A DNA stretch of 64,000 nucleotides, taken from contig FZQV01000002.1 of assembly GCA_900199505.1 (NCBI GenBank), positions 62,001-126,000 of the forward strand, written 5' to 3'. Source of the DNA: Ruaniaceae bacterium KH17. Its GTDB lineage: Bacteria > Actinomycetota > Actinomycetes > Actinomycetales > Actinomycetaceae. The notes under the pieces are model-generated. The model was not told the origin of the DNA, made no database searches, and saw only the letters and a list, made by a program, of their open reading frames with translations. The translations under genes were made by a program, and so were the position numbers. Below, in pieces: positions 1 to 64,000 of the stretch. Numbering within the stretch: the first letter of the stretch is position 1; every line of letters starts with the position of its first letter.

Positions 1-136
1 CGACAAGCGGTACATCGGCGAGTACGCCACCAGCCTCGAGATGGCTGGCGCCTCGATTTCGTTGCTCGAACTGAACGACGATCGCCTCGCGCTCCTACAG
101 GCTCCCGCGAAGTCCCCATTCTTCGAGGAGTCATAG
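1..136 (+). CDS. dhaK: DhaK-family dihydroxyacetone kinase subunit, C-terminal end only
   Basis: Reading from base 2, 44 codons end in a TAG at 134-136. The peptide contains YATSLEMAGASISLLEL followed by a DDRLALLQAP tail, which matches the C-terminal end of the DhaK substrate-binding subunit, where a TSLEMAG-type segment precedes the last strand. The body, including the substrate-binding His, lies outside the window. The stop codon shares one base with the GTG start of the DhaL gene, so the two are translationally coupled subunits of one kinase. Substrate is unknown: the family includes dihydroxyacetone and erythrulose kinases. Confidence 0.85.
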   Translation, partial: DKRYIGEYATSLEMAGASISLLELNDDRLALLQAPAKSPFFEES

Positions 137-750
137 TGGATGGCGCCGTTCTGAAGCAACGCATCTGTGATGCACTCACGGTCCTGATCGAGTCCGAAAA
201 CGAGCTTCGCGATCTCGACCAGGTACTTGGTGATGGCGACTTAGGTATCACTATCGCTGCCGGGTCGAAGGCTGTTATCGCCGCACTCGAGCAGTTGCCC
301 GCTGATACGTCACCGCCAGACATCGCGCGGGCAAGCGCGAAGGCGTTCGCCAACGCGAACCCATCGACGATGGCGGCTCTCGTTGCCGGAGGTCTCTTGG
401 CCGGCTCGAAGACGTGGGCTGGCGTCACGGACGTGACGGTCGCACATGCGCAGGCCTTCGTGGAAGCGGCTACGGCGGGTATCTCGCAACGCGGCAGAGC
501 TCAGGTGGGGGACAAGACGATTGTGGACGGCCTCGATGCCGTCGCGACGGCTCTCGTGGGCGTCTCTGATGCGACAGGGGCAACAGACCGTGCGGTTGCG
601 GCTGCGGCGGATGCCGTAGAGCGAACGCGGGGGCTCCAGTCTCAGCGTGGCCGGGCCTCGTGGTTGCAAGAACGAAGCGTCGGCCACGCCGATCCAGGAT
701 CCGTTGCGCTGGCGCGCTTCTTGGAAGCTTGGCGGGATTCTGCGAACTAG
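136..750 (+). CDS. dhaL: DhaL-family kinase subunit (ATP/ADP-binding subunit of a dihydroxyacetone or erythrulose kinase)
   Basis: This 204-residue protein carries the Mg-nucleotide signature LDxxxxGDGDLG, with Asp28, Asp33 and Asp35 aligned to the metal-binding aspartates of DhaL, and the late segment QSQRGRASWLQERSVGHADPGS typical of the nucleotide lid. In this family DhaL holds the nucleotide that phosphorylates the ketose bound to DhaK. No DhaM phosphoryl donor is visible here, unlike the dhaKLM operon at 16.9-19.2 kb, so an ATP-dependent enzyme is possible. The gene starts on GTG inside the stop of dhaK and meets the lyase gene tail to tail with a 4-bp overlap. Confidence 0.85.
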   Translation: MDGAVLKQRICDALTVLIESENELRDLDQVLGDGDLGITIAAGSKAVIAALEQLPADTSPPDIARASAKAFANANPSTMAALVAGGLLAGSKTWAGVTDVTVAHAQAFVEAATAGISQRGRAQVGDKTIVDGLDAVATALVGVSDATGATDRAVAAAADAVERTRGLQSQRGRASWLQERSVGHADPGSVALARFLEAWRDSAN

Positions 751-1616
751 ATATAAGCTTTCAGGACGCGCTGAATCTCGCTGATTGCCTCGGGGGAAGG
801 TTCTACGTACGCCATGCGGCAGATGCCGTCGGCGACACCGAGGATGCGGTAGGCCTCCTTCATTCGTGCCATGTCGCCACCGATGATCGTGCAGACATCG
901 TCCACGTCAGCCTGCGCCGCGTCGATCTCCGTCTGATCTCCGCTATTGGCCGCGTCAGCCAGTGCTCGGAACGGCTTCGGCGTGACCGAGGAGACGCCCG
1001 AAACCACGCCTTGCGCGCCAGCGTTACCTGCCGCAATGAGATCCTTGTCGGCACCCGTGTAAATGATGAAGTCCTCAGGGACGACCTCGCGATAGGCGGT
1101 GATCGCGTCCAGCGGAAGCTCGCTCACTTTGGTGCCCACGACCGAAGGAAGCTCGGCCAAGCGCTCCATGAGCGCCGTAGAGACCGTCACTCCGGTTCGC
1201 TTCGGGTAGACATATACGAAGAGGGGTAGGCCTTCGACCGCGTCCGAGAGCGCACGGTAGTAGTCGAACACGGCGTCTTCGGAGGCGGGCAGGTAGTAGG
1301 GCGTGATTGCCGCGAACTCTTGTGCGCCAAGCCTTCGAGCAATCCTGGTGAGGCGGACGGCCTCATAGGTGCTCGAATGCCCGACGTGCACGATCGGACG
1401 CAGATGATCCGAAAGCTCTGCCAGGTGCATTTCGACGAGTGCTTCGAACTCATCCTCGTAGACCGCAGGGAACTCGCCCGTTGTACCGAGAACGAACGCC
1501 CCCTCGTTGCCGGACTTGGCGACGTACTGTGAAATCAATCGGCTTCCGTCGAGATCGAGGCTGCCGTCACGATTGAAGCTCGTTGGGATTGCTGTGACGA
1601 TATCGCGACGGGTCAC
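747..1616 (-). CDS. DapA/NanA-family lyase (dihydrodipicolinate synthase-like aldolase)
   Basis: The 289-residue protein has the features of the class I pyruvate-dependent aldolase family: GTTGEF near residues 44-49, a TPYYLP loop, YPKRTG (usually YNxPxRTG) and a Lys in VVGTKVSE at the expected Schiff-base position. Members condense or cleave pyruvate with an aldehyde. The usual IK of DapA is replaced by TK and YNxP by YVYP, so true lysine biosynthesis is unlikely. Its place beside a carboxylate transporter and dhaKL suggests cleavage of a 2-keto-3-deoxy acid to pyruvate plus an aldehyde; this is inference. Start is GTG with AGGAAAGGA about 7 nt upstream. It follows tctA with a two-base gap. 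Confidence 0.85.
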   Translation of the reverse strand: MTRRDIVTAIPTSFNRDGSLDLDGSRLISQYVAKSGNEGAFVLGTTGEFPAVYEDEFEALVEMHLAELSDHLRPIVHVGHSSTYEAVRLTRIARRLGAQEFAAITPYYLPASEDAVFDYYRALSDAVEGLPLFVYVYPKRTGVTVSTALMERLAELPSVVGTKVSELPLDAITAYREVVPEDFIIYTGADKDLIAAGNAGAQGVVSGVSSVTPKPFRALADAANSGDQTEIDAAQADVDDVCTIIGGDMARMKEAYRILGVADGICRMAYVEPSPEAISEIQRVLKAYI

Positions 1617-1618
1617 GA

Positions 1619-3202
1619 TTAGTCCTTTCCTGATTCTGTGGGGGTTTCGAGTTCAAGGTGCTTGCGTTCGACGTCTGCAACAACGTCATCGGCAAGGATG
1701 GAGTCTGCGAACGAGCCGCGCTTACCGCCCGACTTCCGCATCTTCGAGATTGCCGGCGAGATGATCGAGATAACGGCGAGGGCAAGCAGAATGATCGCAA
1801 TTGGGCTGACGACTTCGAAGAACGGCTTGCTGGGAAGGATCGCGAGGGTCCGTGCAAGGTTCTGCTCGGCAAGCGGGCCCAGCAGCAGGCCGAGCACGAT
1901 CGGTCCGGCGGGGACCTCGACGCGCTTGAGGATGACGCCGATTACACCCGCCACGAGCATCGTGATCACCGTGGAGAGCCGATTCGTCGTGGCGTACGTG
2001 CCGATGATGCAGAAGATGAGAATTCCACTCCAGAGGTACGGCATCGGCACGTCAAGTAGCTTCACCATCCCGCGCATGCGCATGAGGCTCAGGGCGAGAG
2101 CAAGAAGCGTAGCGAGCACCATGATAATCGCGATCGACACGACTAGATCGGGGCGATTTGAGAAGAGGCTGGGGCCAGGAGCGATACCCCAGATCATCAT
2201 CGATCCGATCATGACGGCCATAACCGAATCGCCCGGGATGCCAAGTGCCATGGTCGTTGTCAATGAACCACCGAGCGTGGCACTCGATGCCGTGTCTGAT
2301 GCGGCGACACCCTCAATCGAACCGCGACCGAAGCGTTCGGGATGCTTTGACACCTTTCGTGCCTGATCCCATCCGATGAGTCCCGCAATATCTCCACCAG
2401 CAGCAGGGACGAGACCCACGCCGATGCCGATGGAACCTGAGACGGCGACAGCTCGCCGCGTCTGCTTCAGCTCGTCCTTCGTGGGCAACCAGCGACCCAT
2501 GCTTGAGATCGGGCGTGCGTTGCTCGCATTGTAGGTGAGGAGCTGATTGAAGAGTTCTGCGATGCCGAAGAGGCCAATGATCACGGCGATGAAGTTGACG
2601 CCTTCGACGAGTTCCAAGCTTCCGAACGTGAATCGAAGATCAGCTGTTGCCGAGTACGTTCCGACCGTACCTAGCATGAGTCCGAAGATTCCTCCAAGTA
2701 TTCCCTTCATCATGGACTTAGACGAGATCCCGATCATGACCGAGATTCCGAACACAACGAGGGCGAAAAGCTCTGGAGACTTGAAGTAATCTCGCGCAAA
2801 ACGCGCCACGGGTACCGCGGCGACCGAGAAGAGAATCATGGACGCAAGGATTCCGACCGTAGTCACGATGGCGGATGTTGTCAGTGCGAGACCCGCTCTG
2901 CCTTGCTTAGCCATCGGATAGCCGTCGAGCGTCGTTGCTATAGATGCAGGCGTACCTGGGGTGTTGATCAGAATAGAGGGGATTCGATCTCCAAACTGGC
3001 CCGCAACGTAGATCGTCAGTAGTACGCAGAGTCCCTGAATGGGCTCAAGAGTCAGTGTGAAACCAGCGGCGATCGCGATGGCCATCGTCATGGTGACGCC
3101 CGGGAACATTCCGACCAACAGCCCGAGGAGCAGTCCAAGCGTCATATAGATAACGGTGGAGAAGTCGAGCAGGGCGTTGACGCCCTCAATAAAGACGCTC
3201 AT
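1619..3202 (-). CDS. tctA: Tripartite tricarboxylate transporter permease, large subunit (TctA family)
   Basis: The 527-residue hydrophobic protein has about a dozen membrane segments and the family's conserved glycine-rich signatures, LGLLLGLLVGMFPGVT near the N terminus and GIGVGLVPAAGGDIAG mid-protein, where the two domain repeats carry the substrate motifs. TctA and TctB form the membrane symporter that takes a carboxylate from the periplasmic-type binding protein TctC. The gene overlaps the 3' end of tctB by 4 bp. The C-terminal ~45 residues are charged and cytoplasmic. Substrate cannot be read from the sequence. Confidence 0.93.
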   Translation of the reverse strand: MSVFIEGVNALLDFSTVIYMTLGLLLGLLVGMFPGVTMTMAIAIAAGFTLTLEPIQGLCVLLTIYVAGQFGDRIPSILINTPGTPASIATTLDGYPMAKQGRAGLALTTSAIVTTVGILASMILFSVAAVPVARFARDYFKSPELFALVVFGISVMIGISSKSMMKGILGGIFGLMLGTVGTYSATADLRFTFGSLELVEGVNFIAVIIGLFGIAELFNQLLTYNASNARPISSMGRWLPTKDELKQTRRAVAVSGSIGIGVGLVPAAGGDIAGLIGWDQARKVSKHPERFGRGSIEGVAASDTASSATLGGSLTTTMALGIPGDSVMAVMIGSMMIWGIAPGPSLFSNRPDLVVSIAIIMVLATLLALALSLMRMRGMVKLLDVPMPYLWSGILIFCIIGTYATTNRLSTVITMLVAGVIGVILKRVEVPAGPIVLGLLLGPLAEQNLARTLAILPSKPFFEVVSPIAIILLALAVISIISPAISKMRKSGGKRGSFADSILADDVVADVERKHLELETPTESGKD

Positions 3203-3729
3203 AGCGGCACCCTTAGAAGAATCCCGAACAGCACATAGATCAGCGCAGAGATTGACAGCGGGTAGATGATCAGGCTCTTGGGCTTACGGTGCCCGTATAG
3301 CAGCATCAGAATGAACACAAACAAGGCGGCGAGAATCGGGAACAACTTGATTCGATACCCGAACATCGCAATCGAACCGACTGACCACAGGACGATGAAC
3401 AGTGCCGTAATCAAGCAGGTGATGAGTAGGCGCGTCAATCCGCCCGGCTGCTGCGGTTCGACGTCTGCACGTGATGACGGCTCACGCGAGATGGCGATGA
3501 CGAGCAGGACCAGGGAGACAGCGATCCCAAGGATGCCGAGCAACTCGGGCCAGAATCGCGCGTCGATCTGCCCTGCGCCAGCTTCCTGCCGAAGTGGGAT
3601 CCGGCGCGCCATGATGTAGTAGGCCGCAGAGAATCCCAAGGCAACAAGTGCAAGCCCGATCTCAAGCGGGCGGGAGGCATGGGAACCTTCGGATGCGGGT
3701 GCGTACTCGTGTTCAGTTTCAACTGTCAT
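3199..3729 (-). CDS. tctB: Tripartite tricarboxylate transporter small membrane subunit (TctB family)
   Basis: A 176-residue protein with four predicted membrane segments, a first one containing GLALVALGFSAAYYIMARRIPL and a hydrophilic loop carrying GQIDARFWPELLGILG, which is the TctB-type signature (ARFFP-like) at the end of helix 1. It partners TctA in the membrane. Start ATG at 3729. It lies between tctC, from which it is separated by a 14-bp perfect hairpin, and tctA, which it overlaps. Confidence 0.9.
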   Translation of the reverse strand: MTVETEHEYAPASEGSHASRPLEIGLALVALGFSAAYYIMARRIPLRQEAGAGQIDARFWPELLGILGIAVSLVLLVIAISREPSSRADVEPQQPGGLTRLLITCLITALFIVLWSVGSIAMFGYRIKLFPILAALFVFILMLLYGHRKPKSLIIYPLSISALIYVLFGILLRVPL

Positions 3730-3744
3730 GAGGTGTCTACCTAG

Positions 3745-3785
3745 CTCAGTAGGGGGCGGGAGCTACACCCACGCCCCCTACTGAG
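3745..3785 (-). terminator. Strong hairpin between tctC and tctB (attenuator or mRNA-stabilising stem)
   Basis: CTCAGTAGGGGGCG (3745-3758) and CGCCCCCTACTGAG (3772-3785) form a perfect 14-bp stem with a 13-nt loop in the tctC-tctB gap. There is no clear T-run, so partial termination or 3'-end protection of the tctC message is more likely than full termination. This would give more binding protein than permease. Confidence 0.7.
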
Positions 3786-3791
3786 TCCGTT

Positions 3792-4751
3792 CTAGCCCAG
3801 GAGTTCCTTGAACAGCGCGAACTGCTCGTTCACGAACTCAGTCCACTCCGCAGAATCGCGGTAGACCACGAGGTTACCCGCGTCCTTCTGGAATTGCTGG
3901 TAGCTGTCGGACTCGACGCCGGTCTTGACCGCGGCTTCAAGCGTGTCCTTGACGTCGTCGGGTAGCCCGGCCGGGCCGTAGATACCGCCCCAGCCACCGA
4001 ACACGACTGCCGAGCCAACTGCCTCTTCAACGGTCGGTACGTCCGGAGCATCTGGGTGGCGCTCATCGTGCATGATTGCGAGGATCGTGACGGCGTCACC
4101 CTGCGCGAGTGCCTCACCAAGACCAGAAACCGATGCATCGACCTCGCCAGAGGCGGCTGCGGATACGGCGGTGGCGCCACCGTCATAGGCGACCGGAGTA
4201 AACGTACCGCCCACGATGTCTGCGAAACCGATTGTTGCGGCCTCCCAGATTGAGCCAGCGCCCGAGTTTGATACCGTCACGCCGCCAGCGTTTGCCTTTG
4301 CGACGAGGTCCTCAAGGGTTGTGATGCCGGAGTTCGCGCCCACCGAGATCACGCCCGGTGCGAGCATGATCTGGCCGAGCAACGTCATGTTCTCTGGCAG
4401 CACATTGGCGCCCTGCGTGGTGTTGAGCATTGCAACTTCGACGGGTGCGAAGCCGATCGTGTAGCCGTCCGGATCCGAGTCGCTCACATACTCCATTGCG
4501 ATTGCGCCAGCTGCGCCAGGCATGTTCTCCGGGATCACGCTGACGCCGAGAGTGTTCTCAAGCTCCGTGGCGAGCGCGCGCGAAGACAGGTCAGATCCGC
4601 CACCAGGGTTCGCCTGAATGATGAGCCTGATGTCCTTCTCCGGGAAGGCGGAATCGGAACCGCCTCCATCCGCAGAGCACGCGCTCATGGCCAGTGCCGA
4701 CGCTGCGAGAGCGGCGGTCAGGGAGAGAATTCGTTTCCTGCTGTGGGGCAT
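3792..4751 (-). CDS. tctC: Tripartite tricarboxylate transporter substrate-binding lipoprotein (TctC/Bug family)
   Basis: The 319-residue product opens with a lipoprotein signal peptide ending ALAMSAC, placing Cys25 as the lipidated residue. The mature part starts with the family motif FPEKDIRLIIQANPGGGSD, followed by ALATELENTLG and a VAYDGGATAVSAAASGEVDA segment, all usual for Bug-type receptors. These bind one carboxylated ligand and deliver it to TctAB. It is the first gene of the tctCBA-lyase transcription unit; a 17-bp palindrome at 4805-4821 lies just upstream and matches a site before the GntR gene. Confidence 0.93.
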   Translation of the reverse strand: MPHSRKRILSLTAALAASALAMSACSADGGGSDSAFPEKDIRLIIQANPGGGSDLSSRALATELENTLGVSVIPENMPGAAGAIAMEYVSDSDPDGYTIGFAPVEVAMLNTTQGANVLPENMTLLGQIMLAPGVISVGANSGITTLEDLVAKANAGGVTVSNSGAGSIWEAATIGFADIVGGTFTPVAYDGGATAVSAAASGEVDASVSGLGEALAQGDAVTILAIMHDERHPDAPDVPTVEEAVGSAVVFGGWGGIYGPAGLPDDVKDTLEAAVKTGVESDSYQQFQKDAGNLVVYRDSAEWTEFVNEQFALFKELLG

Positions 4752-4804
4752 CCTTGCTCCTTTGTACGAAGTCGACGGTGTTGTCGATATCTCTACCCTA
4801 GCAA

Positions 4805-4821
4805 TGTTAACTGTCGACAGA
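4805..4821. promoter_or_regulatory. Candidate GntR operator upstream of tctC
   Basis: TGTTAACTGTCGACAGA lies about 54 bp before the tctC start and differs at only three positions from the 17-mer at 5516-5532 before the GntR gene. The core CTGTCGACAG is a perfect palindrome. FCD-type GntR proteins bind short palindromes of the TnGTnnnACnA kind, so this is a plausible site for the neighbouring regulator. Confidence 0.65.
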
Positions 4822-4843
4822 AAGGGGTTGCGGTAACGATTCT

Positions 4844-5503
4844 CTATCGATCAGCGAGCTCGATCATCATTCGCGAGTAGGCACCTTCGATATGTGCGTC
4901 GAGGATCTGGGTGGCCTTCGCAAGGTCTGAGCTCCGCATCGCGGCAAAGAGGACCTCGTGATCTGCGGCAGCATCGTGCAGATCTTTGTCGTGATTGATC
5001 GTGACTTCGAGCAACGCCGTAAACGTGGGCCGGTACTGGTGCCAGGTGCGCTCGAGCCGCTGATGATCCGCGAGCCGGTAGATCTGATCGTGGAAGTCGA
5101 GATCAGCTTCGAGGAAGCGGGCGTGGTCGTCCTCCTCGGCGGCGGCGAGCATTCGCCCAACTGCGGTCCGGCATTCTTCCCACCGATCGTCATCGGCAAC
5201 GTTCATTGCACGCTTCATGGCGAGCTGTTCCAGCGCCCCGCGCAACGTGTACAGCTCGGTGACGTCCTCATCGGTGAGGCCGGTGACGTAGATACCGCGT
5301 GGCTTGTGAATCTCGATGAGGGACTCAGAGTGTAGTTGGTTCAGGGCATCGCGCACAGAACCACGACTGACAGAGAACTCGTCTGCGAGCCCTTCCTCGG
5401 TGAGCCGAGTTCCATTCGTGAGATCGCCCCGGATTATCCGGTGACGCAGGATAGCCGCGATTTGCTGGCCGAGCGCGGCGGGTCGTTGCAACGTGACTGT
5501 CAT
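4844..5503 (-). CDS. GntR-family transcriptional regulator, FadR/FCD subfamily
   Basis: The 219-residue protein has an N-terminal winged helix (residues ~10-75, with GTRLTEEGLADEFSVSRGSV and the wing IEIHKPRGIYV) and an all-helical FCD ligand domain from ~90 to the end; the motif FHDQIYRLADHQRLERTWHQYR and a late His-containing DHEVLFAAM segment supply the usual metal/ligand residues. Such regulators usually repress the adjacent transport and catabolic genes until a carboxylate or sugar acid binds. Two near-identical 17-bp palindromes flank the gene, one before its own start and one before tctC. Confidence 0.92.
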   Translation of the reverse strand: MTVTLQRPAALGQQIAAILRHRIIRGDLTNGTRLTEEGLADEFSVSRGSVRDALNQLHSESLIEIHKPRGIYVTGLTDEDVTELYTLRGALEQLAMKRAMNVADDDRWEECRTAVGRMLAAAEEDDHARFLEADLDFHDQIYRLADHQRLERTWHQYRPTFTALLEVTINHDKDLHDAAADHEVLFAAMRSSDLAKATQILDAHIEGAYSRMMIELADR

Positions 5504-5515
5504 GGGGCCCTCTCC

Positions 5516-5532
5516 TGTTGTCTGTCAACAGA
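5516..5532. promoter_or_regulatory. Candidate GntR operator between the regulator gene and the ribokinase gene
   Basis: TGTTGTCTGTCAACAGA sits 13 bp before the GntR start and 80 bp before the divergent ribokinase start. With one base to its left it gives the inverted repeat CTGTTG-N5-CAACAG. It agrees with the site at 4805-4821 at 14 of 17 positions, so one regulator could control the regulator gene, the kinase gene and tctCBA. Confidence 0.65.
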
Positions 5533-5612
5533 ATACGCCCAGAGGTCTCCGTAGACTGCTAGAAATAGGTATGGCTCAGTCGAGCCTGTCTGCATCAATG
5601 GAGGTGTCAGCT

Positions 5613-6530
5613 ATGACCGATGTGTGCGTCGTCGGATCGTTCATGATGGATCTGATCGTTCGTTCCCCCCGATTCCCGATACCCGGCGAGACCGTTACGG
5701 GCATCTCTCTTACACCGATGCCTGGTGGCAAGGGATTTAACCAGGCAATCGCTGCGGCGCGCGCAGGGGCGAGTACCGCAATGGTTGGGTGCCTCGGTGA
5801 TGACGCGTACGGCGCGGAGTTCCGCGAGTGGATGCGGCGTGAAGGTGTCGATGCTGAGGGCGTGGCGACCACTACGGTTGCAGGTTCCGGAACCGCGGTA
5901 CCGATTGTTGACGACAGTGGCCAGAACGCGATCGTGATCGTTCCGCAAGCGAATCTCGAGGCCCATGCCGATACTGTGCAAGCGTCCGCCGAGAAGATCA
6001 CGGGGAGCAAGTGCCTGGTGATGCAGCTGGAGATTCCCGATGACGCCAATGTTGAGGCGGCGCGGATCGCACAGGCAGCCGGTGTCCACGTTGTGCTCAA
6101 TCCCGCGCCCTTCCGTGAGCTGTCCCGCGACCTACTCGAACTGGTGGACCTAGTTGTGCCCAACGAGCATGAGCTCGATCAGCTAGCTGAGTCGCTGGGG
6201 ATCGTGCGGGGCGATACGGAAGAGACCGCCCGAGCGGTTCGCGACGCGATCGCCGTGGATCTCGTTGTGACGATCGGTGCCGACGGGGCCCTCGTCGTGG
6301 ACTCCGAGGGTGCAACCACGCATCCAGTCCCCGACGTGAAGCCGATCAACACAGTGGGCGCAGGTGACACATTCACCGGCAACTTGGCTGCAGGGCTCGC
6401 TCGCGGCGCCTCACTGAGAGATGCAACGGAACGCGCCAACATCGCAGCCACGATCTCAGTGACACGTGTAGGGGCTGCCGCCTCCACCCCCACGAGCGAC
6501 GAAGTCGACGCATTTATCAGGGAGAGCTAG
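5613..6530 (+). CDS. Ribokinase/PfkB-family carbohydrate kinase
   Basis: From ATG 5613 (RBS GGAGGT, 7 nt spacing) the product is 305 residues. It has the two PfkB signatures: GGKGFNQAIAAARAGA near residue 36 and NTVGAGDTFTGNLAAG near 245, with the catalytic Asp in GAGDTF. Ribokinase-like length and the GGKG.NQA form fit phosphorylation of a pentose or similar sugar at the terminal hydroxyl. An in-frame extension back to 5493 lacks an RBS and would cross the operator region, so it is not used. The fucU-like gene follows 2 bp after the stop. Confidence 0.9.
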   Translation: MTDVCVVGSFMMDLIVRSPRFPIPGETVTGISLTPMPGGKGFNQAIAAARAGASTAMVGCLGDDAYGAEFREWMRREGVDAEGVATTTVAGSGTAVPIVDDSGQNAIVIVPQANLEAHADTVQASAEKITGSKCLVMQLEIPDDANVEAARIAQAAGVHVVLNPAPFRELSRDLLELVDLVVPNEHELDQLAESLGIVRGDTEETARAVRDAIAVDLVVTIGADGALVVDSEGATTHPVPDVKPINTVGAGDTFTGNLAAGLARGASLRDATERANIAATISVTRVGAAASTPTSDEVDAFIRES

Positions 6531-6532
6531 CG

Positions 6533-6952
6533 ATGCTTAAGGGAATCAACCCACTGATTGGGCCGGATCTGCTGCGGGCACTCGCTGCGATGGGACACGG
6601 CGACGAACTCGTGATTGCCGATCGGAACTTCCCCTCGCACCGAGTTGGGACGCGCGTGGTCGAGTTGCGTGGGCATGATGCGCCCACCGTTGCTGCCGCG
6701 ATTCTTGAGTTGCTGCCGCTCGATCGGGCCGTTGAGCAGCCGGTTCTCCGCATGGGTACGGCCGACGGCGATACCCCACCCGTCCACGCCGAAGTGATCG
6801 CGGTTGCGACGCCGGAGCTGGCCGACGGCCAGTCTGTGGGAGAAGTCGAGCGTTTCGCGTTCTACGAGCGTGCGGCCGGCGCGTATCTCGTCGTGGTGAC
6901 AGGCGAAGACCGCCCTTACGGCGACTTCATCCTGTGCAAGGGAGTCCTCTAG
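6533..6952 (+). CDS. RbsD/FucU-family sugar mutarotase
   Basis: The 139-residue protein matches FucU/RbsD: MLKGINPLIGPDLLRALAAMGHGDEL at the N terminus, with the catalytic-type His in MGHGDEL (His22), VERFAFYERA late, and the C-terminal YGDFILCKGVL. The family speeds anomer exchange of fucose or ribose. The full-length form with FYERA and the GNFILKKG-type end is closer to FucU. It is coupled to the ribokinase-family gene, so the pair should handle the same aldose or ketose. Confidence 0.88.
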   Translation: MLKGINPLIGPDLLRALAAMGHGDELVIADRNFPSHRVGTRVVELRGHDAPTVAAAILELLPLDRAVEQPVLRMGTADGDTPPVHAEVIAVATPELADGQSVGEVERFAFYERAAGAYLVVVTGEDRPYGDFILCKGVL

Positions 6953-6957
6953 CGCGG

Positions 6958-6963
6958 CAGAAT
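6958..6963 (+). promoter_or_regulatory. -10 element for a leaderless SDR transcript
   Basis: CAGAAT ends 6 nt before the ATG at 6970 (spacer GGGGGC). The spacing places the transcription start at the first codon. The G-run could also act as a poor ribosome site, so this example is weaker than others in the window. Confidence 0.45.
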
Positions 6964-6969
6964 GGGGGC

Positions 6970-7725
6970 ATGACTAAACGTGCGCTCGTTTCTGGAGCAT
7001 CCACCGGTATCGGCGCGGCGACCGTCCGCGCCCTGATCGCGGACGGCTGGCAGGTCCTCGCCACCGCCCGCCGCGCCGAGCGGCTCGAAGCGCTAGCCGC
7101 CGAAACCGGATGCGAGTGGGCCGCCGCCGATCTCACCGTGCGCGAGGAGGTGGAGGCGCTCGTGACCGCCGCCGCGCAGGCCGAGTTGAACGCCGTCGTC
7201 CATGTGGCCGGGGGAGCACTCGGTGTGGATCGCGTGGAGGACGCCGATCTGGACCGCTGGCGCACCATGTACGAGCGCAACGTGATCGGCACAGTAGACC
7301 TGACCCGCCGAACTCTGCCGCTGCTGCGCGCCGCGGGTGGGGGAGATGTTGTGTTCGTGACCTCCACGGCCGGTCAGGCCACCTACCCTGGCGGCGCCGG
7401 CTACGTGGCCGCGAAGCACGCCGAGAAGCAGATCGCCACCACGCTCCGGCTGGAGCTCGGGGGCGAGCCGATCCGCGTGATCGAGATCGCGCCCGGCATG
7501 GTCAAGACCGAGGAATTCTCGCTCAACCGGCTCGGTTCGGCCGAGGCCGCCGACGACGTCTACGCGGGTGTCGAGGAACCTCTCGTTGCCGAGGACATCG
7601 CCGAGGCGATCCGCTGGAGCCTGGGCATGCCGAGCCACGTCAACGTTGACCTGATGGTGGTGCGGCCCGTGGCGCAGTCCTCGAATACGGCCGTGGCGCG
7701 GCAGCCGCTGCGCGTCAAGGGCTAG
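6970..7725 (+). CDS. Short-chain dehydrogenase/reductase (classical SDR)
   Basis: The 251-residue protein has the NADP/NAD motif GASTGIG (residues ~9-15), a NVIG structural motif, a catalytic Ser in the VTSTAG strand and YVAAK as the active-site Tyr-x3-Lys. An Arg pair in ARRAERL after strand 2 favours NADP. Length and layout fit YdfG/serine 3-dehydrogenase-like SDRs. Start ATG 6970 is taken because the motif begins at once; an in-frame start at 6934 lies inside the fucU-like gene. It meets the YeiH gene tail to tail with a 4-bp overlap. Confidence 0.9.
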   Translation: MTKRALVSGASTGIGAATVRALIADGWQVLATARRAERLEALAAETGCEWAAADLTVREEVEALVTAAAQAELNAVVHVAGGALGVDRVEDADLDRWRTMYERNVIGTVDLTRRTLPLLRAAGGGDVVFVTSTAGQATYPGGAGYVAAKHAEKQIATTLRLELGGEPIRVIEIAPGMVKTEEFSLNRLGSAEAADDVYAGVEEPLVAEDIAEAIRWSLGMPSHVNVDLMVVRPVAQSSNTAVARQPLRVKG

Positions 7726-8753
7726 AACTGGCCAGTCAGTTTCATCATCCCGAGTGTGGTGCACGCGACCGTCAGCGAGAGGACGCCGCCGAGGGCCAGT
7801 GGTTTCAGGCCAGCGCTCCGGATTGCCCCGAGGTTCGTTGAGAGGCCGATCGCGGCGAGTGCCGTTGCGATGAGGAAGATGCTCACCTCGCGCAGGGCGG
7901 CAACCGCGAAGTCCGAGAAGACTCCGGCCGAGACGAGTGCCGCCATCACCAGGAACCCGATCAGGAACCAGGGAATGAGGCGCGAGATTGAGACCCGGCC
8001 GCCGTCGGCCCCCTCCCGCCGCGCTTCCATTGCCGCGAGACCGATCGTGATCGGGATGATCATCAACGTCCGCACCAGCTTCACAACCACCGCGAACCCA
8101 AGCGCCGCCGCGCTAAAGACGCTGGCTGCGGCCACCACCGAACTCGTGTCGTTCACCGCAGTTCCCGCGAACAGGCCGAAGGCGTGCGGCGTCATCCCCA
8201 AAGCGTGTCCCACGAAGGGGAACACCAGCACCGCGATCAGGTTGAACAGAAACACCGTCGATATCGCGTAGGAGATGCTGGCGTTGCGCGCCTTGATCAC
8301 GGGCGAGACGGCCGCGATCGCGGAGGCGCCACAGATCCCAGTCCCCACTCCGATCAGAGTACGCAACTCGCGGTCGACGCCGAGCGCGCGCCCGAGCAGC
8401 CACGCCACCACGAGGCACATCGTGAGCGAGGTCAGCATGACCGGCAGCGACTCGACGCCCACCTCGACGATGCTCCGGAGCGAGAGCTGCGAGCCGAGCA
8501 CGGCCACGGCGAGCTGCAGCAGAAACCTGCTCGAGTAGGTGATGCCGGGGCGGAACCGCGTGTCCGGCTTTATCACGAGTCCGACGACGACGCCGATCAC
8601 CACTGCCGGGATCGCCGACCCCACAATCGGCACCACTCGGCCAATAGCGGTGGACACGAGGGCGATCACGGCGCAGAGAAACACGCCGTGCCTCACCTCG
8701 AGTGTGCGGTCGGCGATACGCCCGGGGAGCGTTGTAAGGGGAGTCAGCTGCAC
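7722..8753 (-). CDS. YeiH/UPF0324-family putative sulfate-exporter-type membrane protein
   Basis: From GTG 8753 the product has 343 residues with about ten membrane segments. It shows family motifs: PAVVIGVVVGLVI near the start, LLQLAVAVLGSQLSLRSI, and GTGICGASAIAAVSPV, followed by GLFAGTAVNDTSSVVAA, the paired conserved loops of the family. A -10-like CATACT ends 6 nt before this GTG. An open frame reaches back to 8942 but runs through the palindromic repeat at 8798-8855 and has no family similarity there. Transport substrate is not established for most members. Confidence 0.85.
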   Translation of the reverse strand: MQLTPLTTLPGRIADRTLEVRHGVFLCAVIALVSTAIGRVVPIVGSAIPAVVIGVVVGLVIKPDTRFRPGITYSSRFLLQLAVAVLGSQLSLRSIVEVGVESLPVMLTSLTMCLVVAWLLGRALGVDRELRTLIGVGTGICGASAIAAVSPVIKARNASISYAISTVFLFNLIAVLVFPFVGHALGMTPHAFGLFAGTAVNDTSSVVAAASVFSAAALGFAVVVKLVRTLMIIPITIGLAAMEARREGADGGRVSISRLIPWFLIGFLVMAALVSAGVFSDFAVAALREVSIFLIATALAAIGLSTNLGAIRSAGLKPLALGGVLSLTVACTTLGMMKLTGQF

Positions 8754-8759
8754 CGGATC

Positions 8760-8765
8760 AGTATG
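8760..8765 (-). promoter_or_regulatory. -10 element for a leaderless YeiH-family transcript
   Basis: On the minus strand CATACT ends 6 nt before the GTG at 8753 (spacer GATCCG). It decides the start, since there is no Shine-Dalgarno. Confidence 0.55.
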
Positions 8766-8797
8766 CCGCTCGTGCCCGTCCGGCGTCACGCAGGGAT

Positions 8798-8855
8798 GAA
8801 GTGGTTGCTCTGTTGGCGCGCCAGCGGCCCGAGACACCAACAGAGCAACCACTTC
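8798..8855. repeat. Palindromic repeat family A, copy 1
   Basis: GAAGTGGTTGCTCTGTTGG (8798-8816) and its exact complement at 8837-8855 form a perfect 19-bp inverted repeat around a 20-nt centre containing CCAGCGGCCCGAGA. The sequence recurs at 10751-10812 and, degenerated, at 39369-39418. It lies between two divergent starts, so it is not an ordinary terminator. Confidence 0.85.
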
Positions 8856-8922
8856 GTGCCTTGGGGCGATGCGGGAGCCGGGTACTGGCGTTCGCGAGAC
8901 TCGAATCGGGGCCGCCCTCCCG

Positions 8923-8928
8923 TACGAT
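8923..8928 (+). promoter_or_regulatory. -10 element for a leaderless PH-domain gene transcript
   Basis: TACGAT followed by GGCGCC and then the GTG at 8935; no ribosome-binding site precedes the start. Confidence 0.6.
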
Positions 8929-8934
8929 GGCGCC

Positions 8935-9420
8935 GTGACCAACTACTTCCCCGTGGCCGAGCCCGAATGGCGCACGCTCTCGCCACAACTCGTGAAGGCA
9001 AAGCTCGCGGCCCGCGCGATCGCCTTCCCGATCCTGACGGCGATCGCCACCATCCCCACCTGGATCTTCGCCGGGTGGACCTGGGGACTCGTGGTCGCCG
9101 TCGGGCTGATCGCCTTCTTCACGTGGCGGATCAGCAAGGTTCGGCCGTGGTGCGCGGCGTATCGGTTTGCCCTGCGCGAGCACGACCTCCTGGTGACCGA
9201 GGGACTGCTCCAGCGCGAGCTCGTGTCGATTCCCTACGGCCGCATCCAGACAGTCTCGGTGAATGATGGCCCGTTCGAACGGCGCTGGGGCATGGCGAAC
9301 GTCTCCGTCAACACCGCATCCGACAAGGACGTGACGATCCCGGGCCTGCCCACCGACGAGGCCGCCGCGTTGCGGGACGAGTTGATCGCCCTCAGCGAGA
9401 CCCACGCGATCGCGCTGTGA
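8935..9420 (+). CDS. PH domain-containing membrane protein (bPH2, YdbS-like)
   Basis: The 161-residue protein has two adjacent membrane segments at about residues 25-65 (AIAFPILTAIATIPTWIFAG and a second) followed by a single bacterial PH domain with ELVSIPYGRIQTVSVNDGPFERRWGMANV, the usual YdbS/DUF304 signature. Function is not known; YdbS-YdbT pairs occur widely in Gram-positive bacteria. Its stop overlaps the next gene's GTG by 4 bp, giving the common two-gene ydbS-ydbT operon. Start GTG 8935 is set by the leaderless promoter. Confidence 0.85.
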   Translation: MTNYFPVAEPEWRTLSPQLVKAKLAARAIAFPILTAIATIPTWIFAGWTWGLVVAVGLIAFFTWRISKVRPWCAAYRFALREHDLLVTEGLLQRELVSIPYGRIQTVSVNDGPFERRWGMANVSVNTASDKDVTIPGLPTDEAAALRDELIALSETHAIAL

Positions 9421-10739
9421 ATATCGAGCGTCTCCACCCGTTGACCGCCGCCGCGCGTGGCGGCGTGCTGTTCCTGCTTCTCCTGTGGCGCGCGTTCCGC
9501 TCGATTGAGGTCACCGAGGACGGCGCCCTCGAGATTCCAGAACGTGGCGAACTGATCTTCATGGTGGTGCTGGCGGTCCTCTATCTGGTGGTGACCGTCG
9601 TCGGCGGCATCCTGGTGGTGCGGAACACGCGGTTCTGGCTCACCGAGGACGCCTTCCATCTCGAGCACGGCTGGGTGACCCGCGAGGCGCAGGTCATTCC
9701 GTTCCGGCGGGTCGATGGAGTGCAGGTGACGCGGCCGTTCTTCGCGCGTCTGCTGGGCCTCGCGAAGGTGCGGATCGATGCGGGAGAGGACGCCTCGATC
9801 GAGCTCTCCTATCTCAGTCATTCCCGCGCGGTGGACCTACAGGAGCGCCTCACGGCCCTGCGCCAGGCAGACGGCGCCCCGGTAGTTGCGCTTGATGGCT
9901 CAGACGGTGAAGCCGTGCCTGAGCAGCCGGGCGAGGCCCAGCAGGGAGAGGCGCAGCCGCTCGTGGCGATTGGTTCGAAGCGGCTCGGGCGGTCCCAGCT
10001 GCGCTCGTTCACCCCCGCGACGGGCCTGGTGGCGGCCGGAATCGCACTGATCGTGATTTCGGCGTCAAACCGCCCCGCACTCTTCCTGGTGCTGGCGCTG
10101 GTGGTCGTCGGTGCGGTGGCCGGATGGATCTGGAATATCGTTCAGGCGGGACGCGCCGAGGTGTGGGTCGAGGACGATCGGCTCGTCGTGAAGAAGGGGC
10201 GCTTCGATCTCGCCTCGCAATCCGTGCCGCTGCGGCGGATCGAGCAGGCCGCGATCAGTCAGCCGAGGTTGTGGCGGAAGCCCGGCTGGTATTCGCTCTC
10301 CGTGACGGCGGTAGGCGCCGGTGAGGAAAGCGGAGACACCACGGAGGTCTTGCCCGTGGCGAGCGAGGCCGAGCTGCTCTTGGTGCTCAATGCGATCTGG
10401 CCGGAGCTTAGGATCGAGGCACTGCTGACACGCAGGCTTCCCGAGCGCGCCAAGCGGCGCTACCCGTTCGATGGGCGACGACTGCTCTGGGGCTACAACG
10501 ATCAGTTTGCGGCGTTACGGCGCGGTTGGTTCTCGCATAACTGGGAGATCGTTTCGCTCGCGCGTTTGCAATCCGTGGACCTCGATGCCGGGCCGATCGT
10601 GCGGCGCCTTCGCCTCACCTCGCTGAACTTGCGGGTTCCGGCCGGGATCGGCCTTGCCTATGTCCCCGGACTTGACCGGGCCGAGGCGCTCGCCGCGTTC
10701 GAAGACCTCGCGCGCGTCGCGGCGAAGGTACGCCCCTAA
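9417..10739 (+). CDS. PH domain-containing membrane protein (bPH2 repeats, YdbT-like)
   Basis: A 440-residue protein with paired membrane segments near the N terminus (residues ~10-25 and 45-65) and near 205-240. It carries three PH-type repeats: HGWVTREAQVIPFRRVDGVQV (~76), KGRFDLASQSVPLRRIEQAAI (~260) and RGWFSHNWEIVSLARLQSVDL (~365), each with the xVPxxRIQ-like core. This is the YdbT arrangement. The gene is coupled to the YdbS-like gene. Cellular role is unknown; a membrane-envelope function is only an inference from topology. Confidence 0.85.
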   Translation: MNIERLHPLTAAARGGVLFLLLLWRAFRSIEVTEDGALEIPERGELIFMVVLAVLYLVVTVVGGILVVRNTRFWLTEDAFHLEHGWVTREAQVIPFRRVDGVQVTRPFFARLLGLAKVRIDAGEDASIELSYLSHSRAVDLQERLTALRQADGAPVVALDGSDGEAVPEQPGEAQQGEAQPLVAIGSKRLGRSQLRSFTPATGLVAAGIALIVISASNRPALFLVLALVVVGAVAGWIWNIVQAGRAEVWVEDDRLVVKKGRFDLASQSVPLRRIEQAAISQPRLWRKPGWYSLSVTAVGAGEESGDTTEVLPVASEAELLLVLNAIWPELRIEALLTRRLPERAKRRYPFDGRRLLWGYNDQFAALRRGWFSHNWEIVSLARLQSVDLDAGPIVRRLRLTSLNLRVPAGIGLAYVPGLDRAEALAAFEDLARVAAKVRP

Positions 10740-10750
10740 CGGGCCACAGT

Positions 10751-10812
10751 GCGAAGTGGTTGCTGTGTTGGCGTGTCACGCGCCCGAGACGCCAACACAG
10801 CAACCACTTCGC
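10751..10812. repeat. Palindromic repeat family A, copy 2
   Basis: A perfect 22-bp inverted repeat: GCGAAGTGGTTGCTGTGTTG plus GC at 10751-10772 and its complement at 10791-10812. The stem extends further inward with one mismatch. It begins 12 bp after the YdbT-like stop and could also act as a terminator, but there is no T-run and the same sequence lies before genes elsewhere. Confidence 0.88.
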
Positions 10813-10897
10813 GTGGCGCTGGGCGGCAGAGGCGCCACGGGTCGGCCTGGGCCGGAAGTCCGTAGTTACGCGCGGCGCATGTATGACAATTGGGGAC

Positions 10898-11341
10898 ATG
10901 GACTCGACGATGCAGACCGTTCTCGCTCGCGCATGGACCGCTCTTGTCGATGCGGCTGCCGAACCTGGCCCATTTTCGCTCGGCTACTTCGGGACGGTGG
11001 GGCTCGACGGCGCACCCCAAGTTCGGGCAGTCATCATCCGCGGCGCGGATGTGGAGGCGGGTTCGGTGGTGTTTGCGACCAACGCGAGTTCGGCCAAGGT
11101 CGCTCAACTGGAGCGCGAGCCGCGCGCAGCGCTCACGTTCTTCGACTCGGAAGCGCAGGTGCAGCTCCGGATGACCGGCGAGGCCACGGTCACGACCGAC
11201 GATCACCCCGAGAATCCCTACGCAATCGTGGACCTGAGCGTGGCGAACGTGGACGTGCTGGACATGTCCGGCGAGGAGCGCCAGCGCTACGGCTTCACCC
11301 GCGACGGCGCGAACTGGGACGGCACCGCGCTCCCCGCGTAG
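10898..11341 (+). CDS. Pyridoxamine 5'-phosphate oxidase-like flavin split-barrel protein
   Basis: A ~147-residue protein with the PNPOx-like order: an N-terminal helix (TMQTVLARAWTALVDAA), the strand pair SLGYFGTVGLDGAPQVRAVIIRGAD, then SVVFATNASSAKVAQLEREPRAALTFFD, which is the phosphate-binding segment of FMN split barrels. It is shorter than PdxH and lacks the C-terminal PdxH block, so an FMN or F420-dependent reductase or general stress-type protein is as likely as a PLP oxidase. ATG 10898 is preferred; ATG 10883 is an alternative and neither has a good RBS. Confidence 0.8.
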   Translation: MDSTMQTVLARAWTALVDAAAEPGPFSLGYFGTVGLDGAPQVRAVIIRGADVEAGSVVFATNASSAKVAQLEREPRAALTFFDSEAQVQLRMTGEATVTTDDHPENPYAIVDLSVANVDVLDMSGEERQRYGFTRDGANWDGTALPA

Positions 11342-11379
11342 CGCTTCGGCGCCCTCTTCCGTGTGTCTACCGTCAGGGG

Positions 11380-11385
11380 TAGAAT
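11380..11385 (+). promoter_or_regulatory. -10 element for a leaderless vapBC transcript
   Basis: TAGAAT ends 6 nt before ATG 11392 (spacer CGGGTG). It supports the ATG at 11392 rather than the in-frame GTG at 11389. Confidence 0.55.
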
Positions 11386-11391
11386 CGGGTG

Positions 11392-11634
11392 ATGGTGACG
11401 ATGAATATCAAGGATCCGATGGTTCGGGAGCTCGCGATGCAACTTGCTGAGCGGCGGCACACGAGCGCAACGGGTGCGATCCGTGAGGCGTTGATCGAAA
11501 CACTTCAGAGAGATAGCGCGAAGCGAACAGGGATCGCGGAGCGTCTACTCGAACTCGGTCGGGTGTCCTCGGCCAACCGCGAACCCATCCTTACAGACGA
11601 TGATCTCTACGACGAGAACGGTCTTCCGCGTTGA
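11392..11634 (+). CDS. vapB: VapB-type antitoxin (PSK-family transcription factor)
   Basis: An 80-residue protein that starts with a short strand (VTMNIKDPMVRELAMQLAERR) and helices HTSATGAIREALIETLQRD of the ribbon-helix-helix/PSK type, then a polar C-terminal tail ending ILTDDDLYDENGLPR that should wrap and inhibit the toxin. The stop overlaps the TTG of the PIN toxin gene. VapB proteins normally also repress their own operon with VapC as co-repressor. Confidence 0.85.
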   Translation: MVTMNIKDPMVRELAMQLAERRHTSATGAIREALIETLQRDSAKRTGIAERLLELGRVSSANREPILTDDDLYDENGLPR

Positions 11635-12014
11635 TCCTCGACACGTCCGCCATCGTGGCGATCCTCAATCTTGAAGAGGATGCTGTTCTCTACGCGCAGG
11701 CGATCGAGCAGGCTCCCCAGGTATCGATCTCGTCCGCGACTGTCCTCGAGGCGACATTGGTCCTTGGCCGATCGCGCATCGGGACGCTTCGGGAGTTCCT
11801 CGCAGAAGCATCCGCATCTGTGATTCCCGTGGACGAGGAGCACCTCGCTGTGGCCCAAGAGGGTTGGCTGAGATTCGGCCGCGGTAGCGGTTCGCAGGCG
11901 CGGCTCAACTACGGCGACTGTTTTCCTTACGCGGCCGCTTGCATTGCGGGTGAGCCGCTGCTATTCAAGGGGAACGACTTCACTCACACTGATCTTGCGA
12001 GTGCACTCAGCTAA
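11631..12014 (+). CDS. vapC: VapC-type PIN-domain ribonuclease toxin
   Basis: A 127-residue PIN protein starting MILDTSAIVAILNLEEDA, with acidic Asp4 of the active site, a middle Glu in SSATVLEATLVLG (~residue 42) and the late pair in NYGDCFPYAAACIAGEPLLFKGNDF, so the metal-binding acidic residues look intact. VapC toxins cut tRNA or rRNA at single sites. The TTG start overlaps the vapB stop by 4 bp, giving tight coupling. The specific RNA target cannot be read from sequence. Confidence 0.9.
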   Translation: MILDTSAIVAILNLEEDAVLYAQAIEQAPQVSISSATVLEATLVLGRSRIGTLREFLAEASASVIPVDEEHLAVAQEGWLRFGRGSGSQARLNYGDCFPYAAACIAGEPLLFKGNDFTHTDLASALS

Positions 12015-12039
12015 TGTCTCACCGAGTTTTTCGACCGCC

Positions 12040-12255
12040 GTGGCGGTGCGTTAGACTCTCCACCCAGAGGCAGTGACCCGGCAATCACCGGCGAGCCTTC
12101 CGGAAGAACGGCGCAAGCCCAGTAGAACCGGACGGGTGCGCCCGGCATAGCGCCCAACGAGAGGCCCGGCTTCGGCCAGGCAAGCGAGGTGGTACCGCGG
12201 TACACGCCAACGGCGTGGATCGTCCTTGCAGTGACGCACAAGGAGACCACCGAAG
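12040..12255 (+). promoter_or_regulatory. Isoleucine T-box leader of ileS, translational type
   Basis: The leader contains the T-box sequence AGGTGGTACCGCGG at 12187-12200, which binds the uncharged tRNA acceptor end. A stem I segment shows CAGTGA (12071-12076), part of the AGUGA loop motif, and an ATC Ile specifier at 12084-12086. Downstream, TCCTTG (12223-12228) can pair with CAAGGA (12239-12244), hiding the ribosome site of ileS. There is no terminator T-run, so control of translation start is expected, as in known actinobacterial ileS T-boxes. Confidence 0.88.
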
Positions 12256-15491
<3,236 letters not shown>

Positions 15492-15495
<4 letters not shown>

Positions 15496-16859
15496 CCCCG
15501 CGTGATGAGCAGGGGGGCGTCGAGCAGCGGGTTGAGGCGATCTACCAGGACATCCTTACCCGGGCGCCCGAACACAAGGTGCAGCCGTCTCTGGAGAGGG
15601 TGCGCGCCGTCGTCGATCTGATGGCGAACCCGGAGAGGACGTTCCGCACGATCCACGTGGCCGGCACCAACGGCAAGACCTCGGTGACGCGCATGGCCGA
15701 GTCGCTGGTGCGCGCGCTGGGACTGCGCACGGGCCGGTTCACCTCGCCGCACCTGCATACGGTGCGGGAGCGGATCGCGATCGACGGCGAGCCGATCACC
15801 CCCGAGCGGTTCATCGCCGCGTGGGAGGACGTGGCGCCATATGTGGAGATGGTGGATGCGCAGTCGCTCGCCGAGGGCGGGCCGCGAATGTCCTTCTTCG
15901 AGGTGTTCACGGTGATGGCGTTCGCGGCCTTCGCCGACGCCCCCGTGGACGTGGCGATCATCGAGACCGGCATGGGTGGGCGCTGGGATGCCACGAACGT
16001 GGTGGACGGCGAGATCGCGGTGATCACGCCGATCGACATCGACCACACGCAGTGGCTCGGGCACACCATGAACGAGATTGCGGGGGAGAAGGCCGGCATC
16101 ATCAAGCCCGGCGCTACCGTGATCGTGGCCGAGCAGAACGAGGTGGCTTCCGGCGTGCTGGCGGTCGCCGCCGCAGAGTCGGGCGCGAAGTTCGTCGAGG
16201 CGGGAGAGCAACTTGGCGTTGCCGCGCGACAGGTGGCCGTGGGCGGCCAGCTGATCGACTTGCGCACCCCGAATGCGCTGTACGCCGACATCTACCTGCC
16301 GCTCTTCGGTGCGCATCAGGCTGACAACGCGGCGCTGGCGCTGGCGGCCGTGGAGGCCCTGATCGGGCGCGGCGCGCTGCCGGGCAATGTGGTGGAGGAG
16401 GGCTTCGCCAAGGTGACGTCCCCCGGCCGTCTCGAAGTGGTACGCACTTCGCCTGCGGTAATCGTGGACGCCGGGCACAATCCGCATGGTCTCGCCGCAC
16501 TCGGCCCCGCGCTCGATGAGGCGTTCACGTTCGAACGCCGGGTCGCCGTCGTCGCCTGCATGGCGGATAAGGACGCCGAGGGCATCCTCGCGGCGCTCGA
16601 GCCGTTGGTGGACGAGATCGTGGTGACCCAGATCCGATCGCCGCGCGCGATGCCAGTAGAGGATCTCGCCGAGATCGCGCGGGACATCTTCGATCCCGAC
16701 GACGTCCACGTGGCACCCGTTCTCGCGGACGCGATCGATCTCGCGGCGGCGCGAGCTGAGATCGCGGACTTGCCGGCCGGCGGCGCAGGCGTGATCGTGG
16801 TGGGATCCGTGCTCCTCGCCGCAGAAGTGCGCGCTCTCTTCGGCAAGACCGATGGATAG
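15492..16859 (+). CDS. folC: Folylpolyglutamate synthase / dihydrofolate synthase
   Basis: From GTG 15492, 455 residues. It has the Mur-ligase-type P-loop [14 protein letters not shown] near residue 57, [13 protein letters not shown], the family motif [15 protein letters not shown] and [17 protein letters not shown], then [17 protein letters not shown]-terminal Mur ligase domain holds [11 protein letters not shown]. The enzyme adds glutamate to dihydropteroate or tetrahydrofolate. Coupled to ileS; many actinobacteria have valS or ileS before folC and a DUF4233 gene after it. Confidence 0.96.
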
Positions 16860-16900
16860 GTTGATTGCCCACACCCCTCCCATCCGGCAGAGTTAAGGGT

Positions 16901-17902
16901 ATGAAGAAACTCATCAACGCGGCAGCGGACGTGGTCGCCGAATCGGTGGCAGGCTTCGCCGCGGCAAACGAGCGGATTGTGCGGATATCCGCCGATCCGC
17001 TGTTTGTGACGCGCGCCGACTCACCAGTGGCGGGCAAGGTCGCCGTACTCTCCGGAGGTGGCTCCGGGCACGAGCCGATGCCGGTGGGCTTCGTAGGATA
17101 CGGGATGCTCGACGCAGGCGTGCCCGGCCCCGTCTTCACCTCCCCCTCGCCCGATCCGATTGTCGCCGCCACTCGCGCGATCGATTCGGGTGCAGGGGTG
17201 ATCTACCTGATCCTCAACTACACCGGCGACATCTTGAACTTCGAGATCGCCGCGGAGCTCGCCGAAATGGAGGGTATTGAGGTGGCGAGCGTCGTGGTGA
17301 ACGACGATGTGGCCGTGGAGGACTCGACGTTCACAGCGGGGCGGCGCGGCGTCGCCGGGACCGTGCTCGTTTCCAAGATTGCGGGCGCCGCCGCCGAACG
17401 TGGCGATACGCTTGAAGAGGTCGCGCTGATCGCGCAACGCGTGGTGCATCACGTGCGCACCATGGGCGTGGCGCTCTCGGCGTCGGTGGTGCCGCATGTA
17501 GGCAAGCCGTCCTTCGAGCTGGACGAGAACGAGCTCGAGATTGGAATTGGCATCCACGGCGAGCCCGGCCGTTACCGGGCCGCGATGATGAGCGCGGACC
17601 AGGTGGCAGATCACTTGCTCGACGCCGTCGTCCAAGATCTGAAAATCGCGACGGGGGAGCGCGCGCTACTCTTCGTCAACGGTCTTGGTGGGACCCCGGA
17701 GTCCGAGCTGCACATCGTTTATGGGCGTGCCCGGGCGCGGCTGGAAGAGGCCGGCGTGGAGGTGATTCGCTCGCTCGTGGGTAACTTTGTAACGTCGCTC
17801 GAAATGCGCGGCTGCTCAATCACCGTGCTCCGGCTCGATGATGAAATGACCGAACTATGGGATGCGCCCGTCGATACGGCGCGGCTGCGATGGGAGATGT
17901 AG
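16901..17902 (+). CDS. dhaK: PTS-dependent dihydroxyacetone kinase, substrate subunit DhaK
   Basis: A 333-residue DhaK with [18 protein letters not shown] (His57), NYTGD (Asp110), which matches the acid-base Asp, and [11 protein letters not shown] with His219, which forms the covalent hemiaminal with dihydroxyacetone. The order and length match PTS-type DhaK. It is followed by dhaL with no gap and dhaM, so phosphate comes from PEP. The three genes sit between folC and the DUF4233 gene, a place where most actinobacteria have nothing. Confidence 0.94.
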
Positions 17903-18538
17903 ATGAGCCTGGACGTCGAATGGGGCGAGGCCTGGCTTCGGAGAACGGCCGAGGTGATCGCCGAGCACCGCATGGAGTTGATCGAACTCGACCGGGCGAT
18001 CGGGGATGCCGATCACGGCGAGAACATGGACCGGGGTTTCTCCGCGGTGGTAGCGCGGCTCGCGCCCACGCCGGATCTCGCGTCCCTCCTGAAGACCGCC
18101 GCGACCACGCTGATGTCGACCGTGGGAGGGGCGGCCGGACCGCTCTACGGCACGGCGTTTCTGCGCGTTGCGCAGGCTGTGGAGGCGATCGAGGACGAAC
18201 TGACCGGTTCGGTCGTTGCCGAGATGTTTCAGCAGGCGCTGACTGGCGTCCAAGCGCGCGGTAAAGCTCACGAGGGCGAGAAGACCATGGTGGACGCGCT
18301 CGCACCCGCGGCACGTTCCGCGCGCGCTGCGGCCGATGCCGGTGCCTCTGCGGCGGGCGTCTTCCGGGCGGCGGCGGAAGGCGCTGCGGCCGGATGTGAG
18401 GCCACGATTCCGATGATCGCAACCAAGGGCCGTGCCTCCTATCTGGGCGAGCGCTCGGCCGGGCATATGGATCCCGGTGCACGTTCGACCTACCTGATTC
18501 TTCAGGCCGGGGCGGACGTGGCGAAGGAGCTGGCATGA
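17903..18538 (+). CDS. dhaL: PTS-dependent dihydroxyacetone kinase, ADP-binding subunit DhaL
   Basis: A 211-residue DhaL. Asp30, Asp35 and Asp37 in ELDRAIGDADHGENMDRG coordinate the Mg-ADP cofactor, in the same numbering as the E. coli protein. The lid ATKGRASYLGERSAGHMDPG is complete. Here ADP acts as a permanent coenzyme re-phosphorylated by DhaM. It starts directly after the dhaK stop and overlaps dhaM by 4 bp. Confidence 0.94.
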   Translation: MSLDVEWGEAWLRRTAEVIAEHRMELIELDRAIGDADHGENMDRGFSAVVARLAPTPDLASLLKTAATTLMSTVGGAAGPLYGTAFLRVAQAVEAIEDELTGSVVAEMFQQALTGVQARGKAHEGEKTMVDALAPAARSARAAADAGASAAGVFRAAAEGAAAGCEATIPMIATKGRASYLGERSAGHMDPGARSTYLILQAGADVAKELA

Positions 18539-19197
18539 GCGTTGCACTCCTGATCGTCTCGCACTCCGCTAAGCTCGCCGAGGGCGTGGTTGAAGTAGCC
18601 AGTCAGATGGCGCAGACGGCCGAGATACGCGCCGCGGGCGGTACGGATGACGGCCGAATTGGCACCTCCTTCGACAAGATTGCGCGCGGTATCGCCTCAT
18701 TACACGATCTGGGGCACGACGTGGTCGTGCTCACCGATCTCGGCTCCGCCACGATGACCGCTGATGCCGCAATCGAGTTCACCGATGGTGATTGGGTGCG
18801 GCTCGCGGACTCGCCCCTAGTGGAGGGTGCGGTGGCCGCTGCCGTGGCTGCCGGGCTTGGGAAGGATCTCGCCGAGGTCGTTGCCGCGGCCGAGTCGGCC
18901 GGGAACCCGGCGAGTGCTGAGCCTTCTGGTGGCACCACGGGTGGAGTGGAACGGACTGTCACCTTCATCAACGAGATGGGCCTGCACGCGCGCCCCGCGG
19001 CGCAGATCGCCACGCGTGCGAGCGAGTTCAAAGGCACGCTCACCATCAACGACGCCGACGCGACCTCCGTGCTTTCCCTCCTTGCACTCAACCTGACGAA
19101 GGGCTCGAGTGCCCGGCTGAACGCCGTCGGGCCGGATGCCGAGCAGGCCGTGGCGATCGTTGCCGAGATGATCGAGGGCGGCTTCGATGAAGCGTAG
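18535..19197 (+). CDS. dhaM: DhaM phosphotransferase: EIIA-Dha domain fused to HPr
   Basis: A 220-residue two-domain protein. Residues 1-125 form the EIIA-mannose-like domain with phospho-acceptor His10 (LIVSHS) and AAGGTDDGRIGTS; residues ~138-220 form an HPr domain with His151 in MGLHARPAAQ. The enzyme I fragment found in E. coli DhaM is absent, so phosphate must come from PtsI, perhaps via this HPr or the free PtsH at 49831-50091. It re-phosphorylates the ADP on DhaL. Confidence 0.93.
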   Translation: MSVALLIVSHSAKLAEGVVEVASQMAQTAEIRAAGGTDDGRIGTSFDKIARGIASLHDLGHDVVVLTDLGSATMTADAAIEFTDGDWVRLADSPLVEGAVAAAVAAGLGKDLAEVVAAAESAGNPASAEPSGGTTGGVERTVTFINEMGLHARPAAQIATRASEFKGTLTINDADATSVLSLLALNLTKGSSARLNAVGPDAEQAVAIVAEMIEGGFDEA

Positions 19198-19555
19198 CTC
19201 CGCGCGGGCGATGTTCATGATGGCGACGTTGCTCTCGGAGGCATTCGTGGTGCTCTTCGCCGGAGTAGTGGCCAACGGGCTGCAGTTGGCATCGTCCCGA
19301 ACCGTGTGGATCTCGACGCTCGTCCTGGTGGTGCTCGCGATCGCCGCTACGGGGCTGGCGCGGAAGCCCGCCGGAGTGTGGGCTGGGTGGCTCGTTCAGG
19401 CCGTGCTGGTGGGGATCTCGTTCGTGATCCCGCTGATGTGGGTTCTGGCGGCGGCCTTCATCGCAATCTGGATCGCCTCGCTGTACTGGGGAGCCAAGAT
19501 TGACCGTGAACGCGCCGAACGGGCCGAGGCCGAAGCAGCCCTCGCCGCCGAGTAG
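19187..19555 (+). CDS. DUF4233 small integral membrane protein
   Basis: A 122-residue protein with four predicted membrane segments (MATLLSEAFVVLFAGVVA; TVWISTLVLVVLAIAAT; PAGVWAGWLVQAVLVGIS; IPLMWVLAAAFIAIWIAS) and a charged C-terminal tail (DRERAERAEAEAALAAE). In many actinobacteria DUF4233 proteins are encoded between folC and ndk; here dhaKLM has come between it and folC. Function is unknown. The start at 19187 overlaps dhaM by 11 bp. Confidence 0.85.
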   Translation: MKRSSARAMFMMATLLSEAFVVLFAGVVANGLQLASSRTVWISTLVLVVLAIAATGLARKPAGVWAGWLVQAVLVGISFVIPLMWVLAAAFIAIWIASLYWGAKIDRERAERAEAEAALAAE

Positions 19556-19689
19556 GGCCGCAAACCCGCCATCCTGCGCGGCTGAGTCGGAGATGGGTGC
19601 TCTTCTTGGACCTGCGCCCACCTGCCGGTGGACGCTTTGACGGTCCTGCGAACACACCCGACCCCGCCTCCTTTCGTATCTCGGCCCAC

Positions 19690-19719
19690 TTCGGGCGTTG
19701 AGTGAGGGCGAAGCCCGAA
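19690..19719. repeat. Hairpin-forming inverted repeat after the DUF4233 gene
   Basis: TTCGGGC (19690-19696) and GCCCGAA (19713-19719) form a 7-bp stem. The surrounding TGAGGGCGAAGCCCGAATCGAAAC resembles short palindromes found elsewhere in the window. It may end the dhaKLM-DUF4233 transcript, but no T-run is seen. The rest of 19556-19756 holds nothing I recognise. Confidence 0.4.
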
Positions 19720-19756
19720 TCGAAACGTGGTGAGATTGGATGGGAAAGGGAATTCA

Positions 19757-20362
19757 GTGAACTCAAGCTCTGCCGTCGTGATTCGTTCGGCCGTCCTCAG
19801 TGATCTGCCCGGTGTCTACCGGGTGTGCGATTGGACCTCCGATCCGGCGTTCCCGGAAGGAGTGCCCGGGCGCAATCCGGACCTGCTCGGTCATGTCTAT
19901 GCTGGCCCCTACGTGGTGCACTCGCCGGAGTTGGCGGGGATCGTTGCGGACTGCGAGGGCGTGGCCGGTTACATCTTCGCCGTTGCGGATACTCGTGCAT
20001 TCGCCGAGTGGTGCGAGGCGGAGTGGTATCCGACTATTCGTGAGCAGTACCCGCTCGGCTCGGGACGCGAATCGGATGGCTGGATCATCGAGCGTATCCA
20101 CACTCCGGAAGAGATCCCGGACGAGATTCTCGTGCCATACCCGGCACATCTCCACATCGATCTACTGCCGCGGTTGCAGGGCAAGGGCGCCGGGCGAGCG
20201 CTGATGGAGTGGTTGTTCGAGCGGCTCCGTGAGCGCGGCGTGCCTGGTGTGCACCTCGGAGTCTCGTCCGAGAACACCAACGCGATTGCGTTCTACGAGC
20301 ATATGGGCTTCAGCACGCTCGCGGCCGGTGACCGTGGCCGCCTCATGGCGATCTCGCTCTAG
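19757..20362 (+). CDS. GNAT-family N-acetyltransferase
   Basis: About 201 residues from GTG 19757 (GGAAAGGG 6 nt upstream). The acetyl-CoA motif A is LHIDLLPRLQGKGAGRALMEWLFERL near residue 140, followed by the C-terminal strand VHLGVSSENTNAIAFYEHMGF. The N-terminal insert (GYIFAVADTRAFAEWCEAEWYP) is like that of O-GlcNAcase-type acetyltransferase-like proteins. Substrate unknown. A start ten codons earlier is possible. Confidence 0.85.
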   Translation: MNSSSAVVIRSAVLSDLPGVYRVCDWTSDPAFPEGVPGRNPDLLGHVYAGPYVVHSPELAGIVADCEGVAGYIFAVADTRAFAEWCEAEWYPTIREQYPLGSGRESDGWIIERIHTPEEIPDEILVPYPAHLHIDLLPRLQGKGAGRALMEWLFERLRERGVPGVHLGVSSENTNAIAFYEHMGFSTLAAGDRGRLMAISL

Positions 20363-20603
20363 CTCACGGCACACGCACGCGGCGGTGTGAGGTCTCGGCT
20401 GGGAATGGCCGGAATGCTCTGCCGCTGTCTCCACTCACCGCCGTGCCAACTGGCTTGGATGCGGCACGGCCAGCTTCGCTCTCGCGTAGGGTCCGTGCCG
20501 TCCGAGGCGGGGGACTCTTGGTCCCGGCGTATAGCGCCGCTCCCGTGCCGTTCGCCGCCGTGCCCAACGGGCTCGGACGGAAGCTGCGGCAACAACCCGC
20601 CAC
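20363..20603. other. Intergenic stretch without a recognisable gene
   Basis: GC-rich spacer between the GNAT stop and the hairpin repeat at 20604. Several overlapping short open frames exist on both strands but none has a start with a ribosome site or a recognisable motif. Confidence 0.5.
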
Positions 20604-20691
20604 GATCTCGCTGAGATCCGTACACCAGGCGGTGATTCTCGTGAATTAGGCCGCTCTACGACGCTCTGGTGTACGGATTTCAGCGAGAATC
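20604..20691. repeat. Hairpin repeat family B, left copy (37-nt loop)
   Basis: Arms at 20604-20628 and 20666-20691 share CTCGCTGA-ATCCGTACACCAG and its complement, separated by exactly 37 nt. A second copy with the same loop length lies at 21648-21730, on the other side of the DUF559 gene. The right arm encodes the last residues of that gene's product. Confidence 0.85.
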
Positions 20692-21512
20692 GTCGATACC
20701 ATCGGCACGATGTCGCTCATCGTCTCGATCGTAAAACGTAGGACGGTCCACCCCGCGAGCCGGAGCAAGTTGTCGCGCTGACGGTCCCGTATGAAGCTGG
20801 TGCGCTCTCGGTGAAACTCCCACCCATCGAGTTCCACATTGAGTTTCGGGCCGGGGAACGCGATGTCGAGGAACGCGGTCTCGCTGCGGAGCTTCACGCG
20901 GTAGTTGGACTTCCATCCCGTGATGTCAGCTCTTCGGAGACGGCCGTGCGCATCGCGCTCGAGATATGACCAAGGTTCGTCCTTGGACTCCTTGAGGTAC
21001 CGCTCGATGAGTTGGTTTCCTAGACGATATGGCATCAGTGAGTGAGCCCAGCGCAGTGCGGCGAGACTCGTTGCGCGGCGTCGTAGTGACTCATCGAGTG
21101 CACCAGCGCCGATTTCGCGAGCCAGATCGAGAGTACTTGCTGCAGGGTGCTGGAAACGCCCGTCTTCGCGAACCACAATCAGGTCGGGGTGGAGCAGGCT
21201 GCGAGTGAGTCTGATGCCGGGGACGTTGGCTCGTGTGTTGCGTGTGGTCACTGCATAGACGCGATCGTCCGAGTAATCGGGCCACCAGGAGACACGCGCC
21301 GCAGAACCTTGCACGAGGACCGCATTCGGGTCCCAGAGGAACAGGGCACGTGTGAGTGTCTCGAATGTGCGATCGAGCCCGTATGTGCCGGGCAACAACG
21401 GTATGAGTTCGCCGTCTCTCACGGCCCGGTCGATTTGGCCGGCGAGAGCGGGATTCTGCTTCCTGCTCACGGCTGGCGAGTTGTTGAGTTCAAGCGCAAG
21501 TTGTTCGTTCAT
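20646..21512 (-). CDS. DUF559 endonuclease-like protein with an AbiEi-type N-terminal region
   Basis: A 288-residue protein (from ATG 21512; TTG 21539 is an alternative). The C-terminal ~100 residues are a DUF559/Vsr-like nuclease fold: FLDIAFPGPKLNVELDGWEFH holds the Asp and Glu-x-Asp of a PD-(D/E)xK centre, followed by RDRQRDNLLRLAGWTVLRFT. The N-terminal part (GELIPLLPGTYGL and a predicted helix-turn-helix) resembles AbiEi antitoxin-like winged helices. Such orphans are common in actinobacteria and their role is unknown. No AbiEii toxin partner is present. Hairpins of one repeat family bracket the gene. Confidence 0.8.
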   Translation of the reverse strand: MNEQLALELNNSPAVSRKQNPALAGQIDRAVRDGELIPLLPGTYGLDRTFETLTRALFLWDPNAVLVQGSAARVSWWPDYSDDRVYAVTTRNTRANVPGIRLTRSLLHPDLIVVREDGRFQHPAASTLDLAREIGAGALDESLRRRATSLAALRWAHSLMPYRLGNQLIERYLKESKDEPWSYLERDAHGRLRRADITGWKSNYRVKLRSETAFLDIAFPGPKLNVELDGWEFHRERTSFIRDRQRDNLLRLAGWTVLRFTIETMSDIVPMVSTILAEIRTPERRRAA

Positions 21513-21565
21513 GGATCGATGGAAGCGGACTCTTACCAATGAGGGGAAGGGCAGGTCCAGACGCC

Positions 21566-21598
21566 TGTGGATACAGCCCCCTCGCGCGGTGTGGATAA
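21566..21598 (+). repeat. DnaA-box-pair repeat, copy 1
   Basis: TGTGGATA at 21566-21573 and TGTGGATAA at 21590-21598, 24 bp apart, joined by CAGCCCCCTCGCGCGG. The second site is an exact complement of the DnaA box TTATCCACA. Near-identical copies lie at 51772-51803 and 58210-58242. Confidence 0.75.
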
Positions 21599-21647
21599 CT
21601 GTCCCTTAGGCGATCTTGCTGGGCGCCTATCCGCGCAGTCCCGGACG

Positions 21648-21730
21648 CTCTCGCTGAGATCGGTACACCAGTTACCTTCAGTAGCCCCGATTTGATGGAA
21701 ATCGCTGACTGGAGTACGGATCTCAGCGAG
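21648..21730. repeat. Hairpin repeat family B, right copy (37-nt loop)
   Basis: Arms CTCTCGCTGAGATCGGTACA plus CCAG (21648-21671) and CTGGAGTACGGATCTCAGCG plus AG (21709-21730) are separated by exactly 37 nt, like the left copy at 20604-20691, though the loop sequences differ. The right arm forms the first codons of the DUF4232 gene. Confidence 0.85.
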
Positions 21731-22900
21731 TCGCCCGAGCAGTCAAAGAACGGTGACGGCGTAGTGTTGGAGAGGCTGCGGTTTCGCGGTCTGGACGGGG
21801 GTGTCGTGCGGCGTGGGCTGATTGGCGGGGGAGGGCTCGCCGCATTGTGGCTGGCTTTCGGCTGGACGCCGTATCTTCTTGGACTCGCGGGTGGGCGGCT
21901 CGCGGCGATCGGACGGTTGATTCCTTCGCCAGCCTTTGGGAGCGTGTTCGGCAGCACGCCTGGCTGGGCCGTCCTCGCGCAGGTCCTGGCAATCATCGCC
22001 ACGGTGGCCGGATTCGCCTCACTGCTTGGCCGGATGAAGCATCCCTCGTTCGCCGGTGCCTGGTTGGCCGCAATCATGACAGGCCTCGCGCTCGGCGCGG
22101 TTCTCGATATCGGAAGCTTCGTAGTGTGGCTCGATGACTTCGGGATCCAAGGCGCTGCGGGCGCCATGAACGCCGCGGTGCCAACGACGTTCTGGGCCGT
22201 TGTGGTGGGGTGGATTCCGGCGTTAGTCGCGGTCCGCGGAGCACAGCGAACCGATCCACCCGTTCGGACAGGCGTGAAGCTCGTGCTATCCACGCTCGCA
22301 CTGCTGGCGCTCGTCGCATTGCCCATAGTGGATGAGATGGGCCACCAGGCTCTGCAAGAACAACTCCGCGAAGAGGCCGCGGAGGAGGCGGCGCAGGCAG
22401 ATCCAGAGGGTGCCGCTTACCCTGATCCCAACGCACCGGGTGAGCCTGTGCCAACGGTGATTCCCGCCGAGGAGCCAGCCCCTCCAGGAGCTTGTGATCC
22501 GGGGAACTCGACGATCCTGGCACCCCAGCCGGATGCGTTCACGGGACATCGCCTGCAGACAATCGAGTTGCTGAACACCTCCGCGGCCCCGTGCACAGTC
22601 GAGGGCTACCCCGATGTGGCCTACGGTGATCAGAATTCCCATCTGCTTGACGTGACGACCGAACACGGTTCTCCCTTTGGAGCGCAGGATCCGGGTCCTT
22701 CTCTGATCACCCTAGAGCCATACGAGTCAGCCGTGGCGATGATCGGCTGGAGTGCAGATTCGGTGCACGGTCAGCTTGCCGCTCGGGAGCTTTGGCTCGC
22801 CGCCCGACCCGGAAATGAGCGGCTCACGTGGCCCGTCTCCTTCGACCTAATCCCCGGCTCAACCGTGCACGTGACGGCGTGGCACGAGCCTGCTCGATAG
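21695..22900 (+). CDS. Multi-pass membrane protein with C-terminal DUF4232 domain
   Basis: A 401-residue protein with four to five membrane segments between residues ~35 and 220 (GLIGGGGLAALWLAFGWTPY, PGWAVLAQVLAIIATVAGFA and others), a segment rich in Glu/Pro, and an extracellular DUF4232 domain from ~260: CDPGNSTILAPQ, GHRLQTIELLNTSAAPCTVEGYP with two Cys likely to form a disulfide. DUF4232 is common on actinobacterial surface lipoproteins; function unknown. The first ~13 residues are encoded by the hairpin repeat, so a later start is possible. Confidence 0.75.
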   Translation: MEIADWSTDLSESPEQSKNGDGVVLERLRFRGLDGGVVRRGLIGGGGLAALWLAFGWTPYLLGLAGGRLAAIGRLIPSPAFGSVFGSTPGWAVLAQVLAIIATVAGFASLLGRMKHPSFAGAWLAAIMTGLALGAVLDIGSFVVWLDDFGIQGAAGAMNAAVPTTFWAVVVGWIPALVAVRGAQRTDPPVRTGVKLVLSTLALLALVALPIVDEMGHQALQEQLREEAAEEAAQADPEGAAYPDPNAPGEPVPTVIPAEEPAPPGACDPGNSTILAPQPDAFTGHRLQTIELLNTSAAPCTVEGYPDVAYGDQNSHLLDVTTEHGSPFGAQDPGPSLITLEPYESAVAMIGWSADSVHGQLAARELWLAARPGNERLTWPVSFDLIPGSTVHVTAWHEPAR

Positions 22901-22939
22901 TGGCGCCGATAATCACTGGATAGAGGTCGGCACCGGTGT

Positions 22940-23029
22940 TAGCGTGGGAGGCGTGCTGAGCCACTGACTTCGAACGCCCACGCCCGCGGCTATGCCCGGT
23001 GGGGACATTTCCCACTCGTCAGGATCTCC
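22940..23029 (+). promoter_or_regulatory. Leader of the ABC-F gene with a possible four-codon leaderless uORF
   Basis: TAGCGT (22940-22945) is followed after 7 nt by GTG CTG AGC CAC TGA (22953-22967), which could be a leaderless leader peptide. Two potential stems follow, CGCCCACGCCCGCGGC region and GTGGG/CCCAC around 22999-23015. AGGA lies before the ATG at 23030. Antibiotic-responsive ABC-F genes often use such leader-peptide attenuation; here it is only a suggestion from layout. Confidence 0.35.
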
Positions 23030-24634
23030 ATGCCAGCACATCATCTCCTTCTCGACGGCATCGCCATGTCCTTCCCCGATCGCGTGGTCTTCACGGACGT
23101 CTCGCTCACCGTTCCGCCCGGTGCGCGTGTGGCGCTTGTGGGTGAGAACGGCATCGGCAAATCCACGCTCCTGCGCATTGCGGCGGGAGAGCTCGAGCCG
23201 GATGCCGGCGCCATCGAGCGACCGGATCGAACCGGGATGCTGTGGCAGGAGTTGCCGTACCCGGAGACGGCCACGGTGACGGATGTTATCGCCGACGCCG
23301 TTGCCCCTGTCCGGCAGATCGTCGAACGCCTCGAAGAGGCGGCCGTCGGCATCGGCGAGGACCCGCGATCGGAGGGTGCCTACGCCGAGGCGCTCGAGGC
23401 CGCCGAGTTTTCCGACGCCTGGGGCCTCGACGCACGGATCCACGAGACACTTGCTGGGCTCGGCCTCTCCGATGTGGCGAGGGAGCGGGAGCTCGGCTCG
23501 ATCTCGGGTGGTCAGCGCTCGCGACTCGCGCTCGCCGCACTGCTGCTTTCGCACCCCACACTGCTACTCCTCGACGAGCCCACGAACCATCTCGATGATG
23601 ACGCGACCGCATTCCTCGTCCAGCAACTAGAAGAGTGGCGTGGCCCGGTGCTGATCGCGAGCCACGATCGCGCCTTCCTTGATGACATCGCAACGGGCAT
23701 CATCGATCTGGACCCTGCCGCAGGTCCCTACGACTCCCCTCGCCAGGGCACGGTTTATACGGGTAGCTTCACAAACTACTTGGAGCAACGCGAGCTCGAT
23801 CGCGTGCGTTGGCGCAAGCGGTATTCGGACGAGCAGGCCGAACTCAAGCGGCTCCGACACGAGGTGAAGGTGGGCGCGCGAGACGTCTTCCACACGGACA
23901 AGCCGCGAACCGAGGCGCGAGCCTCGAAGAAGTTCTACTCGGACAAGGCGGCGAAGACTGTGGGCCGGCGAGTCCGTGACGCCCGCACGCAACTCGAACG
24001 TCTGGAGAGTTCGCAGGTGCGCAAGCCGATCGAACCCCTGAGCTTTGCGGGATTCGACTCCCGGCGCCACCCGCCGGCGGGGGACACCGTGCTCGCGATC
24101 CAGTCGGCCTCCGTTGACGGGCGCCTCGCGCCCACGTCGATCGGCGTGAAGGGGCACGACCGCTGGCTTGTCACGGGCTCGAACGGCGCGGGCAAGTCAA
24201 CACTCCTTCAGGTCATGGACGGCACGCTTGAGCCCGACGGCGGCCGGAGACTCGCGCGGCCCGGCCTCCACGTGGGGCGCCTGGCGCAGGACCTCGTCTG
24301 GCCGAACCTCGACCTCACGCCGCGCCAGATCCTTGACGCACTCGACCTCGATATCGGCTCGCTCGGACTCGTGCACCCGCGCGATCTGACGCGCCGCCTC
24401 GGCGATCTCTCGCTCGGTACCCAGCGCCGCCTTGCGCTCGCGCTCCTCGTCTCGAACCCGCCGGACGTGCTGCTCCTCGACGAGCCCACGAACCACCTCT
24501 CGCTTGCCCTCGCCGAGGAGCTAGAGGACGCGCTCGCCGATTACCCAGGCGCGGTGGTGGTCGCGAGTCACGACCGCTGGCTCCGCCGCCGCTGGAGCGG
24601 CCCGACTCTCGCGCTCGTAGCAAGCGATCGCTAG
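23030..24634 (+). CDS. ABC-F family ATPase (ribosome-associated, possible antibiotic-protection type)
   Basis: A 534-residue soluble protein with two ABC domains: Walker A GENGIGKST (38-46) and GSNGAGKST (~384-392), signatures ISGGQRSRL and LSLGTQRRL, Walker B LLLLDEPTNHL and VLLLDEPTNHL, and the interdomain linker (residues ~245-340, basic). No membrane domain. ABC-F proteins act at the ribosomal E site; some confer macrolide, lincosamide or streptogramin tolerance. The second signature is degenerate (SLGTQ rather than SGGQ). Its own leader suggests inducible expression. Housekeeping members such as EttA are usually nearer 555 residues and carry an arm insert. Confidence 0.88.
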   Translation: MPAHHLLLDGIAMSFPDRVVFTDVSLTVPPGARVALVGENGIGKSTLLRIAAGELEPDAGAIERPDRTGMLWQELPYPETATVTDVIADAVAPVRQIVERLEEAAVGIGEDPRSEGAYAEALEAAEFSDAWGLDARIHETLAGLGLSDVARERELGSISGGQRSRLALAALLLSHPTLLLLDEPTNHLDDDATAFLVQQLEEWRGPVLIASHDRAFLDDIATGIIDLDPAAGPYDSPRQGTVYTGSFTNYLEQRELDRVRWRKRYSDEQAELKRLRHEVKVGARDVFHTDKPRTEARASKKFYSDKAAKTVGRRVRDARTQLERLESSQVRKPIEPLSFAGFDSRRHPPAGDTVLAIQSASVDGRLAPTSIGVKGHDRWLVTGSNGAGKSTLLQVMDGTLEPDGGRRLARPGLHVGRLAQDLVWPNLDLTPRQILDALDLDIGSLGLVHPRDLTRRLGDLSLGTQRRLALALLVSNPPDVLLLDEPTNHLSLALAEELEDALADYPGAVVVASHDRWLRRRWSGPTLALVASDR

Positions 24635-24786
24635 CCCGAATTGAAGCGAGACTCGACCCACAACGCGTCAAGCGTCGAATCCTGCTCCGAATCACGCCGC
24701 GCAACAGGTCGACATCAACCTAACCAGCGAGCACCGGGCCCACCAGCAACCATGAGCGAACTTGTGCGCTCATCCCACGTCGGACG

Positions 24787-24806
24787 AGGTCTTCGGGCCA
24801 AGACCT
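24787..24806. repeat. Short hairpin between the ABC-F gene and ndk
   Basis: AGGTCTT (24787-24793) and AAGACCT (24800-24806) enclose CGGGCC. No T-run follows. The remaining bases of 24635-24874 show no gene I can support. Confidence 0.4.
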
Positions 24807-24874
24807 GGGATACGCAGCGCAGGGTTGGGACTGTGGGGCGGCGGCGCGGTGCGGCTGTGCTGCGCGATCTCTAA

Positions 24875-24880
24875 TAGGAT
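24875..24880 (+). promoter_or_regulatory. -10 element for a leaderless ndk transcript
   Basis: TAGGAT ends 7 nt before ATG 24888 (spacer CGGCTTC); no ribosome-binding site is seen. Confidence 0.6.
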
Positions 24881-24887
24881 CGGCTTC

Positions 24888-25310
24888 ATGACGTCCTCTC
24901 GTACCCTCATTTTGATCAAGCCCGACGGCGTTCGGCGCGGCTTCGTGGGCGAGGTCCTTTCGCGCTTGGAGCGCAAGGGCTACGCGCTGGACGCGCTCAA
25001 GGTCATCCCCCCGAACGTCGAGAAACTTGAGGAGCACTACGCGGAGCACGCGGGCAAGTCCTTCTTCCCGGGTGTCATCTCCTACATGAGTTCCGGCCCG
25101 ATCGTGGCGATCGTCGCCAGCGGCTCCGGCGTGATCGAAGGCTTCCGTGCGCTCGCCGGTGCCACCAACCCGGCCGACGCCGCCCCGGGTACGATCCGCG
25201 GCGATTTCGCCCAGGCACCCTCGGGCGGACCCATCGAGAACCTCGTGCACGGCTCCGATTCTGCGGATTCTGCGGAGCGTGAGATCTCAATCTGGTTCCC
25301 CGAGCTATAA
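24888..25310 (+). CDS. ndk: Nucleoside diphosphate kinase
   Basis: A 140-residue Ndk with ILIKPDGVRRG at residues 8-18, PFFPG-type SFFPGVISYMSSGP, RALAGATNPADAAPGTIRGDF and the phospho-acceptor His121 in ENLVHGSDS. It exchanges terminal phosphates among nucleotides. Start ATG 24888 is fixed by the N-terminal motif and the leaderless promoter. Its TAA stop provides the first bases of the -10 element for smc. Confidence 0.97.
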   Translation: MTSSRTLILIKPDGVRRGFVGEVLSRLERKGYALDALKVIPPNVEKLEEHYAEHAGKSFFPGVISYMSSGPIVAIVASGSGVIEGFRALAGATNPADAAPGTIRGDFAQAPSGGPIENLVHGSDSADSAEREISIWFPEL

Positions 25311-25313
25311 ACT
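25308..25313 (+). promoter_or_regulatory. -10 element for smc, overlapping the ndk stop codon
   Basis: TAAACT begins with the TAA stop of ndk and ends 6 nt before GTG 25320 (spacer CACCAC). This gives smc its own leaderless promoter in addition to any read-through from ndk. Confidence 0.5.
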
Positions 25314-25319
25314 CACCAC

Positions 25320-28300
25320 GTGCATCTGAAAACGCTGACGCTAAGGGGCTTCAAGTCCTTCGCATCGGCGACCACTCTTCACTTCGAACCCGGCGTCACC
25401 GCCGTGGTGGGCCCGAACGGCTCCGGCAAGTCCAATGTGGTGGACGCGCTCTCGTGGGTGATGGGTGAGCAGGGCGCCAAGTCGCTCCGCGGGGGCTCGA
25501 TGGCGGACGTGATCTTCGCGGGTACCTCCACCCGGGCCCCGCTGGGCCGCGCCGAGGTCTCACTCACGATCGATAACTCCGACGGCGCCCTCCCCATCGC
25601 GTACACCGAGGTCACCATCACCCGCACCCTGTTCCGCGGGGGCGGGAGCGAGTACCAGATCAACGGCACCCAATGCCGCTTGCTCGACATCCAAGAACTG
25701 CTCTCGGACACCGGCATGGGCCGCGAGATGCACGTGATCGTGGGCCAGGGCCAGCTCGACGCCGTCCTGACCGCCACACCCGAGGACCGGCGCGGCTTCA
25801 TTGAGGAGGCCGCCGGTATCCTCAAACACCGCCGCCGCAAGGAGAAGGCGCTGCGCAAGCTCGATTCGATGGCGGGGAATCTGCAGCGCGTCAGCGATCT
25901 GACAACCGAGATCCGCCGTCAGCTCGGCCCGCTCGCCCGTCAGGCCGATGTGGCCCGCCGCGCCGCCGTGATCCAGGCGGACGTGCGCGATTCCCGCAGC
26001 CGCCTCCTCGCCGATGACATCGTGCAAGCCCAGGCCCGCCTCGCCACCGAAACAGCGGACGAGGCCGCGCTCACCGCCCGCAAGGAGGCCGCCGAGCTGA
26101 AGCTCAACGGCCTGCGCACGCTGCTCGCCCAGGCCGAGGCCGAGGCCGCCAGTCGCGCCCCCGAACTCAAGGCGACCACCGAGACCTACTACGCCCTCGC
26201 CTCGCTGCGCGAGCGTTTCCAGTCGCTCGCCCAGGTAGCCTCCGAGCGCAGCCGTAACCTCGGCACGCCCATGCTCCCGATCGAGACCGAGGATCCTGAG
26301 GAGCTTGCCGCGCGCGCCCAGGACGTGCGAGCCGAAGAGGCCGAGCTTCGCACTGCCGCCGACGGCGCCCGGGCGGCTCTCGCTGAAGCCGAAGAGTTGC
26401 GAAAGGCCGCCGAGGCATCGGAGCGCGAGGCAGAGCACGCACTGGCGGCAGTGCACCGCGGCGTGGCAGACCGCCGGGAGGGCCTCGCCCGGCTCACCGG
26501 CCAGGTGGCAACCCGCCGCTCGCGCTTGGAAGCCGCGGAGGCCGAGCTGGAGCGTACCCGCGCCGCGGCTGCCGCCGCCCGCGCCCGCGCGGACGAGGCG
26601 GAGAGACAGTACGCCGTGCTCGAACGCGACGCCGTCGGTGCCGAAGATGGCGAAGGCCACCTCGACGCCGCCTACGAAGCCGCCGTGGACGCGCATGAGC
26701 GCGCGCAGGAAGCCCTGCGCGCCCTCACCGAACGTGAGCGTGAACGCTCGGCGCAGCGCGACACCGTGCGCGCCCGGCTCGACGCCCTCCAGATGACCGT
26801 GGAGCGCGCGGATGCCACGGCGGCACTCATGGAGCGCGGCGCTCCGGGTGTGACCGGCTACCTGCCCGAGAGCATTCATGTCACGGGCGGCTGGGATGAG
26901 GCGATCGCCTCCTGCCTCGGCCCGCTCGCCGATGCGGCAGTCGCCGCAGACACCGGCGCCGCCGTGGACGCGATTCGCGCGGCGCGTGATGACGAACTGG
27001 GCCAGGTCCGGCTCGTGATCGCAGGCGCCAACCCGGCGGCACCGAAGGCCGCCCCACAGGGGGCCGTCTGGGCCGCGGACGTGGTCGAGGCAAAGGACGC
27101 CACGGTAGGTGGAACGGTCGCAACCCTGCTCGCTGGCGTCGCACTCGTGGAGGATCTCGCCGCCGCCCGCGCGGTTGTCGAGGGGAATCCCGAACTGACC
27201 GCGGTTACGCGTACCGGCGATCTGCTCGCCAGCGGCCGCGCCATTGGTGGCGTGGAGGCCACCTCAAACGTCTTCGCCCGCCAGGCCGCAATTGACGCTG
27301 CTACCGCCGAACTCGACGCGCTCACCCTCGAGATAGAGCGCATCGGCTTCGAGACCGTCCCTGCGCGTGCCGCAGTCACCGAGACCGCCGCCGAGGTTGA
27401 TGCGACTCTCGGGGCGCTCCACGAGTCGGATGCGCAGATCGCCGCCGTGGCCGAGAAGCTCGGCCAGCTCGCCTCCACGATGCGCTCCGCGCGTGGCGAG
27501 ATTGAGCGCGCCGAGCCCGTGATCGAGCGACTGCTGGGGGAGTGCGAGGAGCATCGCGCCGAATTGGCAACGCTCGCCGAGCGCCTCGAGCACGCCTCGC
27601 GCGAGCCGGAGCAGGCGGAGGGGGATCTGGCCGCCGCGACCGAGACCCGAGATGCTGCGCGCGAGACTGCCCGCGAGGCCCGCCGCGCGGAGACCGATCG
27701 CCGGCTCGAACTGCGCACCTTCGAGGAACGCGCCGAGGCCCTCGCCGGCCGTGCCGCCTCTTTGGAGGCCGCTGCCGAGGCAGAGCGTGAGGCCCGACGC
27801 CGTGCCGCCGAGAAGGAAGCCCGCCGTGAGCGCGCGGCTGCCGCGGCCGCCGTCGTCCAAGATGACGCCCTGCTGGCGCTACGTGCCGCCGAGCGTTCCG
27901 TGGAACTCGCGGCAGCCGAACGGGCCGCCGCCGAGGAGGCGCGGGAGGCCCGCGATCGGTCCATCGCCGCAACGCGCGCCGAGATCCAGGAACTCGCGGA
28001 CGAGGTGGCGCGGCTCACGGACGAGGCGCACCGCGACGAGATGCTCCGCGCCGAGCAGACCATGAAGCTCACTGCACTCACCGAGCGCGCCGTTGCGGAA
28101 CTCGGGATCGACCCCGAGGTCCTCATCGAGGAATTCGGCCCGCACCAGCTCATCCCGCAGCAGGTGCCCGAGGGCGAGGAGCAGCCCGAGCCGCGGCCTT
28201 ACGTGCGCGAGGAGCAGGAGAAGCGGCTCGCCCGCGCAGAGAAGGACCTGGTCCGCCTTGGCAAGGTGAACCCGCTCGCGCTCGAGGAGCACGCGGCCCT

Positions 28301-28850
28301 CGCCGAGCGCCACACGTTCCTGACCGAGCAGATGCGTGACCTGAAGAAGTCCCGCGATGACCTGCTGGGCATCGTTTCCGAGATTGACACCCGCGTGGAG
28401 GCCGTCTTCACCGAGGCCTTCGCGGACACCGCCGCGCAGTTCGAGGTGGTCTTCGACCGGCTCTTCCCCGGCGGCGAAGGCAAGCTCGTGCTCACGGACC
28501 CCGAGGACATGCTGAACACCGGCATTGAGATCGAAGCCCGCCCCGCCGGCAAGAAGGTCAAGCGGCTCTCGCTCCTCTCCGGTGGCGAACGCTCGCTCAC
28601 CGCGGTAGCACTGCTCGTCTCGATCTTCAAGGCCCGCCCGAGCCCCTTCTACGTGATGGACGAGGTCGAGGCCGCGCTGGACGACGTCAACCTCTCTCGC
28701 CTCCTTGAGATCTTCAAGGAGTTGCAGGAGGATTCGCAGCTGATCGTGGTGACACACCAGAAACGCACCATGGAGATCGCAGACGCGCTCTATGGCGTCA
28801 CGATGCGTGGCGATGGTGTGACCCAGGTGATCTCGCAGCGCCTGGAGTGA
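25320..28850 (+). CDS. smc: Chromosome segregation protein SMC
   Basis: The 1176-residue protein has the full SMC plan. Walker A GPNGSGKS is at residues 31-38 and the Q-loop region contains GMGREMHVIVGQGQLDAVL. Long coiled coils rich in Ala, Glu and Arg cover ~170-500 and ~660-1000. The hinge lies between, around 505-640 (GAPGVTGYLPESI, VEATSNVF). The C-terminal head has LLSGGERSLTA and the Walker B core YVMDEVEAALDD. It loads on DNA with ScpAB, which are not in this window. GTG start at 25320. Its order with ftsY is conserved; rnc and mutM, often upstream, are replaced by ndk. Confidence 0.97.
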   Translation: MHLKTLTLRGFKSFASATTLHFEPGVTAVVGPNGSGKSNVVDALSWVMGEQGAKSLRGGSMADVIFAGTSTRAPLGRAEVSLTIDNSDGALPIAYTEVTITRTLFRGGGSEYQINGTQCRLLDIQELLSDTGMGREMHVIVGQGQLDAVLTATPEDRRGFIEEAAGILKHRRRKEKALRKLDSMAGNLQRVSDLTTEIRRQLGPLARQADVARRAAVIQADVRDSRSRLLADDIVQAQARLATETADEAALTARKEAAELKLNGLRTLLAQAEAEAASRAPELKATTETYYALASLRERFQSLAQVASERSRNLGTPMLPIETEDPEELAARAQDVRAEEAELRTAADGARAALAEAEELRKAAEASEREAEHALAAVHRGVADRREGLARLTGQVATRRSRLEAAEAELERTRAAAAAARARADEAERQYAVLERDAVGAEDGEGHLDAAYEAAVDAHERAQEALRALTERERERSAQRDTVRARLDALQMTVERADATAALMERGAPGVTGYLPESIHVTGGWDEAIASCLGPLADAAVAADTGAAVDAIRAARDDELGQVRLVIAGANPAAPKAAPQGAVWAADVVEAKDATVGGTVATLLAGVALVEDLAAARAVVEGNPELTAVTRTGDLLASGRAIGGVEATSNVFARQAAIDAATAELDALTLEIERIGFETVPARAAVTETAAEVDATLGALHESDAQIAAVAEKLGQLASTMRSARGEIERAEPVIERLLGECEEHRAELATLAERLEHASREPEQAEGDLAAATETRDAARETAREARRAETDRRLELRTFEERAEALAGRAASLEAAAEAEREARRRAAEKEARRERAAAAAAVVQDDALLALRAAERSVELAAAERAAAEEAREARDRSIAATRAEIQELADEVARLTDEAHRDEMLRAEQTMKLTALTERAVAELGIDPEVLIEEFGPHQLIPQQVPEGEEQPEPRPYVREEQEKRLARAEKDLVRLGKVNPLALEEHAALAERHTFLTEQMRDLKKSRDDLLGIVSEIDTRVEAVFTEAFADTAAQFEVVFDRLFPGGEGKLVLTDPEDMLNTGIEIEARPAGKKVKRLSLLSGGERSLTAVALLVSIFKARPSPFYVMDEVEAALDDVNLSRLLEIFKELQEDSQLIVVTHQKRTMEIADALYGVTMRGDGVTQVISQRLE

Positions 28851-28910
28851 GTTCGCACACGATCGGGCCCAGTGTGGCGCTCCTCATAGGGGATTCCCAG
28901 GCTTCGCGAC

Positions 28911-28916
28911 CATACT
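28911..28916 (+). promoter_or_regulatory. -10 element for the small membrane protein-ftsY unit
   Basis: CATACT ends 7 nt before GTG 28924 (spacer TGAATAC). No ribosome site precedes the start. Confidence 0.5.
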
Positions 28917-28923
28917 TGAATAC

Positions 28924-29163
28924 GTGAATCCAGGTACTTATTTGCTCCTTGTTGCCGTGCTACTAGCCCTTGGCGTGTTCGTTGTCCAGCTCATGATGAA
29001 CCGCCCCGACGAGGGTATGTTCGCGTGGGTTCGTGACGCCTTCACGAACAAGGAAGACGCCGATCTGGATGTTGAGCCGCTCGACGTCGGCCTTGAGCAG
29101 TTCCTCGCCGAGGCCCCAGAAGCTCCCGCAGAGCTGGACCTCGACCTCCTCGTCCGGAGGTAA
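28924..29163 (+). CDS. Small single-pass membrane protein of unknown function
   Basis: A 79-residue protein with one membrane helix at residues ~5-24 (YLLLVAVLLALGVFVVQLMM) and an acidic cytoplasmic tail (DADLDVEPLDVGLEQFLAE). I do not recognise a family. It lies between smc and ftsY, ends two bases before the ftsY start and may be a membrane partner in that operon. Confidence 0.65.
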   Translation: MNPGTYLLLVAVLLALGVFVVQLMMNRPDEGMFAWVRDAFTNKEDADLDVEPLDVGLEQFLAEAPEAPAELDLDLLVRR

Positions 29164-29165
29164 TC

Positions 29166-30335
29166 GTGGACTCCGCCGCCGCCTCTACGTTCGATCCGCT
29201 CTACATCCTGTGGATCGTCCTCGGTGTTCTCGCGATCGTCGGCATCGTTGCGCTCGTCTACTTCGCGACGCATCGCTCCTCCCGCGAGCCGCGCTCCCCG
29301 ATCATCGATGCCGTCCCTGCGCGGGGAGATGAAGAGCTTCTTCCCGACGGCGACCAGGCGCCTCAGGCGGACGCGCCCACCACCACGTTGGAGCGCCCCG
29401 AGGCGCTCGATTCGCGTTGGATGCGGTTGCGCGCGCGGCTCGCCTCCTCCGGTGCAATCGGAAACGCATTGCTGAGCGTGCTTTCCCGTGGGTCGCTCAC
29501 GGAGGAGGACTGGGAGGAGATCGAGGAGACCCTCCTCATGGCGGATCTCGGACTCGGCCCCACTACCGAACTGATGGACACGCTGCGCCGCGAGGCGAAG
29601 GTGCTCGACACCTCCGATCCGGCCGCCGTGCGCGCCATCCTGCGCCGCGAGCTCCTGGCGCTCGTGGACCCGGGCATGGACCGCACCCTCGACACCACCC
29701 CGGGCGTGACCGACGACGGTACCGCCCACCCCGCGACGGTGCTGGTTGTGGGCGTCAACGGCACCGGGAAGACCACCACCGTGGGCAAGCTGGCCCGCGC
29801 GCTCGTTGCCGATGACAAGACGGTGCTCCTGGGCGCCGCAGACACCTTCCGTGCCGCCGCCGCCGAGCAGCTCACCACCTGGGGTGAGCGCGTGGGCGTG
29901 CCCGTGGTGCGCTCCGACGTCGAGGGCGCCGATCCCGCATCGGTGGCGTTCGAGGCCGTCTCCCAGGGTGTCGCTCAGGGCGTCGACGTGGTCCTCGTGG
30001 ACACCGCCGGACGCCTCCAGAACAAGACTGGCCTGATGGACGAACTCGGCAAGGTAGCCCGCGTGATGGGCCGCACCGCGCCCGTGCGTGAGGTGCTTCT
30101 GGTGCTCGACGCAACTACGGGTCAGAACGGGATGCGCCAGGCCCAAGTGTTTGCGGACGCCGTCGGGCTCACGGGAATCGTGTTGACCAAGCTGGACGGC
30201 TCCGCCAAGGGCGGGATTGTCGTTGCGGTGCAACGCGAACTTGGCGTCCCGGTGAAGTTCGTGGGCCTCGGTGAAGGCCCCGATGACCTCGCGCCGTTCG
30301 ACGCCGAGGGCTTCGTAGACGCGCTCATCGCGTAA
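29166..30335 (+). CDS. ftsY: Signal recognition particle receptor FtsY
   Basis: The 389-residue protein has an N-terminal membrane helix (residues ~10-33), a linker, the N domain helices (LTEEDWEEIEETLLMADLG) and the SRP GTPase G domain with GVNGTGKTT (~196-204), DTFRAAAAEQL, DTAGRLQN, TKLDGSAKGG and GLGEGPDDL. It docks ribosome-SRP complexes to SecYEG. GTG start at 29166. A true TM anchor rather than an amphipathic A domain is usual in actinobacteria. Confidence 0.96.
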   Translation: MDSAAASTFDPLYILWIVLGVLAIVGIVALVYFATHRSSREPRSPIIDAVPARGDEELLPDGDQAPQADAPTTTLERPEALDSRWMRLRARLASSGAIGNALLSVLSRGSLTEEDWEEIEETLLMADLGLGPTTELMDTLRREAKVLDTSDPAAVRAILRRELLALVDPGMDRTLDTTPGVTDDGTAHPATVLVVGVNGTGKTTTVGKLARALVADDKTVLLGAADTFRAAAAEQLTTWGERVGVPVVRSDVEGADPASVAFEAVSQGVAQGVDVVLVDTAGRLQNKTGLMDELGKVARVMGRTAPVREVLLVLDATTGQNGMRQAQVFADAVGLTGIVLTKLDGSAKGGIVVAVQRELGVPVKFVGLGEGPDDLAPFDAEGFVDALIA

Positions 30336-30362
30336 CACGCGCGTCACACGCGCGGTGCAAAC

Positions 30363-30401
30363 GTCACGAATCGGAAACTCTCCGGTACCCATTTCAGAAA
30401 T
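30363..30401. promoter_or_regulatory. Candidate GlnR box upstream of amtB
   Basis: GTCAC (30363-30367), 6 nt, GAAAC (30374-30378) match the actinobacterial GlnR half-site pair GTnAC-n6-GaAAc exactly. After another 6 nt comes GTACC and then, one base out of register, GAAAT, a degraded second pair. It lies ~135 bp before amtB, the classic GlnR target. Confidence 0.6.
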
Positions 30402-30510
30402 CTCAGATCGCCATCGTTGAGGCAACCCAGTCACAGCTGGACAGCCAACGGTGGCACCCCTCGTTTCCTTCGTTGGTGGTGTCCCCACACGCCCCAATCA
30501 GGAGGTTTCG

Positions 30511-31758
30511 ATGGAACTCGACACCGGTGTAACTGCCTGGATGTTGACGAGCGCGTCACTCGTGCTCCTCATGACTCCAGGCCTCGCCTTCTTCTACGGA
30601 GGCATGTCGCGCGCTAAGAGCGTGCTCAACATGATGATGATGTCGTTCGGCGTGATGGGCGTCGTCGGCGTGATCTATGTGCTGTGGGGCTGGTCGATGT
30701 CCTACGCCGATCAGAGCATCGGTGGTATCTTCGGCAACCCCTTCGAACAGTTCGGCCTTTCCGGAACGATTTACGACTCGTCCGGCGCCTACGTCCTCTC
30801 GGACGGCCTTCCCGTGATTGTGGATGTGGGCTTCCAGGTCACCTTCGCGATCATCACGACCGCCCTCATTTCCGGTGCGCTCGCGGAGCGCGTCAAGTTC
30901 TCCACCTGGCTCGTTTTCACGGGACTGTGGGTGACCCTCTCCTACTTCCCGATGGCCCACATGGTGTGGGGCGGCGGCCTCCTCTCGGGTGATGGCCCCT
31001 TCGCCTCGATCGCCGAGCCGGTGGACTTCGCCGGTGGCACCGTGGTGCACATTAACGCCGGTGTGGCGGCGCTCGTGCTCGCACTGGTGATCGGCAAGCG
31101 CAAGGGCTTCGGTACCGAGGCGATGCGTCCGCACAACCTGCCCTTCGTGATGCTGGGCGCGGCGCTCCTGTGGTTCGGCTGGTTCGGCTTCAACGCCGGC
31201 TCCGCCTACGGTGCGGACGGCCTGGCCGGTCTCGCCTGGGTGAACACCACCACCGCGACCGCTGCGGCGATCTGCGGCTGGTTGATCGTGGAGAAGATCC
31301 GCGACGGCCACGCCACCTCTCTCGGTGCCGCCTCGGGTATCGTCGCCGGCCTGGTTGCGATCACTCCGGCCGCCGGATCGCTCTCGCCCGTGGGTTCGAT
31401 CTTCCTTGGTGTGATCGCCGGTGCACTGTGTGCGCTCGCCGTCGGGCTCAAGTTCAAGCTGGGATTCGACGACTCGCTCGACGTGGTGGGTGTGCACCTG
31501 GTGGGTGGCCTCACCGGCACCGTGCTGATCGGCTTCCTTGCGACGGATGGCGGCCTGTTCTACGGTGGCGGGATCAGCCTGCTGATCGTGCAGATCCTGA
31601 TCGCCCTCGTGGCGGTGGTCTTCTCAGGCGTGATCACCTACCTGATCGCGATTGCGTTGAAGGCCACGATGGGCTGGCGCATCGACGAGGCCGATGAGGT
31701 CTCGGGTATTGACTCCGCCGAACACGGCGAGACCGCTTACGAGCCCATCGGGCGTTAA
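30511..31758 (+). CDS. amtB: Ammonium transporter AmtB
   Basis: The 415-residue Amt/Rh channel starts at ATG 30511 with RBS GGAGGT 10 nt upstream. Family marks include MTPGLAFFYGGMSRAKSVLNMMMMSF, the periplasmic and pore residues in YFPMAHMVWG, DFAGGTVVHINAGVAALV with the first pore His (VHIN), and the second pore His in DVVGVHLVGG. The tail AEHGETAYEPIGR is the contact for PII. It brings in ammonium when nitrogen is short. Operon with glnK and glnD. Confidence 0.97.
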   Translation: MELDTGVTAWMLTSASLVLLMTPGLAFFYGGMSRAKSVLNMMMMSFGVMGVVGVIYVLWGWSMSYADQSIGGIFGNPFEQFGLSGTIYDSSGAYVLSDGLPVIVDVGFQVTFAIITTALISGALAERVKFSTWLVFTGLWVTLSYFPMAHMVWGGGLLSGDGPFASIAEPVDFAGGTVVHINAGVAALVLALVIGKRKGFGTEAMRPHNLPFVMLGAALLWFGWFGFNAGSAYGADGLAGLAWVNTTTATAAAICGWLIVEKIRDGHATSLGAASGIVAGLVAITPAAGSLSPVGSIFLGVIAGALCALAVGLKFKLGFDDSLDVVGVHLVGGLTGTVLIGFLATDGGLFYGGGISLLIVQILIALVAVVFSGVITYLIAIALKATMGWRIDEADEVSGIDSAEHGETAYEPIGR

Positions 31759-33836
<2,078 letters not shown>

Positions 33837-33873
33837 GCGAGGCCGCATAGTCGCCGCCGGGCGGAATTACGCG

Positions 33874-33922
33874 TGATCTTGGCATTCAGTGAACGCTGAG
33901 CGTTCGCCTACTGCCAAGATCA
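33874..33922. repeat. Palindromic repeat family C, copy 1
   Basis: Outer arms TGATCTTGGCA (33874-33884) and TGCCAAGATCA (33912-33922), with an inner inverted repeat GAACGCT-G-AGCGTTC (33891-33905). The same sequence recurs at 34168-34215, and a looser form lies at 42356-42404. It is about 38 bp after glnD. Confidence 0.8.
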
Positions 33923-34360
33923 TGGCGCGCTCTGCGTCAGGCATTCTCGGGGGTTGACGGGACTGTTGGTCACCCTGCGCGAAGTCGCAGGGTCCAGGGG
34001 TGCTCCCGTAGGTTGAGCTGAGGCCGGAGACGAAATCTGGCGCGCGTGTTCATTGCGCTGGATCCGGGCGTGCTCTCGAGGCTGGGGATGATGCGGCCGA
34101 TCCACGTGCAACTGTCATTGCTGGTGCGGGGGAGTGCGATTCCAGGCTGGGGATGCGAGTGCATCGGGATCTTGGCACTCAGTGAACGCTGAGCGTTCGC
34201 CTACTGCCAAGATCATGGTGCTCACGGCATCCGGCATCCTCGGGGGTGTGCGAGCTCGGCGATTCTCGTGGGTTGAGCGAGCGTAGCGAGTCGAAACCCA
34301 GTAGGTGTCGGCCGCCACAGTCCGCTTCGAGGCTCATTGCCACATTCACTCGCCTATGAT
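33923..34360. other. Long repeat-rich intergenic region before the padR gene
   Basis: No gene is visible in 33837-34400. A ~85-bp tract beginning at the first family C palindrome (through CAGGCATTCTCGGGGGT) is duplicated from 34168 (through CCGGCATCCTCGGGGGT). CCCTGCG/CGCAGGG (33973-33992) can form a hairpin, and GGGTTGAGCGAGCG with GAGTCGAAACCC (34269-34301) resembles common REP-like palindromes. Short open frames here lack support. Confidence 0.6.
34168..34215. repeat. Palindromic repeat family C, copy 2
   Basis: Differs from copy 1 at only about one position over 47 bp (CACTCAGTG for CATTCAGTG), with the same inner GAACGCTGAGCGTTC. The copies are ~290 bp apart in direct orientation. Confidence 0.82.
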
Positions 34361-34387
34361 CTTGCTTTACAAGTCTTGCTATACAAG
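34361..34387. promoter_or_regulatory. Tandem palindromic operator of the PadR regulator
   Basis: CTTGCTTTACAAG (34361-34373) and CTTGCTATACAAG (34375-34387) are two near-identical CTTG-N5-CAAG palindromes 14 bp apart, ending 13 bp before the padR ATG. TATACA within the second could be the -10. This fits autorepression by PadR. Confidence 0.65.
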
Positions 34388-34400
34388 GTAACTTCGGAGC

Positions 34401-34739
34401 ATGGCCGCAGACGGTGAACGGATCGCCACGAATATCCGCAAGGGAGTGCTCGAGTACTGTGTGCTCGCGCTCCTCTCGCGCGGTGAGATGTACGGCCTGC
34501 AGCTCGCCGACGAACTCGTGGAACGCGGCCTCACCGCAAGCGAGGGCAGCCTGTATCCGCTGCTGGCGCGGATGCGTGATGCGGGCAGCGTCACCACGAG
34601 GTGGGAGTCCGCGGACTCCGGCCGAGCTCGCCGCTACTACGAGATCACGGATACAGGCCGTGAGCAGCTTGCGCTCTTCGCCGAAGTCTGGCGGGGCATG
34701 GCGCCGCAGGTGGGCGCTCTTCTCAAGGAGGAACCATGA
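34401..34739 (+). CDS. PadR-family transcriptional regulator
   Basis: A 112-residue protein with the PadR winged helix: RKGVLEYCVLALLSRGEMYGLQLADELVERG, SEGSLYPLLARMRDAGSV and the wing RARRYYEITDTGREQL. The short C-terminal helix (LFAEVWRGMAPQVGALL) places it in the small PadR-s2 group. It overlaps the HAAS membrane protein gene by 4 bp, a common pair in Gram-positive bacteria in which PadR represses the operon. Tandem palindromes lie just upstream. Confidence 0.92.
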   Translation: MAADGERIATNIRKGVLEYCVLALLSRGEMYGLQLADELVERGLTASEGSLYPLLARMRDAGSVTTRWESADSGRARRYYEITDTGREQLALFAEVWRGMAPQVGALLKEEP

Positions 34740-35704
34740 ACGAGGTTGACCGCTACCTGCAGGCGCTGGATGCGGCCCTCGCCAAGGTGCCGTTGCACTC
34801 ACGGCAGGCAATTGCCGACGACGTTCGGGCGCACATCGCGGACGCGCTCGAGGAGGGCCGCGAGCCGGGGTCGGTACTCGCTGCGCTCGGCGCCCCCGAG
34901 GAGGTGGCGCGCGCGGCCCGCGAGGAGCTTGGTGAAGCGCCGGGGGAGGAGCCCATCGTGCGCGCCGATCCCGCCACGAAGGCGCAACGGCTCCTGCTCT
35001 GGGCGGCGTTGGCGATTGGGGTGGTGACAGCCGTACTGATCACCTTCCTAATGCCAATGTACGAAGGAATCTCGACGGAAACGACCGTTGACGGTGTTGA
35101 AATCACGACCACCGCAACGGCAACTCTCTTCGAGGAGATGGGGATCGCTGTCGGGCTGATTCCGCTACTTCCCGCCGCGCTCGTACTGCTGCCGCTCCTA
35201 CTGCCAGAGCGGTTGCAGCGGCCCTTCGGGTGGGGTGTAGCCGCGGCGGTGACGGTCTTCAGCGTGATCGCCGGGTTTACGATCGGTGCCTTCTATCTAC
35301 CCATGGCGTTCGTGCTGTGGGCGGCAATGCTCGTTCCCGTGTGGATCCGCTGCGGCCGTCACCCTCGGTCCGGACTCGCCTGGCGAGTTGCTGGCGCGCT
35401 GGCTATCGCCCTGCCGGTGGTCCTGGTCCTGGTGGCCGCGCTGGGTCGGACCGTCGAACTGGTGGCGGTGCCGTTCGGCCTCACCGCCGCCGTCGTGCTG
35501 GTGGTTGCTGTGCTCTTCGGGATGCGGCGGCCATATGCGGACGTGGTGGCTGCCGTGCTCGGGGCCGGGATGATGCTAGCGGCGGTTCTACCCGGCGATC
35601 TGCTGATGATGGCGTTCTGGTGGACCGGCGGGCTCTGGCTGACGATCGGTCTCAGCGCGATCGCGGCGAGGATCAGTGCGCCTTCTTCGGGATCAGGTGG
35701 ATGA
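34736..35704 (+). CDS. HAAS-domain multi-pass membrane protein
   Basis: A 322-residue protein. Residues 1-75 form a HAAS (DUF1700-like) helical domain (VDRYLQALDAALAKVPLHSR, ADALEEGREPGSVLAALGAPEEVAR). Eight or so membrane segments follow from ~82 to ~312. RBS AAGGAGG lies before ATG 34736. PadR-HAAS pairs often control or accompany export or envelope-stress functions, but the role is unknown. The last ~10 codons (APSSGSGG) come from a 31-bp fragment of the DUF808 gene, so the original C terminus may have been replaced. Confidence 0.82.
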   Translation: MNEVDRYLQALDAALAKVPLHSRQAIADDVRAHIADALEEGREPGSVLAALGAPEEVARAAREELGEAPGEEPIVRADPATKAQRLLLWAALAIGVVTAVLITFLMPMYEGISTETTVDGVEITTTATATLFEEMGIAVGLIPLLPAALVLLPLLLPERLQRPFGWGVAAAVTVFSVIAGFTIGAFYLPMAFVLWAAMLVPVWIRCGRHPRSGLAWRVAGALAIALPVVLVLVAALGRTVELVAVPFGLTAAVVLVVAVLFGMRRPYADVVAAVLGAGMMLAAVLPGDLLMMAFWWTGGLWLTIGLSAIAARISAPSSGSGG

Positions 35705-35712
35705 TTCCGGCC
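35682..35712. repeat. 31-bp fragment of the DUF808 3' end
   Basis: CTTCTTCGGGATCAGGTGGA and the next 11 bases match the 3' end of the DUF808 pseudogene copy (36343 onward) with one mismatch. It overlaps the HAAS gene stop. This is a third, very short copy of the sequence that flanks the cassette at 36.6-38.35 kb. Confidence 0.7.
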
Positions 35713-35901
35713 TGATCGGGGGAGCCTCGAGTATTGAACACTGTACCGTTCAGGGCTTGGTGCTCAGTCCGGTGCTGTTCTGGGGAGGCTCTCCGAGGCG
35801 ATGGGGATCGCCGTCAGGATGGCATCGCGGTGGTGCCGCTGGCACTCCTCGGGCCGTGAGGTAGCTTTCGCGACTCCCTTGGACGGTGGAAGGATAGGGG
35901 A

Positions 35902-36318
35902 GTGAACTTCGTATTCTCGGCCGACGACGTGCCCTCCCTTGAGGAACTCGTCGCACTCTACGATTCGGTCGGTTGGACCACCTACACCCGCGATCCGGAA
36001 CGGTTGGCGGCAGCGGTCGGGGCATCGCTCAGGGTTGTGACCGCACGGGCCGACGGTGTCCTCGTGGGGCTCGCGCGCGCCGTCGGCGATGGGCTCACAA
36101 TCGTGTACGTGCAGGACATTCTTGTTGCGCCACATCACCAGCGCGCCGGCGTGGGCCGTGGTCTCGTAACGCGTCTACTTGAGCCGTTCTCGGACGTGCG
36201 GCAGAAGGTGCTCCTGACGGACGCGGAGCCTGGGCAGCGTGCCTTCTACGAATCGCTCGGCTTCACCGAGATTCGAGACATGGAGCCGAACCTGCGCGCG
36301 TTTGTCCGCTTTGGTTAA
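35902..36318 (+). CDS. GNAT-family N-acetyltransferase
   Basis: A 138-residue GNAT protein with VYVQDILVAPHHQRAGVGRGLVTRLLE (acetyl-CoA loop HQRAGVGRG) and the C-terminal AFYESLGFTEI. GTG start 35902 follows AAGGAT by 6 nt, another leaderless arrangement. Substrate unknown. It lies between the 31-bp and the 219-bp DUF808 fragments. Confidence 0.87.
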   Translation: MNFVFSADDVPSLEELVALYDSVGWTTYTRDPERLAAAVGASLRVVTARADGVLVGLARAVGDGLTIVYVQDILVAPHHQRAGVGRGLVTRLLEPFSDVRQKVLLTDAEPGQRAFYESLGFTEIRDMEPNLRAFVRFG

Positions 36319-36333
36319 CCTCGCTCGTGGGAG

Positions 36334-36564
36334 CTAGTGGTTCTTCTTCGGGATCAAGTGGATGATTCCGGCCACGATCGAGCCCACGATGAAGCCGAGG
36401 ATCGCCGAGAAGAACGTGTTCGCCAGCCACGCGAAGAAGCCGGACCAGAACGGCATGAAGCCGGCTACGGCTTGCTCCATGTGGTGAACGACGTCGTGCG
36501 GCAGGGCCCAGCCGAGATCGTTGATGCCGTTCAGCAGGATGTGGCCGCCCACCCACACCATCGC
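36334..36564 (-). pseudogene. Truncated duplicate of the DUF808 gene (C-terminal 75 codons)
   Basis: On the minus strand the frame from MVWVGGHILLNGINDLGW to IIHLIPKKNH and its TAG stop matches the last ~75 codons of the DUF808 gene at 38349-39284. The aligned 219 bp (36346-36564 against 38361-38579) contain no indel and about 13 differences by my count. The 5' part is missing and has no start of its own. The two copies are in direct orientation and bracket the two-gene cassette. Confidence 0.88.
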
Positions 36565-36674
36565 AGCATGACACTGAGACCGTCGAATCCATGACGTGGA
36601 CAACGACGGCAGAGTAGATTGAAGAGGTGATGCAGCCATCAAGGACGGCACCCAAAGATTGGAGGAGTGTTCCA

Positions 36675-37832
36675 GTGAGATCAAAGAAGATCGGTTGGGG
36701 AATGGCAGTTGCAATGATCCTCGCTGTAGTCCCATCGAGCGTTGCTGCGGATGAAGGGGAGTCGGACGGCTCTGGCAAGGTTCAGTTCACGATCAGCGGG
36801 TATCTCGACGGTAATCTCACCGAGCCGGCCGACGCGAGGGAGCGAGTGTCCTCGGGATCAGACGAGTCGTACGGGGTCCATCTGTTGGAGGCGCAAGACG
36901 GTCGGACCTACGCGCTTGCAGACGTGTCTTTGACGGAAAGCGAGTATGGTCAGGCTCCGGCAATGTGGGCCGCCAGCTCAGAGTTTGTCGATCTCTCGTG
37001 GACAGCACTGCCTGGAGTTCGCGAGTACTCGATTTATCGAGAAGACCGACTGATTGAGACTGTCGCCACCACCTCATACCGCGACACTAGTTTCCGAGCT
37101 GATGACAGTCCGATCGACTACCGTGTCGAAGCGGTGCTTCCTTCGGCTGATGTCGAAGGTAGAATTTGGGGATTCCTAGTGAGTGTGCCGAGCGCGTCAT
37201 CCACTGATTCCGCGAGCATGCTTGAGGATCTGGCGGAATATCGCGGGACGCTCGCCACCTATACTTCTACTGGTGTGCAGCATCAGACGTTCATCCCACA
37301 GGCGAAGATAGCGGCGCCAGGGATCGGATGTGAGTACGGCAAAGGGTACAAGTTCGGAGGCGACAACAGGTCTTTTCAGCCGGGCGGAAAATCCCGAACG
37401 CGAGTGACAGCATCCATCGATTGGACAAAGAGCGGCTCAATGACAAGTTCAAAGAAGGTTGGAGCCACCACCGTCTATAACTCGTCTGGAACGCTCGTTG
37501 CGACGAAAACGGCGTCCTCCGCCAATATGTCGGTGACGAAGCTTGGAGCGTCCACCAGCACTTCGATTGATTTGCGATACAAGGTCACTGCAGGAAACCC
37601 GTTCTGTTTAAAGGCAGTGCCTATTGACGCCGTCTTCACGATGACAGTGACACGATCGGGGAGTTGGTCGATCATTTCCGGCAATCACAAGCAGATGCCT
37701 AATCACGAACTGTATATTCACAATGGAGCGAAGTGGACGACCGCATACAAGGCGTCCTATGCGAGCGATTACTGCCTTATCGAGATGGCTTGTGAACGCG
37801 CGAACATGAGTGGTCGCGTTGGCTCATACTGA
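36675..37832 (+). CDS. Secreted protein of unknown function with an FnIII-like domain
   Basis: From GTG 36675 (RBS GGAGGAG 7 nt upstream) the product is 385 residues with a clear Sec signal peptide MRSKKIGWGMAVAMILAVVP cut near SSVAA. An FnIII-like segment follows (EFVDLSWTALPGVREYSIYR, SYRDTSFRA, DYRVEAV). The C-terminal ~200 residues are rich in Ser, Thr and Lys, with four Cys (GIGCEYG, PFCLKA, YCLIEMACE) that may form disulfides. I do not recognise a family for it. Codon use and GC are visibly lower than in the neighbours. It overlaps the next gene by 23 bp and so is probably co-translated. Confidence 0.75.
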   Translation: MRSKKIGWGMAVAMILAVVPSSVAADEGESDGSGKVQFTISGYLDGNLTEPADARERVSSGSDESYGVHLLEAQDGRTYALADVSLTESEYGQAPAMWAASSEFVDLSWTALPGVREYSIYREDRLIETVATTSYRDTSFRADDSPIDYRVEAVLPSADVEGRIWGFLVSVPSASSTDSASMLEDLAEYRGTLATYTSTGVQHQTFIPQAKIAAPGIGCEYGKGYKFGGDNRSFQPGGKSRTRVTASIDWTKSGSMTSSKKVGATTVYNSSGTLVATKTASSANMSVTKLGASTSTSIDLRYKVTAGNPFCLKAVPIDAVFTMTVTRSGSWSIISGNHKQMPNHELYIHNGAKWTTAYKASYASDYCLIEMACERANMSGRVGSY

Positions 37833-38352
37833 TGCGAATCCTCGTCGACACTGGGCGTCGATTGCGCTCGCACTGTTGGCGGGCGGTCTGCTCTTCGTCG
37901 GCCAGGGACTCCCTTTGGCAGTTGGGCAGGCGGTCGAACGCTGGAGTACAGACATTATTGAGCCGGGTACGTATCTCGATAAGACTGCGATGGAACGATG
38001 GATGTCACTCCCATTCTGGTCAGAGTTGGTATGGCAGTGGGGAGTCGTCGTCTTTGGTGCAGTCCTCTTTGCGGGCAGTCTCGGGATACTTCGTTTGCGA
38101 TGGCTGCATGTCGTCACCTTCGCATCGTTAGCTCTCGGTGGATACCTGATGCCAAGCATGATCAGTCAGGGGCTGTCTCCCGATAATGTCTACGACTTCG
38201 GTCAGGTGATCGAACGGGAAGTCATCTTCTCTCTGGCTTTCGGCTATGGCGTCGTCGCATGGGTCATCGCTGCAGGCTACATGCTCGTGGTGACGCGAGG
38301 TCACTCTACTGAGGGGGAGGGAGTCGCGACATGCGATGAAGATCAGGATTAG
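37810..38352 (+). CDS. Four-TM membrane protein of unknown function, partner of the secreted protein
   Basis: A 180-residue protein with four predicted membrane helices (SIALALLAGGLLFVGQGLPL; VWQWGVVVFGAVLFAGSLGI; LHVVTFASLALGGYLMPSMI; VIFSLAFGYGVVAWVIAAGY). The loop between helices 1 and 2 is outside and hydrophilic. GTG start inside the end of the secreted-protein gene. No family recognised. By layout it could secure, export or give immunity to the secreted product; this is inference. Its stop touches the DUF808 stop tail to tail. Confidence 0.7.
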   Translation: MVALAHTDANPRRHWASIALALLAGGLLFVGQGLPLAVGQAVERWSTDIIEPGTYLDKTAMERWMSLPFWSELVWQWGVVVFGAVLFAGSLGILRLRWLHVVTFASLALGGYLMPSMISQGLSPDNVYDFGQVIEREVIFSLAFGYGVVAWVIAAGYMLVVTRGHSTEGEGVATCDEDQD

Positions 38353-39419
38353 CGTGGCCGCTTCGGGATCAAGTGGATGATTCCGGTCACGATCGAGCCC
38401 ACGATGAAGCCGAGGATCGCCGAGAAGAACGTGTTCGTCAGCCACGCGAAGAAGCCGGGCCAGAACGGCATGAAGCCGGCGACGGCTTGCTCCATGTGGT
38501 GAACGACGTCGTGCGGCCAGGCCCAGCCCAGATCCGCGATGCCGTTGAGCAGGATGTGGCCACCCACCCACACCATGGCGATTGTGCCGACCACGGAAAG
38601 CACCGTCATCACCTTGGGCATCGCGCCAACGAGGAGTGCGCCGAAGCGCCGGGAGGCGCCATTCTCGCGCCCCGCAAGGGCAAGACCGATGTCGTCGAGC
38701 TTCACGATCAGCGCCACCACGCCGTAGACGAGCGCGGTGATCAGAAGGGCGACGACGATCAGCGCGCCGAGTCGAAGCCAGATCGACTCCGCTGAGACCT
38801 CGTTGAGCGCGATCACCATGATCTCGGCCGAGAGGATGAAATCGGTCCGGACGGCGCCGCCCACGAGCGTCTTCTCCTGATCCGGTCCTCGCTCGACAGC
38901 GGGGGGCGCCTCCGCATGATGCTTTCCGGTGACGAACTCCCAGATCTTCTCGGCGCCTTCAAAGCAGAGGTAGGTGCCACCGATCATGAGCAGCGGGGTG
39001 AGTGCCCACGGTGCGAAGACGCTGAGGAGCATGACCGCCGGCAGGATGAACACGAGCTTGTTGCGGAGCGAGCCCTTGGTGATCTTCCAGATGATGGGTA
39101 GCTCGCGCGCGGGGGTGATCCCTCCCACGTAGCGTGGGGTCACGGCGGCGTCGTCGATCACCACGCCCAACGCTTTCGTGCTTGCCCGCCCCGCTGCAGC
39201 ACCGACGTCGTCGATCGAGGCTGCGGCAAGCTTCGCGAGCGCCGCGATGTCGTCCAGAAGTGCCGCGAGTCCGCCTGCGATGATCGTGCCTTTCGCCGTG
39301 CCAGCGGAAGTGCTGTGCGAGATGAGTCTACGGCCTCGGCCCGCTCGAACGCCGTCGGCGTGGCGAACTGGTAGCTGTAGTGGCGTGCCAGCGGTCTGAG
39401 ACGCCAACACAACTACCAC
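38349..39419 (-). CDS. DUF808 (YedI-like) integral membrane protein
   Basis: The conserved region begins at AGGLAALLDDIAALAKLAAASIDD and runs ~310 residues, with VSGVxANRELP-like GGITPARELPIIWKITKGSLRNK, ALTPLLMIGGTYLCFEGAEKIWE and about six membrane segments, the pattern of YedI/DUF808. The first canonical start codons in frame (39419, 39410, 39407) lie in the palindromic repeat at 39369-39418 and add ~45 atypical residues. Homologues start where this frame has ATC (39284), 4 nt after GAAAGG, so either ATC is used or the upstream start has been taken over. The 3' end is duplicated at 36334-36564. Function unknown. Confidence 0.85.
   Translation of the reverse strand: MVVVLASQTAGTPLQLPVRHADGVRAGRGRRLISHSTSAGTAKGTIIAGGLAALLDDIAALAKLAAASIDDVGAAAGRASTKALGVVIDDAAVTPRYVGGITPARELPIIWKITKGSLRNKLVFILPAVMLLSVFAPWALTPLLMIGGTYLCFEGAEKIWEFVTGKHHAEAPPAVERGPDQEKTLVGGAVRTDFILSAEIMVIALNEVSAESIWLRLGALIVVALLITALVYGVVALIVKLDDIGLALAGRENGASRRFGALLVGAMPKVMTVLSVVGTIAMVWVGGHILLNGIADLGWAWPHDVVHHMEQAVAGFMPFWPGFFAWLTNTFFSAILGFIVGSIVTGIIHLIPKRPR
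39369..39418. repeat. Palindromic repeat family A, copy 3 (degenerate)
   Basis: TGGTAGCTGTAGTGGCGT (39369-39386) and ACGCCAACACAACTACCA (39401-39418) pair at 15 of 18 positions and keep the centre GCCAGCGGTCTGAG of the family. It supplies the only canonical start codons of the DUF808 frame. Confidence 0.75.
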
Positions 39420-39505
39420 AGTGGCCGACGGCGATCGGCCGGGGAGCGCGGTGAGGTCCGGGGGCGCGATACCCTAGGTAGCTGAGCCAAACCGAAGGGT
39501 AGCTA

Positions 39506-41050
39506 GTGTTCGCCTCACTCTCTGACCGCATTACCGCCAGCTTCAAGTCGCTGCGTGGCAAGGGACGCCTGAGCCCTGAGGACATCGCCGCGACGATCTC
39601 GGAGATCCGCCGCGCGTTGCTCGATGCCGATGTGGCCCTGCCTGCCGTTCGCGCCTTCACCGCGAAGGTGCGCGAGCGCGCTGAGGGCGCCGATCTTTCG
39701 CAGGCGCTGAACCCCGGCCAGCAGGTCATCAAGATCGTGCACGAGGAGCTCGTCGAAATCCTCGGTGGCGAGAGCCGCGATCTGAACTTCGCGAAGAACC
39801 CGCCCACCGTGATCATGCTCGCCGGTCTGCAGGGCGCCGGTAAGACCACGCTCGCCGGCAAGCTCGCCTACTGGTTGAAGGACCAGGGCCACACCCCGAT
39901 TCTGGTGGCTGCGGACCTGCAGCGCCCGAACGCCGTCACGCAGCTCCAGATCGTGGGGGAGCGCGCGGGAGTCCCCGTGTGGGCACCCGAGCCGGGTAAC
40001 GGCGTGGGTGATCCTGTGGTGGTTGCGCGTTCCGGTGTGGCCAATGCCCAGGCCAAGCAGCACGACGTCGTCATCGTTGACACCGCAGGCCGCCTCGGCG
40101 TGGACGCAGACATGATGGACCAGGCGATCCGGATCCGCGATGCCGTCCAGCCGGACGAGATCCTCTTCGTGCTCGACGCGATGATCGGTCAGGACGCCGT
40201 CAACACCTCGATCGCGTTCCGTGACGGCGTGGGCTTCACCGGCGTGGTGCTGACCAAGCTAGACGGCGACGCCCGCGGTGGCGCCGCCCTCTCCGTGCGC
40301 ACGGTCACCGGGCAGCCGGTGCTCTTCGCCTCCACGGGTGAGGGTCTGAAGGACTTCGAGCGCTTCCACGCCGATCGCATGGCCGGCCGCATCCTCGACA
40401 TGGGTGACATCCTCACCCTGATCGAGCAGGCCGAGCGCACCTTCGATCAGGAGGAGGCCGCGAAGGTCGCCGAGAAGGCGATGAGCGGCGAGCTCACGCT
40501 GGATGACTTTCTGAAGCAACTCCAGCAGATCAAGAAGATGGGCTCGATGAAGAAGATGCTCGGCATGCTACCGGGCATGGCCCAGGCGCGCGAGCAGCTC
40601 GAGAACTTCGACGAGCGCGAGGTGGACCGCGTAGAGGCGATCGTGCGCTCCATGACCCCTGCCGAGCGTGCGAACGTCAAGATCCTGAACGGGTCCCGCC
40701 GCTCCCGTATCGCCAAGGGTTCGGGTACCACGGTCACCGAGGTGAATCAGCTCGTGCAGCGATTCGAGCAGGCACAGGTCATGATGAAGCAGATGGGCGG
40801 CGGCGTTGCGGGCGGTGGCCTCGGCCGGATGCCCGGCATGGGCAAGAAGGCCAAGGGCCGCATGGCGCCGCAGCAGCCGCGAAAGAAGGGCAAGTCCGGC
40901 AATCCCGCGAAGCGCGCCCGCCAGGAGCAGGAGATGCAGCAGAAGGCCGCCGAGAAGCCGCAGGGCAGCGTCTTCGGTGTGAATCAGATTCCCGAGGACT
41001 TCGACCCCTCCACCTTTGACGCATCCGAGTTGAGCAAGTACCTGAAATAA
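39506..41050 (+). CDS. ffh: Signal recognition particle protein Ffh
   Basis: A 514-residue SRP54. The N domain starts MFASLSDRITASFKSLRGKG; the G domain has LAGLQGAGKTT (~105-115), DLQRPNAVTQL, DTAGRLGVD, TKLDGDARGG and STGEGLKDFE. The methionine-rich M domain follows (KKMGSMKKMLGMLPGM, GSRRSRIAKGSGT, QMGGGVAGGGLGRMPGMG), which binds SRP RNA and signal peptides. GTG start. It works with FtsY at 29.2 kb. The stop shares a base with the next ATG. Confidence 0.97.
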   Translation: MFASLSDRITASFKSLRGKGRLSPEDIAATISEIRRALLDADVALPAVRAFTAKVRERAEGADLSQALNPGQQVIKIVHEELVEILGGESRDLNFAKNPPTVIMLAGLQGAGKTTLAGKLAYWLKDQGHTPILVAADLQRPNAVTQLQIVGERAGVPVWAPEPGNGVGDPVVVARSGVANAQAKQHDVVIVDTAGRLGVDADMMDQAIRIRDAVQPDEILFVLDAMIGQDAVNTSIAFRDGVGFTGVVLTKLDGDARGGAALSVRTVTGQPVLFASTGEGLKDFERFHADRMAGRILDMGDILTLIEQAERTFDQEEAAKVAEKAMSGELTLDDFLKQLQQIKKMGSMKKMLGMLPGMAQAREQLENFDEREVDRVEAIVRSMTPAERANVKILNGSRRSRIAKGSGTTVTEVNQLVQRFEQAQVMMKQMGGGVAGGGLGRMPGMGKKAKGRMAPQQPRKKGKSGNPAKRARQEQEMQQKAAEKPQGSVFGVNQIPEDFDPSTFDASELSKYLK

Positions 41051-42312
41051 TGTTGCACCTCACCGGTCCCGTACTCGCCGATGACGGCGCCGGGTGTTGG
41101 CGCGCGCTACCCGAGGCGTGGGTGTTCGAAGGGAAGATTCTTTATTCCGAGCCCGACGGCGTCGGGCAGGGCTGGCAGGAGATCTCCGGCTGGGCGATCC
41201 CTGGGCTGGCCGATGTACACGCGCATATCGGGCTGGGTGCCGACGGCGAGGTCGACCGCGAGACCGCCGAACAGCAGGCGCTCGCGGAGGCGCGCAAGGG
41301 CGTGCTTCTCATCCGCGATGCCGGCTCGCCGCAGGACACGCGCTGGGTCCAGGGCCGCGACGATCTGCCGCGGCTGATCCGTGCGGGCCGGCACGTGGCG
41401 CGGCCCAAGCGATACACCCGCAACTTCGCGCGGGAGCTGGAGGACGTCAGCGATCTGCCCGAGGCGCTCGCCGAGGAGGCGCGCTCCGGCGACGGTTGGG
41501 TGAAGCTCGTGGCCGACTGGATCGATCGAGACACCGGTGTGCTCGGGCCGCTCTGGCCGGATGAGGTGCTGGTCGATGCGTTTGCGGCGGTGCACGAGAG
41601 CGGCGCGCGGGTCACGGCGCATTCCTTCTGCCGTGAGGCGATTGATGGATTGCTTGAGGCGGGAATCGACTGTATCGAGCACGGCACCGGTATGGACTCG
41701 GATCACATTTCCGAGGCGGCTCGGCGGGGGATCGCTGTGACGCCCACGATGATTCAGATCGACCGGTTCGAGGAGTTCGCCCAGCGCGGCGACGCCCGCT
41801 TTCCTGAGTACGCCGCGCAGATGCGTGCGATGTACGTGCGGCGTGAGGAGCAGTTCGCCGCATTCGTGGATGCCGGGCTCACGATCCTGCCCGGTTCCGA
41901 CGCCGGGGGAGAGTTACCGCACGGCCTCGTACCCAAGGAGCTCGCGCGCTGGGTGTCGATCGGGATGCCCGCCGCCGAGGCGCTCCACCGCGGCGCGGCC
42001 CGCGCCCGCCAGTACCTTGCGACCCCTCGTCATCCTGAGCTCGACGAGGGTCTCTCGCTTCTACGTCATCTTGCGCGTAGCGAAGCGGAGTCGCAGGATC
42101 CAGGAGCGTACGTTGGATCCGCCTCAGTGCCTGGATTCTGCGATTCCGGGCTTCGCCCTCCACGCAGAATGACGAGTGACGACGAGATCGGGTGGCTGAG
42201 GGACGGCGACTCCGCCGATCTCGCCCTGTACCCCAGCGATCCGCGAGAGGACATTTCCGTGCTGGAGACGCCGTCGGCCGTGATCCTCAGGGGAGCGGTA
42301 ATCGGAGGCTGA
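41050..42312 (+). CDS. Amidohydrolase-family metal-dependent hydrolase with an embedded repeat
   Basis: A 420-residue protein of the imidazolonepropionase/prolidase-like amidohydrolase group: IPGLADVHAHIG (metal-binding HxH), GVLLIRDAGSP, VKLVADW (Lys for metal bridging), VTAHSF (His), DCIEHGTGMD (His), LPGSDAGGELPHGLVP (Asp). A segment of about 50 residues, residues ~327-376, is encoded by a structured DNA repeat (42026-42176) and is not family sequence, but the frame stays open and the last strand (DSADLALYPSDPREDISVL) follows. Coupled to ffh by TAATG. Substrate unknown. Confidence 0.85.
   Translation: MLHLTGPVLADDGAGCWRALPEAWVFEGKILYSEPDGVGQGWQEISGWAIPGLADVHAHIGLGADGEVDRETAEQQALAEARKGVLLIRDAGSPQDTRWVQGRDDLPRLIRAGRHVARPKRYTRNFARELEDVSDLPEALAEEARSGDGWVKLVADWIDRDTGVLGPLWPDEVLVDAFAAVHESGARVTAHSFCREAIDGLLEAGIDCIEHGTGMDSDHISEAARRGIAVTPTMIQIDRFEEFAQRGDARFPEYAAQMRAMYVRREEQFAAFVDAGLTILPGSDAGGELPHGLVPKELARWVSIGMPAAEALHRGAARARQYLATPRHPELDEGLSLLRHLARSEAESQDPGAYVGSASVPGFCDSGLRPPRRMTSDDEIGWLRDGDSADLALYPSDPREDISVLETPSAVILRGAVIGG
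42026..42176. repeat. Structured REP-like repeat inside the amidohydrolase reading frame
   Basis: Outer arms CTCGTCATCCTG (42026-42037) and CAGAATGACGAG (42165-42176) pair at 11 of 12 positions. Inner arms CGCAGGATCCAGG (42092-42104) and CCTGGATTCTGCG (42130-42142) pair at 12 of 13. The GTCATCCTGAGC start and the GCGTAGCGAAGCGGAG core resemble widely dispersed bacterial palindromic repeats. It keeps the frame open. Confidence 0.75.
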
Positions 42313-42355
42313 GCGGCCGGCAGCGAGACGAGACGTGGCGCGCCGAACGTCTGCG

Positions 42356-42404
42356 TGATCTTGGCGTCAGGTGAACGCTATGCGTTCATGGAGTGCCGAG
42401 ATCA
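42356..42404. repeat. Palindromic repeat family C, copy 3 (diverged)
   Basis: TGATCTTGGCG and GTGCCGAGATCA with an inner GTGAACGCTATGCGTTCA follow the architecture and 49-bp length of the copies at 33874 and 34168, with several changes. It lies 43 bp after the amidohydrolase stop. Bases 42405-42628 hold no gene I can support. Confidence 0.65.
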
Positions 42405-42628
42405 GGGTGAACCCTCTGTGCTCGACCACTCATTAGGTGTCTGTGCCGTCCCCAGCCGTAGCCGCACACCAGCGAAGGGTGCGTGAAGCCGTGGCTGACA
42501 TCGCTGAACTCGTCCCCAGCTTTTCGTCGCAACCCAGCGAGAAGGTGAGAGCTTCGCGGGGGCGACCAGGTTTCGTCACTTCGACTCCCTGCGGTCGCTC
42601 AGCACGAGCAACCCACGAGAATCCAGAC

Positions 42629-42674
42629 TTGACAGCCTCGTTGCATCTGTGGTTCATTAGTGGAGTAACGAACC
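42629..42674 (+). promoter_or_regulatory. Promoter and 24-bp palindromic operator of the GntR-ABC operon
   Basis: TTGACA (42629-42634) is a consensus -35, and TTCATT 18 nt later may be the -10. GGTTCATTA (42651-42659) and TAACGAACC (42666-42674) pair at 8 of 9 positions, so the operator overlaps the -10. YtrA-type GntR proteins bind such sites in front of their own operon. Confidence 0.7.
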
Positions 42675-42690
42675 ATCTAAGGAGGCAAGA

Positions 42691-43047
42691 ATGGCATTCG
42701 ACGATTCGACGCCCATCTATCTCCAGATTGCTGAGCAGATTCGCACAGCGATTCTCAACGGCACACTGAAAGAAGGTGACCAAGTCATGTCCACCACCCA
42801 GTACGCCACCACGTACCGGATCAACCCGGCCACGGCCGCGAAAGGCCTGAATCTCCTCGTGGACGAGCGCCTCATCGAGAAGCGCCGCGGCCTCGGGATG
42901 TTCGTGAACGAAGGGGCGCGTGAGCGGCTCGGGAGCCAGCGCCGCGCCACCTTCTTTGACGAGGTCCTCGCGCCCGTCATCGCCGATGCCCACGCACTCG
43001 GATTCACCACCCAGCAGATCATCACTCACATTGAGGAGGCCTCATGA
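42691..43047 (+). CDS. GntR-family regulator, YtrA subfamily
   Basis: A 118-residue protein, the short YtrA type: winged helix at residues ~8-75 (TPIYLQIAEQIRTAILNGTL, TTYRINPATAAKGLNLLVDERLI, RRGLGMFV) and a short helical dimerisation tail (EVLAPVIADAHALGFTTQQI). RBS AAGGAGG lies 5 nt before ATG 42691. These regulators repress adjacent ABC transporter genes, here overlapping by 4 bp, and often respond to cell-wall antibiotics. The operator is just upstream. Confidence 0.92.
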   Translation: MAFDDSTPIYLQIAEQIRTAILNGTLKEGDQVMSTTQYATTYRINPATAAKGLNLLVDERLIEKRRGLGMFVNEGARERLGSQRRATFFDEVLAPVIADAHALGFTTQQIITHIEEAS

Positions 43048-43799
43048 CTCCCGCAGCAATCTCCATCCGCGACCTCAGTCACCGATTCGGCTCGAAACTC
43101 GCGGTTTTCGGTGGGCCTACCCAGGCGCTCGACGGTGTCACACTCGATATTCGCCCCGGCACCATTACCGGCCTGATCGGGCGTAACGGCGCCGGAAAGA
43201 CCACGCTGGCCAGCCTCATCGCCGGTTTCCGAAAGGTCCAGCAGGGTTCGGTCTTGGTCGACGGCGTCGGCCCCTGGGAGTGTTCATCCGTCACGGAGCG
43301 GATCTGCTTCATGAGGGACACGGGCGGCATCTCCGAAGACGAGAAGACCAAGTACTCCGTGGATCTCGTCGAGCGGCTTCGGCCGAACTTCGATCGCGTC
43401 TACTTCGACCAACTCATGGACATGTTTGGCGTTCCCATGAAGGGCAAGCCGCAGGCGCTCTCGCGGGGCCAGCGCTCGTCGCTGGCGGCCTCGATTGCCC
43501 TCGCGAGCCGCTGCGATCTCACAATCATCGACGAGATCCACCTCGGCATGGACGCGGTGGCGCGGCGCAACTTCTATGACGCGCTGATGACCGATTACAT
43601 CGCCAATCCACGGACGTTCGTGATCTCCAGCCACCTCCTCGATGAGATCGAGGATCAGTTGGAGGACGTGATCATCCTGCACGAGGGCCGCGTTGTCGAG
43701 TCCGGTTCGGCCGACGACGTGCGCGCCCGCCACTCCTCTCCTGACGGCGTGGCCTCACTGACCGACATCCTCGTCAACATCTCTGGAGGTGCCCAATGA
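43044..43799 (+). CDS. ABC transporter ATP-binding protein
   Basis: A 251-residue ATPase with Walker A GRNGAGKTTL (~47-56), signature ALSRGQRSSLAASIALASRC and Walker B LTIIDEIHLGMDAVARR, followed by the switch His in VISSHLLDEIED. The Walker B acidic pair is DE but the usual EPxxGLD is EIHLGMD. Together with the membrane protein that follows it forms an exporter of the YtrB/CcmA-like kind under the GntR regulator. Confidence 0.92.
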   Translation: MTPAAISIRDLSHRFGSKLAVFGGPTQALDGVTLDIRPGTITGLIGRNGAGKTTLASLIAGFRKVQQGSVLVDGVGPWECSSVTERICFMRDTGGISEDEKTKYSVDLVERLRPNFDRVYFDQLMDMFGVPMKGKPQALSRGQRSSLAASIALASRCDLTIIDEIHLGMDAVARRNFYDALMTDYIANPRTFVISSHLLDEIEDQLEDVIILHEGRVVESGSADDVRARHSSPDGVASLTDILVNISGGAQ

Positions 43800-44464
43800 C
43801 TACTCCCACACCCCGCACGCAGCAATCGGTCGCAATCGGCCGCTACCTGACAACGAGTTACGTCTGGGTCCTGATCTGGGCGATCGGTATCCTCGCGGTC
43901 GCATACATCGGGTTCTCGGTTCTCAAGGTGACCTTTAGTTTCAACGATCTCAGTGGCACGTGGTTCATCGGGCCGCCCAGTGCGGTCGCCATCGTCGTTG
44001 CCTTCGTGGTGGCGATCATCAACTCCGGCTACTCGCGGGTCATGATCGGGCAGGGCGCCACACGCCGGAACATCGCAATCGGTAACCTTCTGGCCGCCGG
44101 CGTTGCGTGGATCCTGGTGATTCTGTTCCGGTTGGGTGAGGCGGCATTCGAGAGGTTCGTGCCCTCATACGAGAGCATCGAGACGCAGCTCGAGTTCGCA
44201 CCCGGCGTTCCCGGCTACATCAGCCTGGCCGGCTTCGTTGCGCTCGTGCTGGTATTCGGTGCGCTGATCACGGCAACTTTCCAGCGCTGGCACTGGATCG
44301 TGGGTGTCCTCGGGCTCATCATCATCGTGCTCGTTCTGCCCGTAATCGTGGTGGCAACACCGGTACTTCAGACCGCTGTGCTGTGGCCCGGAACGCCGTG
44401 GATCGCCGCAGTGCTTACCGCCGCACTCTTCTACTGGGTGCTGCGAGGCGTCGAAGTCGACTAG
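43796..44464 (+). CDS. ABC transporter membrane subunit (putative permease)
   Basis: A 222-residue hydrophobic protein with six predicted membrane segments (VLIWAIGILAVAYIGFSVL; PPSAVAIVVAFVVAIINSGY; NLLAAGVAWILVILFRLG; ISLAGFVALVLVFGALI; WIVGVLGLIIIVLVLPVIVV; TPWIAAVLTAALFYWVL). It overlaps the ATPase gene by 4 bp and ends the three-gene module. Substrate unknown; bacitracin-like or other envelope-active compounds are possible by analogy with YtrA modules. Confidence 0.8.
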   Translation: MTTPTPRTQQSVAIGRYLTTSYVWVLIWAIGILAVAYIGFSVLKVTFSFNDLSGTWFIGPPSAVAIVVAFVVAIINSGYSRVMIGQGATRRNIAIGNLLAAGVAWILVILFRLGEAAFERFVPSYESIETQLEFAPGVPGYISLAGFVALVLVFGALITATFQRWHWIVGVLGLIIIVLVLPVIVVATPVLQTAVLWPGTPWIAAVLTAALFYWVLRGVEVD

Positions 44465-44483
44465 CGCTTCGCGGCGTGAGCAG

Positions 44484-44526
44484 TCACGGAGTCGAAACAT
44501 GTCGCACGGCGGTTTCGACTCCGTCA
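44484..44526. terminator. Inverted repeat after the ABC module
   Basis: TCACGGAGTCGAAAC (44484-44498) and GTTTCGACTCCGTCA (44512-44526) pair at 14 of 15 positions. It may stop transcription of the ABC module before rpsP, though the sequence is also a common REP-type palindrome (GAGTCGAAAC). Confidence 0.55.
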
Positions 44527-44714
44527 CTCTGTGACTTCGCTCAACCAACGCGTGTGGGGTTTCGCGCTCGGGCCAGTTCTCTGGCAGAATCGGTAGGCGT
44601 ACTCGGCCTTTCGGGAGCCTCTCACCCCGCTTGGCTCAGTCACGAGTCGCAACGCAACCCGGGTCCCCACCGGTGCGCCGCGTGACCACACCAACTCAAG
44701 GAGAAACCACACAA

Positions 44715-45182
44715 GTGGCAGTCAAGATTCGACTCAAGCGAATTGGCAAGATTCGCGCCCCGTTCTACCGCGTTGTCGTGATGGATTCGCGCCAGAAGCG
44801 CGATGGCCGTGCGATCGAAGAGATCGGTAAGTACCACCCCACCGAGGAGCCCTCGTTCATCGAGATCAACTCGGACCGCGCCCAGTACTGGCTCGGCGTT
44901 GGCGCACAGCCGTCCGAGCAGGTCCTCGCCCTGCTGAAGATCACGGGCGACTGGCAGAAGTACAAGGGCATCGAGGGCCAGGAGGGCACCCTCCGCACCA
45001 AGGCCGCCCCCGTGGCTGCCGAGGAGGCCATCAAGGAGGCCGACGCCGCCGCCGAGAAGGCGAAGGCAAAGGCATCTGAGGCCAAGGCTGCCGCTGCGGA
45101 AGCCGCTGCCGAAGAGGCGCCGGCCGACGACGCTGCCGCCGACGAGGCACCGGCCGAAGAGGCTGCTGCCGAGGAGGCCTGA
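44715..45182 (+). CDS. rpsP: 30S ribosomal protein bS16 with an acidic alanine-rich tail
   Basis: From GTG 44715 (AAGGAG upstream) 155 residues. Residues 1-85 are bS16 ([61 protein letters not shown]). The last ~60 residues are almost only Ala, Glu, Lys and Asp repeats, longer than the standard ~80-90-residue protein. A promoter with CAGAAT at 44585 leaves a ~120-nt leader. Coupled to khpA by TGATG. Confidence 0.95.
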
Positions 45183-45421
45183 TGCTCGCGGACGCCCTTG
45201 AGCACCTCGTGCGCGGCATCGTGGATCACCCGGACGACGTCCAGGTGAGTTCGAAGTCGATGCGCGGTGGTGGCGAGATGTTGGAGGTCCGGGTTCACCC
45301 CGAGGACCTCGGCCGAGTGATCGGCCGCTCCGGGCGTACCGCGAAGGCGCTACGCACGATCATCTCGTCACTCGCGACAGGGCGCGTGCGGATCGACGTG
45401 GTTGACACGGACGGCCGCTAA
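45182..45421 (+). CDS. khpA: KH-domain RNA-binding protein KhpA
   Basis: A 79-residue type II KH protein with LEVRVHPEDLGRVIGRSGRTAKALRTII, where GRSG is the GxxG RNA-binding loop. It is a small RNA chaperone, known in other bacteria to pair with KhpB. In actinobacteria it regularly lies between rpsP and rimM. A strong terminator follows 12 bp later. Confidence 0.95.
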   Translation: MLADALEHLVRGIVDHPDDVQVSSKSMRGGGEMLEVRVHPEDLGRVIGRSGRTAKALRTIISSLATGRVRIDVVDTDGR

Positions 45422-45433
45422 GCAAAGCACCAA

Positions 45434-45463
45434 CGAAGAGGGCCCCGGTTGGGGCCCTCTTCG
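45434..45463 (+). terminator. Rho-independent-type hairpin after rpsP-khpA
   Basis: CGAAGAGGGCCCC and its complement GGGGCCCTCTTCG form a perfect 13-bp stem with a GGTT loop. The T-run is short, as usual in high-GC actinobacteria. Confidence 0.88.
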
Positions 45464-45790
45464 CGTTACCGGGCGCCCGTTCGTTCACTCGGGCACATTA
45501 AAGGGCATCTGGGCGTTCGATCTGGCCCAGTCACCGGTTAACGGGAGCCGGGCCGTTCGATTCTTGGACATTCGGACTCCTGATAACCAGCAACCCCTGG
45601 CTGGATCGAACGTATCGATGCCCGACAATCGATTCCGCCTATCTCTGGCCGTAGACAGTGCGCGCAAGCCAGGGGCAACAATCCCACACCTCACGGCTCC
45701 GCCAATATCCCCAGCAGATCCTGACGCACGAGCGGACCCCATGACGACTCCGCGCCACGCGCTTCGCGCAAGCAACGGTGAATGAGGCGC
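45464..45790. other. Structured intergenic region before rimM
   Basis: No gene is supported, although an open frame spans it. A long imperfect inverted repeat pairs 45503-45525 with 45601-45623 (17 of 23 positions, ending GTTCGATC), and a GTTCGAT motif recurs at 45555. This may be a repeat remnant. Confidence 0.45.
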
Positions 45791-45796
45791 GATACT
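45791..45796 (+). promoter_or_regulatory. -10 element for a leaderless rimM-trmD transcript
   Basis: GATACT ends 7 nt before ATG 45804 (spacer AGTAGCT). Confidence 0.5.
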
Positions 45797-45803
45797 AGTA
45801 GCT

Positions 45804-46316
45804 ATGCAACTCGTCGTCGCCCAGATCGCCGGAGCCCATGGGCTCAAAGGCCATGTCACGCTGATGCTCCGCACGGATTCGCCGGAGCAGCGCTTCCGCC
45901 CCGGCGTCATCCTCGATACGGACTCCGAGGAGCTCCCCGAGCTCACGATCTCGGACGTCCGCGGCGCGGGCCGCTCTTGGCAGATCGCCTTCGAGGAGAT
46001 CCCCGATCGTACCGCCGCCGAGGCGCTCAAGGGCGTCACGCTGATGATCGAGACGGACGAATGGCAGGACGAAGAGGACTCCTGGTACGACTCCGATCTG
46101 GAAGGGCTCGAGGCCCGGCACGTTGACGGGACTGTCTTGGGGGTCGTCAAAGACGTGGAGCACGGCCCCGCACAGGATCTACTCGTGATCCGCACCGAAA
46201 GCGGCGACGTGCGCGTACCCTTCGTGACCCAACTCGTGCCCGAGGTGAGAGCGGACGCCGTCGTGATCGATCCGCCAGGGGGACTGTTCGATGGGGAGGC
46301 CGACATTGCGAATTGA
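45804..46316 (+). CDS. rimM: 16S rRNA processing / ribosome maturation factor RimM
   Basis: A 170-residue RimM with the N-terminal barrel start VVAQIAGAHGLKGHVTL, the linker EEDSWYDSDLEGLEARHVDG and the PRC-barrel ending VPFVTQLVPEVRADAVVIDPPGGLF. It helps assemble the 30S head domain near bS19. The end overlaps the trmD start region by 11 bp. Confidence 0.95.
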   Translation: MQLVVAQIAGAHGLKGHVTLMLRTDSPEQRFRPGVILDTDSEELPELTISDVRGAGRSWQIAFEEIPDRTAAEALKGVTLMIETDEWQDEEDSWYDSDLEGLEARHVDGTVLGVVKDVEHGPAQDLLVIRTESGDVRVPFVTQLVPEVRADAVVIDPPGGLFDGEADIAN

Positions 46317-47634
46317 CGCCATCACCATCTTTCCCGAGTACCTCGACGCGCTCCGGCTCTCGCTGATCGGTAAGGCACACGATTCCGGCGTGGTGGACCT
46401 GCGGGTCCACGATCTGCGCACCTGGGCCACGGACCGGCACCGCACCGTGGATGACGCCCCGCTTGGGGGCGGCGCCGGCATGGTGATGAAGCCGGACGTC
46501 TGGGGTACGGCACTCGATGAGCTCCTGGCCGACGGCGTTCCCGGCCGAACAATCCTGGCCATCCCGACGCCGTCGGGCCATCCGTTCACGCAGCGCACCG
46601 CCGAGGACCTTGCTTGTGCGGATCGGATCCTGATCGCGTGCGGGCGCTACGAGGGCATCGACGCGCGCGTGGCCGAGTACTACGGCGAGCAGGTCGAAGT
46701 GCTCGAGTACTCGATCGGCGACTACGTGCTCAATGGAGGAGAGGTGGCCGCGCTGGTCCTCACCGAGGCCGTGGTGCGGCTACTGCCGGGCGTGCTCGGA
46801 AACCCGGAGTCGCTCGCCGAGGAATCGCACGGCGCGGACGGCCTGCTCGAGTACCCCGTCTACACGCGCCCGGCCTCCTGGCGTGGGCTCGACGCCCCCG
46901 AGGTGCTGCTCTCCGGCAATCACGCCAAGATTTCCCGCTGGCGCCGCGACCGCGCGCTCGAGCGTACCGCCGCCCGCCGCCCGGACATGCTCGCGCATCA
47001 CACGGGCCTCCATTCGGCGGACGCATTGCCCCTCTCACGCCACGGCTTGGTGCCGGGTCCGGAAGGGGCACGGGACGCCGTCGTCCGGCTGGCCATGCCC
47101 GAGGACGTGCCTGCGCTCGCCGCACTGGCGGCGGAGACCTTCCCGCTCGCCTGCCCGCCGTCGGTGGATGCGGAATCGATCGCCGCGCACATCGCCACGA
47201 ACCTCAGCGAGGAGAGGTTCCTCGCATACGTCACCGATGATCGCTACGTGGTGACCGTGGGCGAGGTGGCCGGTGAGCTGGCTGGATACACGCTGTCGAT
47301 TCTGCCCGGTCCCGACGGCGGCCCCGAGACTCCCGATGAGGCCGCGGCAGTCACGGCGCGGCCGGTGGCGGAGCTGTCAAAGATCTATGCGCGGGAGGCA
47401 CACCACCGCACGGGGATCTCGCGCGTGCTGATGATGGACGCACTTGAGCGGCTGACCGCCGTGCGCTGGAACGGCGAGGCGCTCGCGGGTGTGTGGCTCG
47501 GTACCAACGCGAAGAACGATCGCGCCATTCGCTTCTACAAGAAGTGCGGGTTCACAAAGGCGGGCACGCGGCGGTTCCATTTGGCGGGACGTGTCGAACG
47601 CGACTATGTGTTCTACCGCCCCTACGTGGACTGA
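46306..47634 (+). CDS. trmD: tRNA (guanine37-N1)-methyltransferase TrmD fused to a GNAT acetyltransferase domain
   Basis: TTG 46306 with GGGGAGG 6 nt upstream gives 442 residues beginning MRIDAITIFPEYLD, the usual TrmD start; ATG 46291 lies inside the RBS side and is not used. Residues 1-~240 are SPOUT-fold TrmD with LGGGAGMVMKPD, GRYEGIDARV and the knot SIGDYVLNGGE, then SGNHAKISRWRR. After a linker, residues ~265-442 form a GNAT domain: RLAMPEDVPALAALA, the acetyl-CoA segment HHRTGISRVLMMDALE, and AIRFYKKCGFTKAGTRRFHL. TrmD usually ends at ~240-270. The GNAT substrate is unknown. Confidence 0.93.
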   Translation: MRIDAITIFPEYLDALRLSLIGKAHDSGVVDLRVHDLRTWATDRHRTVDDAPLGGGAGMVMKPDVWGTALDELLADGVPGRTILAIPTPSGHPFTQRTAEDLACADRILIACGRYEGIDARVAEYYGEQVEVLEYSIGDYVLNGGEVAALVLTEAVVRLLPGVLGNPESLAEESHGADGLLEYPVYTRPASWRGLDAPEVLLSGNHAKISRWRRDRALERTAARRPDMLAHHTGLHSADALPLSRHGLVPGPEGARDAVVRLAMPEDVPALAALAAETFPLACPPSVDAESIAAHIATNLSEERFLAYVTDDRYVVTVGEVAGELAGYTLSILPGPDGGPETPDEAAAVTARPVAELSKIYAREAHHRTGISRVLMMDALERLTAVRWNGEALAGVWLGTNAKNDRAIRFYKKCGFTKAGTRRFHLAGRVERDYVFYRPYVD

Positions 47635-47723
47635 AACCCCCGAAATGTGGCAAACTGGATCGCTGGTGCGAGTCGCTCTGCCTCCGGGGAACGGCACGAA
47701 CACACCAACCCACTTAGCGAATA

Positions 47724-47744
47724 GCGGGTGCTTGAGGCGCCCGC
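47724..47744 (+). promoter_or_regulatory. Hairpin in the rplS leader
   Basis: GCGGGTGC and GCGCCCGC close a 7-8 bp stem with a 5-nt loop, about 45 nt before rplS. The leader from 47635 is ~150 nt and could carry autogenous control by bL19; I see no known leader motif that proves it. Confidence 0.4.
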
Positions 47745-47789
47745 ACGAACGCGCGCGTGACCGGGTGGCACGGGCGGAGAAGAGTAGAT

Positions 47790-48134
47790 ATGCAGAAGCT
47801 GGACCAGATCGACGCCAAGTCGCTCCGCGACGACATCCCTGAGTTCCGCGCCGGTGACACCGTCAAGGTGCACGTGAAGGTCGTTGAGGGAACTCGCTCC
47901 CGCATCCAGGTGTTCCAGGGCGTCGTGATCGCCCGCCAGGGTGGCGGCATCGGCGAAACCTTCACGGTCCGCAAGATCTCCTTCGGCGTCGGCGTGGAGC
48001 GTACCTTCCCGGTGCACTCGCCTTCGATCGATCACCTCGAGGTCGTCAGCCGCGGTGACGTGCGCCGCGCCAAGCTGTACTACCTGCGCGAGCTGCGCGG
48101 TAAGGCCGCCAAGATCAAGGAAAAGCGCGACTAA
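47790..48134 (+). CDS. rplS: 50S ribosomal protein bL19
   Basis: A 114-residue bL19: [64 protein letters not shown] and [24 protein letters not shown] 47790 with GGAGA 9 nt upstream. It sits at the 30S-50S interface. The gene lies before lepB as in most actinobacteria. Confidence 0.97.
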
Positions 48135-48166
48135 TCACACTGGCCGGAGCAGTGCTCTGCGTCGTT

Positions 48167-48172
48167 TAGGCT
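48167..48172 (+). promoter_or_regulatory. -10 element for a leaderless lepB transcript
   Basis: TAGGCT ends 6 nt before GTG 48179 (spacer AGGTGG). Confidence 0.6.
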
Positions 48173-48178
48173 AGGTGG

Positions 48179-48898
48179 GTGAGCGAGATGCCCCCCACCT
48201 TCCCCCCAACGGAGCCGCCTCCCCGCCACGCCAAGCCCGAGAAGAAGGGCGCGTGGCTCAGGGAGACGGCTCTTGTTGTTGCGGTGGCGCTGGCGCTTTC
48301 CGTGGTGATCAAGACCTTCTTCGCCCAGGCTTTCTATATTCCTTCCGCGTCCATGGAGAACACCCTCAACGTGGGTGATCGGATCATGGTGAACAAACTC
48401 GCCAGCGACGAGGGTGAGATCCAGCGTGGGGACATCGTGGTGTTCGTGGATCCCGGAGGCTGGCTGACGGAGAAGCCATCAGATCCCGGTCCCGTGCTAA
48501 AAGTCGTCCAGGACGTGCTCTCATTCATCGGGATTCTGCCCTCGAATGCCGGCGAGCACGTCATCAAGCGCGTGATCGGGCTCCCCGGTGACACGGTGGC
48601 GTGTTGTGGTGAGGACGGCCGGATCACGGTCAATGGTGTGGCCATCACGGAGCCATATCTCAAGCCCGGAGTGGTGCCGTCGGAGGAGCCGTTTGAGCAG
48701 GTGGTCCCCGCCGGGCATCTCTGGATGATGGGTGACAACCGTTCGAACTCGCGTGATTCGCGTTCCCACATGGGTGAGCCCGGTGGAGGTTTCGTTCCAT
48801 TCGCCGACGTCGAAGGGCGGGCTTTCGTGGTGACCTGGCCCCTTGACTCGCTGGGCGGGCTGGGCGGTGGCGCAGACGCCTTCGCCGACGTCCCGTGA
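48179..48898 (+). CDS. lepB: Signal peptidase I
   Basis: A 239-residue S26 peptidase. A Pro-rich cytoplasmic start is followed by one membrane helix (TALVVAVALALSVVIKTFF, ~31-49), the nucleophile Ser58 in YIPSASMENTL and the general base Lys130 in HVIKRVIGLPGDTV; box E GDNRSNSRDSR is intact. It cuts signal peptides outside the membrane. ATG 48188 is an alternative start. Overlaps rnhB by 4 bp. Confidence 0.96.
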   Translation: MSEMPPTFPPTEPPPRHAKPEKKGAWLRETALVVAVALALSVVIKTFFAQAFYIPSASMENTLNVGDRIMVNKLASDEGEIQRGDIVVFVDPGGWLTEKPSDPGPVLKVVQDVLSFIGILPSNAGEHVIKRVIGLPGDTVACCGEDGRITVNGVAITEPYLKPGVVPSEEPFEQVVPAGHLWMMGDNRSNSRDSRSHMGEPGGGFVPFADVEGRAFVVTWPLDSLGGLGGGADAFADVP

Positions 48899-49524
48899 TC
48901 ACCCCCACCCGCGAGGCCGAACTCGCGTTGCTTGCCGATTTCCCGATCGTCGTCGGGATCGATGAAGTGGGGCGTGGGGCACTTGCAGGGCCCGTGTGCG
49001 TGGGCGTGGCGACGGTCACCCGGGGCACCGGGGAGTTCCCTGTGGGCTTGCGGGACTCGAAGCTGATGAGCGCTGCCACGCGCGAGGCGATCGTGCCGCA
49101 GGTGCATGGCTGGGTCTCCGCGAGCGCGCTTGGTTCGGCGAGTCCCGCCGAGATCGACGAGCTGGGGATCATCGCCGCACTGCGCCTCGCCGCCACGCGA
49201 GCGATCGCCGAGATCGGTGGCTTGCAGAGCTCGGTCGCGATCCTCGATGGTACCCACAACTGGCTCGCCGAGGACCTGTTCGGTGAGTGTCCCGTGGCCC
49301 GCGTGGACGTGCTTCCGAAGGCCGATGCACGGTGCGCCGTGGTTGCGGCCGCGAGTGTGCTTGCGAAGGTGCACCGCGATCGATACATGTGTGAGCTTCC
49401 GGATCCCGGATACGGATTCGCACAACACAAGGGCTATGGCACCGCCGAGCACGCCGCGGCGATCGTTGCGCTCGGCCCCGACGAACAGCATCGGCGCTCA
49501 TGGAAGCTGCCATCAATGGCATGA
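48895..49524 (+). CDS. rnhB: Ribonuclease HII
   Basis: A 209-residue RNase HII: VVGIDEVGRGALAGPVCVGVA holds the GRG motif and acidic Asp23/Glu24, LRDSKLMSAATRE, VAILDGTHNW (Asp), VDVLPKADARCAVVAAASVLAKVHRD (Asp), and the late GYGFAQHKGYGTAEH. It removes ribonucleotides from DNA. GTG start overlaps the lepB stop. Confidence 0.96.
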   Translation: MITPTREAELALLADFPIVVGIDEVGRGALAGPVCVGVATVTRGTGEFPVGLRDSKLMSAATREAIVPQVHGWVSASALGSASPAEIDELGIIAALRLAATRAIAEIGGLQSSVAILDGTHNWLAEDLFGECPVARVDVLPKADARCAVVAAASVLAKVHRDRYMCELPDPGYGFAQHKGYGTAEHAAAIVALGPDEQHRRSWKLPSMA

Positions 49525-49525
49525 T
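49520..49525 (+). promoter_or_regulatory. -10 element for the DUF2469-ptsHI transcript
   Basis: CATGAT ends 6 nt before GTG 49532 (spacer GGAACC) and overlaps the rnhB stop. Confidence 0.5.
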
Positions 49526-49531
49526 GGAACC

Positions 49532-49831
49532 GTGAGCACTGAGGACCTCGAGAACTACGAGACGAAAGCGGAGCTGGCGCTGTACCGGGAGTATCGGGAC
49601 GTCGTCGGCCTCTTTAGCTACGTGGTGGAGACCGAACGTCGCTTTTACCTGGCCAACCACGTGGATCTGAAGCCACGCAGCGCCGGGGGAGAGGTGTTCT
49701 TTGAGCTGAAGTTGCAGGACGCCTGGGTGTGGGATGTGTACCGCGCCGCGCGTTTCGTGAAGTCCGTGAGCGTGGTGACGTTCAAGGACGTCAACATCGA
49801 AGAGCTGACGAAGACCGAGATCGAACTCTGA
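49532..49831 (+). CDS. DUF2469 conserved actinobacterial protein
   Basis: A 99-residue protein, MSTEDLENYETKAELALYREYRDVVGLFSYVVETERRFYLANHVDL and on to WVWDVYRAARFVKSVSVVTFKDVNIEEL, the highly conserved DUF2469 pattern restricted to actinobacteria, where it follows rnhB. Function unknown. GTG start follows a leaderless promoter; the stop overlaps the ptsH ATG by one base. Confidence 0.93.
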   Translation: MSTEDLENYETKAELALYREYRDVVGLFSYVVETERRFYLANHVDLKPRSAGGEVFFELKLQDAWVWDVYRAARFVKSVSVVTFKDVNIEELTKTEIEL

Positions 49832-50091
49832 TGGAGACGCGGACTGCCGTGGTCGGTTCGGCCGTTGGTCTGCATGCCCGCCCTGCCGCCGTCTTTGTGC
49901 AAGCCGTGGCCGAGTCCGGCGTTCCTGTGACGATCCGCAAACCCGGCGGTGAACCGGTGAACGCCGCCAGCATCCTCATGGTCATGGGGCTCGGTGCCGC
50001 ATGCGGGGACACCGTTGAGATCGCCGTTGATGGATCGCCCGAGATCGCCGATCAGCTCGCCGGAATCGTCGAGAGCAATCTGGATGGCTAG
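49831..50091 (+). CDS. ptsH: PTS phosphocarrier HPr
   Basis: An 86-residue HPr with phospho-acceptor His15 in GLHARPA and a Ser47 in NAASILMVMGLGA at the regulatory position. It passes phosphate from PtsI to sugar EII proteins and possibly to DhaM. Coupled to the DUF2469 gene and overlaps ptsI by 8 bp. Confidence 0.96.
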   Translation: METRTAVVGSAVGLHARPAAVFVQAVAESGVPVTIRKPGGEPVNAASILMVMGLGAACGDTVEIAVDGSPEIADQLAGIVESNLDG

Positions 50092-51748
50092 GACGATCCG
50101 TGGAATCGGCGTCTCCGGCGGCTTCGCCGTGGCGCCCGTGGTGCGCGTTGCCGCGCCGGTCCCGCCTCCCGATAACGAACCGGCCGCGCCAGATGCCGAA
50201 GCGCAAGTTCAGGCGGCATTCGACGCGGTCGCGAGCGAGTTGCAGACACTTGCGCAGCAGGCCGACGGCGATGCTCGGGACGTCCTCTCGGCCACCGCGT
50301 TGATGGCGGGCGATCCGGCGCTCCTGACCGCCACCCAGGACGAACTCGCCAAGGGTAAGGGCCCGGCAACGGCGATCAATGATGCGATCGCGGCGATCGC
50401 GGGACTCTTCGAGGGCATGGGCGAGTACTACGCCGATCGCGCCACCGATATTCGAGGCATCGGCGCGCGCGCCGTGGCCGCCGTGCTCGGCCGCCCCGCG
50501 CCGGGGGTGCCGGTCCTGACGAGGCCCAGCGTCGTCGTCGCGCGTGATCTGACGCCTGCCGAAACGGTGGGGATGGATCTCGTCAATGTAGCGGGAATCG
50601 TGACAATGGCCGGCGGGCGCACGGGTCATACCGCGATCCTCGCCGCCCAGTACGGGATCCCGGCCGTGGTGCAGGCCGGTGAGATCGCGGAAGTTCGGAC
50701 CGGCACGGTCGTGGCCGTCGATGGCACGCGTGGCGAGATTACGGTGGAGCCATCTGAGGAGTTCATCGCGGAGCAGGTGCGGCGGCGAGCCGAACGCCAG
50801 GAACTGATCGATACCGTGGGCGGGCCGGGCGCCACACGATGTGGTCATCGGGTAGCGCTTCTCCTCAACATCGGCGACGCCGCCGATGCGCGGCTGGCGA
50901 AAGACACGGACTGTGAGGGCGTGGGCTTGTTCCGCACCGAGTTCCTCTACCTCACCGCAACGACCGCGCCGAGCGTGGAGAAGCAGGCCGCCGCCTATCG
51001 TGCAGTATTCGAGGCATTCCCGCGGGTGACGATCCGGACGCTCGATGCCGGTGCCGATAAGCCGCTGGCGTTTGCGGATCTTGGACCCGAGGACAATCCC
51101 GCGCTGGGGCGCCGGGGCCTGCGACTCTCGACGGCGCGCCCGGAACTGCTTCGCACACAACTCGCGGCGATCGCGCAGGCGGCAGAAGGCACCGACTGCT
51201 CGGTCCGCGTGATGGCACCCATGGTGGCCACCGCGGACGAGGCGGAGTGGTTCGCCCGCGCCGTTCGCACGGCCGGGCTGGAGACGGCGGGCGTGATGAT
51301 CGAGGTGCCTGCGGCCGCACTTGGTGCCCGCGCGATTCTCGACGAAGTGGACTTCGGCTCACTCGGAACGAACGATCTTGCGCAGTACGTGATGGCGGCG
51401 GATCGTACGCAGGGCGTGCTCTCGGATCTGCTCGATCCGTGGCAACCCGCCGTGCTCGCCTGCGTGGAGCAGGCCTGCGAGGGTGCGCGCGCGGCGGGAA
51501 AGCCGCTCGGCGTGTGCGGTGAGTCCGCTGGCGATCCGGCACTCGCGCTGGTCCTCGTGGGGCTCGGCGTGAGTAGCCTCTCCATGGCGCCGGGCCTCCT
51601 GCCTGCGGTGCGCGCGAGCCTCGCGTTGCACACGCTCGAGCACTGCCAGAAGATGGCCGCCGCGGCCGTCTCGGCGCGCTCGGCGCAGGCCGCTCGTGAG
51701 GCGGTCTTTGCCCTTGCCGCACCTGAACTAGGACTCCTCGCCTCGTAG
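50084..51748 (+). CDS. ptsI: PTS enzyme I (PEP-protein phosphotransferase)
   Basis: A 555-residue enzyme I from ATG 50084. The N-terminal HPr-binding part leads to His182 in GGRTGHTAILA, the phosphorylated residue; the PEP barrel has GVGLFRTEFLYL, NPALGRRGLRLS, EVPAAALGARAIL, FGSLGTNDLAQYVMAADR and the Cys in PLGVCGESAGDP. It draws phosphate from PEP for HPr and thereby for DhaKLM in this window. Confidence 0.96.
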   Translation: MARTIRGIGVSGGFAVAPVVRVAAPVPPPDNEPAAPDAEAQVQAAFDAVASELQTLAQQADGDARDVLSATALMAGDPALLTATQDELAKGKGPATAINDAIAAIAGLFEGMGEYYADRATDIRGIGARAVAAVLGRPAPGVPVLTRPSVVVARDLTPAETVGMDLVNVAGIVTMAGGRTGHTAILAAQYGIPAVVQAGEIAEVRTGTVVAVDGTRGEITVEPSEEFIAEQVRRRAERQELIDTVGGPGATRCGHRVALLLNIGDAADARLAKDTDCEGVGLFRTEFLYLTATTAPSVEKQAAAYRAVFEAFPRVTIRTLDAGADKPLAFADLGPEDNPALGRRGLRLSTARPELLRTQLAAIAQAAEGTDCSVRVMAPMVATADEAEWFARAVRTAGLETAGVMIEVPAAALGARAILDEVDFGSLGTNDLAQYVMAADRTQGVLSDLLDPWQPAVLACVEQACEGARAAGKPLGVCGESAGDPALALVLVGLGVSSLSMAPGLLPAVRASLALHTLEHCQKMAAAAVSARSAQAAREAVFALAAPELGLLAS

Positions 51749-51771
51749 CGGTGAACGGGCTGGTGTAGCTC

Positions 51772-51803
51772 TATCCACACCGCGCGAGGGGACTGTATCC
51801 ACA
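51772..51803 (-). repeat. DnaA-box-pair repeat, copy 2
   Basis: On the minus strand TGTGGATA (51803-51796) and TGTGGATA (51779-51772), 24 bp apart, joined by CAGTCCCCTCGCGCGG, which is identical to copy 3. It lies between ptsI and yraN. Confidence 0.75.
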
Positions 51804-51856
51804 GGCAGTTCATTTCGCGCTTTCGCTCCCATCGCCTCAGCGCTCACGCTGTCGGC

Positions 51857-52231
51857 ATGGGAAACATCGAGACAGGCAGACGCGGCGAGCAGATCGCCGC
51901 CGAATTCTTGCAGGAACAGGGTTTCGAGATTCTGGCGCGCAACGTCCGCTTCCCGGATGGCGAGATCGATATCGTGGCGCGAAACCCTACCGGCCCGTGG
52001 GACACAGGGCCTCCCGAGATCGCGATCGTGGAGGTCAAGACCCGCAGCTCCACGCGATTCGGAACCGGCGCCGAGGCGATCACGCCCGCGAAATATGCCC
52101 GGTTGTATGGGCTTGCGGCGCAGTGGTCGCGCGCCAACCCGGGTACTGGCAGGACGAGGGTCGACGTGATCTCGATTCTCCTTGACGGCTCCTCCTACGA
52201 ACTGGAGCACATCCGTGGGGTGATGCTATGA
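51857..52231 (+). CDS. UPF0102 YraN-family endonuclease-like protein
   Basis: A 124-residue protein: IETGRRGEQIAAEFLQEQGFEILARNVRF, DGEIDIVARNP (Asp) and IAIVEVKTRSS (Glu-x-Lys), a PD-(D/E)xK nuclease core. Role unproven. It starts the conserved yraN-comM-dprA set and overlaps the next gene by 4 bp. Confidence 0.92.
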   Translation: MGNIETGRRGEQIAAEFLQEQGFEILARNVRFPDGEIDIVARNPTGPWDTGPPEIAIVEVKTRSSTRFGTGAEAITPAKYARLYGLAAQWSRANPGTGRTRVDVISILLDGSSYELEHIRGVML

Positions 52232-53742
52232 GCCTCGGGAGAGCCCTCGCCGTCGGGCTGGTAGGGCTCAGTGCGGAGATTGTCGAGGTCGAGGCGCATC
52301 TGGGCAAGGGCGTGCCCGCTCTCTTCCTCGTTGGGCTGCCGGATGCGGCGCTCGGGGAGGCCCGTGAGCGTGTGCGGGGCGCCTTGGAGGCGTGCGGGCT
52401 CGAACTGCCGAAGCAACGGACGGTGGTGAATCTTTCTCCGGCGGACCTCCGCAAGAACGGCTCGGGCTTCGATCTGGCGATCGCCGTGGCGTTGATGTGT
52501 GCAGAGAATGCCGACGGCGCATGGCGGGCTCGGCGGGCCGTGCACATTGGGGAGTTGGGTCTCGACGGGCGAGTGCGACCGGTGCGCGGCGTGCTGCCCA
52601 TGGTGGTTGCCGCCGTGGCCGCAGGACATCGCGACGTGGTGGTCAGCGCCGCGAACGAACGCGAAGCCGCGCTCGTGCCGGGCGCTCACGTGCATGCGAT
52701 CGAGCACCTGAGCGAGATCCTGCGGGTATACGGCGTCGAGGTTGGAGAGGGCATCGAGTGGGAGCCGTTGGCTCTGCCGGACCAGCTTGGGTCCACGGAG
52801 TCCACCGAGGACCTGGCGGACGTGATCGGTCAGCCAGAAGCGCGCCGCGCGCTGGAGGTCGCGGCAGCGGGTGGACACCACCTCCTGATGATGGGGCCGC
52901 CCGGCGCGGGAAAGACGATGCTGGCCCGGCGGCTGCCCACGCTCCTGCCGGACCTGTCCGATCCCGACGCCGTCCAGGTCACCTCGATCCATTCGATCGC
53001 CGGGCGCTTCGCCCCAGATGGCGGTCTGATCCGGCGCCCGCCGTTCGAGGCGCCGCACCACACGGCGTCGCGGGCCGCGATCGTGGGGGGTGGCAGTGGC
53101 GTCCCCATGCCCGGCTCGGTGTCGATCGCGCACCGCGGTGTGCTGTTCCTTGACGAGGCGCCGGAGTTTCCCGCGGCGGTACTGGAGACGCTCCGGCAAC
53201 CACTCGAAGGAGGCGAAATCCATCTGCACCGCGCCACCGCATCGGCGCGCTATCCCGCGCGATTCCAAATGATTCTGGCGGCGAATCCATGCCCATGTGG
53301 GGGTGCGAAGTGCCGCTGTGCGCCGATGGACGTGCGCCGCTACCGCACCAAGTTGTCGGGCCCGCTCGTGGACCGCGTCGATATCCGGATCCACGTGCCG
53401 CGGGTCACGCGAGCCATGCGGGCACTTGATGAGCGGCACGAAGGTTCGATCGCAGTGGCCGCGCGAGTGGCCGAGGCTCGCGCTCGGGCCGCCGCACGTT
53501 TCGCTGAGTTGCCCTGGAGTGTGAACGGTGATGCGCCCGGCTCGTGGTTGCGCCGCGCGCTCGTCGGCGAGGTGCGCGCCCCGCTGGAGCGGGCCGTGGA
53601 CGAGGGGCGGCTCTCGATGCGGGGCGTGGACCGGGTACTCCGCGTGGCCTGGTCGATCGCCGATCTGCGTGGCGATGACGCGCTGACGATCGGCGCGGTG
53701 GGAGAAGCCCTGAGTTTGAGAGGTGGTGAGGGCGATGCCTGA
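52228..53742 (+). CDS. comM: ComM/YifB-family Mg-chelatase-like AAA ATPase
   Basis: A 504-residue protein. The N-terminal Lon-protease-like fold (VEVEAHLGKGVPALFLVGLPDAA) precedes the AAA domain with MGPPGAGKTML (~222), Walker B GVLFLDEAPEF and ILAANPCPCGGAKCRC, and a C-terminal helical lid (SMRGVDRVLRVAWSIADL). ComM is a helicase that extends recombination of incoming DNA during transformation. dprA follows, overlapping by 8 bp. Confidence 0.94.
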   Translation: MSLGRALAVGLVGLSAEIVEVEAHLGKGVPALFLVGLPDAALGEARERVRGALEACGLELPKQRTVVNLSPADLRKNGSGFDLAIAVALMCAENADGAWRARRAVHIGELGLDGRVRPVRGVLPMVVAAVAAGHRDVVVSAANEREAALVPGAHVHAIEHLSEILRVYGVEVGEGIEWEPLALPDQLGSTESTEDLADVIGQPEARRALEVAAAGGHHLLMMGPPGAGKTMLARRLPTLLPDLSDPDAVQVTSIHSIAGRFAPDGGLIRRPPFEAPHHTASRAAIVGGGSGVPMPGSVSIAHRGVLFLDEAPEFPAAVLETLRQPLEGGEIHLHRATASARYPARFQMILAANPCPCGGAKCRCAPMDVRRYRTKLSGPLVDRVDIRIHVPRVTRAMRALDERHEGSIAVAARVAEARARAAARFAELPWSVNGDAPGSWLRRALVGEVRAPLERAVDEGRLSMRGVDRVLRVAWSIADLRGDDALTIGAVGEALSLRGGEGDA

Positions 53743-54853
53743 GGTGACCGACGAACACGTGGCGCGGGCAACCTGGAGCCGGCTCGCCGAACCCGGCGAC
53801 GTGATGACCCAGGTGGTGCTCCGGACCGTCGGTACGGTGGAGTCACTCGAGTGGTTGCGCACGGCCTCGGACGTGCCGCCAGCGCTGATCGAGCGCGTGG
53901 AGCGCTGGCGGCAACGACTGGAACTCGTGGATATCTCTCGTGAGCTCAAGGTGGCGCGGCATGTGGGAGCGCACATCGTGATCCCCGGCGATCCCGAGTG
54001 GCCGACGGCGCTCGATGATCTCGGCGACGAGGCGCCGGTGGCGCTGTGGGTCCGTGGGGAGATCCCGCCGCTGGATCGCGCGGTTGCGCTCGTGGGCGCC
54101 CGGGCAGCCACTCGCTACGGCGAACGTGTGGCGGCGGACTTCGCCGTGGGCTCCATCGATCGCGGGATCGCGGTGGTCTCGGGTGGCGCATACGGCATCG
54201 ACGCCGCCGCGCACCGTGGCGCGCTTTCGGGCGAGTGCGCGGATGGAGCCACTGTGGCGGTACTCGCTGGGGGAGTGGACCGGCTCTATCCCGCCGGTAA
54301 CGAAACGCTCCTGCACCGGATCATCCAGACCGGCGCGGTGATCTCCGAGCTCCCGCCCGCCGCCGCACCCACGCGGCATCGCTTCCTGGCGCGCAATCGA
54401 CTGATCGCGGCGATGGCGAACGCCACCGTCGTGGTCGAGGCGTCCTTCCGCTCGGGTGCCCGCTCAACGGCGAACCATGCCAGCCGCCTGCTTCGACCTG
54501 TCGGGGCGGTCCCGGGTCCGGTGACCTCGGCGCAATCGGCCGGCTGCCACGCCATGATGCGTGAGGGCCAGGCGACCCCGGTCACGACTCCCGATGAGCT
54601 GGCCGAGCTCATCGATTCGGCTGGTGCCACGCCGATCGCCGAGCCGCTGGTCGCGAGTGGCCCGCTCGACGATCTACCCGAGGATCAGGCGCGCGTCTTC
54701 GATGCGCTGCCCGCACGGGCCGCGGCGACGATTCCCTCGATCGCCTCGGCAGCGGGGCTCACCGAATCCGAGGTGCGCGGGGCGCTCGGGCTCCTGGAGC
54801 TAGCCGGAAAGGTGCGGCGCTCGGAACACCGTTGGGGGAGAGTCCGCCCGTGA
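53735..54853 (+). CDS. dprA: DNA-processing protein DprA
   Basis: A 372-residue DprA. The Rossmann-like core has VALVGARAATRYGERVAADFA, VVSGGAYGIDAAAHRGAL (~148), VLAGGVDRLYPAGNETL, SELPPAAAPTRHRFLARNRLIA and an SGARSTANHASR segment; a winged-helix DML1-like end follows (GLTESEVRGALGLLELAGKVRR). It loads RecA on single-stranded DNA taken up. ATG 53735 is chosen over an in-frame start four codons earlier. Confidence 0.94.
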   Translation: MPEVTDEHVARATWSRLAEPGDVMTQVVLRTVGTVESLEWLRTASDVPPALIERVERWRQRLELVDISRELKVARHVGAHIVIPGDPEWPTALDDLGDEAPVALWVRGEIPPLDRAVALVGARAATRYGERVAADFAVGSIDRGIAVVSGGAYGIDAAAHRGALSGECADGATVAVLAGGVDRLYPAGNETLLHRIIQTGAVISELPPAAAPTRHRFLARNRLIAAMANATVVVEASFRSGARSTANHASRLLRPVGAVPGPVTSAQSAGCHAMMREGQATPVTTPDELAELIDSAGATPIAEPLVASGPLDDLPEDQARVFDALPARAAATIPSIASAAGLTESEVRGALGLLELAGKVRRSEHRWGRVRP

Positions 54854-54918
54854 TGAAATTGGCGTGAACTGGGCGGTATTGGCGCCTTCGTGTGGGTGAG
54901 ACGTGAGAACCTGAAGGC

Positions 54919-55812
54919 ATGGACATCACGCAGAGCTTGAGCGCCTACGAGGCGCATCTGCGTGACGAGCGCGGCCTCTCCGCGAACACCATCACCGCCT
55001 ATACGCGGGATGTGCGGGAGCTGTTACTTTTCGTCTACGGTCCCGACGCCGATCGGGGCGAGGGAAGCGAGTTCACTCTGGCCGCGCTCCGGGCCTGGTT
55101 GGGCAGCGATCCCGATGCCGCACGCACCACGATCGCGCGGCGCGCCGCCTCCGCGCGTAGCTTCTCGACCTGGGCCACGCGCACCGGGCGCATCCCGGCA
55201 GATGTGGCCGCTCGGCTCGCCTCTCCGAAGGCCGCGTCCACCCTGCCCACCGTGCTCTCCACCGGTTCGGCAGCACGTCTCCTGGACACGGCGAAGGCCG
55301 GCGCCGAGAGCGCGATCCAGGTGCGGGACTGGGCGGCGCTGGAACTCACATACGCGGCCGGGCTCCGGATCGCCGAGGTCGTGGCGCTCGATGTGCGTAG
55401 CCTCGACCGCGAACGCCGCACCATGCGGGTTCTCGGCAAAGGCAACAAGGAGCGTGTGGTGCCGTTTGGTGCGCCCGCCGCCGAGGCGATTGATGCCTGG
55501 CTCACCCGTCGGCCAGAGCTCGCAACCGAGGAGAGTGGAGATGCGCTGTTCCTCGGCGCGCGCGGCCGCCGCGTCGATCCGCGCACGCTCCGCGATTCCC
55601 TGCACCGGCTGACGGCACAGGCCGGAGTGAAGGACCTCGCCCCGCACGGTCTGCGCCACTCGGCGGCCACGCACTTGCTGGAGGGTGGCAGCGATCTGCG
55701 CACCGTGCAGGAGTTGCTCGGGCACTCGTCCCTGCAGACCACCCAGCGCTACACCCACGTCACACCCGAGCGGCTGAAGGCGGCGTTCACTCAAGCGCAT
55801 CCGCGCGCCTGA
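54919..55812 (+). CDS. xerC: Tyrosine recombinase XerC
   Basis: A 297-residue recombinase with SAM-like N domain (SAYEAHLRDERGLSANTITAYTRDVREL) and catalytic residues Arg150, Lys174, His243-x2-Arg246, His269 and nucleophile Tyr278 (LGHSSLQTTQRYTHV). It resolves chromosome dimers at dif with XerD. The location between dprA and rpsB is the usual one for actinobacterial XerC, so it is not a phage integrase. Confidence 0.94.
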   Translation: MDITQSLSAYEAHLRDERGLSANTITAYTRDVRELLLFVYGPDADRGEGSEFTLAALRAWLGSDPDAARTTIARRAASARSFSTWATRTGRIPADVAARLASPKAASTLPTVLSTGSAARLLDTAKAGAESAIQVRDWAALELTYAAGLRIAEVVALDVRSLDRERRTMRVLGKGNKERVVPFGAPAAEAIDAWLTRRPELATEESGDALFLGARGRRVDPRTLRDSLHRLTAQAGVKDLAPHGLRHSAATHLLEGGSDLRTVQELLGHSSLQTTQRYTHVTPERLKAAFTQAHPRA

Positions 55813-55824
55813 ATCGAAGGAAAA

Positions 55825-57684
55825 ATGAAGCGAATCCTCGCCCTTGCTGCCACGGCGGCGCTGAGCATCGGTGCCCTCACGGCATGTTCCGAGGAGCCGC
55901 CGGATCCGGCGCTCACGGCCGCGGCATTGGCATCCGGCCTCACCGAAGGCAGCCTCGCGACGACCACGATCACGCAGGTGCCCGATCTGGACGGTTTGCT
56001 CGGTGACATTGCCGGCCTCGAGCGGACGGTGGCGGCAGTAGCGGAGGTTGACCCCGAGGACACGAAGGCGCTCAACCTCGATCTGGAGTGGACCTGGGAC
56101 GTCGATGGCCGCGAGTGGACCTACGCCACGGAGGCGCGCGCGCTGCTAAGTGATGCGAACCAGTGGGTGGTGCAGTGGGATCCCGCGATCGTGCACCCGG
56201 CGGCCACATTCGGCAGCACCTTCGAGATCACGCGCGGCTCACTGGGCGAGCGCGCGGAGATCGTCTCGGACACGGGCACAGCCCTGGTGACGGCACGAGC
56301 GGTGTATCGGATCGGGATCGACAAGACCCGCGTGACCACCGCCGCCGAGCAACGCGAATCCGCACTCGCGCTCGCCGAGGCCCTCGGTTACGACGATCCG
56401 GATGCATATGCCTCCACTGTGGGAAATGCCGGCGAGAAGGCTTTCGTCGAGGCGATCACGATCCGGCAGGAAGAGGCCGCAGCCTGGAGTGTGGACGAAC
56501 TGCGCGAGATCCCCGGCGTCAACGTGGTCAGCGACGAGCGCCAGCTCGCGCCCACGGCCCGCTTTGCGCGCCCGATCCTCGGCCGCGTGGGGGAAGCCAC
56601 CGAGGAGATCATCGAGGACTCGGACGGACGTGTTGCCCGCGGCGACATGGTGGGCCTCTCCGGGCTCTCCAAGATCTACGATGCGCAGCTCTCGGGCAGC
56701 CCAGCGGTCACGATCCACCTCCTCGTGAGCGATCAGCCGCAGCTGGTTTTCGAGGCCGATCCCGAGCACGGCGAGGACCTCACCGTCACGCTCAGCACAC
56801 AGCTCCAGAACCTGGCCGAGGAGATCATCGGTGGCGCCGAGAGCGTCGCGGCGCTCGCAGCGATCGAGCCCTCGACCGGCCGAGTCCTGGCCGCCGCCAC
56901 GAACGATCCGTGGAACGTCTCCTCGCTCGGGCAGTATGCGCCCGGCTCCACCTTCAAGGTCGCGACCAGTCTCGCGGCGCTTCGCACTGGGCTGAGCCCC
57001 GATTCGACCGTCGAATGTCCCGAAACTCTCACCGTGGACGGCAAGAGCTTCTCGAACTATCCGGGGTACTCGCACACCGGATCGATCACGCTGCGTGAGG
57101 CGCTCGCGTACTCCTGCAACACCGCGTTCATCGCCATTGCGAGCGAACTTGAGCCCGCAGACATCGCGAGTGCGGCACTGAGCCTCGGAATCGGGCAGCC
57201 GGGCCCGTGGCCGTTCGAGTACTTCTCCGGAACGGTCCCCACGGATGTCACCTCCACCGCGCACGCCGCCTCGGCAATGGGTCAAGGTGACGTACTCGTC
57301 TCGCCGCTCGCGATGGCGGGAGTCGCGGCATCCGTGGCGGCAGGCCACACCGTCACGCCGGTTCTCGTGGCCGAGGAAGGGCCCGAACTGGACTCAGCGA
57401 CCGTCCCGCTGACCGAGGCCGAGGCCGCGGGACTCGCGGACATGATGGCCGCAAGCGTTGAGATCGGCACCTCGCAGGTGCTCGGTCACCTCGGCGGCGC
57501 GCACGCGAAGACCGGCACTGCCCAGTTCGGCGTGTCCGATCCGCCCGAGACAAATGCCTGGATGATTGCCTACCTGGACGATCTCGCCGTGGCGGTGTTC
57601 GTTGAGGGCGGGATCACGGGTTCGGATGTCGCCGGGCCACTGCTGGACGAGTTTCTTACCCAGGCGCAACTGCTCACTCGATAA
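55825..57684 (+). CDS. Class B penicillin-binding lipoprotein with MecA-like N-terminal domain
   Basis: A 619-residue transpeptidase. The signal ends ALTACSEEP, so Cys22 is lipidated. An NTF2-like MecA_N domain (LDLEWTWDVDGREWTY, ~85-150) and a PBP dimer region lead to the transpeptidase domain with Ser375-x2-Lys378 (PGSTFK), SCN (430-432) and KTGTA (562-566). It cross-links peptidoglycan outside the membrane. Actinobacteria commonly keep one such lipoprotein PBP. The stop overlaps the M23 gene tail to tail by 11 bp. Confidence 0.93.
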   Translation: MKRILALAATAALSIGALTACSEEPPDPALTAAALASGLTEGSLATTTITQVPDLDGLLGDIAGLERTVAAVAEVDPEDTKALNLDLEWTWDVDGREWTYATEARALLSDANQWVVQWDPAIVHPAATFGSTFEITRGSLGERAEIVSDTGTALVTARAVYRIGIDKTRVTTAAEQRESALALAEALGYDDPDAYASTVGNAGEKAFVEAITIRQEEAAAWSVDELREIPGVNVVSDERQLAPTARFARPILGRVGEATEEIIEDSDGRVARGDMVGLSGLSKIYDAQLSGSPAVTIHLLVSDQPQLVFEADPEHGEDLTVTLSTQLQNLAEEIIGGAESVAALAAIEPSTGRVLAAATNDPWNVSSLGQYAPGSTFKVATSLAALRTGLSPDSTVECPETLTVDGKSFSNYPGYSHTGSITLREALAYSCNTAFIAIASELEPADIASAALSLGIGQPGPWPFEYFSGTVPTDVTSTAHAASAMGQGDVLVSPLAMAGVAASVAAGHTVTPVLVAEEGPELDSATVPLTEAEAAGLADMMAASVEIGTSQVLGHLGGAHAKTGTAQFGVSDPPETNAWMIAYLDDLAVAVFVEGGITGSDVAGPLLDEFLTQAQLLTR

Positions 57685-58156
57685 GCGGGTAGAGCCGCAC
57701 GAGCCGGTCCTCCAGCAGGCTGAGCGGGTCGATGTACTCGCGTCCAACCCGCGCCCCCCAATGCAGCCCACCGAATGGCTCATGCCCTGCCTGCAGTGTC
57801 CCGATCTCCTGCCCGACGGCGACCGCCTCCCCACGCTCGACGCTCGGCCAGACGGGCTCATAGGTGGTGCGAACGCCGTCGGCATGATCGATTGAGAGCA
57901 CCGGGCGGCTCGCCACGATGCCTGCGAAGGCAACCACGCCATCGGCTGCTGCCAGCACCGGATCGCCGGGGGAGAGTGCGAGATCCACGCCCCGATGCCC
58001 GGCCGCCCAGCGCACCTCGGGACGTTCGAACGGGCGAAGCACCGCCACCTCGGCGCCGGTGGGCCACTCGTAGACGGTCCCCGTGGGCTCCTCCGGCGCG
58101 GGCACTGCCGCGAGCGGGAGTGTGGACAATGCAATTGCAATCATGAGTGTCTTCAT
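57674..58156 (-). CDS. Secreted M23-family peptidase-like protein
   Basis: A 160-residue protein with a signal peptide (MIAIALSTLPLAAVPAPEEP) and a LytM-type domain: GHRGVDLALSPGDPVLAAADG (H-x3-D zinc ligands) and FGGLHWGAR, where HxH is reduced to one His, as in many short actinobacterial members. Zinc peptidase activity is therefore uncertain. It faces the PBP gene. Confidence 0.85.
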   Translation of the reverse strand: MKTLMIAIALSTLPLAAVPAPEEPTGTVYEWPTGAEVAVLRPFERPEVRWAAGHRGVDLALSPGDPVLAAADGVVAFAGIVASRPVLSIDHADGVRTTYEPVWPSVERGEAVAVGQEIGTLQAGHEPFGGLHWGARVGREYIDPLSLLEDRLVRLYPLIE

Positions 58157-58209
58157 GATGCGAGCCTCGCCTGCGGACGCGATCGCCGTCGACCAGGAGA
58201 TGCGGTGCC

Positions 58210-58242
58210 TGTGGATACAGTCCCCTCGCGCGGTGTGGATAA
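58210..58242 (+). repeat. DnaA-box-pair repeat, copy 3
   Basis: TGTGGATA (58210-58217) and TGTGGATAA (58234-58242), 24 bp apart, joined by CAGTCCCCTCGCGCGG. It lies 54 bp before the M23 gene's start and ~65 bp before the rpsB promoter. Confidence 0.75.
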
Positions 58243-58306
58243 CGGTGCACTAGCGAGCGTGGCGGACGCCTCAGGGATCGTGGCAGGGGAGCACCCCGCG
58301 ATCCGC

Positions 58307-58502
58307 TAAGCTAGATCCAGCAGTCGAAAGGCTGACTTCGCGCGCTCGAATACATGAGCCGAGGGGCAACGGTCTCGGGGAAACCCGTTAGCGTCCCTCG
58401 CCACGGGCGCCAGGACGGCGGAAAAACCGCCTTGCTAACCGAAACCGGGTCCCACAGGGACCCACAAGAGTGCGGCCCTGAGCCGTGCTGAAAGGACGCG
58501 CC
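58307..58502 (+). promoter_or_regulatory. Promoter and long structured leader of rpsB-tsf
   Basis: TAAGCT (58307-58312) is a good -10, giving a ~185-nt leader. It contains stable stems GGCGG-AAAAA-CCGCC and GGGTCCC-ACA-GGGACCC and a GGACGCG before ATG 58503. This is the place for autogenous control by uS2, but I cannot match a known leader class by eye. Confidence 0.55.
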
Positions 58503-59444
58503 ATGGCAGTCGTCACAATGCGCCAGCTCCTCGAGAGCGGCGTCCACTTCGGGCACCAGACCCGTCGCTGGAACCCCAAGATGAAGCGCTTCATTCTCAC
58601 TGAGCGCAACGGCGTCTACGTCATCGACTTGAAGAAGTCGCTCACGGAGATCGACAACGCGTACGAGTTCGTCAAGGAGACGGTCGCCCACGGCGGCACC
58701 ATCCTCTTCGTCGGCACCAAGAAGCAGGCACAGGAGGCCGTGGCGTCGCAGGCGCAGCGCGTGGGCATGCCTTACGTGAACCAGCGCTGGCTCGGTGGAA
58801 TGCTCACCAACTTCCAGACCGTCAACAAGCGACTCCAGCGCCTCAAGGAGCTCGAGCAGATTGACTTCGATGATGTGGCCGGCTCCGGTCACACCAAGAA
58901 GGAACTGCTCATGATGCGCCGCGAGATGGACAAGCTGAACCGTTCACTCGGCGGCATCCGCGAGATGGGTAAGGTTCCCTCGGCCGTCTGGGTCGTGGAC
59001 ACCAACAAGGAGCACCTCGCGATTTCCGAGTCCAAGAAGCTCGGCATCCCGGTCGTGGCGATCCTCGACACCAACTGCGACCCGGACGATGTCGATTACG
59101 GCATCCCGGGCAACGATGACGCGATTCGCGCCGTTGAGGTGCTCACCCGAGTGGTGGCCGACGCCGTCGCCGAGGGCCTCGTGGCCCGCCACAGTGGGAA
59201 GTCGGGCGAGGCCGCAGAGGCCGAGCCGCTGGCCGAGTGGGAGCGCGAGCTTCTGGGCGCCGCAGAGGTCGAGGCTGCGGCCGCGGCCGCCGCCGTTGAG
59301 GAAGAGGCGGAAGCCGTCGAGGCCGCCGAGGGAGCCGCTGATGCGGCTCCCGCCGTCGAGGCATCCAGCCCCTCCAGCCCGTCGAGCGCGTCTTCGCCCT
59401 CGGCCGCTTCCGCTGACGAGACAGAGACCACCCCGGCCAAGTAA
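58503..59444 (+). CDS. rpsB: 30S ribosomal protein uS2 with an acidic C-terminal tail
   Basis: A 313-residue uS2 starting [27 protein letters not shown], with [25 protein letters not shown] and [21 protein letters not shown]. After ~residue 250 the sequence is almost only Ala, Glu, Val and then Ser/Pro repeats, making it ~60 residues longer than a compact uS2. It anchors bS1 in other bacteria. Operon with tsf. Confidence 0.96.
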
Positions 59445-59469
59445 GGCCGTACCGAGCAAAGGAACGCAC

Positions 59470-60288
59470 ATGGCGAACTACACCGCCGCTGACATTAAGG
59501 ACCTGCGCAGCAAGACTGGCGCGGGCATGCTGGACGTGAAGAAGGCTCTCGACGAGGCCGATGGCGACGCCGAGAAGGCGCTCGAGATCATCCGCGTGAA
59601 GGGCCTCAAGGGCATCGCGAAGCGCGAGGACCGTGCGGCCCTCGAGGGTCTCGTGGTCGCGGACATCGCGGACAAGGACGGCCAGAAGGTCGGCACCCTG
59701 CTCGAGCTCAACTGCGAGACCGACTTCGTGGCGAAGAACGAGAAGTTCATCACGCTCGCGAACGAGGCGCTTGCGACCGCGGTCGCATCGGGCGCCAGCA
59801 ACGCCGACGAGCTCGAGGCCGCTGGCTTCAACATCACCGACGCGCAGGCCGCGATCGGCGAGAAGCTTCAGGTCCGTCGCATCGGCCGCGTGGAAGGCGA
59901 GGCCATCGAGGCCTACATGCACAAGACCGCCAAGGACCTGCCCCCGCAGGTGGGCGTGCTCGTGGCCACCGACGCCGCTGGCGCCGGAGTTGCCCGCGAC
60001 GTGGCGATGCACATCGCCGCCTACTCGCCGCTCTACCTCTCGCGCGAGGATGTCCCCGCGGACGTGGTCGAGAACGAGCGTCGTATCGCCGATGAGATCG
60101 CACGCAACGAGGGCAAGCCGGAGGCCGCCCTGCCGAAGATCGTGGAAGGCCGCGTGAACGGCTTCTTCAAGGAGAACGTGCTGCTCGATCAGGCGTTCGC
60201 CCGCGACCCGAAGAAGACGGTCGGCCAGATCGTGACCGAGGCTGGCGGCACCGTCACCGGTTTCGTCCGCTTCCGAGTCGGCGCCTAA
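59470..60288 (+). CDS. tsf: Elongation factor Ts
   Basis: A 272-residue EF-Ts: [25 protein letters not shown], the EF-Tu contact motif [33 protein letters not shown] and a C-terminal [20 protein letters not shown]. It releases GDP from EF-Tu. ATG 59470; a start at 59089 would lie inside rpsB and is rejected. A strong terminator follows. Confidence 0.97.
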
Positions 60289-60296
60289 CACCTCAT

Positions 60297-60333
60297 CGAA
60301 TGGCCCCAGCCGCGCAAGCGCTGGGGCCATTCG
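60297..60333 (+). terminator. Terminator hairpin after tsf
   Basis: CGAATGGCCCCAGC (60297-60310) and GCTGGGGCCATTCG (60320-60333) form a perfect 14-bp stem with a 9-nt loop, separating rpsB-tsf from pyrH-frr. Confidence 0.88.
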
Positions 60334-60367
60334 CCTAACCTCCGCCCCCGAACGAACAGGAAGAAAC

Positions 60368-61087
60368 ATGGCTCGACGCGTCCTTCTCAAGCTCTCCGGC
60401 GAAGTGTTTGGTGGCGGCAAAATAGGGCTGGACCCCAACGTTGTCTCCTCCGTGGCCGCAGAGATCGCCTCCGCTCAGGCCCAGGGTGTGGAGATCGCCG
60501 TCGTGGTGGGTGGCGGGAACTTCTTCCGCGGCGCCGAACTCTCCCAGCGCGGGCTGGATCGCTCCCGAGCCGACTATATGGGGATGCTCGGCACCGTGAT
60601 CAACGCGCTGGCGTTGCAGGACTTCCTCGAGCAGGCGGGGGTGCGCACCCGCGTGCAGACGGCGATCGCCATGGGTCAGGTGGCCGAACCGTACATCCCA
60701 CTCCGCGCCATCCGGCACCTGGAGAAGGGCCGCGTGGTGGTCTTTGGCGCGGGCGCCGGAATGCCGTTCTTCTCGACGGACACCGTCTCCGCGCAACGCG
60801 CACTCGAGACGCACTGCGATGAGGTGCTGGTCGGCAAGAATGGGGTGGACGGCGTCTACTCGGATGATCCGCGCAGGAACCCGGACGCGGTGAAGCTCGA
60901 CCACGTGACATATGAAGACGCCCTCCAGCAGGGCCTCAAGGTCGTGGACGCGGCCGCGTTCTCACTGTGCCAGGAGAACGGCCTAAGCATGCGCGTGTTC
61001 GGAATGAGCACGCCGGGGAACGTCACGAGGGCGCTCATCGGTGAGAAGATTGGAACACTCGTTACATCAGCCACGAAGGAGAAGTGA
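60368..61087 (+). CDS. pyrH: Uridylate kinase
   Basis: A 239-residue UMP kinase of the amino-acid kinase fold: [74 protein letters not shown] and [18 protein letters not shown]. It makes UDP. The stop overlaps the frr ATG (TGATG). Confidence 0.97.
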
Positions 61088-61644
61088 TGACTGAGGAAAC
61101 CCTCCTCGACGCCGAGGAGAAGATGGAGAAGGCCGTTGCCTTCGCCCGAACGGAGTTCTCAAACATCCGGACCGGACGCGCCAATGCGGCGATGTTCAAC
61201 AAGATTCTGGTGGACTACTACGGTGCACCGACGCCGTTGCAGCAGCTCGCCTCGTTCAACATTCCCGAGGCCCGCACCATCCTGATCAACCCCTTTGATC
61301 GTGGCGCCACGAATGAGATCGTCAAGGCGATCCGCGATTCGGATCTCGGTGTGAATCCCACGGACGATGGCTCACACATCCGCGTTGTACTGCCCGTTCT
61401 CACCGAAGAGCGCCGCAAGGAGTATGTGAAGCTCGCTCGCATCAAGGCCGAGGAAGCGCGCGTGACCATTCGGTCTGTGCGCCACAAGGCGAAGGATGAA
61501 CTCGAGCGCATGAAGAAGGATGGCGACGAGGGCGAGGACGCCGTTGTGCGCGCGGAGAAGGAGTTGGACGCGCTCACCAAGCAGTATGGCGAGCTCGTCG
61601 ATGAGGTGCTCTCCGCGAAGGAGAAGGAGCTCCTCGAGCTCTGA
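61087..61644 (+). CDS. frr: Ribosome recycling factor
   Basis: A 185-residue RRF: KAVAFARTEFSNIRTGRANAAMFNKI, GAPTPLQQLASFNIPEARTILINPFD, RVVLPVLTEERRKEYVKLA and VRHKAKDELERMKKDGDEGEDA. It splits post-termination ribosomes with EF-G. ATG 61087 preferred over GTG 61084. Overlaps cdsA by one base. Confidence 0.97.
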   Translation: MTEETLLDAEEKMEKAVAFARTEFSNIRTGRANAAMFNKILVDYYGAPTPLQQLASFNIPEARTILINPFDRGATNEIVKAIRDSDLGVNPTDDGSHIRVVLPVLTEERRKEYVKLARIKAEEARVTIRSVRHKAKDELERMKKDGDEGEDAVVRAEKELDALTKQYGELVDEVLSAKEKELLEL

Positions 61645-62477
61645 TGACTGAAGCAGCCCCGCCGATCGCGTCCCGCGCCGGCCGTAATCTGCCGGCCGCG
61701 ATCGCAACCGGCGTGACATTGCTTGCCATCGTTGCGCTGTCGCTTGCCTTCAATCCGGTTGCGTTTGTGGGCGTGGCGATCGTTGCCTGCCTGATCGGGA
61801 TTTGGGAGCTGGCACGCGCCTTCACCGCGCGCGGACTAGACGTACCCGTGTTGCCCGTGTGGGTGGGCGCGATCGGAATCCTCGTGAACGCGTGGGTACT
61901 CGGCGCCTCCGGCATGGTCATCGCGCTGGTGTTGACGGCGGCGACCGTGTTTGTGTGGCGTGTGCTCGACGGCGGTGGGCCTGGTGCCGTACAGGATGCG
62001 GCGGCGGGCATCTTCGTGGCCACGTATATCCCGTTTCTGGCCGGGTTCGCGGTGCTGATGGCGCATGAGCATAACGGAGCGGCGTTGGTGGCCACGTTCA
62101 TCCTGCTCGTGGTTGGCAATGACACGGGCGGCTACGTCGTGGGCGTGTTGTTTGGGAAGCACCCTATCGCGCCGTCGATTAGCCCCAAGAAGTCGTGGGA
62201 AGGCGCCGTCGGATCCTTCCTGCTGACCACTGCTGTGGCCGCAGTGGCGATGCACCTGTGGATGGATATTCCGCTCTGGTGGGCGCCAATTCTCGGTGTG
62301 TTCATCGTGATCACCGCGACCACCGGGGATTTCGCCGAGTCGCTCCTGAAGCGCGATCTGGGGATCAAAGACTTCGGCATAATCCTTCCCGGCCACGGCG
62401 GCATGATGGACCGACTCGATTCGCTTCTGCTGACGGCGCCCGCCGCCTGGCTGGTATTCACGGTGGGGGTGCGATGA
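61644..62477 (+). CDS. cdsA: Phosphatidate cytidylyltransferase
   Basis: A 277-residue membrane enzyme with eight membrane segments and the CdsA signature in its last third: [38 protein letters not shown] and [20 protein letters not shown] (S-x11-K-R-x4-K-D-x5-PGHGGxxDRxD). It makes CDP-diacylglycerol for phospholipids. Overlaps rlmN by 4 bp. Confidence 0.96.
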
Positions 62478-63634
62478 CCGAGTTCGTTCCCGTCGAGTCG
62501 CTCGACCCCGCGAAGCGGCTTCCGTTGCAGTTCACGGCGAAGCGCCGCGGCAAAGCGCCGCGGCATCTTGCGGATCTCGCACTGGCTGAGCGGCGTGAAC
62601 TCGTTGCCGAGGCCGGCCTGCCGGCGTTTCGTGCGGAGCAGCTCTCACGGCACTACTTTGCGCATCTCACGCGCGATCCGGATGCAATGACGGATCTGCC
62701 CGCGGCCCAACGTGAGTCGCTGTCGGACCTACTCCTGCCGGAGCTCGTGCGTGAGGTGACCGCCCTCGAAGCGGACGACGGTGCCACGATTAAGACCCTC
62801 TGGGAGCTGTTCGACGGTTCCCGCGTGGAGTCCGTGCTGATGGCCTACCCGGGCCGTAACACGGTCTGCATCTCCTCCGAAGTGGGCTGCGGAATGGCCT
62901 GCCCGTTCTGCGCCACCGGCCAGATGGGGTTAACTCGGAATCTCTCCACGGCCGAGATCGTGGAACAGGTGCGGCTGGCGGCAGCGGCTTGTGCGGATGG
63001 CACGCTTACTGGTGAACCAACGCGGCTCTCGAACATCGTGTTCATGGGAATGGGCGAACCACTCGCGAACTTCAAAGCCGTGATGGACGCCGTCCGCCGT
63101 CTCACCGATCCCGCACCGGAAGGTTTCGGCATCTCGGCGCGCTCCGTGGTGGTCTCCACCGTTGGCTTGGTTCCGGCGATCCGGAAGCTCCAGGCCGCCG
63201 GGATACCGGTGACGCTCGCGGTGTCCCTCCACGCTCCCGATGACGAACTGCGGGACAACCTGATCCCGATCAACTCGCGCTGGAAGGTGGGGGAGCTACT
63301 CGACGCCGCCCACGACTACTTCGAGGCCACTGGTCGCCGTGTCTCGATCGAGTACGCGCTGATCAAGGACATCAACGATCAGGCCTGGCGCGCGGATCTC
63401 CTGGCGCGCGAGCTCAACACGCGTGGCCGTGGCTGGGCGCACGTGAATCCGATTCCGCTCAACCCCACTCCCGGCTCGATGTGGACGGCTTCTGAGCCCG
63501 AAGTTGAGAGAAAGTTCGTCGAGACGCTGCGTGCTGCGGGAATTCGCACCACAGTGCGCGATACTCGTGGAAGTGATATCGATGGTGCGTGCGGTCAGTT
63601 GGCCGCCGCGGTTCTCACGGAAGGACGACGATGA
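62474..63634 (+). CDS. rlmN: 23S rRNA/tRNA adenine C2-methyltransferase RlmN
   Basis: A 386-residue radical SAM enzyme. The cluster Cys are 139, 143 and 146 in [58 protein letters not shown] and the late [22 protein letters not shown] with the catalytic Cys follow. It methylates A2503 of 23S rRNA. ATG 62474. Overlaps the DivIVA-like gene by 4 bp. Confidence 0.97.
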
Positions 63635-64000
63635 CAAACGTGTTCCCACGCGTCGGACGCTGGCATCGTGGCTACCACACCGAGCAGGTGGACGAGTTCT
63701 TCGACACCGCTCGGACCGGGTACGAGAACGATGAACTCGACGACGAAACCGTGCGGGCGGCGGCCTTCGACATGGTCGTGGATGGCTACCAGACCGCCGC
63801 CGTCGACGCGGCCATCGATCGACTCGAGGCCGCTGTGGTGCGCCGCAAGCGCGCCAGCCACGTGGCCGCCACGAGCGAAGAATCCTGGATGTCCCAGGCC
63901 GTACAGCGCGCCACTACGCTCTACCCGCGGCTGCAGCGTCCCGCCGGCGAGCGCTTCGCGGACGCGCGCGGCGTGGGCTATGCCAAGGATGACGTCGATG
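63631..64000 (+). CDS. DivIVA-domain protein, 5' part only
   Basis: An open frame from ATG 63631 runs off the window end. The start, [25 protein letters not shown], is a DivIVA-type module (GYdxxQVDxFL), followed by a second such module, [26 protein letters not shown], as in short actinobacterial DivIVA-domain proteins found beside rlmN and dxr. Later sequence ([22 protein letters not shown]) is not diagnostic. Role unknown; polar or division-site targeting is a family inference. Confidence 0.85.

What the first reader, a model, noticed from the sequence alone, without database searches (positions are those of the whole stretch)
36334..38579. Two-gene accessory cassette bracketed by 219-bp copies of a DUF808 gene end
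36346-36564 and 38361-38579 align over 219 bp without indels (~13 differences) in direct orientation. Between them are a secreted, Cys-containing protein and an overlapping four-TM protein, with GC clearly lower than the flanks. The layout is what integration by homologous recombination into the DUF808 3' end, or exchange of cassettes at that site, would leave. Secreted product plus membrane partner recalls effector-immunity or bacteriocin-like pairs; the function is not known. This is my best candidate for an undescribed system.
Basis: partly seen in the sequence, partly recalled or inferred. Interest (0 to 1): 0.7.

Follow-up and report, generated by a model that had tools for sequence, protein, structure and literature searches.

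The report
Secreted DUF3238 protein with membrane partner
Two genes of foreign character sit beside the end of an ordinary gene that has been copied piecemeal; one encodes a secreted protein and the other a small membrane protein, and the same partnership recurs in distant bacteria in a way that looks like an undescribed antibacterial toxin with its protective partner, though it has not been tested at the bench here.

Summary
The 219-bp repeat is real (94%), and a third, shorter DUF808 tail lies further left. Three DUF808 3' ends, each with its own stop and different last residues, are stacked, with a different gene converging on each (HAAS, GNAT, secreted + 4-TM), as successive one-sided captures at one gene end would leave. 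The secreted protein is signal segment + Fn3-like part + C-terminal DUF3238, a Pfam family of unknown function. Relatives lie on Bacillus, Priestia, Exiguobacterium and Arthrobacter plasmids and in genomes of the window's own class, often beside a small protein with 3-5 hydrophobic segments: 15 of 20 loci against 2 of 89 other genes on five of the same plasmids, and 11 of 21 new loci against 0 of 20 controls. The 18 DUF3238 proteins compared form one BLAST group even by their C-terminal 200 residues; 16 partners form 12 groups. This is the anatomy of a polymorphic toxin with membrane immunity, and I judge a Sec-secreted, membrane-directed toxin with its immunity protein most likely (0.6). Toxicity, target and fold are not shown; both structure predictions failed.

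The parts
35673..35712 (-). DUF808 tail 0: last codons (GIIHLIPKKAH, TGA stop), overlapped by the 3' end of the HAAS gene
   Evidence: 28-bp match E 3.4e-6 in own genome; frame read; stop read
34736..35704 (+). HAAS-domain protein (PadR-type regulator just upstream, 34401-34739); its stop lies inside tail 0
   Evidence: Pfam HAAS E 1.4e-11, PadR E 1.5e-22; stop TGA
35902..36318 (+). GNAT acetyltransferase, gene of the first captured cassette; 15 bp lie between its stop and the tail 1 stop
   Evidence: Pfam Acetyltransf_7 E 6e-11; stop TAA
36334..36564 (-). DUF808 tail 1: last 77 codons incl. stop (HLIPKKNH*), open throughout
36675..37832 (+). Secreted protein, 385 aa from the GTG with a GGAGGAG upstream: hydrophobic signal segment, Fn3-like region (about residues 95-165), DUF3238 at residues 203-348
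   Evidence: ORF; DUF3238 E 1.2e-8, 35.5 bits, cut-off 21.1; profile match to 3c5p E 4.6e-19 and to Fn3-like chains; signal segment judged by eye, no signal-peptide predictor was run
37281..37718 (+). DUF3238 domain, the candidate toxin domain
   Evidence: in the 9-row alignment A1 F206, G229, D230, R232, R241, A280, P309, P342 are invariant
37810..38352 (+). 180-aa protein with four hydrophobic segments, candidate immunity protein; starts inside the secreted gene, stop overlaps the DUF808 stop
   Evidence: hydropathy segments starting at residues 18, 78, 101, 138; no Pfam or NCBIfam match
38349..39419 (-). Full-length DUF808 gene; 38361-38579 is the other copy of the repeat
   Evidence: Pfam DUF808 E 1.5e-126
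33837..39505 (.). glnD-ffh interval of 5.67 kb that holds the whole accessory block
   Evidence: 46-737 bp in the 11 of 28 relatives in which glnD lay in the fetched stretch

Best explanation
The pair is an antibacterial toxin and its immunity gene. The first protein is exported by Sec, its Fn3-like N-terminal part holds it to or carries it across the wall of a competitor, and its C-terminal DUF3238 domain acts at the cytoplasmic membrane; the overlapping 4-TM protein sits in the producer's own membrane and blocks it there. The pair entered this genome as a cassette: donor DNA anchored by homology in the DUF808 gene and joined at a non-homologous or short-homology end inside the recipient's DUF808 tail, so the old tail was left behind. 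This happened twice (GNAT cassette, then this one). Shown here: the stacked tails, different composition, domain make-up, the recurrent pairing with controls, and dissimilar partners. Inferred: toxicity, wall binding, membrane target, immunity, and the order and mechanism of capture.
For: Pairing: 15 of 20 DUF3238 loci have an ORF of 60-200 aa with at least three hydrophobic segments within 380 bp, against 2 of 89 other large genes on five of the same plasmids, p 1.9e-12. A later set gives 11 of 21 against 0 of 20 Fn3-only genes from the same two groups of genomes, p 1.1e-4; all large genes in those 20 control stretches give 2 of 111. Partners differ: one BLASTP group for 18 DUF3238 proteins, whole or C-terminal 200 residues, and 12 groups for 16 partners; they lie downstream, upstream or divergent. 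DUF3238 is C-terminal behind different modules: SH3-like and Fn3 (both under Pfam's cut-offs) in L154, Fn3 in L133 and L142. Mobile settings: 14 plasmid records match, 11 typed mobilizable; an LXG toxin gene follows in L139. Lower GC; absent from the 212 other family genomes searched. Capture: three DUF808 ends with different last residues; at least 31 of 109 relatives' ends finish in AH, like tail 0; each plus-strand neighbour ends on or 15 bp from a DUF808 stop.
Against: No toxicity datum exists. 5 of 20 and 10 of 21 loci fail the rule. The rule was written after the first loci had been looked at, and its distance was widened from 350 to 380 bp, which took in L154; at 350 bp it is 14 of 20. 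Background is higher in some high-GC stretches: 3 of 30 other large genes in the window and 3 of 5 in L138 also meet it. Pfam reaches DUF3238 in only 6 of 12 relatives scanned. L145 and L147 have no partner and L147 no signal segment; the 3c5p chain is 197 residues, so the domain may have other jobs. UPF0715, the Bacillus partner family, has no DUF3238 within 3 kb in 7 of 7 further loci looked at, SPbeta yopD included. Both structure predictions were unusable (pLDDT 31 and 38). Membrane segments rest on hydropathy.
Confidence: 0.6

Rival explanations
1. The secreted protein is a non-toxic surface or exo-protein (adhesin, enzyme or sugar-binding protein) and the small membrane protein is its export, anchoring or signalling partner.
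For: Fn3 and SH3-like parts are common in exo-enzymes (recalled; Fn3 found); 3c5p is catalogued only as a protein of unknown function; DUF3238 genes without a partner exist (L145, L147).
Against: An export or anchoring helper should be conserved with its client; here 16 partners fall into 12 BLAST groups while the clients form one, and gene order and orientation change.
Confidence: 0.23
2. The pair is an exclusion or anti-phage device of mobile elements rather than a bacteriocin-like toxin.
For: It is found on plasmids; SPbeta carries a UPF0715 gene, without DUF3238, near a gene annotated superinfection exclusion B.
Against: No PADLOC model matches the secreted protein, the 4-TM protein, DUF808 or the GNAT; tblastn with the window protein finds no phage record, and with a Bacillus relative one weak 63-residue piece. 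An exported protein with Fn3 or SH3-like parts fits antagonism better (inference).
Confidence: 0.07
3. For the locus: a site-specific integrase or conjugative element with an attachment site in the DUF808 3' end made the repeats.
For: The homology of the copies stops 12 bp before the stop codon in both tail 1 and the gene, and a DUF808 end is present each time.
Against: No integrase or transposase among the interval genes searched; the left-over tails differ in length (about 40 and 231 bp) and in sequence, unlike an att core.
Confidence: 0.12

Closest known systems
TspA/TsaI of Staphylococcus aureus (PMC7456083; abstract and start of the introduction seen)
   Same: C-terminal toxin domain, membrane-bound immunity protein encoded next to it, several immunity homologues
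   Different: TspA is a type VII substrate; here the N-terminus looks Sec-like and the domain is DUF3238
CDI ionophore toxins with CdiI (PMC11630599; abstract and section list seen)
   Same: Immunity proteins highly polymorphic; variable part ahead of the toxic domain
   Different: Delivered by CdiA of E. coli; ionophore domains are predicted helix bundles, whereas DUF3238 gave mostly strands in a low-confidence model
Polymorphic toxin systems (PMC3482391; search listing and a word search only)
   Same: C-terminal domains exchanged by recombination with standalone cassettes, adjacent immunity
   Different: The held text (first 300,000 characters) has no occurrence of DUF3238 or UPF0715
Effector swapping by homology-facilitated illegitimate recombination at the 3' end of vgrG in Pseudomonas aeruginosa (PMC11751169; three passages seen)
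   Same: One dominant breakpoint at the 3' end of a conserved gene beside the effector, the other less precise
   Different: The anchor here is DUF808, not a secretion gene, and old tails stay behind as a stack

Membership tests
DUF3238 (PF11579) | Profile score above the curated cut-off | tested here: met
   35.5 bits against 21.1, E 1.2e-8
Polymorphic toxin-immunity system | Candidate toxin domain at the C-terminus behind exchangeable N-terminal modules | tested here: met
   DUF3238 at 797-958 of 1004 (L154), 997-1164 of 1175 (L133), 353-431 of 463 (L142), 82-239 of 245 (L145); modules ahead: SH3-like and Fn3 under cut-off, Fn3, Fn3, none
Polymorphic toxin-immunity system | Adjacent small partner gene more often than chance | tested here: met
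   15 of 20 vs 2 of 89; 11 of 21 vs 0 of 20; 2 of 111 in control stretches, but 3 of 5 in L138
Polymorphic toxin-immunity system | Partner diversifies faster than the toxin | tested here: inconclusive
   12 BLASTP groups among 16 partners, 1 among 18 DUF3238 proteins; short membrane proteins are also harder for BLAST to link
Polymorphic toxin-immunity system | Toxicity relieved by the partner | not testable with these tools
   Needs a bench test
T7SS LXG toxins | N-terminal LXG/WXG targeting domain | tested here: not met
   No such Pfam or NCBIfam match to the secreted protein
UPF0715 (PF17094), partner family in Bacillus | Profile match of the window partner | tested here: not met
   No Pfam match; hhalign to A2, nine Firmicute partners, probability 0.1%
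Integrative element or integron cassette | Integrase, or fixed recombination sites at both ends | tested here: not met
   No integrase among the interval genes searched; tails of different length and sequence

The most novel reading that the evidence does not exclude
DUF3238 defines an undescribed family of Sec-secreted polymorphic toxins of Gram-positive bacteria, carried by small and large plasmids and by chromosomal cassettes, each with an unrelated 3-5 TM immunity protein; and in this lineage the 3' end of DUF808 is a transposase-free docking point at which such cassettes stack by one-sided homologous recombination.
Probability: 0.45. Interest if true: 0.75.

Novelty: new variant of a known kind. 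Interest (0 to 1): 0.62.

Why it matters
DUF3238 and UPF0715 are families of unknown function, and no paper in the library searched holds either name. The pairing found here gives both a testable function and links genes on Bacillus velezensis and B. subtilis plasmids to genomes of another phylum. If the toxin reading holds, it adds a family of secreted antibacterial proteins with membrane immunity that needs no dedicated secretion machine. The stacked DUF808 tails are a readable record of how accessory genes can be added at a gene end without a transposase.

Tried and rejected
Structure: two predictions of the secreted protein (alone, and with three viral-contig relatives) gave pLDDT 31 and 38, so I made no fold search. 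A scan of viral contigs with the window protein gave one hit, L148, whose ORF there reads like a thymidine kinase (my reading); dropped. Scans with two other queries gave none. PF11579 over 180 genomes of G251's family found none, but it also missed G251's own two copies, so that model is insensitive. With a model of alignment A1, 162 of 179 genomes of G251's genus match, but in the printed, cut list 14 genomes reach the DUF3238 part and the rest match around the Fn3 part; in G340's family 7 of 173 reach it. Homology between Firmicute and window partners was looked for and not found (a viral-contig partner likewise). Promoter and terminator scan: nothing above chance. PADLOC: no match. A regular expression meant to place a C-terminal motif failed on every row and was not used.

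In one search gene ends were taken from overlapping same-strand ORFs and may be too wide. With looser settings (17-residue segments, threshold 1.2, up to 700 bp, up to 260 aa), 7 of its 10 misses (L255, L256, L260, L264, L266, L267, L269) show a neighbour with 3-4 segments. That was done after the fact and without a control, so it is not counted.

Rows dropped before counts: of the Bacillus plasmids H2-H9 only L131 was counted (L130 and L132 were fetched and left out), H13 was counted with L134, and L156 with L155. The 20 controls are a choice of high-scoring Fn3-only hits, 16 from one group and 4 from the other. The 7 UPF0715 loci were picked from 39 records among those not already known to carry DUF3238.

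Full report
Observation. The 219-bp direct repeat at 36346-36564 and 38361-38579 is real, without gaps and 94% identical. The host genome holds a third match, 28 bp at 35685-35712. On the minus strand each is the C-terminal end of a DUF808 gene with its own stop: GIIHLIPKKAH, HLIPKKNH and HLIPKRPR. Tail 1 differs from the gene at 10 codons before the last three residues, five silent and five not, and stays open; the last three residues and the stop codon differ too. Of 109 DUF808 loci at least 31 end in AH and 43 in H, counted from the 15 commonest endings printed, so the two left-over tails look like ordinary DUF808 endings and the present gene has an unusual one.

Layout. Along the plus strand three sets of genes end on a DUF808 stop: PadR-HAAS with its stop inside tail 0, GNAT with 15 bp between its stop and that of tail 1, and secreted + 4-TM with a stop that overlaps the DUF808 stop. 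The block fills a 5.67-kb interval between glnD and ffh; in 11 of 28 relatives the interval is 46-737 bp, and in the other 17 glnD was not in the fetched stretch. In the 109 fetched loci of DUF808 relatives (29 with about 1.5 kb on each side, 80 with up to 6 kb) no match to ffh, glnD, PadR, HAAS, GNAT or the pair was found. I infer three alleles of one junction, stacked by two captures in which one end recombined in DUF808 and the other joined inside the old tail. An asymmetric breakpoint pattern of this kind at the 3' end of vgrG is described for effector swapping in Pseudomonas aeruginosa (PMC11751169, passages). No donor was found and the genus has one genome in the collection, so order and mechanism remain inference.

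The pair. The secreted protein (385 aa) has a hydrophobic N-terminus, an Fn3-like part and DUF3238 at residues 203-348. Its partner has 180 aa and four hydrophobic segments and matches no family. Each is found in 1 of 213 genomes of the family, the window's own. Wider searches: the DUF3238 model in 2 of 394 genomes of the class, the window's included; the whole protein in 6 of 396 genomes of the phylum, the window's included and three only in the Fn3 part; 14 of 72,556 plasmid records, 11 of them Bacillus; no phage record.

Pairing. Most of these relatives have a small membrane protein beside them: UPF0715 divergent from the gene on Bacillus plasmids, downstream on the P. aryabhattai, Exiguobacterium, B. 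carboniphilus and Arthrobacter plasmids and in three viral-contig loci, upstream on the same strand in Alkalihalophilus. From this I made a rule (ORF of 60-200 aa, three or more hydrophobic segments, within 350 bp): 13 of 18 loci. Widened to 380 bp and with two more loci it gives 15 of 20, against 2 of 89 other large genes on five of the same plasmids; other thresholds give 12-17 of 20 against 0-3 of 89; at 350 bp it is 14 of 20. The rule was thus fitted to loci already seen. I then took 21 new DUF3238 genes from two groups of genomes and 20 Fn3-only genes from the same groups: 11 of 21 against 0 of 20 by the 380-bp rule. All large genes in the 20 control stretches give 2 of 111, but in the window 3 of 30 other large genes meet the rule and in L138 3 of 5, so single high-GC loci prove little.

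Partner turnover. By BLASTP at 1e-3, 18 DUF3238 proteins form one connected group, also when only the last 200 residues are used, although Pfam's model reaches DUF3238 in only 6 of the 12 relatives scanned. Sixteen partners form 12 groups. Profile comparison does not join the window partner to the Firmicute ones. Dissimilar partners and changing gene position are expected of immunity proteins and not of a conserved export helper. Short membrane proteins lose BLAST similarity quickly, so part of this may be a limit of the method.

Mechanism. A membrane-bound immunity protein is known for a toxin that depolarises the cytoplasmic membrane, TspA with TsaI (PMC7456083, abstract). By that analogy I place the target of DUF3238 at the membrane. 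Invariant D230, R232 and R241, and a frequent but not invariant PNHE motif, could equally mean an enzyme acting on a membrane-bound substrate. This step is inference.

Against. UPF0715 has no DUF3238 within 3 kb in 7 of 7 further loci, including SPbeta yopD; unpaired immunity genes would look like that, but so would an unrelated function. L145 and L147 have no partner. The structure predictions failed. No paper held names DUF3238, UPF0715 or BAS0735; the library lacks most subscription journals.

Verdict.

Noticed in passing
33872-33954 and 34165-34247: Two 83-nt copies (89%) of an imperfect palindrome between glnD and PadR; 39 matches on both strands at about 25 places in the genome, so a REP-like element.
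   Followed up: partly
21563-21609, 58207-58253, inverted at 51759-51816: Another dispersed repeat of about 47-58 nt in the window, two copies direct and one inverted.
   Followed up: no
L257 (G1239 contig 268), 3045-4181 and 7658-8800: Two DUF3238 genes about 3.5 kb apart with a small ORF of three hydrophobic segments between them, possibly stacked systems.
   Followed up: no
L135, L255, L256, L260: In some genomes of G251's genus the neighbour is a small protein of 2-3 hydrophobic segments on the 5' side of the DUF3238 gene, alike by eye between loci, perhaps another partner family.
   Followed up: partly
L139 4358-6223 and L159 4556-6354: T7SS LXG toxin genes lie next to a DUF3238 gene on a Priestia plasmid and near a UPF0715 gene without DUF3238 on a Bacillus velezensis plasmid.
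   Followed up: no
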